This document shows, in pieces, positions 1 to 38,662 of a DNA stretch of 38,662 nucleotides. The translations under genes and the position numbers were made by a program. Position 1 is the first letter of the stretch, and every line of letters begins with the position of its first letter. The notes beneath the pieces were generated by a model. The model was not told where the DNA came from. It was given only the letters and a program-made list of their open reading frames with translations, and did not search any database. The stretch is from Candidatus Limnocylindrales bacterium (GTDB taxonomy: Bacteria > Moduliflexota > Moduliflexia > Moduliflexales > JAUQPW01): the NCBI GenBank assembly GCA_035559535.1, contig DATMBG010000055.1, positions 1 through 38,662 of the forward strand. The letters run 5' to 3'.

Positions 1-10
1 GGCGTAAACG
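1..10 (+). other. Possible right-hand tail of a preceding integron recombination site
   Basis: The first bases, GGCGTAAAC, resemble what follows the crossover in the attC site at 828-887, where the core reads GTTAGGCG. The window may therefore begin inside a preceding attC or attI core, which would make the next gene the body of a complete cassette. This is inference from a few bases; the rest of the site lies outside the window. Confidence 0.3.
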
Positions 11-21
11 GAGGGACGTAA

Positions 22-813
22 ATGCCAGAAGTTCAGTCGCAGGGAATACGCATCAGCTACGACGACCAGGGCCAAGGAGAGCCGGCGCTCCTCTTCATGC
101 CTGGCTGGTGTGGTAGTCGCAGGGTCTTTGACGAACTCGCCCGGCGTTGCGTCCGATGGAGGCGCACACTTGCCATCGACTGGCGCGGGCATGGACAGTC
201 GGAGAGACCCACCGATGATTTCGGCGCCGGTGACCTCGCTACCGATGCCCTCGCCGTGATCGAGGCGAGCCAGGCGGACCTGGTGCTGCCGGTCGCGCTG
301 TCCCATGCGGGCTGGGTCGCTATCGAGCTGCGCCGCAGGCTGGGTGCTCGTATCCCCAAGCTCGTGCTGCTAGACTGGATCGTTCTGGACCCGCCGCCGC
401 CCTTTCTTGGGGCGCTGCAATCGCTCCAGGATCCTGCGCGATGGCAGCAAACGCGCGAACAACTCTTTTCCATGTGGCTTCAGGGACTGGACATTCCTGC
501 GTTGACCCACTATGTGCGGGAGGATATGGGTTCCTACCCCTTTGAGATGTGGGCGCGCGCGGGCCGCGAGATCAGCGGTGCATATGCGAAGGCCGGGAGC
601 CCCCTCCAGGCCCTGGCCAGCCTCGACCCTCCTGTGCCGGTGTTACACCTGTATGCCCAGCCAGAAGACCCGGGATACTTGGCCGCACAGCAGTCGTTTG
701 GTGCCGCGCATCCGTGGTTCCAGGTCTCGAAGCTAGAAGCGCGGAGTCACTTTCCCATGTATGAAGTACCCGGCGAGATGGCAATGGTTATAGAGAGATT
801 TGTTGCGGCTTGA
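22..813 (+). CDS. Alpha/beta-hydrolase-fold protein related to cofactor-free quinolone 2,4-dioxygenases (Hod/AqdC-like)
   Basis: A 263-aa protein that aligns from memory along its whole length with Hod, the cofactor-independent 3-hydroxy-4-oxoquinaldine 2,4-dioxygenase. Shared blocks are PGWC (27-30), DWRGHG (53-58), SHAGW around the nucleophile-elbow Ser94, LLDW with Asp118, LFSMWLQG with Trp152, AHPWF and SHFP with His243. Known family members (Hod, Qdo, AqdC) open 3-hydroxy-4-quinolone rings, including the Pseudomonas quinolone signal, and release CO. Two Hod active-site histidines are not conserved: the one after PGWC is Gly31 and the one before the elbow Ser is Leu93. The substrate may therefore differ, or the enzyme may be an ordinary hydrolase. 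The start has GGAGGG upstream. The gene is visibly GC-rich compared with everything after 3.4 kb and is followed 14 bp later by an attC site, so it is an integron cassette gene acquired by transfer. Confidence 0.8.
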   Translation: MPEVQSQGIRISYDDQGQGEPALLFMPGWCGSRRVFDELARRCVRWRRTLAIDWRGHGQSERPTDDFGAGDLATDALAVIEASQADLVLPVALSHAGWVAIELRRRLGARIPKLVLLDWIVLDPPPPFLGALQSLQDPARWQQTREQLFSMWLQGLDIPALTHYVREDMGSYPFEMWARAGREISGAYAKAGSPLQALASLDPPVPVLHLYAQPEDPGYLAAQQSFGAAHPWFQVSKLEARSHFPMYEVPGEMAMVIERFVAA

Positions 814-827
814 TTCATGCGTGCCAC

Positions 828-887
828 GCCTAACAACAGCATCCAGCGGACGGCGCTCCGCGCCGCCGCTGATGCTGCGCGTTAGGC
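828..887 (+). repeat. Integron attC recombination site (60 bp)
   Basis: The site opens with GCCTAAC (828-834, fits RYYYAAC) and closes with GTTAGGC (881-887, fits GTTRRRY). Arms 837-849 and 866-877 are inverted repeats that pair perfectly except for one unpaired base in the 13-nt arm, the extrahelical base typical of attC. The stem continues inward as CGGCGC/GCGCCG around a TCC loop (851-865). Orientation matches a cassette gene on the plus strand. Confidence 0.9.
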
Positions 888-915
888 GTTCGTAATATAG
901 ATGCAGGGGGTTAAT

Positions 916-2505
916 ATGAGCAAAACGGTAGATTTAGAAGAAAGACAAGTTGAATTGCTGTGGCAAAGAGTTGCGCCACTTGGGTTGTCGCGCCGGAAGT
1001 TTCTGGCTTTGTTGAGCAACGGAGGTGTAGCAGCCGTGCTTGCAGCTTTCCCGCCGTCGGTCTCGTGTTTCCTTGCTAAGCCGGTTAATGAATTAGTCTA
1101 CGCAGAGACAACGTCGGATGAATGGATTTATACATCGGCGACCAAGCTAGCACAAGCTATTCGTGCCAAAAAAGTCTCTTCGGAAGAGGTGATCAATGCC
1201 TACCTCAAGCGCATCGAAGCCGTGAATCCCAAGCTTAACGCGGTCGTGCAACTGACAGGGGATGCAGCCCGTGCCCAGGCTCGCGAAGCTGATGCCGCTC
1301 TTGCAAAAGGGGACATCAAAGGGCCGCTTCATGGTGTTCCGATAACGATAAAGGATTCTCTGGACACAGCAGGTATCATCAGCACAGGGGGTACTAAAGG
1401 GCGTGCTTCCTTTGTGCCGGTTCAAGACGCACCTCCTGTGGCACGACTACGGGCTGCAGGGGCAATTCTGTTAGGTAAAACCAACACTCCAGAGCTGACA
1501 CTTGCTTTTGAAACCGACAACTTGGTCTATGGGCGTACGAACAATCCCTATGACCTATCACGTACTCCTGGTGGCAGTAGTGGGGGTGCAGCAGCCATTA
1601 TTGCGGCAGGAGGGTCGTCTTTAGACCTTGGGAGTGACACTGGGGGAAGCATCCGATTACCAGCCCACTTCTGCGGCATCACTGGTATCAAACCAACCTC
1701 AGGACGAGTGCCCAGGACAGGCCATATTATCCCCTTTGGTGGGGCGATGGGTGCGCTAACACAGATTGGTCCATTGGCCCGGTTCGTAGAAGACCTGATC
1801 TTGACACTTCCAGTCATTGTCGGCGTAGACTGGGTCGATCCGGAGATCATCCCGATGCCGCTTGGTGATCCTAGAGCCGTTAATCTCAAGAGCCTGCGGG
1901 TGGCTTTCCACACGGATAACGGTATTGCGACTCCTACACCCCAGACTATTGAAGTGGTGAAGGCAACCGCAAAAGTTCTCTCCGAGGCAGGCATGGCTGT
2001 GGAGGAAGCGCGTCCTAAAGGTATTGAGCAGCACGCCGAGATCTACGGCGGCCTTTTTGCAGCAGACGGCGGTGCTTGGGTACAAAGATTGCTCCAAATG
2101 GCTGGAACAACCGAGATGCACTCCTTCATGCAGTGGACGCTGGAGAAGAGATTACGTCCCAATGCAATGACGAACGTCCAGTTCGGGGAATTAATGTTCA
2201 AGTGATCCTCGTTCCGTAGTGCCATGCTTTCCTTCATGGAGAAGTATGATGTAATCATCTGTCCCGTGAACGCCTATCCTGCTATACCCCACGATACCTG
2301 GCGTGACAAGCTCCCCACTTTTAGTTACACGAGAACCTATAATGTGACTGGATGGCCAGGTGTGGTGGTTCGGGGCGGCACTTCGCCTGAAGGTTTGCCC
2401 ATTGGTGTTCAGGTGGTGGCTCGTCCCTGGCGTGAGGACGTGGCATTGGCAGTAGCTCAGCATATCGAAACCACTTTAGGAGGTTGGAAGCGTCCTCCGC
2501 TTTAG
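916..2505 (+). pseudogene. Amidase signature family enzyme interrupted by an in-frame TGA
   Basis: Amidase signature enzymes hydrolyse amide bonds with a Lys-cisSer-Ser triad. All three are visible: Lys in TIKDS, cis-Ser in GGSSGG and the nucleophile Ser in SDTGGSIR. The N-terminus carries a Tat-like motif, SRRKFLALL, followed by a hydrophobic stretch. Start 916 is preferred over ATG 901 because AGGGGG lies just upstream. The frame is open to a TGA at 2203-2205 and resumes in the same frame with the conserved C-terminal block (FRSAML, YDVIICPV, ending at 2505). The TGA falls where relatives that I recall often have Trp (TGG). A point nonsense mutation is the simplest reading; there is no frameshift. 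It lies between the two attC sites in the same putative cassette as the toxin-antitoxin pair. An active truncated protein ending at 2205 is unlikely because a conserved segment would be lost. Confidence 0.8.
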
Positions 2506-2551
2506 GCATATAAGGATTCCGATATATATAGTAAGATTTGGAGAAGCAACC

Positions 2552-2779
2552 ATGGATACGAAAATGGTTGACGTGCGTGAAGCACAAACGAACTTAACAG
2601 AGATATTGTCATTAGTAGCTGTAGGTACAGAAATCATCCTTACTGAAGGGGGTAAGCCGATTGCTCGCTTGGTACCAATTACAGCCCCACGCGTGGCAGG
2701 ATTACATGCTGGAGCTATCTGGACGAGTGATGATTTCGATGAACCTCTATCGGAAGAATTCTGGACAGGTGCTCCATGA
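2552..2779 (+). CDS. Phd/YefM-family antitoxin
   Basis: A 75-aa protein with the Phd/YefM N-terminal DNA-binding pattern: VREAQTNLTEIL, then ILTEGGKPIARLVPI, then an acidic C-terminal tail (DDFDEPLSEEFW) that in this family wraps the toxin. The start has GGAG eight bases upstream. The stop overlaps the start of the downstream PIN toxin by 4 bp, the usual translational coupling of such pairs. By family, it neutralises the toxin and represses its own promoter. Toxin-antitoxin pairs are common in integron arrays, where they are thought to stabilise cassettes. This pair lies directly before an attC site. Confidence 0.9.
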   Translation: MDTKMVDVREAQTNLTEILSLVAVGTEIILTEGGKPIARLVPITAPRVAGLHAGAIWTSDDFDEPLSEEFWTGAP

Positions 2780-3162
2780 AGTTACTCTTGGATACTCACA
2801 CCTTCATCTGGTGGGACAGTGAACCAAGCAAACTTTCACCACAAGCTCTGGTTCTGTGTCAAGATCGAGGGAATAGTGTATTGCTTAGTGTTGCAAGTGT
2901 GTGGGAGATGCAGATCAAACTCCAACTGGACAAGTTGAGGCTTACCTTACCTTTAGCAGAAATGATTGAAAGTCAGCAGCAAACTAATAATATCGAAGTG
3001 CTTCCTATTACGCTCACACACGTTTTGACGCTGGGAGAGTTGCCATCCCATCACAAAGATCCCTTTGATCGTCTGTTGATTGCTCAAGCGAAAGTTGAAG
3101 GTGCTGTGTTGGTTAGCAAAGATCCGATATTTGCCATGTATTCCATCCAGGTACTTTGGTAA
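2776..3162 (+). CDS. vapC: VapC-like PIN-domain toxin (ribonuclease)
   Basis: A 128-aa PIN-domain protein of normal family length. The metal-binding acidic residues are in place: Asp6 (LLLDTHTFIWW), Glu44 (SVASVWEM), Asp98 (DPFDRLLIAQA) and Asp116 (LVSKDP). PIN toxins are Mg-dependent RNases that cut tRNA, rRNA or mRNA when free of antitoxin. The start codon overlaps the antitoxin stop, so the two are co-translated. The gene ends 87 bp before the attC site at 3250. Nothing indicates inactivation. The target RNA cannot be read from sequence. Confidence 0.92.
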   Translation: MKLLLDTHTFIWWDSEPSKLSPQALVLCQDRGNSVLLSVASVWEMQIKLQLDKLRLTLPLAEMIESQQQTNNIEVLPITLTHVLTLGELPSHHKDPFDRLLIAQAKVEGAVLVSKDPIFAMYSIQVLW

Positions 3163-3249
3163 GCAGTAGGTCTGGCTAAGGGAAACAGGCTTGCAGGCGA
3201 GTCTCCCCAAGCTCAGTATCGAGTCAAGCGAAGGAGGGGTGGAGTGCTC

Positions 3250-3351
3250 GCCTAACACACACTGAAGCTGACGGGAAGGGGGCGCGGAGGGAAGGGGTTG
3301 AAAACCACGTCCTGTTCGCCCCCTTCCCGCAGCTTAGCTTTTCCGTTAGGA
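3250..3351 (+). repeat. Integron attC recombination site (about 102 bp)
   Basis: It begins with GCCTAAC (3250-3256) and ends with GTTAGGA (3345-3351), one mismatch from GTTRRRY at the last base. Arm 3265-3284 pairs with 3317-3335 perfectly over 19 bp except for A3271, which has no partner and is the expected extrahelical base. The variable loop is about 32 nt. It closes the toxin-antitoxin cassette and is oriented like the attC at 828-887. Confidence 0.85.
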
Positions 3352-3384
3352 TGTAGCAGGAGGTCACATATTTGGCTGTGATAC

Positions 3385-3606
3385 CTATAGATACGGGAAT
3401 ATCATTTCATTAAAAGTAGCCGGTACAACTATCGGCTTATCCAATTTTTCTATCTTCCAACCCTTTCGGGCTACCGCAGTAACTCCCCTGCCGATCCTTA
3501 GTAATTTTGTACCGGTTACTGATGGCAGATTGAAGGAGCAAACGGCCGGATTTGCTTTAGTATAAGAACAATTTTGTATAGCTGCTCTACTCTTTCTGCA
3601 ACATGT
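3385..3606 (-). other. Unrecognised open frame without a start codon, between attC and the HU terminator
   Basis: Bases 3352-3627 contain no complete gene. On the minus strand, 73 codons are open from a TGA at 3607-3609 to a TAG at 3385-3387, with a protein-like translation containing GTKLLRIGRGV and ARKGWKIEKLDKPIVVPA. There is no ATG or GTG and no early TTG start, so it could be the 3' end of a lost gene. The plus strand is also open here but less protein-like. I do not recognise either reading. This is where the cassette array meets chromosomal sequence. Confidence 0.25.
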
Positions 3607-3627
3607 TCACCGAAGATGGGGTATTAT

Positions 3628-3663
3628 AAAAAAGGCCAGACACCTAAACGGCTCTGGCCTTTT
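3628..3663 (-). terminator. Rho-independent terminator of the HU gene
   Basis: On the minus strand an 11-bp stem formed by AAAAGGCCAGA (3630-3640) and its complement (3653-3663), with a 12-nt loop, runs into a T-run. It lies 39 bp after the HU stop codon. The A-rich and T-rich flanks are symmetric, so it could also work on the plus strand. Confidence 0.88.
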
Positions 3664-3701
3664 GGTAGAGAGCTTATGGGTTCAGCTTAACAACGGACTC
3701 T

Positions 3702-3986
3702 CTACTTTTTAGCTTTGGTTGCTGCTTCTCTAAGTTTAGCTCCGGCAACAAATTTAGGAACCTGTTTGGCCGGAATTTTCAGCTCTTTACCTGTGCTGGG
3801 ATTTCTTCCTATTCTCGCTTTCCGTTTTGCCACAGAGAAAGTTCCAAATCCTACCAGGGTCACTTTTTCTCCCTTTTGTAGGGCACTCATGATGCCTTTA
3901 ATGGTTCCATCAATGGCTTTTGCAGCCTGGGCTTTGGTTAAATTTGCTGCTTCAGCGACTCTTGAAACAAGATCTCCTTTATTCAT
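3702..3986 (-). CDS. hup: HU/IHF-family DNA-binding protein
   Basis: A 94-aa HU-type histone-like protein. The family signature is clear: MNKGDLVSRVAEAANLT at the N-terminus, VTLVGFGTF (43-51), the beta-arm motif GRNPSTGKELKIPA, and a Lys/Ala-rich C-terminus. HU dimers bend and compact DNA in the nucleoid. Length is normal. The start has AGGAGG upstream. It follows murE by about 270 bp with a hairpin between them, so it is probably its own transcription unit, closed by the terminator at 3628-3663. HU bends DNA in many recombination reactions, but I see no specific link to the nearby integron array. Confidence 0.95.
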   Translation of the reverse strand: MNKGDLVSRVAEAANLTKAQAAKAIDGTIKGIMSALQKGEKVTLVGFGTFSVAKRKARIGRNPSTGKELKIPAKQVPKFVAGAKLREAATKAKK

Positions 3987-4065
3987 AAGTTACTCCTCCT
4001 TGTAAGAAAAATAAAGCTAATTAGGAACACTGTTGACTCCTTGCGCCGGCAAAACCCAAGGAGAA

Positions 4066-4098
4066 AGGGATCTAATTACCCTGGGGGTTCAGATCCCT
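4066..4098 (-). terminator. Hairpin downstream of murE, possible terminator
   Basis: AGGGATCT (4066-4073) and AGATCCCT (4091-4098) form an 8-bp stem. On the minus strand it is followed by a pyrimidine-rich CCCTTTCTCCTT rather than a clean T-run. It sits about 160 bp past the murE stop and 80 bp before the HU start, so it probably separates the two genes. The rest of 3987-4258 is AT-rich and shows no gene. Confidence 0.5.
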
Positions 4099-4258
4099 CT
4101 AGGAAGAGGAATTTAGACAAGGTAGGATTATAAAGTCAACAAAAATTTATAGATAAATAAAAAAAAATATAAATAATGGGGTTATAAGTTTGATGAAAAA
4201 CCTCATGGGTAGGGCATTTTCGCGGAAAGTCCCTGCCAATAAAAATTTCCAAATTTTT

Positions 4259-5770
4259 TTAATTTTTGATCTGATTTTTAGATTTAGCTGCAAAAAATTT
4301 TTTAACCTCTTCTTTATCACTGAACGGTATTTTTTGATTTCCGATAATCTGATAAGCTTCGTGTCCTTTTCCGGCTAAAACGACCACATCTCCTGGTTGA
4401 GCCAGACTTAGGGCCTTCTGAATAGCTTCTCGACGATCCACAATGGACTCAAAGGGGCAGGCGGTTCCTGGATTAATTCCGGCTTCGATTTCTCGAATGA
4501 TGGCCCAGGGATCTTCGCTACGAGGATTATCTGAAGTAATCAAACAATAATCCGACAGGGTCGTGCCAATAGCTCCCATAAGAGGTCGTTTCCCTTTATC
4601 TTTATCTCCTCCACATCCAAATACGGTAATGAGTTTCCCGGTTTTAATACCTCGCGCCGTCTTTAGAATGGTTTCCAGCGCATCGGGTGTGTGGGCATAA
4701 TCTACAATGACCGGAAATCCCTGGCCACAATCGACCATCTCAAATCGGCCCTCTATACTGGTAAATCCTTCGATCCCTTTTTGAATGGCCTCCAGACTCA
4801 ATCCCTGGGAGTATCCCACGGCTATAGCGGCTAAGGCATTATACACATTAAATAAGCCCAGAATTTTTAAGTTGATTTCCAGGTGCCTGTCCTGAGGTAA
4901 TCGAACCTTAAAGGAAGTTCCCATAGGCCCCAGGTGAATATCGTATCCTTGGATATCTGAGGGATTTTGAATTCCGTAAGTTAAAACCGGAGCCCGGGTG
5001 GCCTGAACAAACAGAGAGCAGGAGGGATCATCGGCATTAATAATTCCGATTACCTGTTCTTTTTCATAGGCCCCAAGGCTTTCGAAAAGGCGCATTTTGG
5101 CTTTTTTATACGCCTCTACCGTTTTATGATAATCCAGATGATCCCGGGTTACATTGGTTAAGACCGCCACATCATAGTCGATTCCATAGGTTCGATCTAA
5201 GTCCAATCCGTGGGAAGAGGCTTCCATAATGAAGATATCCACCTGATGATCCCGCATTTGAGCTGCCAAGTGGAAAAGATCTAAGGAAAGGGGAGTTGTA
5301 TAAATCGCGGGTAATTTCTCATCTCCTATAAAGTATCCGACGGTTCCCACAACACCCGGTTTATGTCCACCGGCTTTGAAGATTGCCCGGATCAAATGGG
5401 TCGTAGTGGTCTTTCCATTGGTCCCTGTGACCCCAATAACCTTCATCCCCTTCAAGGGATAGCCATAAAATTTATCGGCCATCCGTGCAAGGGCTTTTTT
5501 TACATCCCCTATTCGTACTCGGGTGCAGGGGGTTGTTACAGGGATATCCTTCTCCATAACCACGCTGTTTGCTCCTCTCTGGAGGGCTTCTTCGATGTAT
5601 TTGTGACCGTCGATCCAGATATTATGGATCAAATACTCTTCCATGGCTACATAGAGAAAATCCTTTTTTACCTGAGTGTAGTCATAGGTAAGACCCTTTA
5701 TTTCTATATCAACACGTCCACTGATCCAGTGGACATCGGGAATATATTTCAAAAGCTCCTGTAAAAGCAT
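4259..5770 (-). CDS. murE: UDP-N-acetylmuramoyl-L-alanyl-D-glutamate--2,6-diaminopimelate ligase MurE
   Basis: A 503-aa Mur ligase that adds the third residue to the peptidoglycan stem peptide, in the cytoplasm, at the cost of ATP. The P-loop GVTGTNGKTTTT is at 113-124, the Mur central-domain block MEASSHGLDLDR at 182-193, and SDNPRSEDP at 413-421. The DNPR motif marks enzymes specific for meso-diaminopimelate rather than lysine, consistent with a Gram-negative wall. Length is normal. In most genomes murE lies between ftsI and murF; here it is at the far end of the cluster, after murG and a DUF1611 gene, with 67 bp separating it from the latter. Same-strand packing suggests it is still transcribed with the cluster. 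Confidence 0.97.
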   Translation of the reverse strand: MLLQELLKYIPDVHWISGRVDIEIKGLTYDYTQVKKDFLYVAMEEYLIHNIWIDGHKYIEEALQRGANSVVMEKDIPVTTPCTRVRIGDVKKALARMADKFYGYPLKGMKVIGVTGTNGKTTTTHLIRAIFKAGGHKPGVVGTVGYFIGDEKLPAIYTTPLSLDLFHLAAQMRDHQVDIFIMEASSHGLDLDRTYGIDYDVAVLTNVTRDHLDYHKTVEAYKKAKMRLFESLGAYEKEQVIGIINADDPSCSLFVQATRAPVLTYGIQNPSDIQGYDIHLGPMGTSFKVRLPQDRHLEINLKILGLFNVYNALAAIAVGYSQGLSLEAIQKGIEGFTSIEGRFEMVDCGQGFPVIVDYAHTPDALETILKTARGIKTGKLITVFGCGGDKDKGKRPLMGAIGTTLSDYCLITSDNPRSEDPWAIIREIEAGINPGTACPFESIVDRREAIQKALSLAQPGDVVVLAGKGHEAYQIIGNQKIPFSDKEEVKKFFAAKSKNQIKN

Positions 5771-5837
5771 AAGGGTAGGAGAAAGTAGGAGAGTGGAAGC
5801 GCATCCTTTCTTCCATCCCCCGGCTTTCTCCTTTTAT

Positions 5838-6890
5838 CTATCCCCGGGCCCAGTTAATGGCATCTAATAATTTTTGTGCACCGAATTTGATACAATCCGT
5901 TGTGGGTAATCCCGTTAGAGATTCGGTCTTCTCGATCTCTCGAAGGGCCTCTTCCTTTGTGAGATCAAAACAATTGAGGGAGATTCCGATGACTCTAGCC
6001 TTCTTAATAGGTAAAGAAAGGGATTCATAAAGTGCCACGATTTCCTTTAACGGGGGAATGATGATTTTCGAATCCCGGATATATTTACGGGTAGGCTGAT
6101 GACAAAGGATCATGTGGGAAGGCATTGTACCATGGAGGAGTGACAAGGTTACACCGGAGTATCCGGGGTGGAGAACAGAGCCCTGACCTTCTACCAGGAT
6201 TAAATCATGACCTGGAGCATTTTCTAAAATCAGTTGCTCGGCAGCACCTGACATAAAATCTCCAATTACCCGGTCAATGGCGATCCCAAAACCTGCTATC
6301 ATGATTCCTGTCTGCCCCGTGGGGATATAAATTGCTTTTCGTCCCTGCTGATTGGCAAGTTTTGCAATTTCAATGACGGTGGATTTTTTTCCTACCACAC
6401 AATCACTTCCCACCGTTAAGACGATTTGAGCGGGAACACCGGCGGCAAGGGCAGATCCTACCCGTAAATTATCGGGTGCTTTTCGCACATCCCAGATTTT
6501 TCTGTTATGGCGTTTAGCCACTTCTGCAAATTCCGGATCATCTTCAATCATGTAATGCAAGCCGCTGATGATGTCCATTCCGTGCTCTAAGGCAAACAAA
6601 ATATCCTTTCGCCACTCCGGAGGCAGCCCCCCGCCGCGAGGAGCTATGCCAAGTAATAAAGCCTCGGGTTTAAACACCAGGGCTTCTGAGATACTTTTAA
6701 CGAAAGGAATCCCTGCTCCTATGCCGATTACCTCTGCTACGTCCTTCTCCGTTCGGGTACTATCGACAACAGCCACAATGGGGTTTTTTCCATATCGAAT
6801 CATGCCTTCTGCAGTTTTAGAGTGTCCTCGTGCAAATTCTCCTTCTGCGTAAATTAAGATCCTGCTTTGAGGATTATATTTCATGTGCAT
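5838..6890 (-). CDS. DUF1611 family P-loop protein (candidate D-glutamate/N-acyl-D-amino-acid metabolism)
   Basis: A 350-aa two-domain protein. The N-terminal half looks Rossmann-like (RILIYAEGEFARGHSKTAEG, IGIGAGIPFV). The C-terminal half carries a P-loop-like GSDCVVGKKSTVIEIAK near residue 180 and HPGYSGVTLSLLHG near 245. This is the DUF1611 (DgcN-like) family, often found beside dipeptide epimerases. To my recollection at least one member has been characterised as a D-glutamate N-acetyltransferase; I hold that loosely. Its position between murG and murE, the enzyme that acts just after D-Glu addition, fits a role in D-Glu or muropeptide turnover. ATG 6884 is an alternative start. Substrate cannot be read from sequence. 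Confidence 0.75.
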   Translation of the reverse strand: MHMKYNPQSRILIYAEGEFARGHSKTAEGMIRYGKNPIVAVVDSTRTEKDVAEVIGIGAGIPFVKSISEALVFKPEALLLGIAPRGGGLPPEWRKDILFALEHGMDIISGLHYMIEDDPEFAEVAKRHNRKIWDVRKAPDNLRVGSALAAGVPAQIVLTVGSDCVVGKKSTVIEIAKLANQQGRKAIYIPTGQTGIMIAGFGIAIDRVIGDFMSGAAEQLILENAPGHDLILVEGQGSVLHPGYSGVTLSLLHGTMPSHMILCHQPTRKYIRDSKIIIPPLKEIVALYESLSLPIKKARVIGISLNCFDLTKEEALREIEKTESLTGLPTTDCIKFGAQKLLDAINWARG

Positions 6891-7119
6891 AACCCGATCT
6901 CCCGGCCCCTTCCGATCTGGGCGTTTTCAAGGGTATCTTTTTAACTACCTACCCATCAAGCTAAGAAGGGGAAAAGCCTTATTTTCGGCCTGAACATCCC
7001 CTTTGTCCCCTTTCCGGGGCAGGTTTTTGGACCTACCCCCTCCAACTCCCCTTCCCTCGTCCAGCCTGTTTCCAGCCAAAAGGACCCAACCTGAACAGGG
7101 TACAGGGGATCTGGTAACT

Positions 7120-7147
7120 GCCCTTTCAAGCGATCCGGGGAAAGGGC
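7120..7147. repeat. Hairpin in the murG to DUF1611 gap
   Basis: GCCCTTTC (7120-7127) and GAAAGGGC (7140-7147) form a perfect 8-bp stem with a 12-nt loop, 12 bp past the murG stop. No T-run follows on the minus strand, so it may be an mRNA-stabilising or processing hairpin rather than a terminator. The rest of the gap, 6891-7119, is rich in C-tracts and shows no gene. Confidence 0.45.
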
Positions 7148-7158
7148 CAGAGGAGAGG

Positions 7159-8277
7159 TTAAACTGATTTCATCTCAAGGATATTAATCATTTCTTTTAA
7201 CAACCGCTCGGTTGCATCTACTCTACCCAGAGCCTTACTCCGGATGTGCATATCGTTTAATTTTTCTGGATTTTTAATAAAAGTTATCAGATGCTCGGCC
7301 AGAACTTTTCCCGATAAATCCTGATTCAGGATGACTTCAGCAGCTCCGGCAGCAACCAGACTTCGGGCATTCAATTCTTGATGGTTGTAAACTGCGTAAG
7401 GGTAAGGAACCAGAATAGCCGGTTTCCCACAGGCCGTCAGCTCTGCGATGGTTGTAGCCCCAGCACGACAGATAACTAAATGGGTTCTGGCATACACTTG
7501 AGGGATAGAGTCAATATACTTTTGAAGCTCTCCTGAAAATCCTGCCAGGCGATAACCTTCCACAACCCGATCAAAATCGGCTTCTCCGGTTTGATGAATA
7601 AAATGAACAGAATTCTTCCAGGGAGCCAAATAAGGTAAAGCTTCCAAAACAGCCATATTGATTTTGTGGGCCCCCTGGCTTCCTCCGAATATGAGAATAT
7701 GGAGCTTTCCATCCTTTAAAGGAGGAAATGTTTCCCCGGCCTGAATAATTTCCCGACGGACCGGATTACCGGTCAAAACCGTCTTCCCTTTAGGGAAAAA
7801 CTTTTCGGTTTCAGGAAAACAGATGGCAATTTTATCTACCGATTTACTGAGCAGGCGATTGGTCAAACCCGGATATACATTGGGTTCCAGGATCATGGTG
7901 GGAATTCTCATAAAATAAGCCGCGTAAACCACCGGTCCAGAGGCATAACCTCCGGTTCCCAAGACACCCACCGGATTCAATTCCTTGAGCAACCCTATGG
8001 CCTGGAGAAAAGAGCGCGGCAATTTCAAGCAAGATTTCAGCGTTTGCAGAAATGTAGCCCCTTTGAGCCCTGCCACGTCAATGACCCTGAAGGGAAATCC
8101 CTCCCCAGGAACAATTTTGGCTTCAAGCCCCTTTTCGGTCCCTACAAAAATAACCTCCCATTCCCGAAAACGCCTGCGGATCTCCTGAGCTAAAGCAATT
8201 CCAGGATAAATATGTCCACCGGTCCCTCCCCCGGCGATGACAAAATTACTGGGCAGATAAATACACGTAGGTTCCAT
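7159..8277 (-). CDS. murG: UDP-N-acetylglucosamine transferase MurG (lipid II synthesis)
   Basis: A 372-aa GT28 glycosyltransferase that transfers GlcNAc to lipid I on the inner face of the cytoplasmic membrane. The N-terminal donor loop GGGTGGHIYPGIALA lies at 16-30. LGTGGYASGPVVYAA, FGGSQGAHKIN and the UDP-binding block VICRAGATTIAELTACGKPAILVPYP are all present. Length is typical. It is separated from ftsW, its usual neighbour, by a 517-bp gap that contains a PIN-toxin remnant on the opposite strand. murC and murB, which often follow murG, are absent; a DUF1611 gene and murE follow instead. Confidence 0.97.
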   Translation of the reverse strand: MEPTCIYLPSNFVIAGGGTGGHIYPGIALAQEIRRRFREWEVIFVGTEKGLEAKIVPGEGFPFRVIDVAGLKGATFLQTLKSCLKLPRSFLQAIGLLKELNPVGVLGTGGYASGPVVYAAYFMRIPTMILEPNVYPGLTNRLLSKSVDKIAICFPETEKFFPKGKTVLTGNPVRREIIQAGETFPPLKDGKLHILIFGGSQGAHKINMAVLEALPYLAPWKNSVHFIHQTGEADFDRVVEGYRLAGFSGELQKYIDSIPQVYARTHLVICRAGATTIAELTACGKPAILVPYPYAVYNHQELNARSLVAAGAAEVILNQDLSGKVLAEHLITFIKNPEKLNDMHIRSKALGRVDATERLLKEMINILEMKSV

Positions 8278-8383
8278 GGCTTTAAGGTATTAAACCTTCT
8301 GGAAAGGGTCAAGGGTTATTTTTTGAATTTAACGGAAAAAACGGGTTTCCTGAAAAACATAGATATCCTTTGGAAAGTTCTAG

Positions 8384-8692
8384 TATCCATTCGAAAACAA
8401 CGGTCTCGGCTGGTCACCAGACCAGGCTGCTTATCACATCAGCCGGTTGTGTGAGCTTTTTCAACTTCATCCTGAGCATCCTGGACTTTTCGAACGGTGG
8501 CTGCGACTAGCAAAGCAAGCTGCCATCCACGGTAAGCGTGCTTATGACGCACGGATTGCAGCATTCATGGCTCTCTATGGGATTGAGTTTGTGCTTACCC
8601 TGAATCCAAATGATTTTCACGGCTTCGGAGTAAACGTAGTGGAACCGGACACGCTCGTCGACGGTCCCTTAGACCCCCCCTGGTTGAAATAG
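8384..8692 (+). pseudogene. 5'-truncated VapC/PIN toxin remnant between murG and ftsW
   Basis: The plus strand is open from a TAG at 8381-8383 to a TAG at 8690-8692. It reads as the C-terminal two-thirds of a PIN protein: LGWSPDQAAYHI, LFERWLRLAKQAAIHGKRAYDARIAA (in parts), then LTLNPNDFHGFGVNVVEP. The Asp in YDAR and the NPNDF motif match the third and fourth acidic positions of PIN toxins, but the N-terminal part with the first catalytic Asp is missing. No antitoxin gene is adjacent. A TTG at 8447 could start an 81-aa product, but it would be catalytically incomplete. It is opposite in strand to its neighbours, which fits an inserted and decaying toxin-antitoxin fragment. The rest of 8278-8794 holds nothing I recognise. 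Confidence 0.65.
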
Positions 8693-8794
8693 GTGATCTC
8701 TCACCGCCGACTCTTGTCCCAACTGCCTCGCGCAATGGACCGGCAGGGAACAGATTTCGACCTTCGGTTTGCGCTTTCGCAATTCACAAAAAGA

Positions 8795-9988
8795 TTACTT
8801 ATTTTCTGCATTCCTGGTTACTTTTTTGGAACTATAGCGGGAAATACTCAATAGAATTCCCACGCTGGTGGAGCAGACTAACAGGGAAGAACCTCCGTAG
8901 CTGATGAAGGGAAGAGGAAGCCCTTTGGTGGGGAGCAGTCCGGTGACGACCCCCAGGTTGATGAGAAACTGGGTTCCGATGAGTAAGGTAAGTCCAATCG
9001 CCATCAACATCCCGAAAAGATCCGGTGCTTGTAAGGCAATCCGAATTCCACGCCAGATTAAGATACCAAAAAGCCCCAGGATCAAAAAACTTCCCAGTAA
9101 ACCTAATTCTTCACCGATGGTTGCAAAAATAAAATCGGCATAAGGCTCTGGTAGATAAAACAATTTTTGATGCCCCTGTCCCAAACCCACTCCGCTGATC
9201 CCTCCGTTCCCCAGGGCAATTAAAGACTGAATGAGCTGGTATCCCGAATCCATAGAGTCCTTCCAGGGGTTCAAAAAGGCCAAAAGACGTTCCCGCTGAT
9301 AGGGAACTCGCCAAATAAGAAAGCCGAGTCCCGGCCCGGCTATCAGAAAAAGACCCAGAATATATCGCAGGGGAATCCCGGCCACAAAAAAAAGTCCTAG
9401 AATGATGATAACCAAATTGATACTGGTTCCTAAATCCGGTTGTTTGAAAATAAGGCCGAAGAAAAGACCTAAAATAATTAGTCCTGGAAGAAAAGTTTTA
9501 GAAAAACTTTTAATCTTCTCCTGTTTTTTGCTCAAGACATGGGAAAAATAAAGAATCAAGGCCAGCTTTGCAAACTCGGAGGGTTGAAAGAGGACCGGTC
9601 CAATACTTAACCAACGTCGTGCATTGTTGAGGACTACCCCTAAACTTGAGAACAGGGTAAGTACCAGTAACGTGAAAGCCAGAGTCAGAAAAGGGTAGGT
9701 TAACCAGCGCAGGTAAGGGTAGGGAATATAGCTAAAAAGAATCAGACTAAACAGGCTGGGTATCAGTACGATCAGATGCTTTTCTAAAAAGAGAAAAGAG
9801 TTTTTCCCTCCGAATTTACTACTCACATAGATGGCACTGGTGCTGTAAACCATAACAAGGCCCACTCCCATGAGTAAAAGGACGGTAATAAGTAAGATAT
9901 TATCCTTCGTTTGGGGTTCGTTGCCTTGTTGTCCGTTCTGGCTTGTTCGTCGTCCCTTATTCAGGGACCTTTGTTTGTTATCCCTCAT
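8795..9988 (-). CDS. ftsW: FtsW, SEDS-family peptidoglycan glycosyltransferase for division
   Basis: A 397-aa polytopic SEDS protein with about ten membrane segments after a charged 28-residue cytoplasmic tail. Family motifs are NARRWLSIGP then QPSEFAKLALI (about 120-145), KQPDLGTS, FLNPWKDSMDSGYQ, QSLIALGNGGISGVGLG, DFIFATIGEELG and the C-terminal PTKGLPLPFISYGGSSL. SEDS proteins polymerise lipid II together with a class B penicillin-binding protein, here the product of ftsI in the same cluster. FtsW is preferred over RodA by its place beside mraY and murG. murD, which normally lies between mraY and ftsW, is missing; only about 70 bp separate the two genes here. Confidence 0.93.
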   Translation of the reverse strand: MRDNKQRSLNKGRRTSQNGQQGNEPQTKDNILLITVLLLMGVGLVMVYSTSAIYVSSKFGGKNSFLFLEKHLIVLIPSLFSLILFSYIPYPYLRWLTYPFLTLAFTLLVLTLFSSLGVVLNNARRWLSIGPVLFQPSEFAKLALILYFSHVLSKKQEKIKSFSKTFLPGLIILGLFFGLIFKQPDLGTSINLVIIILGLFFVAGIPLRYILGLFLIAGPGLGFLIWRVPYQRERLLAFLNPWKDSMDSGYQLIQSLIALGNGGISGVGLGQGHQKLFYLPEPYADFIFATIGEELGLLGSFLILGLFGILIWRGIRIALQAPDLFGMLMAIGLTLLIGTQFLINLGVVTGLLPTKGLPLPFISYGGSSLLVCSTSVGILLSISRYSSKKVTRNAENK

Positions 9989-10058
9989 CGGATGCTTTGT
10001 AGGGAGAGTTGAGATAATACCATCATAAATGGTGGAATAACAGACCCTTATCGATGGA

Positions 10059-11147
10059 TTAACGTAGTTTCAGGGTGGCTAAACTGATTAGAGCCAGGAT
10101 AATCGCGATAATCCAAAACCGAACGATAACTTTAGGTTCTGGCCAGCCTAGCAGCTCGAAATGATGGTGAAGGGGGGCCATACGAAAGACTCTTTTTTTG
10201 GTCAATTTAAACGAGGCTACCTGGATAATAACCGATAAAGCTTCTACGACGAATAAACCGCAGATGATAACCAACAGCAGCTCATGTTTGGTCAGAACCG
10301 CAACAGTTCCCAAAGCCCCTCCCAGACCTAAGGAGCCGACATCTCCCATGAAGATCTGGGCCGGGTAGGTATTAAACCATAGAAATCCTAATCCGGCCCC
10401 GAAGATAGCCCCACAAAAAACCGTAAGCTCACCGGCTCCCCGAACATGCCAGATATTTAGATATTCGGCGATGATGGCATTTCCTGAGAGATAGGACAAA
10501 GCGGCATAGGTCAAAACGGCGATAATGGTAGGCCCTATAGCCAGTCCGTCCAATCCATCGGTTAAATTAACTGCATTGGAAGTCCCCACGATTACCAGGA
10601 CGACCAAAGCGATATAGAAAATACCCAAATCGGGTTGAATTTCTTTAAAGAAAGGAATACTCAGTGTGGTAGAAAAAAAGCCATCGGCCTTAACATAGAG
10701 GTAGATCCCAATAGCCAGGGCTACTGTTACCTGAGCCCCCAATTTATATCTGGCCTTGAGACCCAAAGACCGTTTTTTGATGACCTTCAGGTAGTCATCT
10801 ACAAAACCGATAGCCCCATAGCTGAGGGTAGAAATTAAAGCGATCCAGATATGGGGATTAGTTAAATCCGCCCAGAGCAGGGTAGGTATGATAACAGCAA
10901 TAAGGATCAAAATTCCTCCCATAGTGGGAGTCCCTGCCTTTTTGTAGTGGGAAGTGGGTCCTTCCTCTCGAATATATTGGCCAATTTGATATTCCCTTAA
11001 TTTTTGGATAATCCAGGACCCCAAAGCTAAACTGATAATGAGGGCCGTCAGGGTCACACAAAAGGATCTAAAGGTGATATATCTAAAAATCCTTAGAAAG
11101 GAAAGAGGTTCATAGACATGAAGAGGGTAAAGGAGATGGTAAAGCAT
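10059..11147 (-). CDS. mraY: Phospho-N-acetylmuramoyl-pentapeptide transferase MraY
   Basis: A 362-aa integral membrane enzyme of about ten helices that makes lipid I from UDP-MurNAc-pentapeptide and undecaprenyl phosphate. The catalytic and Mg-binding motifs are intact: [36 protein letters not shown] and the HHHFE loop in [12 protein letters not shown]. Length and topology are standard. It follows murF by 25 bp and precedes ftsW by about 70 bp on the minus strand, so it is probably part of one operon. Nothing is unusual apart from the missing murD downstream. Confidence 0.98.
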
Positions 11148-11172
11148 GTTACGTATTCGCCGAATTCCGGGT

Positions 11173-12741
11173 TCAGTGGGTCGTTATCAATCCTTTAACG
11201 ATCTTCTCCATTTTCATTCCCCGAGAACCTTTGATCAGTACGGTATCACCTTCCTTTAGTTCGTGCTGGAGTTTTTCTATAATTTGTTCGTGGGAGTCTG
11301 CCAGGAATATGCGGTTCGGCTCCATACCTTTTTCCCGGGCTCCCAAAGCAATAAACTGAGAATAGGGACCCAAAACCCAAAGCAGGTCGATCCCCAGGTC
11401 TGCAACGGCTTCTCCAACTCCCTTGTGGGCCATTTCACTCCACCTTCCCAATTCCAGCATATCTCCGAGGACCGCAATCTTTCGCCCGACCCCTGGGATC
11501 TCTTTTAAGGTTTTCAAGGCCATTTTCATAGAGCTGGGGTTGGCGTTATAGGCATCATTTAAAATGAGGATCCCTTTGTGAGAAATAGTTTCCATGCGCA
11601 TGGGAGCCGATTGAAAATTTTCTAACCCCCGCTGAATTTCCGACAGATTTAGCCCAAGGGCGTGGGTTGCTGCGGCTGCAGCCAGCGCATTGTAAATATT
11701 ATGATAGCCCATGACAGGAAGGGTGATGGAGCATTTTCCTCCATTAATCCGAAGGTTAAAGGTATAGGTTTTATTTTCGGAAAGAATTATGTCCGTGGCC
11801 GACACATTCGCTTCCCAATTAATTCCAAAGGTAATCAACTTACATCGGACTTCTTGAACCATAGAAGGGAAAAAAGTATCATCCGCATTAAGTACGGCTA
11901 CTCCATTCAGGGGTAAAGATTGAATGAGCTCCACCTTTGCTTTCATGATGGCTTCAATAGAATCAAAAAATTCTAAATGAGCTCCACTGATATTGGTAAT
12001 AATTCCTACATCGGGTTCTGCTATTTCGGCCAGGCGTTTAATCTCTCCGGCTTTACTCATTCCCATCTCGAGAACCCCTGCTCCATGGGCATCTGTCAGG
12101 GATAGGAGGGATAAAGGAAGCCCGATTAAGTTATTCCAATTTCCTTGAGATTTTAAAGTTATATAACGCTGACTCAGAATGGAGGCAATCATCTCTTTAA
12201 CCGTTGTTTTTCCATTACTACCGGTAACTCCGATGAGGGGTATGTGGCGGTATTGCATGCGATAAAAATGAGCCAGATTTTGAAGCGCTCGGAGGGTATC
12301 TTCAACTTGAATGACAAAGAAATCCGGGTTTAAAGCCTCCCTTTGCAAACGATGGAAAGAGGTTTCGTCGCTGAGAATAACTCCCTTTGCTCCTTTTTGA
12401 AGAGCTTCTAAAATAAAATCGTGGCCGTTGAATCGTTCTCCAATGAGGGCTATAAAGACTTGACCGGGTTTTAGAGTACGACTATCGATGGAAAAGCCAT
12501 CTGGTTCCCCGGTTTTTAACTCTTGAAGAAGTCTGCCCTGAGTAGCCGTTAAGATGTTGTCGATCAGCCTAGCCATACCTGTGGAGACACGGGGTTTTTG
12601 AGACACGGAGACGCGGGGACGCAGGGATACAGGGTCCATCTTTATATCCCCGTATTCTCGGGTCTCCGCATTTCTGTATCCTCGTGCTCTCGTATCTCTA
12701 TATCTCTGTAGTTCTTTATTCTGTCGTTTTTTTATTTTCAT
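11173..12741 (-). CDS. murF: UDP-MurNAc-tripeptide--D-alanyl-D-alanine ligase MurF, with a repeat-encoded N-terminal extension
   Basis: MurF adds D-Ala-D-Ala to complete the cytoplasmic muropeptide. The P-loop [14 protein letters not shown], the central block [11 protein letters not shown] and the C-terminal [14 protein letters not shown] are present. From 12741 the protein is 522 aa, but the conserved domain starts near [17 protein letters not shown] at 12576. The extra 55 residues ([20 protein letters not shown] and onward) are translated from heptanucleotide repeats. Start 12741 has AAGG 15 bp upstream and lies 20 bp after the ftsI stop. ATG 12576 has only a weak AGGT. I keep the long form because of its spacing to ftsI, but the true start is uncertain; both forms include the whole enzyme. 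Confidence 0.93.
12581..12735. repeat. Imperfect heptanucleotide repeats at the start of murF
   Basis: On the minus strand this stretch is a run of degenerate 7-mers of the type GAGATAC, GAGACAC and GGGGATA. It includes AGAGATATAGAGATACGAGA and the segment around GCGGAGACCCGAGAATACGG. The unit drifts but the 7-base period persists on both sides of a short non-repeat segment. The tract is in frame with murF. Because 7 is not a multiple of 3, it cycles through all frames and gives an Arg/Asp/Thr/Glu-rich peptide. Confidence 0.75.
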
Positions 12742-12761
12742 TTTCTTTATAATACCTTAAG

Positions 12762-14645
12762 TCATTGCGATGCAGCCATCTGACGCATGGGTAGTAGGAC
12801 AGCGGCCTCTGCATCCCCACGTCCCTGTGTTCCCGTGTCTCTATGCCCTCGCATCTCTGTGTCAGCACGTCCTAACATTTCTGTTGCTTCACGTTCCTCA
12901 CCCGGTGGAACCTCCAGATAAGGAAGGACCCGCTCTACGATTCTTCTAAAGACAGGGGCTGCAATGGTTCCGCCCCAAGGAGATTCTCCTTCCGGTTCAT
13001 CGATAATAACCGAGACTACAATCTTAGGATTTTCAGCCGGCGCAAAACCTATAAAAGAGGTTACTAGCCGGGTATTTGAATAATTAGAAGTCATAAAGTC
13101 AAACTTCTGAGCTGTTCCTGTTTTACCGGCTACCCGATAACCTGGAGTGGCTGCCCGCTTACCGGTTCCTTCTTCAACTACCTGGGTCAAGATTCTGGTC
13201 AGGATAGCACTCGTCTCCTTCGAGAGGACCCGACGAACCACCTGGGGTTGATTTTTAAAAACCAACTTCCCTTCCGCGTCTTCAATATGGTCTACGATAA
13301 ACGGTTTCATGAGGAGTCCACCATTAGCGAGGGTGGCAAACGCCAGAGTCATCTGAATAGGGGTTACCGAGACTTCTTGTCCTATGGAAATAGCCCCGAT
13401 GGATACCTCAGACCATTTGTCCAGCTCGTGGACAGTTCCGGTTACTTCCCCGGGTAAATCGATTCCGGTCTTCTCACCAAACCCAAAGGCCTTGATATAC
13501 CGGTAAAAGCGCTCTTCTCCCAGCAATCGACCCAATTTGATGGCTCCGATGTTGCTGGAATGGATCAGAATATCTTCCAACGTCAGGTAGCCGAATGCCC
13601 GCCAATCTCTAAAAATACGTCCACCTAAACCCATGGCCCCTCTTTGTCCATCAAAAATATCCTCGGGTCGGGCCAGCTTCTCCTCCAAAACCCCGGCAGT
13701 CTGGACAATTTTAAAGGTGGATCCGGGTTCATAATCCCAGGTAACGGCCCGGTTTCGATACCGGTCCTGTCCATAATTCTGAAAACTATTAGGATTAAAG
13801 TCCGGCCTATTTACCATAGCCAGGATTTCCCCGGTGTGGGGATTCATGACAATAATCGATCCTCCCCTGGCATGGGTTTCGACAAAAACCTTCTCTAACT
13901 CGCTTTCAACCACATGCTGGATGTTTTTATCCAGGGTCAGAATTACATGATTACCTGAATTGGAGGCGGTGAGTTCCCAACTCCGTAGTGAATTTCTCCT
14001 GGCATCTGTTTGAATGGAACGCCATTTAGCTTTTCCCCTTAAGTAAGAATCGTAAAAAAACTCGATTCCTTCCAATCCTTTATTATCATAGCCGTTTACA
14101 TCCCATCCCACAAATCCTAAGACATGAGACGCTAAATTTTTCTGGGAATAAAATCGCTTTGTATCCGGAACCAGAACGATATTTTCTCCCGAAGGTTTTC
14201 TTCTATCTCCAGGACCTGCTTTTTCTTCACAACAGGCTTCAAATTCCTCCGGTGACAACTTGCGCTTAATGTACTGGATCGATTCCCCTTCTGAAGAACC
14301 TGTAGAAGTTGGCACCGAATTGCCGGTAGGGCTCGATGGTTTCAGGATAACCGAGGTCGTATTTAAACTTACTGCAAGAATATTTCCCTTTCGATCCAGT
14401 ATCTTACCTCTTACCGGTAATAACCGGATTCGGCCTTCGGACTGTTTGGCCCCTCGCTGTTGATACCACTCTCGATCTATAACCTGCACCTGAATCAACC
14501 TGTAAGCAATAGCTCCCAGACAGAGAAAGGTAATGCCCATGAGCAATAAAATACGTTTTCGGGCCTCTGCAAACTCAGCCCCCGTTCGGGCGTTACCCAT
14601 TTTATTTTCTGTTTCCCGCTTATTCTCCATTTTCTGATGATTCAT
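12762..14645 (-). CDS. ftsI: FtsI/PBP2-type class B penicillin-binding protein (septal transpeptidase)
   Basis: A 627-aa class B PBP anchored by one N-terminal membrane helix (about 31-52). It cross-links septal peptidoglycan in the periplasm with FtsW. The dimerisation segment GRIRLLPVRGKILDRKGNILA lies at 71-91. The transpeptidase motifs are GSTFK with Ser309 and Lys312, SSN at 363-365 and KTGT at 508-511. No PASTA domain is visible. The last 40 or so residues (ADTEMRGHRDTGTQGRGDAE region) are not part of the enzyme; they are read from heptanucleotide repeats. The start overlaps ftsL by 26 bp. M6 and later methionines are alternative starts, but the membrane helix is kept in all cases. Confidence 0.93.
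   Translation of the reverse strand: MNHQKMENKRETENKMGNARTGAEFAEARKRILLLMGITFLCLGAIAYRLIQVQVIDREWYQQRGAKQSEGRIRLLPVRGKILDRKGNILAVSLNTTSVILKPSSPTGNSVPTSTGSSEGESIQYIKRKLSPEEFEACCEEKAGPGDRRKPSGENIVLVPDTKRFYSQKNLASHVLGFVGWDVNGYDNKGLEGIEFFYDSYLRGKAKWRSIQTDARRNSLRSWELTASNSGNHVILTLDKNIQHVVESELEKVFVETHARGGSIIVMNPHTGEILAMVNRPDFNPNSFQNYGQDRYRNRAVTWDYEPGSTFKIVQTAGVLEEKLARPEDIFDGQRGAMGLGGRIFRDWRAFGYLTLEDILIHSSNIGAIKLGRLLGEERFYRYIKAFGFGEKTGIDLPGEVTGTVHELDKWSEVSIGAISIGQEVSVTPIQMTLAFATLANGGLLMKPFIVDHIEDAEGKLVFKNQPQVVRRVLSKETSAILTRILTQVVEEGTGKRAATPGYRVAGKTGTAQKFDFMTSNYSNTRLVTSFIGFAPAENPKIVVSVIIDEPEGESPWGGTIAAPVFRRIVERVLPYLEVPPGEEREATEMLGRADTEMRGHRDTGTQGRGDAEAAVLLPMRQMAASQ
12795..12885. repeat. Imperfect heptanucleotide repeats inside the 3' end of ftsI
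   Basis: On the minus strand the sequence reads as drifting 7-mers such as ACACAGA, GATGCGA, GAGACAC, GGGAACA and CAGGGAC. These are the same family as the tract at 12581-12735. It has been read into the C-terminus of the penicillin-binding protein, replacing or extending the original end. Confidence 0.7.
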
Positions 14646-14997
14646 GGTTGACCATCTTTTTGATATCTACAAATTGAATCTGTCCTTTTTTGGGAAGGAC
14701 CAAACCTTGCTGCCTGGCTTTAGATTCGATTGAGGTGAGTATTTTTAAACTGTTCAATTCAAGCTCATAAGCCTTTTTTTCCTCTTCGAGCTTTCGTTTT
14801 TTTTCTTTTAAGGCAATAATCTCATAATTTAAGGTATTTAAACGAATCTGCTGTTCCACATATAATAGCAGAACCCCTAACAACAACAGACCCCAAATAC
14901 TGTAAGGGAGAAATTGCCGAAAGCTATAAGCTCCTTTTTTCTTGTCCATTTTAGCCTGGAGGATGGATCGTTTTATCCACCGGGACGGTTTAACCAT
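14620..14997 (-). CDS. ftsL: FtsL-like cell division protein
   Basis: A 125-aa bitopic protein: a basic cytoplasmic tail (1-28), one membrane helix (about 31-47), then a strongly charged coiled coil (about 50-95, rich in Lys, Glu and Leu) in the periplasm. It ends with a family-like segment, ARQQGLVLPKKGQIQFVDI. FtsL proteins are too divergent to recognise by residues alone. The call rests on topology, size and position between rsmH and ftsI. In other bacteria FtsL joins FtsB and FtsQ to activate FtsWI. It overlaps ftsI by 26 bp, which suggests translational coupling. Confidence 0.85.
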   Translation of the reverse strand: MVKPSRWIKRSILQAKMDKKKGAYSFRQFLPYSIWGLLLLGVLLLYVEQQIRLNTLNYEIIALKEKKRKLEEEKKAYELELNSLKILTSIESKARQQGLVLPKKGQIQFVDIKKMVNHESSENGE

Positions 14998-15288
14998 CCA
15001 TTTACCATTTTATCTCATCCTTTCCGGTTGTTTTATAAGGAGAACTCCCAGAGAAGGACCTTTTTATGGACTAAGCCGGTCTAAAGATGACACTGATCTT
15101 GCATGGGAGAAGCTCCAGGATCATTTAGCAGCACAGGTAAAAAGCAAGAGTTCAAAGCCTTACTTGTGATTTGTTCGCAACCAAAAATCATGAACCACCA
15201 AGGAGGAGTAGGACAGTGGCCCTTGATTTTGGATCTTTATAAGCAACTCCATGCAAAAACCAGTGTCATCTCCAGACCGGCTTAATCT

Positions 15289-15341
15289 AGCAGGTAACAG
15301 GTTGTAGGAGAAAAACAGTTACTTCCAACCCCCTGCCTGCT
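15289..15341. repeat. Imperfect inverted repeat just after rsmH
   Basis: AGCAGG (15289-15294) pairs with CCTGCT (15336-15341), and an inner CAGGTTG (15298-15304) pairs partly with CAAC and CTG of the other arm. On the minus strand it begins seven bases after the rsmH stop and contains TTTTT in its loop. It may be a weak terminator or processing hairpin in the 350-bp gap between rsmH and ftsL. I find no convincing gene in 14998-15347. Confidence 0.4.
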
Positions 15342-15347
15342 ATATAC

Positions 15348-16316
15348 TTATATCTTCTCCGCTACCCTTAATTTAGCACTTCTGGAACGAGGATTCTCTT
15401 TCTGCTCCTCTTCCGAAGGTGTTATAGGACGTTTATGGACAATACGTATGACGGGTTTTCGTCCACACACACAGGTTGGAAACCAGGGCGGACACTGGCA
15501 CCCCTTGGCCAGATTCAAAAAAGTCTCTTTAACTATTCGATCCTCCAGGGAGTGAAACGATATGACACAAAGTCTTCCTCCTGTTTTCAGAAATGAAACA
15601 ACTCGTTCTAAGGATTCTTTTAAAAAATCTAGTTCCTGATTAACCTTAATTCTCAAGGCTTGAAAGACTTTTGTGGCCGGGTGAATTCCTTTGGATTGAA
15701 ACCGTTTAGGTATTGCAGCTTGCACGATTTGTGCAAGTTGACCCGTCGTTCGAATCTCTCCGGCTTTTCGTTCTTCAACAATTTTTCGACTGATGGATCG
15801 GGCCCAGCGCTCCTCTCCCCATTTAGAAAAAATCTCCTGAAGCTCCTCTTGAGATGCTTTGTTGACCACATCGAAAGCGGTAAGTTTTTGGGTTTGATCC
15901 ATCCGCATATCTAAAAAAGCATCTTTTTGGAAGCTAAAACCACGCTCAGCACGATCTAGCTGAAGAGAGGAAACCCCTAAATCGAACAGGGCCCCTTTCA
16001 AATAAGCCCGATTTGCCTTTATCTCTTCTTCTCCAGAGCGAAGAAATACCACCCTTGCCAACTCTAAAATTTCCTCGACGTCTTTATAATTTCCATGATA
16101 AAGTTGAACCCGTTCTCCAAAGGGTGCTAACCTCTCTTTAGCCAGTCGTAAAGCTTCTGCATCCCGATCAATTCCTATAACCCGATTACCGGGGTTCTGT
16201 TTAAGGATTGCTTCTGCATGCCCTCCCACTCCCACCGTACAGTCCAAATAAAAACCCGGCTCCTCAACCTTCAGCTCCCTGAGGACCTCTTTGAGAAGCA
16301 CGGGAACATGGATCAT
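15348..16316 (-). CDS. rsmH: 16S rRNA (cytosine(1402)-N(4))-methyltransferase RsmH
   Basis: A 322-aa SAM-dependent methyltransferase that modifies C1402 in the ribosomal decoding centre. Visible motifs are DCTVGVGGHAEAIL (SAM loop, 25-38), VIGIDRDAEALRLA, GALFDLGVSSLQLDRAERGFSF (in parts), the substrate region DMRMDQTQKLTAFDVVN, and VISFHSLEDRIVK. Length is typical. It follows mraZ by 58 bp, the standard order at the head of this cluster, so it should share the MraZ-controlled promoter. A 350-bp gap then separates it from ftsL, longer than usual. Confidence 0.97.
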   Translation of the reverse strand: MIHVPVLLKEVLRELKVEEPGFYLDCTVGVGGHAEAILKQNPGNRVIGIDRDAEALRLAKERLAPFGERVQLYHGNYKDVEEILELARVVFLRSGEEEIKANRAYLKGALFDLGVSSLQLDRAERGFSFQKDAFLDMRMDQTQKLTAFDVVNKASQEELQEIFSKWGEERWARSISRKIVEERKAGEIRTTGQLAQIVQAAIPKRFQSKGIHPATKVFQALRIKVNQELDFLKESLERVVSFLKTGGRLCVISFHSLEDRIVKETFLNLAKGCQCPPWFPTCVCGRKPVIRIVHKRPITPSEEEQKENPRSRSAKLRVAEKI

Positions 16317-16374
16317 TTTTCAGAAGTCAGGAGTCCAAAGTCAGCCTGTTCTGACCTCTAACTCCCGGGTTCTA

Positions 16375-16821
16375 TCATATCCCGATTCCGGCTAAATAAG
16401 ATCTAAATTCTTCTGTATGATGTTTCGTCTCTTCTAATTTACTTATAAGTTTATTTTTATCCCAGACCTCAATAAATTTCAACTTTCCAATCAAGGTTAT
16501 ATCCCGGGTCAAACCCACATGATCCCTTAAGGTTTGGGGAATCAGAACACGGCCTGCTTTATCCAGGGTACATTCACAACTGTAATAGGAAACCTGGAGC
16601 ATAAAACTATCGATATGTTGATCCATGGAGGGAAGCTGTGCGATCTTAGCTTCCACTTCTTCCCACTCTTTGAGGGGATAGATTCGAAGATTTTGTCCGT
16701 CGGCCAGGCTCACCAGGTAAAGTTGGTCGTTGTACTTTTCAGCCAGTATCTCGCGGTATTTGGCAGGAAGGTTGAACCGCCCTTTTGGATCTAGTGTGTG
16801 ATCGTATCGACCTCGGAACAT
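16375..16821 (-). CDS. mraZ: Transcriptional regulator MraZ
   Basis: A 148-aa protein with two AbrB-like swapped-hairpin repeats, each with the MraZ core: DPKGRFNLPAKYRE (9-22) and DKAGRVLIPQTLRDHVG in the second half. MraZ forms ring-shaped oligomers that bind short direct repeats upstream of its own gene and repress the division and cell-wall operon. Such repeats are visible 32-57 bp upstream of this start (AAAGTG boxes at 16853-16878). The gene heads the cluster as in most bacteria, 58 bp before rsmH. Length is normal and nothing is odd. Confidence 0.97.
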   Translation of the reverse strand: MFRGRYDHTLDPKGRFNLPAKYREILAEKYNDQLYLVSLADGQNLRIYPLKEWEEVEAKIAQLPSMDQHIDSFMLQVSYYSCECTLDKAGRVLIPQTLRDHVGLTRDITLIGKLKFIEVWDKNKLISKLEETKHHTEEFRSYLAGIGI

Positions 16822-16852
16822 ACATCACCCTTCCCTATCTTCCTTTCCACGA

Positions 16853-16878
16853 CACTTTGCTACACTTTACTTCACTTT
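16853..16878 (-). promoter_or_regulatory. MraZ operator: three AAAGTG boxes
   Basis: On the minus strand, AAAGTG occurs three times with exactly 10-bp periodicity (complement CACTTT at 16853, 16863 and 16873), preceded by GGTGGGG. This matches the published MraZ box pattern of AAAGTG-type repeats in Mollicutes and the TGGG-N5 repeats of enterobacteria. It lies just downstream of the predicted promoter and upstream of mraZ, which is the place for an autorepressor. Confidence 0.85.
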
Positions 16879-16897
16879 ACCCCACCGACGATAACGT

Positions 16898-16926
16898 AGG
16901 TTACGTAATAGTTGTAGACGTGTCAA
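16898..16926 (-). promoter_or_regulatory. Predicted sigma70-type promoter of the mraZ operon
   Basis: On the minus strand a perfect TTGACA (16921-16926) is followed after 17 bp by TAACCT (16898-16903), a poor -10 match. The start point would fall just before the AAAGTG boxes, so bound MraZ would block initiation. Apart from this promoter, the operator and the serA terminator, 16822-17133 shows no gene. Confidence 0.65.
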
Positions 16927-16936
16927 GAAAAATGTT

Positions 16937-16979
16937 TAAAATAAAAACAAAAGCCATCAGGAATTTAATCCGATGGCTT
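16937..16979 (-). terminator. Rho-independent terminator downstream of serA
   Basis: On the minus strand AAGCCATC (16972-16979, read in complement) pairs with GATGGCTT (16951-16958), with a 13-nt loop. The stem is followed directly by TTGTTTTTATTTT. It separates serA from the mraZ promoter. Confidence 0.85.
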
Positions 16980-17133
16980 AAGGATCTTACTTCCAACTTC
17001 TTTTTATAAGCCTATTTAGAACCCCTGGGAAGGGAGGGTGGGAAAAGTAAAAATGTTCTCTGGGACCTCCTTCTTTCTCTGTTTTTTTAGATAAAAGAAT
17101 TAAAAAAAGCTATTTTTAATTCTTAATCAACTT

Positions 17134-18732
17134 TTAAATCTTAATCAACTTAACCACCTGCATCTCCGGGATTTGTCGGAGTCTGGCCAGCACTTCTTCG
17201 GGAACATAATCATCTACCGTGAGGATACTGATGGCCGTTCCACCCCGTTTCTCCCGTCCCAACTGCATTCCTGCAATATTGATTCCGGCATCTCCGAGGA
17301 TAGTTCCAATTTTACCGATCATTCCGGGTATATCTTTGTTGACATGGATTAACATGTACCCCTGGAGATCTGCTTCCACATGGAGGTGATCGACCCGGAC
17401 CAGTTTCAATTCCTTTTTTCCGAGAATAGTTCCGGCGACCGAGTAAGTTTTCTTATCGGTTTTAAGGGTTACCGTGATTAGGCTGGCATAATCTTCGCTG
17501 CTGGAGATTTTGGATTCGACCACGTGAATGCCACGTTCTTTTGCGATGATGGGCGCGTTGACAAAATTTACGTTGGAGGAAGTAATAGGATCTAGCAATC
17601 CCTTCAAAACGGCTACCGGGATAGAAGAGGTTTCGTGCTTTAAAATCTCACCGGTAAGCTGAATCTGGACTTCCTCCATATGTCCTTCGGACCACTGGGA
17701 AACAAAGCTTCCCAATTTTTCGCTCAAAGACAGGAAAGGAAGTAAATAGCTGGCCGATTCCGGGGGAATGGAAGGAAAATTCGCGGCACTGAAAGGAATA
17801 CCCTGTTTTAAAAACTTGACAAACTGCTCGGCAATGGCGATGGAAACATTAATTTGAGCTTCTTTAGTAGAAGCCCCCAGGTGGGGCGTACAGATGACAT
17901 TATCCAGCGCGATAAGCGGAGAATGGGGTGGCGGAGGCTCCTCCTCGAAAACATCCAAAGCCGCACCGGCCACATGACCCGATTGGAGGGCTTCATAGAG
18001 TGCTTGCTCATCGATCATCTCTCCCCGTGCACAGTTGATGATTCGAACGCCTTTTTTTACTTGAGCCAGGGTTTTTGCGTTTAAAAGATGTCGGGTATCT
18101 GGAGTCAAGGCAGCATGGAGAGAAATATAATCCGACTCCCGGAACAGCCGATCCAATTCCACCAATTCTATCTCCATTTTAGCTGCAAGCTCTGTGGAGA
18201 TATATGGATCATAGGCAATGACCCGCATATTAAAACCTTTCATGGCCCGTTTAGCAACCTCTGAACCGACACGACCCATTCCGATAATGCCCAATGTTTT
18301 TCCGGAGAGTTCTACCCCTTCAAATTTTTTCCGTTCCCACTTATGCTGTTTCATGGAGGCATTAGCTTGAGGAATATTTCGAGAAAGGGCCAGTATCATG
18401 GAAAGGGCATGCTCGGCTGTGGTGATGGTATTGGCTCCGGGCGTATTCATTACCACAATCCCTCTCTTACTGGCCGCCGATAAATCAATATTATCCAATC
18501 CGGTTCCTGCCCGACCGATGACCCGCAGGCGTTTTCCGGCTTCAATGACATCAGCATCCACTTTGGTCGCACTCCTTACGATGAGCCCCTCATACTCCTG
18601 GATACAGGAAATCAGCTCATCTCGAGACATACTGGTATGAACATCGGTTACGATGCCTTCTTTCTGAAGAATTTCAACTCCCTCGGGTGAGAGTCCATCG
18701 CTCACGAGTACTTTTATCATAGAACTGCTCAC
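17134..18732 (-). CDS. serA: D-3-phosphoglycerate dehydrogenase SerA (long form with ACT domain)
   Basis: A 532-aa enzyme for the first step of serine synthesis, oxidising 3-phosphoglycerate with NAD+. The Rossmann loop GKTLGIIGMGRVGSEVAKRA is near 143-162. The 2-hydroxyacid dehydrogenase signature follows (ISLHAALTPDTRHLLN, INCARGEMIDEQALYEAL in parts), with the catalytic Arg in CARGE and His in CTPHLGAST. The C-terminal 200 residues form the intervening allosteric substrate-binding domain and an ACT domain (YMLIHVNKDIPGMIGKIGTI), the site of serine feedback in this long type. Start 18732 is GTG; ATG 18720 is an equally possible start. It is downstream of der on the same strand but closed by its own terminator. 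Confidence 0.96.
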   Translation of the reverse strand: MSSSMIKVLVSDGLSPEGVEILQKEGIVTDVHTSMSRDELISCIQEYEGLIVRSATKVDADVIEAGKRLRVIGRAGTGLDNIDLSAASKRGIVVMNTPGANTITTAEHALSMILALSRNIPQANASMKQHKWERKKFEGVELSGKTLGIIGMGRVGSEVAKRAMKGFNMRVIAYDPYISTELAAKMEIELVELDRLFRESDYISLHAALTPDTRHLLNAKTLAQVKKGVRIINCARGEMIDEQALYEALQSGHVAGAALDVFEEEPPPPHSPLIALDNVICTPHLGASTKEAQINVSIAIAEQFVKFLKQGIPFSAANFPSIPPESASYLLPFLSLSEKLGSFVSQWSEGHMEEVQIQLTGEILKHETSSIPVAVLKGLLDPITSSNVNFVNAPIIAKERGIHVVESKISSSEDYASLITVTLKTDKKTYSVAGTILGKKELKLVRVDHLHVEADLQGYMLIHVNKDIPGMIGKIGTILGDAGINIAGMQLGREKRGGTAISILTVDDYVPEEVLARLRQIPEMQVVKLIKI

Positions 18733-18753
18733 TTCATAGGATCCAGAGACATA

Positions 18754-18794
18754 AAGACGCGGTGATATGGAGATTTCCTATATCACCGCGTCTT
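18754..18794. repeat. Perfect 15-bp palindrome between der and serA
   Basis: AAGACGCGGTGATAT (18754-18768) and its exact complement (18780-18794) flank an 11-nt loop. The arms are built from the same GAGACxx-like 7-mer vocabulary as the tracts in murF and ftsI. No T-run follows on either strand, so it is more likely a repeat-derived hairpin than a terminator. It lies 20 bp downstream of the der stop and 22 bp before the serA start. Confidence 0.75.
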
Positions 18795-18813
18795 CATATC
18801 TCCACGTCCTTCC

Positions 18814-20148
18814 TTATTCTCGTCTCCCTCGAAAAATAAGCCGAATCGGGGTACCTTCAAAGCCTAGATGCTCCCGAATCTGGTTCTCTAAATACCGCTT
18901 ATAAGAAAAATGAATTCCCTGGGGATAATTACAAAATATAATAAAGGTAGGGGGCTTGATGTTAACCTGAGTGATATAAAAAAGCTTTACATATCGCCCC
19001 TGGAAGGATGGCGGTTGAAAGTTTTTAACTGCCGACTCTAAAATTTTATTTAACTCAGAGGTAGAGACTTTTTTAGTATACTCGGCAAAAACCCGATCTA
19101 CCCATTCTATGATTTTAAAAACCCGCTTCCCTGTTAAAGCTGAAATGAAGAGGATGGGAGCATAATCGAGATACTTAAACCGTTGTCGGATCTTTTCTAT
19201 ATAGGGTTGGGTTGAAGGGTGATCTTTTTCAACCAGATCCCATTTATTGACCACCAGGATACATCCCCGACCGGCCTCGTGGATATGTCCGGCAATACGC
19301 ACATCTTGGTCTGTAACCCCTTCCCCGGCATCAATCATCATCAAAGCAATATCGCTTCGCTCCAGACTTCGAAAGGCACGGACTACACTATATCGTTCAA
19401 CGGCTTGATTTATACGACTTTTCCGTCGAATTCCGGCAGTATCAATCAAAATATATTTTCGTCCGTTAATGATAATCGGGGTATCGATGGAATCCCGGGT
19501 GGTACCGGGTTCATCAGCCACCAAAACCCGCTCTTCTCCTAACAGATAGTTTACCAGAGAAGATTTTCCCACGTTGGGTCTTCCAACGACGGCTATCTTA
19601 ATGGATTCCGCTTCCGCCTCTTCCGGGAGGTTATCCTGAGAAGGAAGTTGTCGACAGATAGCATCTAACAGTTCATCCAGTCGGTAGCCATGCTCTGCCG
19701 AGATAGGATAAATTTTGTCAACTCCCAGCTTATAAAACTCCAAAACTTTATCTTCCTGCTTGGAACTATCGATTTTGTTTACTACATAAAAGACTGGTTT
19801 ATTAACTTTCCTGAGGATCTGAACCACATCATAATCTGAAGGAACCAGCCCTTCTTTTGCATCCATCAGAAAAACAATGGCATCGGCTTCCTCCAGGGCT
19901 ATCTGAGTTTGCCGACGCATCAGAGAAAGCATTTTATCCTTGGATTCTGGTTCCAGTCCCCCTGTATCGACTACATCAAACCTGTGACCCACCCATTCAC
20001 ATTCTCCATAAATCCGATCTCGTGTAACTCCCGGCAGATTTTCAATAATCGCCCTTCGTTTTCCGATAAGTCGGTTAAATAAGGTGGATTTCCCCACATT
20101 AGGCCGTCCGATGATGGCAACCACAGGCTTTGTTTTATTAGACGTCAT
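18814..20148 (-). CDS. der: Ribosome-associated GTPase Der (EngA)
   Basis: A 444-aa protein with two tandem GTPase domains, unique to this family, needed for 50S subunit assembly. Domain 1 has GRPNVGKSTLFNRL (14-27), DTGG and NKID. Domain 2 has GRPNVGKSSLVNYLL near 188-202, DTAGIRRKS and NKWD. A C-terminal KH-like domain ends in LIFRGRRE. Length is standard. It is followed on the same strand by serA after 81 bp. A 249-bp gap separates it from the divergent solute-binding protein gene. Confidence 0.98.
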   Translation of the reverse strand: MTSNKTKPVVAIIGRPNVGKSTLFNRLIGKRRAIIENLPGVTRDRIYGECEWVGHRFDVVDTGGLEPESKDKMLSLMRRQTQIALEEADAIVFLMDAKEGLVPSDYDVVQILRKVNKPVFYVVNKIDSSKQEDKVLEFYKLGVDKIYPISAEHGYRLDELLDAICRQLPSQDNLPEEAEAESIKIAVVGRPNVGKSSLVNYLLGEERVLVADEPGTTRDSIDTPIIINGRKYILIDTAGIRRKSRINQAVERYSVVRAFRSLERSDIALMMIDAGEGVTDQDVRIAGHIHEAGRGCILVVNKWDLVEKDHPSTQPYIEKIRQRFKYLDYAPILFISALTGKRVFKIIEWVDRVFAEYTKKVSTSELNKILESAVKNFQPPSFQGRYVKLFYITQVNIKPPTFIIFCNYPQGIHFSYKRYLENQIREHLGFEGTPIRLIFRGRRE

Positions 20149-20301
20149 GGTGGTTTAAAAAATTTAACTCAATAAATCTTCTGGTTTCATTCAAACCCAT
20201 GCAACCCGGTATGCTTTTATTTACATCATACCCTGGGAATTCGTCAAGGTTAATAACAGGACACCCAGGTCCAAAGAATTAAGCGTGAGAAAAGAATTTA
20301 C

Positions 20302-20330
20302 TTGAAGCCTTCCAGGTCTTTTGCTAGTAT
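20302..20330 (+). promoter_or_regulatory. Predicted promoter of the solute-binding protein gene
   Basis: TTGAAG (20302-20307) and TAGTAT (20325-20330) are separated by 17 bp, about 68 bp before the start codon. Each box matches the sigma70 consensus at four of six positions. No operator is obvious. The remaining part of 20149-20397 shows nothing I recognise. Confidence 0.5.
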
Positions 20331-20397
20331 GGTTAAACTTTTATTCATTTCTTTATAGGGTAGATATGGTATGGGGTTTAAAGGAGGCTTTTAAACT

Positions 20398-21684
20398 ATG
20401 GAACATTTACTTATAAACCGTCGCCAATTCATTAAAAGGATGGCCGGAACCCTGGCAGGGTTATCCAGTTTTGCTATTTTTCGGCCTGCTCAGGTTACAG
20501 CAACAACTCCTGAGCTGACCATGCTTAGCTGGAATCATTTTGTTCCGGCCTTTGATGAAAAATTGAAAGAAGTAGCTGCCAGATTTGCCAGAGAAGCAGG
20601 AGTCGTGGTTCGAGTAGACCACATGCCCCATTTGCAAATTCCGGCTAAATTAGCTTCGGAGATTCACGCCCAGGCCGGGCATGATATTGTTTGGATGGCC
20701 GAAGGATCTCCCTGGCTTTATCACGAACATTTAATAGATGTGGACGATGTCGTCGTAGCGTTGGGGGAAAAACAAGGCGGGTTCTATTCCTTTGCTAAAG
20801 AGGGGGCTTTTGTAAAGGACTCATGGAAAGCGGTTCCCTGGTATTGGTTTGCCTTTCCAGGGTTATACCGGGAGGACCTCTTCGGACAGGCGGGGCTTCA
20901 GGCTCCCGATAGTTGGGAAGATCTTTTAAATGCCGGACGGATTTTGAAGAAACAAGGACATCCGGTAGGAATTCCTATCAGCCAGTGTACCGATGCTTAT
21001 AACACTTTCTGGGCAGTTCTCTGGGGATTTGGGGGGAAGGTTCTGGAAGCAGACGGAAAAACCATCGCTTTAAATTCTCCCGAAACGGTCACAACTCTGG
21101 AGTATTATAAGAGTTTGTATGAAGAAGCTATGGATCCAGAAGTCCTATCCTGGGATGATGCCGGTAATAACCGGTTTCTTATATCCGGAAAGGGATGCTG
21201 GATCCACAATCCCATCAGTGCCTACTTATCCGCCGTTGACAAGAAAATGGATATTGCCAACAAAATCGGTATTCACTCGACTCCCAAAGGACCTGCCGGA
21301 AGATTTGTAGCACTTCCTATCCATGAACTGGGAATTTGGAGGTTTTCAAAAAATCAAGAACTGGCAAAAACCTTCCTTCAATACTTGATAGAACCCGAAA
21401 ACTATGTGGAGTTAATGATAGCAGGGGAGGGATTCAGTCAGGGGGTTTTCAAAGCCTATGAGAATCATCCCCTGTGGATGGAGAATCCGAAGTTTAAAAT
21501 TCTACCTGGGGAAGCCAGATTTGCTCACTCCCAGGGCTGGCCTTCTCCGCCCAATCCCTACATCCAACGGATCGATAATTTATACATCTTGCCTAATATG
21601 GTTGCTAAAGTTGTAAACGGAACCCCGATTAAAACGGCCATAGCCTGGGCCGAAGAGGAAATTAAAAGAGTTTTAGAAAGTTAG
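20398..21684 (+). CDS. ABC-transporter extracellular solute-binding protein (family 1, sugar-type), Tat-exported
   Basis: A 428-aa periplasmic binding protein. The N-terminus has a twin-arginine motif, NRRQFIKR (7-14), followed by a hydrophobic stretch and a likely cleavage near residue 35, so it is exported folded. The body follows the family 1 pattern: LTMLSWNHFVPAFDEKLKEVAARF at the start of the mature domain (in parts), DIVWMAEGSPW, and the DSWEDLLNAGRILKKQGHPVGIP region with the INPISAY-like ligand wall later. Ligands of this family are usually sugars or polyols; the specific one is not readable. The start has AAGGAGG upstream. No permease or ATPase gene is adjacent, so it must work with components encoded elsewhere. 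It sits alone between der and iscU, both on the other strand. Confidence 0.9.
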   Translation: MEHLLINRRQFIKRMAGTLAGLSSFAIFRPAQVTATTPELTMLSWNHFVPAFDEKLKEVAARFAREAGVVVRVDHMPHLQIPAKLASEIHAQAGHDIVWMAEGSPWLYHEHLIDVDDVVVALGEKQGGFYSFAKEGAFVKDSWKAVPWYWFAFPGLYREDLFGQAGLQAPDSWEDLLNAGRILKKQGHPVGIPISQCTDAYNTFWAVLWGFGGKVLEADGKTIALNSPETVTTLEYYKSLYEEAMDPEVLSWDDAGNNRFLISGKGCWIHNPISAYLSAVDKKMDIANKIGIHSTPKGPAGRFVALPIHELGIWRFSKNQELAKTFLQYLIEPENYVELMIAGEGFSQGVFKAYENHPLWMENPKFKILPGEARFAHSQGWPSPPNPYIQRIDNLYILPNMVAKVVNGTPIKTAIAWAEEEIKRVLES

Positions 21685-21700
21685 AAGAACAGAAAGGAAG

Positions 21701-21769
21701 GAAAGAATGGAAGAATGAAGGACTCCCTCCACAGAATCTCCAGAGGGTTTCCTTCCCTCCCATTCTTTC
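21701..21769. terminator. Long hairpin after the solute-binding protein gene
   Basis: GAAAGAATGG (21701-21710) pairs perfectly with CCATTCTTTC (21760-21769), and an inner GAAGGA...CCCTC pairs with GAGGG...TCCTTC. No clean T-run follows on the plus strand. It lies in the convergent gap between this gene and iscU and could end transcripts from both sides. Confidence 0.55.
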
Positions 21770-21837
21770 AGAAATAATTAAATTAAACCCACACCCTCCC
21801 AAAGCCAGGGGGTTTCTTTGAGCTCTTTTATACCGTT

Positions 21838-22209
21838 CTACGCCCGATTCTTTGTCTTATAATCCTGAATAGCCGTTTGAACGGCGTCCTCTGCCAACAT
21901 AGAACCATGAACGGTTGCCGGTTCAAGTCCTCCAAGAGCTTTGTCGATATCTTTATGTGAGATTTTAAGGGCTTCTTCCAGGGTTTTTCCTATCAGCATT
22001 TCTGTAACAACCGACCCGCTGGCTATGGCTGCCGGACACCCGTAGGTTTTAAATTTTGCTTCATAAATCTTATCCCCTTTAACCCGGATGTGTAAGCTCA
22101 TGATATCCCCACAGGCAGGATTGGTGACCCTTCCCTTGCCATCTGCATCTTCGATTTCACCCACATTTCTCGGATTTTCAAAATGATCGAGAAGTTGTTG
22201 GTTATACAT
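21838..22209 (-). CDS. iscU: IscU/NifU-N-like iron-sulfur cluster scaffold with the third Cys replaced
   Basis: A 123-aa protein with the IscU fold pattern: MYNQQLLDHFENPRNVG at the N-terminus, NPACGD (30-35, Cys33 and Asp35) and YGCPAAIASGS (Cys58). The third ligand, normally Cys in an HCSxLA motif, is Gly102 here (VHGSMLAEDAV, 100-110). IscU proteins assemble Fe-S clusters with a cysteine desulfurase, and that third Cys receives sulfur in the classical mechanism. Its loss suggests altered chemistry, cluster transfer rather than assembly, or a distinct subfamily. No iscS, iscA, fdx or iscR is adjacent. The start is supported by the family-typical N-terminus. The downstream neighbour is convergent and the upstream decarboxylase ends 58 bp away. 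Confidence 0.9.
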   Translation of the reverse strand: MYNQQLLDHFENPRNVGEIEDADGKGRVTNPACGDIMSLHIRVKGDKIYEAKFKTYGCPAAIASGSVVTEMLIGKTLEEALKISHKDIDKALGGLEPATVHGSMLAEDAVQTAIQDYKTKNRA

Positions 22210-22267
22210 CCAACCAAAACAGTCCTGGGTCTTAAGTGACAGGTCTCATAAGTCTTTTTCTTATCAC

Positions 22268-23752
22268 CTAATACCCAGAACTTACTTCTTTAAGTTTTTC
22301 CCGAATAATCTCCCAGGCTCGACGGACATGTTTTTCTTCGGTACGTATATTACCGATGGCCAGGCGCAGGACGTACCGATTGTGTAACCTGGTGTGGGAC
22401 AAAAACACTTCATGGGTTCCGTTAATTGCCTCTAACAGGCGTTCATTCAAGTGGTTTAAGGTCTCTTCCTGATCCATATGGGGTGGGTGAGCCCGGAAGC
22501 AAATGGTACTGAAAGGAGTGGGAGTCATACGCTCGAAATTTGGGTCAGCATCGATCCATGCCGCAAAATCTTGAGCCAGTTGGATATGTTTACGGATTCG
22601 GGCCGCTATTCCCTCCCATCCGAAATATCTGAGCACAAACCACAGTTTTAGGGCTCTGAAACGTCGACCCAACTGAACCCCATAGTCCATGAGGTTCTCT
22701 ACCTGATGGTCCTGAGATGTACGAAGGTATTCCGGAACCAGGCTGAAGGCTCGCCGCAATATCTCCGGTTTACGGGTGTAGAAAGCACTGAGATCTACAG
22801 GCACAAACAGCCATTTGTGGGGATTCGTTACCAGGGAGTCCGCCCGATCACAACCTGCAAGGACATGACGCATTTCCGGTATCACTGCCGCCATCCCTCC
22901 GTAAGCTCCGTCCACATGTAGCCATAACCCTTCCCGTTCACAAATTTCTGCAATTTCAGGAACAGGGTCTATACTGGTAGTTGAAGTCGTACCCACCGTC
23001 GCGACCACACAGAAGGGCCTCCATCCTTGACGTCGATCCTCGTTAATAGCCTGAGCCAGAGCCTTCGGTTGCATCCGAAACCCTTCGTCCACGGGAATCT
23101 TGCGAACACCGGCCAGACCTATACCCAGGGTGATGGCGGCTTTATCCACAGAGGAATGGGCCTGTTCTGAAGTATAAAGCCTTAACCGGGGTACTTCAGT
23201 TCGACCTGCCAGACCTTGTTCGCGAATCTGTAAATCCATCAATTGCTCCCGTGCAGCAGCTATGGCGTGAAGGGTACTGATAGACGCCGTATCATAAATA
23301 ATCCCCCAGAACTCCTGGGGTAAACCCAGCATTTGCCGTAACCAGTCCAGGGTTACCTGCTCAAGTTCTGTGGCCGATGGACAGGTCTTCCATAACATGC
23401 CGTTGATGTTAAAAGCAGCACTGAGCAACTCCCCAAGTATACCCGGCCCACTGCCGGTGATGGAAAAATAGGCAAAGAAATTAGGGTGATTCCAATGGGT
23501 CATGCCAGGGAGGATAATTCTATCCACATCTGCCAGAATCGTTTCCATGGGCTCACCCAAGGTAGGCGGTAAGGATGGTAATTGGGCACGGATATCCCCG
23601 GGGGCTACATCTGGAAGTACCGGGTACTTCTCGATCTGTTCCAGATAATCGGCTATCCAGTCTACCAGTTGATGGGCAAATCGACGGAACTCCTCAGAGG
23701 GTAAATCCCCTAAGGAATGGGTTGTAGAGTTTGAAATATCCGGTTTTGTCAT
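22268..23752 (-). CDS. Group II PLP-dependent amino-acid decarboxylase (aromatic L-amino-acid type)
   Basis: A 494-aa PLP enzyme. The cofactor-binding Lys313 is in NPHKWLFVPVD, with the pyridine-binding Asp281 in HVDGAYGG and a stacking His199 in SEQAHSSVDKA. The N-terminal HWNHPNFFAYF block and the CPSATELEQVTLDWL block are typical of aromatic L-amino-acid decarboxylases. Family members release CO2 from Tyr, Trp, DOPA or Glu; some plant and insect members are aldehyde synthases. Substrate cannot be fixed from sequence. It is on the same strand as iscU, 58 bp upstream of it, but shares no obvious function. Bases 23753-24087 upstream hold no gene I can support. Confidence 0.9.
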   Translation of the reverse strand: MTKPDISNSTTHSLGDLPSEEFRRFAHQLVDWIADYLEQIEKYPVLPDVAPGDIRAQLPSLPPTLGEPMETILADVDRIILPGMTHWNHPNFFAYFSITGSGPGILGELLSAAFNINGMLWKTCPSATELEQVTLDWLRQMLGLPQEFWGIIYDTASISTLHAIAAAREQLMDLQIREQGLAGRTEVPRLRLYTSEQAHSSVDKAAITLGIGLAGVRKIPVDEGFRMQPKALAQAINEDRRQGWRPFCVVATVGTTSTTSIDPVPEIAEICEREGLWLHVDGAYGGMAAVIPEMRHVLAGCDRADSLVTNPHKWLFVPVDLSAFYTRKPEILRRAFSLVPEYLRTSQDHQVENLMDYGVQLGRRFRALKLWFVLRYFGWEGIAARIRKHIQLAQDFAAWIDADPNFERMTPTPFSTICFRAHPPHMDQEETLNHLNERLLEAINGTHEVFLSHTRLHNRYVLRLAIGNIRTEEKHVRRAWEIIREKLKEVSSGY

Positions 23753-24087
23753 TTATAATCTCAAAACTATCGAAGCGCCACGTATTCAGAGATTTAAAAT
23801 AACTTTTTTAAGATCTCCGTACACGCTAGGCTTTTGAGGCTTAGAAATTAAATCCTGATTCCATGATAATTAATTCTATGTAAAACTGACATGGGGAGAA
23901 AAAAAAAGCAACAGGATTTTTGGAGTTTTGATGAAGATCGTTAAAACTGGCACTAAATATGCTTAAATTTAAAGAAGTATGTTTGAAAAGGAAACTCCTA
24001 GGGAGCAAGAAGTGTGGAAGGCTCTCGAGAGAAGAGAGGAAGATCCTTAAAACAGGATTAGATCCCATGATCCAGGAGGTGAGGAAA

Positions 24088-24273
24088 GTGCAAAATCCAT
24101 CTCATTCCACCGATTCAGAATATGCTTTGATTCGTGAGGTATTGAAAAAACTTTCAACTACCCAACATAGTCTGGAGGAGAGATTGAAAGCTTTAGGAGT
24201 CATCTTAAATGAAGAAGAAACAAAGAGTTCCTCTAAATCTGATCCAAAACACCCGGAGAGTAAAAAACCTTAA
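24088..24273 (+). CDS. Small charged protein of unknown function
   Basis: A 61-aa product with an amphipathic helical middle (YALIREVLKKLSTTQHSLEERLKALGVIL) and a Ser/Lys/Glu/Pro-rich tail. I choose GTG 24088 because a full AGGAGG lies eight bases upstream. The same frame is open from ATG 23959, but the added residues are Lys/Arg-rich and look non-coding. No family is recognised. The helix could form a short coiled coil. It is convergent with the downstream protease gene, 20 bp apart. Confidence 0.5.
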   Translation: MQNPSHSTDSEYALIREVLKKLSTTQHSLEERLKALGVILNEEETKSSSKSDPKHPESKKP

Positions 24274-24293
24274 ACAGGGGAATGAAAGTTAAT

Positions 24294-25043
24294 TCATAGC
24301 CGGCCTTCTTTTAAAAACTGTCGGATCTCTTCCAGGTGAATGGCAAGTCCGTAGTGGGTTACAACCGAAGCAGACCGCCCATAACCTGGTTGAGAAAGAC
24401 CGACCCGGCTCACAATGCCTACTAATTCTTTTTTCTTATTGAAGAGGGGGGAACCGCTATCTCCAAAAACGGTCCCCCCATTAAATTGAAGCAATCTGGT
24501 CCCTCTTACCATCTTTTCATCGATGAATTGACCGATTTGGATGGAGGGGCTATAGCCATAGTAGTCTCGATCGGCGAACAGACTGGCATCGGCGGAGAGG
24601 AAGTTGGAAACCAAAATGACATCCTCAAAAAAGTTAACCTTTTTGGCCAGGCGGGCGTAACTTGAGAACGTATAATCCGTTTTAATCAAGCAGAGATCTT
24701 TCTCCCGGCGAATAAAGACTACCTGTCCTTTGATGGTATGATGGGTGAAATCCGGTGGCATATAAATATAGAGCGTTTGCTCCGTTTTTCCCGGAGGTTT
24801 CCAGATAAGATGGGCCGTGGTCAGGACAAGATGGGGGGATATAGGAACCCCTCCACCTCCCTGTTCAAGGCTGACCAACAAATATTTGAGCTGTTCAATA
24901 TCTGAACGGTCAAGCCGATGAGTACACCCAGATAGGCAGATGAAGAATAAAAAGAGCCAGGGGAAGCGACGAACGTGAAACGCCGGGCGAGGAAGAGTGA
25001 AAGCGGAAAGAGGAAGAATTAAAGACAAAAGAAAATGGCTCAT
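24294..25043 (-). CDS. Trypsin-like (S1 family) serine protease, predicted lipoprotein
   Basis: A 249-aa secreted protease-like protein. A hydrophobic stretch ends in a lipobox, LSGC, with Cys40 as the likely lipidated residue; the N-terminal part before residue 24 may be a mis-set start. The catalytic triad can be read as His78 (LVLTTAHLI), Asp116 (REKDLCLIK) and Ser197 (GDSGSPLF), in trypsin order. GIVSRVG follows as the S1 beta-strand. The domain is short and lacks a PDZ, so it is not a classic DegP. It would act in the periplasm attached to a membrane. It lies downstream of the aminopeptidase gene on the same strand, about 115 bp away, so the two may be co-transcribed. Confidence 0.8.
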   Translation of the reverse strand: MSHFLLSLILPLSAFTLPRPAFHVRRFPWLFLFFICLSGCTHRLDRSDIEQLKYLLVSLEQGGGGVPISPHLVLTTAHLIWKPPGKTEQTLYIYMPPDFTHHTIKGQVVFIRREKDLCLIKTDYTFSSYARLAKKVNFFEDVILVSNFLSADASLFADRDYYGYSPSIQIGQFIDEKMVRGTRLLQFNGGTVFGDSGSPLFNKKKELVGIVSRVGLSQPGYGRSASVVTHYGLAIHLEEIRQFLKEGRL

Positions 25044-25159
25044 GTCCCTGCTATTTTTAAGAATTTTGTTAGTCCTTTTAAGAGTCTTGAAATCCCTATT
25101 AGCCGGAAAAATCTTTAGGAGCTTTACCTTTATTCTACCTTTTCTATCCCTTTTGCCTT

Positions 25160-27799
25160 TTACTTTTCACCTTTTGTTTCGATGAGGGCAGCGACTTTAG
25201 CGGTTAACTCCTCTAATTTCTTTTTCATCTCTTTATTTTCATCTCTGAGGGATTCCAACTCCTTCTGGAATTCTACCTTGGGAGATTTTTCTCCGGCCTT
25301 CTCCTGAATGGCTTTAATGGCTTTCTGGGCTGCACGCCTGATCAAACTAAGGGGTTCGCTCTCGGCCAGCTTCTCCAGTTCTGGAATGGCTTTACGATCT
25401 CCCAGGGTAGCCAGAGCGTCAACAACCGCCCGACGTACTCGATGATGGGGATCTTTAAGGAGAGGTACCAGATGCTCTCGAATTATCTCCTTTTTATCTT
25501 CCAGGCTATCCCCTAATTTCCCCAGAGCTTTCGCAGCAGCCATTCGAACTTGATAAGGTTGGCCATAGGCCGTGTATTTCATTCCGACTTCGATTCCCCT
25601 GGGATCTTTGAGTTCTCCCAAGGCATTGAATACCGAGGAGCGAATAACCTCTGCCCAAGAATCCTGTTTTAATCCTTCCAGGATGAAGTCGTAAACTCCG
25701 GTCAATTTTGTTTTAGCGGCTGCTTCTAAGGTGCCACCTAGGGTAAAATAACTTTCATCTTTGGCAAAAACTTCCTTTAAAACGGCAATAACCGATTCCT
25801 TTTTGAAGTTTCCCAAAGCATCCACGACCCCCCTTCGAACTCGAGAGTCTGGATCTTTAAGGCCTTCCAGTAAGGCCGTTAAAGCTTCTTCGGTTCCGAT
25901 TTCACCCAAAGCTTTGGCGGCTGCACGTCGAACCCCGTAAAACTTATCTCCCAACAGGGTCTCTTTCAAAGAGGTCACCACCGCGGAATGACCTATAATC
26001 TTTCCTAATCCTTCACAGGCTTGGATCCTTCCGGCAATGGTCCTGGCGTGCTTAACCTGGTAAATCCATTCTTCCTTGGGTTTATCGAATTTAAGGGTTT
26101 TTAGAATCCAGTTACCGGGGTCAAAGAGTACCATAAGCGGTCTGGAATCGGCAGGAAAGAAAAAGGTCTGTTCGGCTTTTTCAACGGTTATTTTGTGGGT
26201 CCGGCTTCCTTCCCGGGTGGTGATTTCGATTTCGACAGGCATTCGGAAAATCGGAACCTGTTCGTCCGTTTTTTGAGTCTGTTTCACATTTAAAACGACC
26301 ATACCTCCTGCCTGAAGTCCGGTATCAGATGTCCGGTATCTGAGATCTTTCCCTTTTTCCGACTCTGGACTCTCTGAAGAAGGTTCCCAACTCCATTTGA
26401 CCTCGAATTCCGGATGGCCTGCTTTATAAAACCATTGCTTAAAAAACCATTCCAGGCTCATTCCGGTTGTCTCTTCAATCACCACTTTGAGATCGTTGGT
26501 TTCCACATTTTTTCCGGCGAATTTTCGTACATAAGCCGGAATTACCTTCCAGAATAGCTCATCGGAGAGAACATATCGAAGCATATGTAAAGCCCAGGCC
26601 GCTTTGTTATACGAATGTGCGTCGAACATATCTTCATGGTCTGTATACAGGTTCGTTACAATGGGCCGCTTGTACTTCTCGGTTTCCTTAAAATACCCTT
26701 CTGCTTCTTCCATCATCCGATAATGGAACTCATCCACACCCCACTTGTACTCATAGTAGAGGGGATCAAAATAAGAAGCAAATCCTTCATTTAACCACAG
26801 ATGCTCCCAGCTTTTAGTGGTCAGCAGATCCCCAAACCACTGATGGGCCAGTTCATGGGCCACCAGAGCATCACTCTTATAGTCCAGATGGGCCCGGGCG
26901 TCATGAAGGGTCGTATGGGTGAGAATCGTCAAGGTGGTATTTTCCATTCCTCCCCAGGTGAAATCATACACGGCCACCTGGGCATATTTGGCATAGGGAT
27001 AACGATAACCGGTCTTTTCCGAAAAAAACTTCATCATATCCGGGGTATTTTCAAAGGAACGCTGGATTTTATCCTCATCTCCCCGGGGAACATAGTAAAT
27101 AATAGGAATATCTTCATAATAATCGGTCTTTTCACTGAACTCTCCAACGGCAATATTTACCAGGTAGGTAGGATGGGGAAATTCATGGAACCAATGAAAC
27201 GTTTTGGTCTTTCGGATGGGATCATGGGTAACCTCCAGGAGTTTACCGTTAGACAGGCCAATATACTTGTCTTGAACCGTTAAAAGGACCTCTGAAGTAC
27301 ACCGGTCATTCGGAGCGTCATAACAGGGAAACCAGTGGCTGTTGTCCTGAGCTTCTCCCTGGGACCAGATTTGATAAGGCTTGTGGGGATAGGCTTCATC
27401 GGGTTGTACAAAGAAAAGACCCTTTTTGGGGAACCCTTCATAATCTATGGAAACGATTATCTTTTGTCCACTTTGATAAAATTGACCCAGGTCTATGCGG
27501 AGCTTGCCCTCGGACGCCGTAAACTCTAAAACTCTCCCCTCCTGATCGGTAACTTTTAGAATGGTTAAATCCACACTATCCAGTTCTACCCAACGAAAAT
27601 GGTCGTTTATGGGATAAAGAGTTAAAGTTACCCGTCCCATAACCTTCCTGGCCGGTTCGTCAAAGGAGAGTTCTAGCTTCAAATGCTCGGTATGAAAGGT
27701 TTTATCACGGGTATAATGCTCTCGGGAAAAGGCATCGGTAAAGGATTTACTATTCGGGATATCTTCAAAATAGAAACGTTCTTCGTTAATTTGATACAT
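25160..27799 (-). CDS. M1 family zinc aminopeptidase fused to HEAT repeats
   Basis: An 879-aa protein. The N-terminal 600 residues are an M1 metallopeptidase: the substrate-binding GGMEN at 283-287, the zinc motif HELAH at 315-319 and the third ligand Glu338 in WLNEGFASYF. These enzymes remove N-terminal residues from peptides. Residues about 610-835 are HEAT repeats, seen as recurring blocks such as GVRRAAAKALGEIG, RVRRGVVDALGNF and RVRRAVVDALATLGD. The last 35 residues form a coiled coil (LRDENKEMKKKLEELTAKVAAL). No signal peptide is visible, so it is probably cytoplasmic. HEAT repeats suggest a docking partner or regulation. A promoter-like TTGACA with a 16-bp spacer lies upstream. Confidence 0.93.
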   Translation of the reverse strand: MYQINEERFYFEDIPNSKSFTDAFSREHYTRDKTFHTEHLKLELSFDEPARKVMGRVTLTLYPINDHFRWVELDSVDLTILKVTDQEGRVLEFTASEGKLRIDLGQFYQSGQKIIVSIDYEGFPKKGLFFVQPDEAYPHKPYQIWSQGEAQDNSHWFPCYDAPNDRCTSEVLLTVQDKYIGLSNGKLLEVTHDPIRKTKTFHWFHEFPHPTYLVNIAVGEFSEKTDYYEDIPIIYYVPRGDEDKIQRSFENTPDMMKFFSEKTGYRYPYAKYAQVAVYDFTWGGMENTTLTILTHTTLHDARAHLDYKSDALVAHELAHQWFGDLLTTKSWEHLWLNEGFASYFDPLYYEYKWGVDEFHYRMMEEAEGYFKETEKYKRPIVTNLYTDHEDMFDAHSYNKAAWALHMLRYVLSDELFWKVIPAYVRKFAGKNVETNDLKVVIEETTGMSLEWFFKQWFYKAGHPEFEVKWSWEPSSESPESEKGKDLRYRTSDTGLQAGGMVVLNVKQTQKTDEQVPIFRMPVEIEITTREGSRTHKITVEKAEQTFFFPADSRPLMVLFDPGNWILKTLKFDKPKEEWIYQVKHARTIAGRIQACEGLGKIIGHSAVVTSLKETLLGDKFYGVRRAAAKALGEIGTEEALTALLEGLKDPDSRVRRGVVDALGNFKKESVIAVLKEVFAKDESYFTLGGTLEAAAKTKLTGVYDFILEGLKQDSWAEVIRSSVFNALGELKDPRGIEVGMKYTAYGQPYQVRMAAAKALGKLGDSLEDKKEIIREHLVPLLKDPHHRVRRAVVDALATLGDRKAIPELEKLAESEPLSLIRRAAQKAIKAIQEKAGEKSPKVEFQKELESLRDENKEMKKKLEELTAKVAALIETKGEK

Positions 27800-27916
27800 G
27801 TTTAAAACGCAACCTGTAAAACGTAACCCTTGCCTTACTTTATTATTTGATCTGTACGTTTTACCTTCTGCGTTGTAGTTCTTTAAGGATATAAGCTATT
27901 TATTCTCCTTAAACAA

Positions 27917-27944
27917 ATAACAGTGGAACCCTCAGGCTTGTCAA
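27917..27944 (-). promoter_or_regulatory. Predicted promoter of the M1 aminopeptidase gene
   Basis: On the minus strand TTGACA (27939-27944) is followed after 16 bp by TGTTAT (27917-27922), which has four of six -10 matches. It lies about 120 bp upstream of the start codon. Confidence 0.5.
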
Positions 27945-28163
27945 GCACTTTGTATTCCTACCTATTTAACAGGTGAGGTCTAATACTCCCTGCTTCCCTC
28001 TAACTTTTAGGAATAGGGTTTTTTCTAACCTACCCTCCCTACCCCTCACAGACACCAGGATAAGCTGAAAAGCCCTGTCAGGAGTAAACAGTTGGTAGCC
28101 CCGACTTCCGTCAGGGGATTCCGTCATTCAGGATTTTCTTCAAGCTCCAAAGGAAGCTCCCCC

Positions 28164-28379
28164 CCCCTGACGTTAACCATTACCCACATTTTTTCATTTC
28201 AGGGGATTAATAACTGGTTTAGCTATCTTGCCGGTTGAGTAGTGAAATGTCTCGAATCCCCTTCGTGAGGGCAAGCTCCCTCTTTTTGCAAGGTGGGTCA
28301 ACCGGGACGGTTGACCTACTAACCGTTTTGAACCCATCCTCCCAAATCGAAAAATGTGGGTAAAGATAAGCCCCTGACG
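28164..28379. repeat. Non-coding element with terminal inverted repeats and an internal palindrome
   Basis: TTACCCACATTTTTTC (28180-28195) recurs inverted, with one base fewer in the A-run, at 28349-28362 (GAAAAATGTGGGTA). Inside is a perfect 8-bp hairpin, GGTCAACC/GGTTGACC (28296-28316, loop GGGAC). The 9-mer CCCCTGACG occurs at 28164 and 28371 in direct orientation and inverted at 28109. The layout resembles a short non-autonomous repeat element. It lies in the 800-bp gap 27800-28602, in which I see no protein gene on either strand. Confidence 0.45.
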
Positions 28380-28602
28380 TGGGAAGGGGGAACTCGGGGA
28401 TGACCTGGGTTTCCATTCTCTCTTTCCCTCACAGGGAGGGGAGGATCCGAGGGGTTAGAGGGGTATCCCTATTCGCTAGGATATTGGATAAAATTCGCGA
28501 GGGGTCTACTTTTCTTGTTGACTTTCTCTTTATAGGGGAACACATATTAGAAGTACGGCTCATGTGTCCGTTGTTCGGTACCTTAGTTCTGGAGGATGAT
28601 CC

Positions 28603-29271
28603 ATGAAAAATATTCAGACTTTTGTTTTTGATGCTTATGGAACCCTCTTCGACGTTCATTCCGTTGTAGAGGCTTGTAATAGAGCCTTTCCCGGGCGGGG
28701 TGAGGCCTTGAGTCAACTTTGGCGGGCCAAGCAATTGGAGTACACCTGGTTGAAAACATTAATGGGGCATTACGAGGATTTTTGGCAGGTAACAGAAGCT
28801 GCACTTACCTTTGCCTGCAAAACTCTCAATCTCCAGGCTCCCATCGACCCTCGTCCCTTACTTATGACCGCTTATCTTCGACTGGACCTTTATCCAGAAG
28901 TCTTAGAGGCCCTGACTTCCCTGGCTTCCTTTCCCCTCTCTATCCTTTCCAATGGCTCTCCTCGCATGCTTCAGGCTGTGGTTCAAAATGCAGGTTTAAA
29001 GGGAAGATTTGTACAAATTATCAGTGTAGAAGAGGTTAAAGCTTATAAACCAAGTCCCCGGGTTTATGAGCTGGCTCCTCAAAAATTAGGTATACCCAAG
29101 GAAGCCATCTGTTTTGTTTCTTCTAACTCTTTCGATGTTATCGGTGCGAAGGCTTTCGGATTTCAGGTATGTTGGGTCAATCGAACAAATGCTCCACTGG
29201 ATGAATTAGGATTCCTGCCGGATGCCCAGGTAAGCCGTTTGACCGAACTTAAACAGCTTGTTGAAGACTGA
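28603..29271 (+). CDS. L-2-haloacid dehalogenase (HAD type II)
   Basis: A 222-aa HAD hydrolase whose residues match the L-2-haloacid dehalogenase active site: nucleophile Asp10 (FDAYGTLFD), Thr14, the halide-cradle Arg41 (LWRAKQLEYTW), Ser116-Asn117 (LSNGSP), Lys149 (AYKPSPRVYE) and Ser173 to Asp178 (VSSNSFDVIGAKAFGF). These enzymes turn L-2-haloacids such as 2-chloropropionate into D-2-hydroxy acids by an ester intermediate. The full residue set makes this subfamily much more likely than a generic phosphatase. Length is typical. GGAGG lies 8 bp before the start. It is a single-gene unit, with no transporter or haloalkane dehalogenase nearby, followed by a hairpin. Confidence 0.92.
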   Translation: MKNIQTFVFDAYGTLFDVHSVVEACNRAFPGRGEALSQLWRAKQLEYTWLKTLMGHYEDFWQVTEAALTFACKTLNLQAPIDPRPLLMTAYLRLDLYPEVLEALTSLASFPLSILSNGSPRMLQAVVQNAGLKGRFVQIISVEEVKAYKPSPRVYELAPQKLGIPKEAICFVSSNSFDVIGAKAFGFQVCWVNRTNAPLDELGFLPDAQVSRLTELKQLVED

Positions 29272-29280
29272 TCCCCGTAA

Positions 29281-29308
29281 ATCCCCTTTCCTTCCTGGGA
29301 AGGGGGAT
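29281..29308 (+). terminator. Hairpin after the dehalogenase gene
   Basis: ATCCCC...TTCC pairs with GGAA...GGGGAT within 29281-29308, ten bases past the stop, and CTTTT follows. This is a weak but plausible intrinsic terminator. Confidence 0.55.
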
Positions 29309-29375
29309 AACTTTTCAGAGAAGCCGGCCTGGAATAAGAACAGCAGATTTTTCCAGATGCAGGGTAAGAAACAAA

Positions 29376-29412
29376 TAAAAAACCCGTCTTCTTAAAGAAA
29401 ACGGGTTTCTTA
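29376..29412 (-). terminator. Rho-independent terminator of the small gene at 29444-29782
   Basis: On the minus strand AAACCCGT and its complement (29380-29387 and 29401-29408) form the stem, extended by A/T pairs, and a TTTTTTATTTG tract follows. It lies about 35 bp after the stop codon of the minus-strand gene. Confidence 0.85.
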
Positions 29413-29443
29413 AATTCCTCCCTAAAGTTTAAGGAAATAAATT

Positions 29444-29782
29444 TTATCTCTTTCCCACGGATCTTTTACTTGCTTTGATAGGATCTACAGGGCCAGAAGG
29501 TTGTTGAATTAAAGCTTTTTCTTTTTCCTTCTGTTCCTCAACCGCTTGAGCTACTTTTTTATCAAATAATCTGATATAATCTTGTCTAAGAGATTCAACG
29601 GCAGCTTTTTTACCCGTTGTAGGGGATTTCTCCGAAATAACTTTCGGATTGCCGTTCCCATTAGAGATAATCAAACTAAATTCTTTATATAAAGTTCCAT
29701 TTTCCCGAACATCTCGTTCGGTTAGCTCAAATCGGGTGTTTCCTACCTCTTTTTTTCTTAAAATCACGGTTTCCGTATCCAT
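29444..29782 (-). CDS. Small hydrophilic protein of unknown function
   Basis: A 112-aa soluble protein that I do not recognise. The first half alternates short beta-like segments (ETVILRKKEVGNTRFELTE, LYKEFSLIISNGNGNPKVIS). The second half is a charged helix (AAVESLRQDYIRLFDKKVAQ) followed by a Lys/Glu-rich stretch and a basic tail, SKRSVGKR. It is well supported as a gene by AGGAGG before the start, an in-frame length with its own intrinsic terminator, and a coherent composition. There is no signal peptide or membrane segment. It stands alone between convergent and divergent neighbours. Confidence 0.8.
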   Translation of the reverse strand: MDTETVILRKKEVGNTRFELTERDVRENGTLYKEFSLIISNGNGNPKVISEKSPTTGKKAAVESLRQDYIRLFDKKVAQAVEEQKEKEKALIQQPSGPVDPIKASKRSVGKR

Positions 29783-29997
29783 TTAAAGGCCTCCTATGAA
29801 GGTTTGGGCTGGTTTTACTTATAAAAGTTCATTCAGAGCAGCCCCTCCGATTGAACTGTTGCTTATCTTTACAAGCAACGGGTGTGTTTCTAAATTATCC
29901 GGAAATTTTCCAGTATTCAAAATTAATGCCTGTTTCTTAACCTGTCAAATTTTTTTTAACCTTTGTATCCGTATCCATTTAGTTAGGTAGAAAAAGA

Positions 29998-30080
29998 AAC
30001 GCCCCCCATCCCCCCTCCAGGAGGGACTGACATAGGGTTGCTGCTGCTGAATCCCCCCTGGAGGGGGGATGGGGGGCGTT
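29998..30080. repeat. Perfect 24-bp inverted repeat with a 35-nt spacer
   Basis: Arm 29998-30021 (AACGCCCCCCATCC and onward) is exactly complementary to arm 30057-30080. The resulting GC-rich hairpin is very stable. There is no T-run after it, and the loop (30022-30056) contains CTGCTGCTG. It lies in the 537-bp gap 29783-30319, which has no recognisable gene. It may be a REP-like or MITE-like dispersed palindrome. Confidence 0.85.
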
Positions 30081-30277
30081 CAGACAGAAAAAGGGACATC
30101 TACTAAATTGTTACAGTTACTAATCTTTTGTTTTGACCCTTCCTATGATCCTACCACTTCAATCAAATTCTGGGAAGAACCATTTGATTGGATGTAGTTC
30201 TGGAAATTGTAGAGAGGACGGGAGAGGAAAATGATGAAAAGGGTGAAATTAACCTTGACAATTTTAAAAGAAAGCGG

Positions 30278-30306
30278 TTGACTATAAGTCAGGATATGAA
30301 ATTATA
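30278..30306 (+). promoter_or_regulatory. Promoter-like boxes before the first small His-rich gene
   Basis: TTGACT (30278-30283) and ATTATA (30301-30306) are 17 bp apart, just upstream of the TTG start at 30320. A second TTGACA lies at 30255-30260. If this promoter is used, the leader is very short. The assignment is weak. Confidence 0.35.
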
Positions 30307-30319
30307 GGGGGTCTGTCCG

Positions 30320-30682
30320 TTGGTCCAAAGCGTACAAAGAAAAGAATTATTCTTCCTTCTTTTACTGTTATACCTGGGATTTCTAGGTTATGGGAATCTT
30401 TGCCTGTTTGATCATCCTCTAGACTTTTCCCACCCTGGGGAAATCTCGGATTTTCCTTCCTCCCATCGGCACCATGAATCCAAGGATTCAAGAAGTCTTG
30501 CCCACTCCTGTTTGGTAGTACAATTTCTCCTTTTAACCTCGATAGTTTCCGGCCTATTCCTTTTTATTTTTGCCCTACTTATTTCTCCCTGTAATTGGAT
30601 ACGAAATGAAAAAGTTTATCGAGCCCCTATTCTCTCCTACGCTAATCGATCCCCCCCTGGCTTCTTCAAACCTGCCTTTTAA
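30320..30682 (+). CDS. Small membrane protein with His/Cys segment, copy A
   Basis: A 120-aa protein with a TTG start preceded by AGGGGG. The layout is an N-terminal membrane helix (about 9-25), the motif FLGYGNLCLFDHPLDF (20-35), a His-rich hydrophilic stretch (SSHRHHES, then HSC near 60), and a second membrane helix (about 65-90). The FLGYG...CL.DH.LDF motif recurs in the gene at 32187-32555, so the two are paralogs. I know no family for it. His and Cys next to membrane helices suggest metal or haem binding, but that is inference. It heads a plus-strand series of envelope genes and is separated from the next by 260 bp. Confidence 0.6.
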   Translation: MVQSVQRKELFFLLLLLYLGFLGYGNLCLFDHPLDFSHPGEISDFPSSHRHHESKDSRSLAHSCLVVQFLLLTSIVSGLFLFIFALLISPCNWIRNEKVYRAPILSYANRSPPGFFKPAF

Positions 30683-30942
30683 ATATTCTTTACTTTACTT
30701 TGGCGGTTTTTGTTAAAGCCTTAAAATTTAACACGAAGATCAGAGAAATCAGAGGGAAGTAAGGGATTACTTCTTTTTAGAAAGACTTTTGTGTTCTTCT
30801 TGTTAAAGATTAAGGCTGTTTCTACAAAGGTAAAGAAGGCTAATTCTTGTGTAAAGACTCTTTCTGTCTACTTTCCTCAGGTTAGGGAACTAGGTTATAC
30901 AGGGGGCTATAATGCCCATTCTTCAAGGAGGTGTGTTACTCT

Positions 30943-31491
30943 ATGAAAGGGGTTTATCTTTCCAATCTACCTTTAAGTGCCAAGGTATTCTGTACTTTGT
31001 TCCTTTTGGGAATCGGTTTAGGATCTTTGGCTGCCTTTACCCAGGCAGCCACTGCTGTTGGCCTTTCTTATGAAGATGTAAAGAGTAGTTTGGCTCCGGA
31101 AATGCCCATGACGCATATGGGTCACGGACAGATGAGCATGGAAAAGGAGATCGATATCAGTCAAATCCGTAACACTGCCAAAGTCTGGATTCGGACTCCC
31201 CTCTTGATTCAGACAAGCCATACCCATCTCTTCGGTCAAACCCTTATTGCTGGACTGCTCGGACTCATCTTCCTTTTTTCTTCTATAGAGGAGTGGAAGA
31301 AAGCCTTGATTCTGGCCCTTCCCTTTATCGGAACCATCTTAGATATTGGCGGTATGTGGCTGACCCGGTTTGTCTGGCAACCCTTTGCCGTGCTGGTTTT
31401 GATGGGTGGAAGTATCTTTGCCCTGGGTTATGTAATGATTGCTGTCATTTCCCTTTATGAACTCTGGCTAAAAAGGGGAGCCCCTATATAA
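30943..31491 (+). CDS. Multi-pass membrane protein with Met/His-rich loop
   Basis: A 182-aa protein; ATG 30943 is chosen for the AAGGAGG ten bases upstream rather than ATG 30931. One N-terminal membrane helix (VFCTLFLLGIGLGSLAAF) is followed by an external loop with MPMTHMGHGQMSME, a Met/His motif like those of copper-binding proteins. Three more helices come after it, the first opening with SHTHLFGQ. Histidines at a helix edge and in the loop could bind metal or haem. I recall similar uncharacterised proteins beside cytochrome genes in other Gram-negatives but cannot name a family. A TATAAT at 30908-30913 sits inside a small palindrome 30 bp upstream. The FMN-binding-like gene follows after 39 bp, so the two are probably co-transcribed. 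Confidence 0.7.
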   Translation: MKGVYLSNLPLSAKVFCTLFLLGIGLGSLAAFTQAATAVGLSYEDVKSSLAPEMPMTHMGHGQMSMEKEIDISQIRNTAKVWIRTPLLIQTSHTHLFGQTLIAGLLGLIFLFSSIEEWKKALILALPFIGTILDIGGMWLTRFVWQPFAVLVLMGGSIFALGYVMIAVISLYELWLKRGAPI

Positions 31492-31530
31492 ACCGTAGGT
31501 AAGTCGTGACAGGAAAGGAGGTCTTTAGGT

Positions 31531-32139
31531 ATGAAGAAAAAATATAAACAGGTTATGTTTCTAACCGGGTGTATGTTATGCTTTTCTTTTATAGTCCAGA
31601 CAGGAATCACCCTCGCTCATATTACCCCTCCGGTGGTTCTCATCTCTGATCGGGATGCCGTGCTGAGTATGACCGACGGGGCTAAAAAGTTCTTTGTTCG
31701 GGAAGTCAGGTTAAAACCTGAAGAACGGGAAGCCTTACGAAACCAACTGGGATGGCAGGCTGATGAAGAGTTTTATCGATTTTACCTGGGTCGGGATGAG
31801 CAGGGAAAAATGGTCGCCGCAGTGGCCTTTATGACCGAGTTTACCATCCATGGCCCGGTCCGGGTAGCCGTTGGATTAGGCCCCGATGGGAAAGTCAAGG
31901 GTGCAAAGGTCGTGGAAATGACCGAAGAAACCTATCCCTGGCTCAAGCCACTTCTGGATCAGGATTTCACTCAAAACTATATCGGATTGGATAGCCATGG
32001 AAACTTCACGGTTGCCGGGGCCGGTCAGGCCGGTGGACAGGAAAATATGACCCTCTTTTATGGTCAAATTGTTGCCAACCTTATCCAACGTGCTGCGGCT
32101 CTCTTCGATATTGCGGTCCTGAAGCGAGGGGATATCTGA
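31531..32139 (+). CDS. Secreted FMN-binding-domain-like protein
   Basis: A 202-aa protein with a signal peptide (KQVMFLTGCMLCFSFIVQTGITLA), so it is periplasmic or membrane-attached. The core resembles FMN-binding domains of the RnfG/NqrC type: AAVAFMTEFTIHGPVRVAVGLGPDGKVKGAKVVEMTEETYPWL (in parts, about 95-135) and a Gly-rich segment, GAGQAGGQENMTLFYGQIV. The SGAT-type Thr/Ser used for covalent flavinylation is not clearly present, so the flavin may be non-covalent or absent. AAAGGAGG precedes the start. The preceding membrane protein could be its membrane partner in an electron-transfer or metal-reduction role; that is inference from order and spacing alone. Confidence 0.65.
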   Translation: MKKKYKQVMFLTGCMLCFSFIVQTGITLAHITPPVVLISDRDAVLSMTDGAKKFFVREVRLKPEEREALRNQLGWQADEEFYRFYLGRDEQGKMVAAVAFMTEFTIHGPVRVAVGLGPDGKVKGAKVVEMTEETYPWLKPLLDQDFTQNYIGLDSHGNFTVAGAGQAGGQENMTLFYGQIVANLIQRAAALFDIAVLKRGDI

Positions 32140-32186
32140 TGGGAAGCTTTAAATAAAACCCTTTTTTGAATGAAATCCTTTCTTTT

Positions 32187-32555
32187 ATGCAGAAGAAGTT
32201 GTTTTCCTGGGTAAAAATAGTCCTTCTGGCCTATTTAGTTTTCCTGGGCTATGGGACCTTCTGTTTAGTGGACCATGAATTAGACTTTAAACCGGGAATC
32301 TCTCTGACTTCTTCCAGGTTAGAACCTTCCCAACCTTCTCCGTCCAATTCGAGGGATCAACATCCAGAGTCTTCCCATCATATCTGTGTCTTTTTACTTA
32401 ACCTTATTTCAGGAAGCCTGACCTCTCAAGTAAATCTTTTAAGTAAAATCCAGGAATTCCCTCTGGATACTTTTATTCGAATCGAAAGCCTTCATCTATT
32501 TTTTGATCTCTCCTTTAAAAGTCGAGCTCCTCCTTTACTCCATAGCTATCGATAA
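32187..32555 (+). CDS. Small membrane protein with His/Cys segment, copy B
   Basis: A 122-aa protein paralogous to the one at 30320-30682. One membrane helix (about 8-24) leads into FLGYGTFCLVDHELDF (18-33), then a Ser/Pro-rich linker with DQHPESSHHIC and a less hydrophobic C-terminal part. ATG 32187 is chosen because it gives the same distance from the start to the FLGYG motif as in copy A. A TTG at 32166 is the alternative, and neither has a strong ribosome site. It follows the FMN-binding-like gene by 47 bp, so it probably belongs to the same unit. Function unknown. The His-His-x-Cys cluster suggests metal binding. Confidence 0.6.
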   Translation: MQKKLFSWVKIVLLAYLVFLGYGTFCLVDHELDFKPGISLTSSRLEPSQPSPSNSRDQHPESSHHICVFLLNLISGSLTSQVNLLSKIQEFPLDTFIRIESLHLFFDLSFKSRAPPLLHSYR

Positions 32556-32776
32556 GCCACAAGGTTGAGATTTCATGTGAGCTTGTTCATGGTTTTAAAC
32601 CTGTATTCCAGATTCCCTTTTTTACGTTTGAGATTGGGATAGAGGTTGAGGGTACTTGATCTGTGCTGTGCCTGTACCGATGGGTTCTTAAAACTCGATG
32701 TGTGCCTATTTCCAGGTTTAGCGGGTTATGACAACAACTAACCTTGCTGGCCGCTTACAGTAGAGAGGAGGAAATT

Positions 32777-34297
32777 ATGTGGACTCAGTCGGATTTAATA
32801 CCATCTGATCACTCCATGGATGGGAGTAATAAAAGAGTCTCAAAATCTCAAGGTCAAAGCTTTTTTCATCAAAAGGGTCCCTATGACAGGGATGAGTTCC
32901 TTGTAAAATCGAAGGGAAGAAAAAAGAAAAACCTTTTATCCCCTTATCTTCTCTATATTCCGGGGCTACTCCTTTACATTATGACCTGGTCTACCTGTGG
33001 TCTGGCTCAGGAGTCTAAGGAACGGGAGATCTCGCTATCTCCTACCTCACCCGGTCGAGAGACCCCCTTAGATCTTGCAGGACTTCCTAAAGAACCTGTG
33101 GGTATAAAGATCAATGGTTTCATCGTGGGATCCTTGAGTTATAATTCCCGTATTCAGATAGTTCCGGAATTTGCCGGTAGTGCTCCGGCTCTGGCCAATC
33201 CTGGAGCGACTAATTTTAGTTTCGACAAATTCGGCCTGGCCCTTTCCAGGACTTTTGCTTCCTGGCTTTCAGCCAGTGGAGCTATCGAGGTAGAAAGTCA
33301 CAGGAACCGACATGCCCATGGCTTCAACCCGGAGTTCGGCTGTCCGGAAGGTGGAACCAGTCCTTGTATTGAGAGATTCGGATCCGAGGAGCCCGAAATT
33401 GAAGTTGGGCTGGATAAATTTAATATTACCGGTATAGTCCCGGTTGGGAATGGGCTTTCCCTCTCCTTGGGAAGATTTGACGTTCCGTTCGGTATCGAAC
33501 GGCATGATGAACCCCTGTTGCTCACGGCTACCAACTCCGAGGTCTTCCGTTTCGGTCGCCCGCAAAAAGTAACGGGATTCTGGACGGCTTACCAAGTAAA
33601 TCCTAAAGTAAACTTCGATGTCTTCCTCGTGAACCGCTGGGAGTCTGAGACGACGGAGGATGACTTTAACGATAACAATAAAGGAAAAACCGTCGGAGGC
33701 CGCATTGGTTTCACCCCCTTGCCGACCACAGGCCTTTTAAACTTTGGCATCGGAGGTATCTATGGTCCCGAACAAGAAAATAACGATTCGAGTAAACGAT
33801 GGGTGATAGACCTTGACGCTACCTGGAATCCTATCTCCAAATTCCTTTTGACGGGGGAATTTGTCTTCGGAAGCGAATCAGATTTTGAAGCCCGACAAGT
33901 CGGCCAGCCTATCTTTCAGGCCCCAATACAGGGAGATGTAAGTTGGTTTGGATTTTATTTGCTGGGCCACTATGATGCCCGACCCTGGTTGGGTTTTTCC
34001 CTTCGTTATGGCTACTTTGATGATCAGGATGGGGCAAGAACCGGAATCCAGCAAAAGCTCCAATCCCTGACTTTTGCTCCCGTCATCCATCTCTCCCGAT
34101 TGATTCCAGATCTTCGTCCGACCGGTGCTACGTTTGCACGAACTCGTCATCCCATTGATTGGGTCGACTTGAAGTTTGAATACCGTTACAACCACTCCAA
34201 TCGACCTGCCTTCTCCGATGAAGAGCCAGGAGTAGATATTCTAGAAGCCGATAAAACAAGTCATCAATTTCAGTTCCAGGCGGTTGTCAACTTCTAA
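32777..34297 (+). CDS. Outer-membrane beta-barrel porin (OmpL-like, BBP2 type)
   Basis: A 506-aa protein. ATG 32777 is chosen for AGGAGG six bases upstream. The hydrophobic part of the signal (LLSPYLLYIPGLLLYIMTW) lies unusually far in, near residues 55-73, after a polar N-region. The mature part alternates amphipathic strands with acidic loops. Family-like blocks are KINGFIVGSLSYNS near the start, LGRFDVPFGIERHDEPLLL, RIGFTP, and a terminal aromatic Phe (VNF) as in outer-membrane barrels. Such porins let small solutes cross the outer membrane. It closes the His-rich/FMN-like series, 221 bp after copy B, and may serve the same substrate or metal; that is inference. Confidence 0.8.
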   Translation: MWTQSDLIPSDHSMDGSNKRVSKSQGQSFFHQKGPYDRDEFLVKSKGRKKKNLLSPYLLYIPGLLLYIMTWSTCGLAQESKEREISLSPTSPGRETPLDLAGLPKEPVGIKINGFIVGSLSYNSRIQIVPEFAGSAPALANPGATNFSFDKFGLALSRTFASWLSASGAIEVESHRNRHAHGFNPEFGCPEGGTSPCIERFGSEEPEIEVGLDKFNITGIVPVGNGLSLSLGRFDVPFGIERHDEPLLLTATNSEVFRFGRPQKVTGFWTAYQVNPKVNFDVFLVNRWESETTEDDFNDNNKGKTVGGRIGFTPLPTTGLLNFGIGGIYGPEQENNDSSKRWVIDLDATWNPISKFLLTGEFVFGSESDFEARQVGQPIFQAPIQGDVSWFGFYLLGHYDARPWLGFSLRYGYFDDQDGARTGIQQKLQSLTFAPVIHLSRLIPDLRPTGATFARTRHPIDWVDLKFEYRYNHSNRPAFSDEEPGVDILEADKTSHQFQFQAVVNF

Positions 34298-34334
34298 GAG
34301 GATGAAATCCTGGGGAAATTAAAGGGCTTATTCC

Positions 34335-34463
34335 ATGATGCCAAGACAAAAATCGGTTTTCTCCTTCTCAGTTTGGATTTTCTATCTGCTTTTTCTCGAT
34401 TATAGAACTGTTTGTCTATTCGTCTGTCTATTTGATCATGGAATAGGCCTGTTTCCTGAATAG
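34335..34463 (+). CDS. Possible third, shortened copy of the small membrane protein
   Basis: A 42-codon reading frame with tandem ATGs (34335, 34338): a basic start, a hydrophobic helix (SVFSFSVWIFYLLFLDY), then TVCLFVCLFDHGIGLF and a stop. The FL.Y...CL..DH pattern echoes copies A (30320) and B (32187) but the His-rich part is missing. It may be a decayed or truncated duplicate, or chance similarity in hydrophobic sequence. The start lacks a clear ribosome site. Bases 34298-34625 otherwise contain only the hairpin at 34573-34602. Confidence 0.35.
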   Translation: MMPRQKSVFSFSVWIFYLLFLDYRTVCLFVCLFDHGIGLFPE

Positions 34464-34572
34464 ATAGGGTAAATTATTTTTTGTATTTTCTCCCTGAGGG
34501 GATAAAATTAAATTTATCAAGTTGCTGTTAAAGCAATAGCTGATGAAAGTCCTTATGGAAAGAAGAGGTGGA

Positions 34573-34602
34573 GAATCGGGAATAATCAGGTTTACCCGAT
34601 TC
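34573..34602 (+). promoter_or_regulatory. Hairpin in the leader of the selenocysteine rhodanese gene
   Basis: GAATCGGG (34573-34580) and CCCGATTC (34595-34602) form a perfect 8-bp stem with a 14-nt loop, ending 23 bp before the ATG. CTCCCTCTTT follows. It could be an attenuator, a weak terminator for upstream transcription, or a protein-binding palindrome. Confidence 0.45.
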
Positions 34603-34625
34603 GACTCCCTCTTTATGAGGAGCAA

Positions 34626-35042
34626 ATGAAACTAAAAAGATTGTTCCCTATAGCCGGGATCCTATTTTTCGTACTGTCCTGTTGGGTTTCTACAATGGGA
34701 TATGCCGCCGATGAGGTTCCCAGAATAACAAAAGAAAAGCTTAAAGAAATGTTCGGTAACCCCGATTTGATTATCCTGGATGTCAGAACTGGTTCAAGTT
34801 GGGAAAGCAGCAGGGAAAAAATTAAAGGGGCGATCCGAGAAGACCCCAAAAGTGTAAACTCTTGGGCCGACAAATATCCTAAAGATAAAATTTTGGTTCT
34901 TTATTGTTCTTGACCTGATGAAGCTACCAGTGCCCGGGTGGCACGGGAACTCCTCCGTAAGGGATTTACCAGGGTTTATGCCTTGAAAGGTGGATGGAAT
35001 GAATGGGTAGAGGCTAAATTCCCAACAGAACCCAAAGATTAG
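34626..35042 (+). CDS. Secreted rhodanese-like sulfurtransferase, predicted selenoprotein (UGA at codon 96)
   Basis: A 138-residue single-domain rhodanese read through an in-frame TGA (34911-34913) to a TAG at 35040-35042. A signal peptide (residues 1-27) sends it to the periplasm. Domain marks are LIILDVRTGSSWESS, VLYCS-U-PDEATSARVA with the catalytic-loop Cys94 and selenocysteine 96, and VYALKGGWNEWVEAKFP after the UGA. Cys homologs that I recall read YCxCP here, so UGA replaces Cys exactly. A SECIS-like hairpin follows the UGA (34927-34946). Without readthrough, half the domain is lost. The alternative is a nonsense mutation, but every codon after the UGA is conserved and in frame. A good GAGGAG precedes the start. 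Rhodanese-related selenoproteins are known from bacterial metagenome surveys. Confidence 0.85.
34927..34946 (+). promoter_or_regulatory. Bacterial SECIS-like hairpin inside the rhodanese coding region
   Basis: GTGCC (34930-34934) and GGCAC (34940-34944) enclose the loop CGGGT. Two more C-G pairs form if A34929 bulges. The loop begins 21 nt after the UGA, inside the usual spacing of bacterial SECIS elements, and has G among its first two loop bases, as SelB binding requires. Confidence 0.7.
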
Positions 35043-35251
35043 GTATCTGATCCCCTAAAGATCAGGGATAGTTTTAGATACCTTAAAAGAATGAAAAAAA
35101 TAACTATTTATCCTTTACAAATGGAATTAGATTTGAGAATATAATTTGAAGTGTTAAAGGGTTGTAATCCAACATGGAAGCACAGCCTACTAGATGCCGG
35201 GGGTAAATTTCTAACTGGAAGGAAAGGTATCTAGGTGGTTTAGGAAGAGGT

Positions 35252-36568
35252 ATGGAAAGCAGAGTTACACGAAGAGAATTTTTAAAGAAAGTGGGGCGAG
35301 GTGGTTTTGGACTTTACCTGAGTACATTGCCCGTAAGTTTAATATCCTGTACCCAGGCTGAGAAAAAAACCTTTTCATCATTCCAGGAGGTTTATAGAAG
35401 TTCATCTAAAAACCTGTCTAAAACCGATTTAGAGTTACTTCGATATCCTTACCTTCAATGCCCTACCACTTCTTCGATGAAAATTGCCTGGAAAACAAAA
35501 AGTTCCTGTAAAGGTGAGATCCGATACGGACTGACACAAGATTTAGAACAGATTGCAAACGGTCTTTCACCTACAGAGTGCCATCTCGTGACGCTTCTAG
35601 ATCTTCAACCGGATACCCAGTACTATTATCAGATTTTTGGCGATGGAGCCCCCCTGACAGAAATGGAAACTTTCAAAACAGCCAAACCGTGTAGTTCTAA
35701 AAGTTTCTCCTTTATCGCATTTGGAGATTCCGGTAGTGGTAATACGGATCAATATCGGGTCGCAGAGGTCATGAAAAGTTTAAATTTTGACCTGGCTATT
35801 CTGACGGGAGATATTGTCTATCCCAATGGGGATACTGCCTACTATGAGTCTAACTACTTCCGACCCTATCGAGACCTGATAAAAAAGGTTCCCTTCTTTC
35901 CTTCACTGGGAAACCATGATCTGGATTCCAAAAACGGACAAGGTTACTTAGAGGCATTTGATGTTCCCGCTAATAATCCTCTGAATTCCAAACGATATTA
36001 TACCTTTAGATATGCCCATGCTCTGTTTATAGCCTTAGATAGTAATGAAGGGCTTTTATATAAACCGGATCAAATTCAAGGAAGTCCTCAATATAAGTGG
36101 CTGGTTCATGAACTTCAGAAGGCCGAGAACGACCCGGAGGTCAACTGGCGATTTGTCTTTTTTCACCATCCCCCTTATAGTGGAGGATACCACGGTCAGG
36201 GAGGTCAGAAAGAACGGCTGGCCCAGCTCAGGAAAACCCTGGTTCCAGTATTGGAGAAATACCAGGTGGATATGGTGTTTAATGGCCACGATCACCACTA
36301 TGAGAGATCTTATCCCATAAGGGACGGCAGTATAGAAAGTGAACCTGTTTCCGATACCCAGGGGATTGTCTATATTGTAACCGGTGGGGGGGGACGGGGA
36401 AATAATTTCTGGCGAAGCCGTCTAAAGAAAGGGCCCTGGTGTGCCTATATTGAAGATACTTTCCATGTAACCTATGTCGAGATTGATGGAAGCCTCCTCA
36501 CCCTTAAAGCCATTAATGATCGGGGAGAAGTTATAGATAAGGCTACGATTCAGAAATCCAGGATTTAA
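35252..36568 (+). CDS. Purple-acid-phosphatase-like metallophosphoesterase, Tat-exported lipoprotein
   Basis: A 438-aa exported phosphoesterase. A twin-arginine motif, TRREFLKK (6-13), and a lipobox, LISC with Cys33, predict Tat export and lipid anchoring. Residues about 64-145 form the fibronectin-like N-terminal domain of purple acid phosphatases. The dinuclear metal site is complete: GDSG (Asp159), GDIVY (Asp187), GNHD (Asn221, His222), HH at 305-306 and GHDHHYER (His346, His348). Such enzymes hydrolyse phosphomonoesters or phosphodiesters outside the cytoplasm; the substrate is unknown. GAAGAGGT lies just before the ATG. It is 210 bp after the rhodanese gene and 60 bp before the DsbA-like gene. 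Confidence 0.92.
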   Translation: MESRVTRREFLKKVGRGGFGLYLSTLPVSLISCTQAEKKTFSSFQEVYRSSSKNLSKTDLELLRYPYLQCPTTSSMKIAWKTKSSCKGEIRYGLTQDLEQIANGLSPTECHLVTLLDLQPDTQYYYQIFGDGAPLTEMETFKTAKPCSSKSFSFIAFGDSGSGNTDQYRVAEVMKSLNFDLAILTGDIVYPNGDTAYYESNYFRPYRDLIKKVPFFPSLGNHDLDSKNGQGYLEAFDVPANNPLNSKRYYTFRYAHALFIALDSNEGLLYKPDQIQGSPQYKWLVHELQKAENDPEVNWRFVFFHHPPYSGGYHGQGGQKERLAQLRKTLVPVLEKYQVDMVFNGHDHHYERSYPIRDGSIESEPVSDTQGIVYIVTGGGGRGNNFWRSRLKKGPWCAYIEDTFHVTYVEIDGSLLTLKAINDRGEVIDKATIQKSRI

Positions 36569-36628
36569 ATGTCTGCACCGGAAGCTTCTCCGGGATGCAA
36601 GGCGCAGCTATAGGGGAGAGAAAACAGT

Positions 36629-37387
36629 ATGGCCGACAACAACCACCGACATTTGACTAAAAGAGAACGTCGGGAATTGAGACGGGAGGAAAAAAAGCAA
36701 GCCAGATTACATGAACAAAAACAAGAACAACGGAAACGCCTACGCAGGCGGATTACCCTCTGGTTTTTTGTGTTGCTCGGCGTTGGCGGTGGGATCTTTG
36801 GAATGATCCAGTTGGCCAAAAATCCCTCTTCCTACAAAGCCTCTCCACCAACCTCCCTAGACTCAACTGCAGGTTGGACCAAAGGCAATAAAGATGCAAA
36901 GGTTACTCTGATCGAATACAGCGACTTTCAATGTCCTGCTTGCCGTAATAGCTATGCCTGGGTTAAAAGATTAACCCTGGAATTTAACGATAAAATGCAA
37001 TTTGTCTATCGCCATTTTCCCCTCAAGCAAATTCATCCCAACGCAGAATTGGCTGCACGCGCTGCCGAAGCCGCCGGCAGGCAGGGTAAGTTTTGGGAAA
37101 TGCATGACATGCTTTTTGAAAATCAGAGTAGTTGGGCAAATCGGTCCGATGCCGGGGAGATTTTTATAAAATATGCTCAATCCCTTAATCTCAGTGTGGA
37201 ACAGTTTAAAAATGATCTCAACTCCAGGGAAGTGCGAGAAAAGGTAGAAAACGATTATCAGCACAGTATTCAATCCGGTATAGACGCCACGCCAACTTTT
37301 TTTCTTAACGGAAAGAAAATTCAAAACCCCAGAAGCTATGAAGAGTTTAAAAACCTCATCCAGCAGGCCATTCAAAGTAATTCCTAA
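36629..37387 (+). CDS. Membrane-anchored DsbA-like thiol-disulfide oxidoreductase
   Basis: A 252-aa protein. The first 41 residues are an extremely basic, Arg/Lys/Glu/Gln-rich cytoplasmic helix. A membrane helix follows (about 42-61), then a DSBA-like thioredoxin domain in the periplasm with the active site CPAC (102-105) in SDFQCPACRNSY, and the cis-Pro loop DATPTFFLNG. The inserted helical domain (GRQGKFWEMHDMLFENQSSW in parts) is typical of the DsbA/BdbD group. It should oxidise or isomerise cysteines of exported proteins. It overlaps the VKOR gene by 50 bp, so it is almost certainly recharged by it. Confidence 0.92.
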   Translation: MADNNHRHLTKRERRELRREEKKQARLHEQKQEQRKRLRRRITLWFFVLLGVGGGIFGMIQLAKNPSSYKASPPTSLDSTAGWTKGNKDAKVTLIEYSDFQCPACRNSYAWVKRLTLEFNDKMQFVYRHFPLKQIHPNAELAARAAEAAGRQGKFWEMHDMLFENQSSWANRSDAGEIFIKYAQSLNLSVEQFKNDLNSREVREKVENDYQHSIQSGIDATPTFFLNGKKIQNPRSYEEFKNLIQQAIQSNS

Positions 37388-37793
37388 CTCCATTGTTCTT
37401 GCTTTTCTCATCGTCAGTCTGGTAGGTTTTTTAGATGCAACCTACCTGACTGCCAAACATTACCTGGGGGAAGTTCCCACCTGCTCCCTCCTAGAAGGTT
37501 GCGAAAAGGTCCTCACAAGCCCCTATGCGACCCTGGGAAGGGTCCCTGTAGCCCTGCCCGGAGCCTTGTATTATCTGGTTATTTTTCTCTCCCTGGTTGC
37601 TTACGTGGATACGCCACGAAGGAGTATCCTCCGTTTTACCGCCTATTTGACTTTCTTTGGCTTCCTGACTTCGCTGGGGTTTATCTATCTTCAACTTTTT
37701 GTTCTTAAGGCTGTTTGCCTCTACTGTATGGCTTCGGCAGCAAGTTCCATCGTTTTATTCGGTCTGGGTATTTATGTGTTGAAATGTCGGTAA
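37338..37793 (+). CDS. Vitamin K epoxide reductase (VKOR) family protein, quinone-linked disulfide generator
   Basis: A 151-aa four-helix membrane protein of the bacterial VKOR family, which does the job of DsbB in many phyla: it reoxidises a DsbA-like partner and passes electrons to quinone. The loop cysteines are Cys49 and Cys55 (PTCSLLEGCEKV), followed by the SPYATLGRVPVALPGALYY segment. The quinone-side pair is CLYC (127-130). All four key cysteines are present. ATG 37338 lies inside the preceding gene; a later start would cut the first helix. Translational coupling with the DsbA-like gene is likely. No separate thioredoxin fusion domain is present. Confidence 0.93.
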   Translation: MKSLKTSSSRPFKVIPNSIVLAFLIVSLVGFLDATYLTAKHYLGEVPTCSLLEGCEKVLTSPYATLGRVPVALPGALYYLVIFLSLVAYVDTPRRSILRFTAYLTFFGFLTSLGFIYLQLFVLKAVCLYCMASAASSIVLFGLGIYVLKCR

Positions 37794-38127
37794 AGTACAC
37801 GATGATCGGAGCTTAACCACTGAAAACAAAAAATCCGGTGCTTATACCAGGTCGGTCTTGAAATGCCTTCTAAAGGATAAGGACCGCCCACCCCAGCCCT
37901 CTCCGCATGGGAGGAGGGAAAGGGAGGGATTGCCTGCTTGAGGCCATGCAGGGTCGTACCTGAAAACCCCTCTGAATGGTAGAAATAACTCCCCAGGATT
38001 GCCCCATTTAAGGATCATCGCAAGGATCGTTCCTCCCTACTTTTGCCGCATTTCCATCAACCGGAAGGATCTCTTTGTAAATTCTCCATAAAATTTATTA
38101 CTATTTTTCTTGACAAACAGTGTTTCG
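37794..38127. other. Intergenic stretch without a recognised gene
   Basis: I see no supported coding region on either strand between the VKOR gene and the AT-rich repeats. The middle part (around 37885-37940) has CCC/GGG-rich segments like those in other gaps of this window. A TTGACA at 38110-38115 near the right end could be a -35 box for the structured leader that follows, although no good -10 lies at standard spacing. Confidence 0.4.
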
Positions 38128-38174
38128 TATTATTTATTTTTAAAAAACCACATAAAAGATATTATTTATTTTTA
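38128..38174 (+). repeat. AT-rich 15-bp direct repeat, 32-bp period
   Basis: TATTATTTATTTTTA occurs at 38128-38142 and again at 38160-38174. The 32-bp offset is close to three helical turns. It lies just downstream of a TTGACA and upstream of the structured leader, so it could be a protein-binding site or curved promoter DNA. Confidence 0.6.
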
Positions 38175-38217
38175 TAAAGTATTACGATTGGTGCAATTTA
38201 AAACCCTATGTCAGGTT

Positions 38218-38296
38218 CCACTCATAAATCCTCCTGGTATTTCCGTTATCTTATGAGTGGGGATAGTCCCTGGCCTGCCTCAGGGACTATCTTTTT
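38218..38296 (+). terminator. Tandem hairpins with an intrinsic terminator in the leader of the last gene
   Basis: The first stem is CCACTCATAA (38218-38227) with TTATGAGTGG (38251-38260), perfect over 10 bp with a 23-nt loop. One base later, GATAGTCCCTG (38262-38272) pairs perfectly with CAGGGACTATC (38281-38291), loop 8 nt, followed by TTTTT. The second is a textbook rho-independent terminator. It ends about 127 bp before the next start codon, with nothing coding in between. It may end a small RNA or act as an attenuator or riboswitch platform. I do not recognise a known riboswitch. Confidence 0.85.
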
Positions 38297-38422
38297 CCAG
38301 ATTGATTCTGGATCTTATCTTTTCAGGGAGGTATCAACTCAGAAGATAATCAGGTGGTCGTAGGTAACTATTCCCTTGTCTTTTATCTTTACCTTCATCT
38401 CATCTGAAGAAAGGAGTCGATT

Positions 38423-38662
38423 ATGTTATCTTTTCGTATAAGGAATTTCCCTTTGATAGGTATTATCCTTATCGGTGTGATCTTCATAAACCTATCTGCC
38501 CTGGAAGCTGAGGAGAAGATGCCAACCGGGGATCCGAGTATTATTCCACCTGGAGCCAAACTTGAGAAACTCTTCGAGGGAGGTTGCGTCCTCACCGAAG
38601 GGGTAGCCGCAGGCCCGGATGGAATGATCTACTTCAGTGACATTACCTTTACCTTCCGGTGT
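38423..38662 (+). CDS. SMP-30/gluconolactonase-like secreted protein (truncated by the window end)
   Basis: Eighty codons without a stop up to the last base, so the gene continues outside the window. AAAGGAG lies a few bases before the ATG. A signal peptide (NFPLIGIILIGVIFINLSALEA) predicts export. The visible mature part, AKLEKLFEGG then LTEGVAAGPDGMIYFSDIT, is the first blade of an SMP-30/gluconolactonase-type beta-propeller, where the Glu of TEG is normally a metal ligand. Family members are Ca-dependent lactonases or related hydrolases; substrate unknown. The structured leader at 38218-38296 may control it. Confidence 0.8.
   Translation, partial: MLSFRIRNFPLIGIILIGVIFINLSALEAEEKMPTGDPSIIPPGAKLEKLFEGGCVLTEGVAAGPDGMIYFSDITFTFRC

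Follow-up and report, generated by a model that had tools for sequence, protein, structure and literature searches.

Our data indicate that the gene at positions 34626-35042 on the forward strand of a 38,662-nucleotide stretch of DNA (the window, as referred to here) encodes a rhodanese-like selenoprotein of 138 amino acids, with selenocysteine (Sec) at residue 96, and that it belongs to the NF041203 family of CxU rhodaneses. We give this sequence-based assignment a probability of approximately 0.95. The UGA at codon 96 replaces a Cys codon, a covarying SECIS hairpin follows it, and the genome encodes the complete Sec machinery; SelB and tRNA-Sec are therefore expected to decode this codon as Sec.

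Reading frame and in-frame TGA codon

The coding sequence starts with ATG at 34626, ends with TAG at 35040-35042 and comprises 138 codons; a probable ribosome-binding site read from the sequence (GAGGAG, 34617-34622, same strand) lies 3 nt ahead of the ATG. Translated with TGA as U, the protein reaches 182.4 bits on the NF041203 model ('rhodanese-related (seleno)protein'; curated cut-off 115) and 56.5 bits on the Pfam Rhodanese model PF00581 (cut-off 22.2), the latter over residues 36-129 (34731-35012). A preliminary description of this DNA had reported an in-frame TGA at codon 96 inside the active-site loop, and we found the codon (34911-34913), the loop text YCS-U-PDEATSARVA (YCSUPDEATS) and the downstream LKGGWNEW as described. 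The first chalcogen of the C-x-U loop, Cys94, is encoded by TGT at 34905-34907. It had also been proposed that gene callers truncate the gene; indeed, the standard code (table 11) yields a 95-aa ORF (34626-34913) as the sole product.

Residues 1-27 (34626-34706) form a probable Sec-type signal peptide, judged from a basic N-terminus, a hydrophobic stretch and a GYA-A end, so that the protein is probably exported. We considered a lipoprotein signal at Cys19 and dropped it because the same-genus ortholog has Ser at that position. Directly past the stop codon, positions 35040-35085 hold a long imperfect inverted repeat (AGGTATCTGATCCC...GGGATAGTTTTAGATACC) with no obvious T run.

We next consider the possibility that the TGA is a genuine stop codon or an assembly error and the gene truncated or broken, as the 95-aa annotation would have it and as would fit with TGA being an ordinary stop in the window, where it terminates 7 of the 21 long ORFs. 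The homologs argue against this. The same codon is TGA in the same-genus genome G001 (L009, the ortholog, and L027) and in five loci (L010-L014) from genomes labelled Deltaproteobacteria, Syntrophaceae and Desulfobacteraceae. We sampled 297 genomes from the phylum of the genome that carries L010 and found NF041203 matches over the curated cut-off of 115 in 45 of them; 60 of the 65 such matches contain TGA. Since the TGA recurs in the same-genus genome and in dozens of others, the preliminary concern that it might be a sequencing error is excluded. Furthermore, four homologs have a Cys codon (TGT or TGC) at this position: two acidobacterial loci with TGT (L015 and L016), which score below the NF041203 cut-off, and two matches above it from the 297-genome sample (L092 and L093). 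The proposal that Sec replaces the second Cys of the loop was thus borne out by Cys homologs aligning at codon 96.

The codons past the TGA are also conserved as protein. Over these 42 codons the window and L009 differ by 5 synonymous changes and 1 non-synonymous change, while 45% and 60% of positions differ in the flanking 100 bases on the two sides (ungapped comparison). Such a pattern despite diverged flanks is characteristic of translated DNA, and we read it from the sequences as purifying selection on the codons past the TGA. Together with the covarying hairpin described below, these observations refute the stop or assembly-error reading at the sequence level, and we regard it as highly improbable. 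Another small CxU rhodanese, likewise containing TGA, is present in the same-genus genome (L048, G001:C137:81298-81654; YCRUPNEGSSAR).

SECIS hairpin and selenocysteine machinery

A hairpin with its loop 21 nt past the UGA had been noted in the preliminary description. We located it at 34930-34944 on the forward strand as GTGCC-CGGGT-GGCAC, a 5-bp stem with the loop at 34935-34939. The 47 aligned homologs have a 5-bp stem in common (GTGCC/GGCAC in most), with the loop 21 nt downstream of the UGA, and the second loop nucleotide is always G. All five stem pairs have changed on both sides among these 47 sequences, with 99.6% of cells paired, and covariation therefore bears out the earlier suggestion of a SECIS element. 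None of 500 shuffles reached any of five covariation measures, and sliding the pairing partners abolished the signal. Furthermore, a hairpin of -4 kcal/mol or below is present in 98% of 48 Sec genes compared to 35% of synonymous-codon shuffles, and the mean hairpin energy of the 48 genes beats that of 200 of 200 synonymous-codon-shuffled sets.

The hairpin of the window taken alone is no more stable than its shuffles (fold z -0.42 to -0.87), so that a single sequence cannot establish it, and the minimum-energy fold of the window sequence favours a shifted register. A scan of the locus with Rfam returned no SECIS and no other convincing RNA family. Published rules for bacterial SECIS elements give a loop of 3-9 nt, a stem of 4-16 bp, a G within the first two loop positions and a distance of 16-37 nt from the UGA (PMC13188914), and the window hairpin agrees with them on stem, loop, guanosine and spacing.

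We asked whether the genome is equipped to decode UGA as Sec, a check the preliminary description had called for in naming selA, selB, selD and selC. The same assembly contains SelA (622 bits), SelB (408.6 bits), SelD (388.6 bits) and a tRNA-Sec (74.5 bits; anticodon TCA by ARAGORN). The SelD gene (L050, G000:C29:76668-77594) has its own in-frame TGA in the N-terminal loop (VECGGUAAKLSP), and because of this TGA SelD of this genome is probably also a selenoprotein. Across genomes, tRNA-Sec is about as frequent where the NF041203 family is present (36 of 40) as where it is absent (37 of 40); this comparison is uninformative because Sec use is near-universal in the phylum sampled.

The open frame alone would also fit a variant code that assigns TGA to another amino acid such as Trp. 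Since TGA terminates one third of the long ORFs counted above, a variant code is neither needed nor likely. The homologs have Cys, not Trp, at this position, and SelB, a tRNA-Sec with anticodon TCA and a conserved SECIS are all present, leaving this explanation a negligible probability.

Known relatives, UxU variants and fusions

Given its clear membership of NF041203, the protein is an additional member of a known selenoprotein family and not a new selenoprotein. A 2026 review (PMC13188914) credits the family to Zhang and Gladyshev 2005 and names it 'Rhodanese-like domain-containing protein form 3, CxU'; a second catalogue (PMC9312934) has it as 'COG0607 form 2, CxU', and both give TKB26178.1 as the representative. 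The window protein is like this family (rhodanese_LYCAU in NCBIfam) in its CxU motif, in its single Sec at the second chalcogen and in being a small single domain, and differs from it by ordinary divergence alone. Rhodanese-like forms 1, 2 and 4, known from bSECISearch and the Sargasso Sea survey, also have Sec in the active-site loop but carry their own motifs (UxxS / UxxG) without the CxU pair, and are kept as separate subfamilies (PMC9312934, PMC13188914). The TsoB rhodanese/DsbD fusion-like selenoprotein (NF045694) likewise has a rhodanese domain with Sec, but its motif is UxxxxU and a DsbD-like part is fused to it, and the window protein scores 29.9 against its cut-off of 805. GlpE/PspE-type thiosulfate sulfurtransferases (1gmx) have the fold and the DVR...GG.W landmarks in common with the window protein, yet possess one active-site Cys and no CxU pair; on the GlpE model the window protein scores 30 against a cut-off of 102.

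We found 11 loci in which both loop positions are TGA (UxU; e.g., YUTUPSEGTSA): L049, L068, L074, L076, L085, L098, L100, L102, L103, L104 and L111. On a tree, the distribution of the UxU form takes 9 changes to explain, of which well-supported branches force at least 5. The UxU loci contain a single hairpin, 21 nt from the second UGA and 27 nt from the first, and because both spacings fall within 16-37 nt, one SECIS could serve both UGAs. A DUF547 gene lies downstream at some UxU loci.

Fusions of the rhodanese domain were of two types. Five loci encode a CxU or UxU rhodanese that continues in frame into a C-terminal multihaem cytochrome c; three of them match Pfam Multi-haem_cyto (L090:298-1905, reverse strand; L098:2239-3846; L100:2537-3997) and two have the same layout by eye (L011:2950-4680 and L099). 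The cytochrome fusions are weakly similar to hydrazine dehydrogenase. An octahaem cytochrome selenoprotein annotated in GenBank (TIGR04315) is listed in a selenoprotein catalogue (PMC13188914) and could overlap with the haem fusions; TIGR04315 is absent from the NCBIfam matches of L090, L098 and L100. In the second type, a Na+/H+ exchanger (PF00999) carries a C-terminal CxU rhodanese with an in-frame TGA and the same hairpin, both in this genome (G000:C22:12164-12541, L046) and in the same-genus relative (G001:C72, L106:614-2389, reverse strand). The C22 match of this genome had been a candidate for TsoB, an identity that we rejected upon recognizing the exchanger fusion, and no TsoB above the cut-off was found. 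Neither the UxU form nor either fusion type was found in the two selenoprotein catalogues (PMC13188914, PMC9312934) or in a limited full-text search.

Active-site loop and proposed function

The AlphaFold2 model, built from an alignment of 49 homologs, has a mean pLDDT of 89.3, with the blocks past residue 30, in the rhodanese domain, at 94-98 compared to 58-64 over the putative signal peptide. Foldseek matched it with probability 1.00 to solved rhodaneses, the best being single-domain and tandem rhodaneses. We picture an exported protein that would consist of one rhodanese domain. In the homolog alignment, no Cys/Sec columns are invariant except Cys94 and residue 96. In rhodaneses, the aligned active-site Cys is the persulfide carrier, and one of Cys94 and Sec96 would occupy this site. 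Sequence alignments are split as to which: phmmer aligns Sec96, ungapped, with Cys65 of GlpE (1gmx) and with the Cys in each of the two 6mxv domains, and aligns Cys94 with the catalytic Cys of 1qxn and 6pfz across a 2-residue gap. Whichever alignment holds, the two residues form a vicinal pair in the loop. This suggests that they may cycle together, as a thiol/selenol in one state and a selenenylsulfide in the other. In such a scheme, a sulfane-sulfur, selenium or oxidant equivalent would be loaded onto the pair and set free by internal attack, and a periplasmic partner would supply the electrons.

As to function, a Cys/Sec centre for redox chemistry or chalcogen transfer in the periplasm seems most probable. 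We see an approximately even chance that it is a redox-type centre and not a classical thiosulfate:cyanide rhodanese, a view that draws on analogy and on the fusions. Pointers to a redox role are the replacement of the first Cys by Sec at the 11 UxU loci and the occurrence of multihaem cytochrome c fusions. More tentatively, CxU rhodaneses in general may be selenium redox centres and not sulfurtransferases, with a loop that switches repeatedly among CxC, CxU and UxU, possibly with a shared SECIS, and a domain that exchanges electrons with the c-type haems fused to it in some genomes.

Somewhat short of even odds is the alternative that the selenoprotein is a sulfur or selenium transferase passing on a persulfide or perselenide and not an oxidoreductase; the two roles can overlap. 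The rhodanese fold and the phmmer placement of Sec96 at Cys65 of GlpE and the Cys of 6mxv speak for transfer, but the invariant second Cys/Sec two residues off points to a resolving pair and the multihaem cytochrome fusions point to electron transfer. A BBP2 porin gene (32744-34297) upstream of the rhodanese offers a further point for transfer. In Geobacter, the porin ExtI is implicated in selenite/tellurite reduction and the rhodanese ExtH adjoins it (PMC5877670). However, ExtH is not an ortholog because it is a 49 kDa protein, and the neighbours of the window copy differ in the same-genus genome.

Indeed, the same-genus ortholog gene is 91% identical, and what aligns is limited to the gene with its immediate borders and a separate match of 45 bp. 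No matching flank was found within 3 kb of this ortholog, and no partner gene is kept beside the window copy. Since the setting differs, the neighbours are no guide to function. This bears on the suggestion in the preliminary description of a thiol-redox setting shared with nearby DsbA-like and VKOR genes. Both genes are present on the same strand as the rhodanese, a DsbA-like thioredoxin gene at 36629-37387 overlapping a VKOR gene at 37338-37793, and their position 1.6-2.7 kb downstream would allow joint periplasmic disulfide chemistry. Between them and the rhodanese, however, lie a calcineurin-like phosphoesterase gene (35252-36568) and a 209-bp gap, and the pair is not beside the same-genus ortholog. 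We therefore dropped an operon with DsbA/VKOR; the genes stand, the shared setting is not supported, and joint chemistry seems unlikely. Elsewhere in the family, an upstream same-strand membrane protein recurs at eight loci (L062, L065, L066, L067, L070, L077, L082 and L084); among the five tested, two match an amino-acid permease (L065 and L067) and three have no Pfam match. Neither this membrane protein nor a DUF547 gene lies beside the rhodanese of the window.

Overall, a gene that the standard code reduces to a 95-residue fragment is read here as a full-length selenoprotein, probably one of several in this genome, with SelD and the Sec-rhodanese fused to a Na+/H+ exchanger among the others. 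Although NF041203 is common across the sampled phylum (45 of 297 genomes), it stands only as 'predicted' in a selenoprotein catalogue. The UxU variants and the fusions to haem proteins give direct access to the question of what the CxU pair does.
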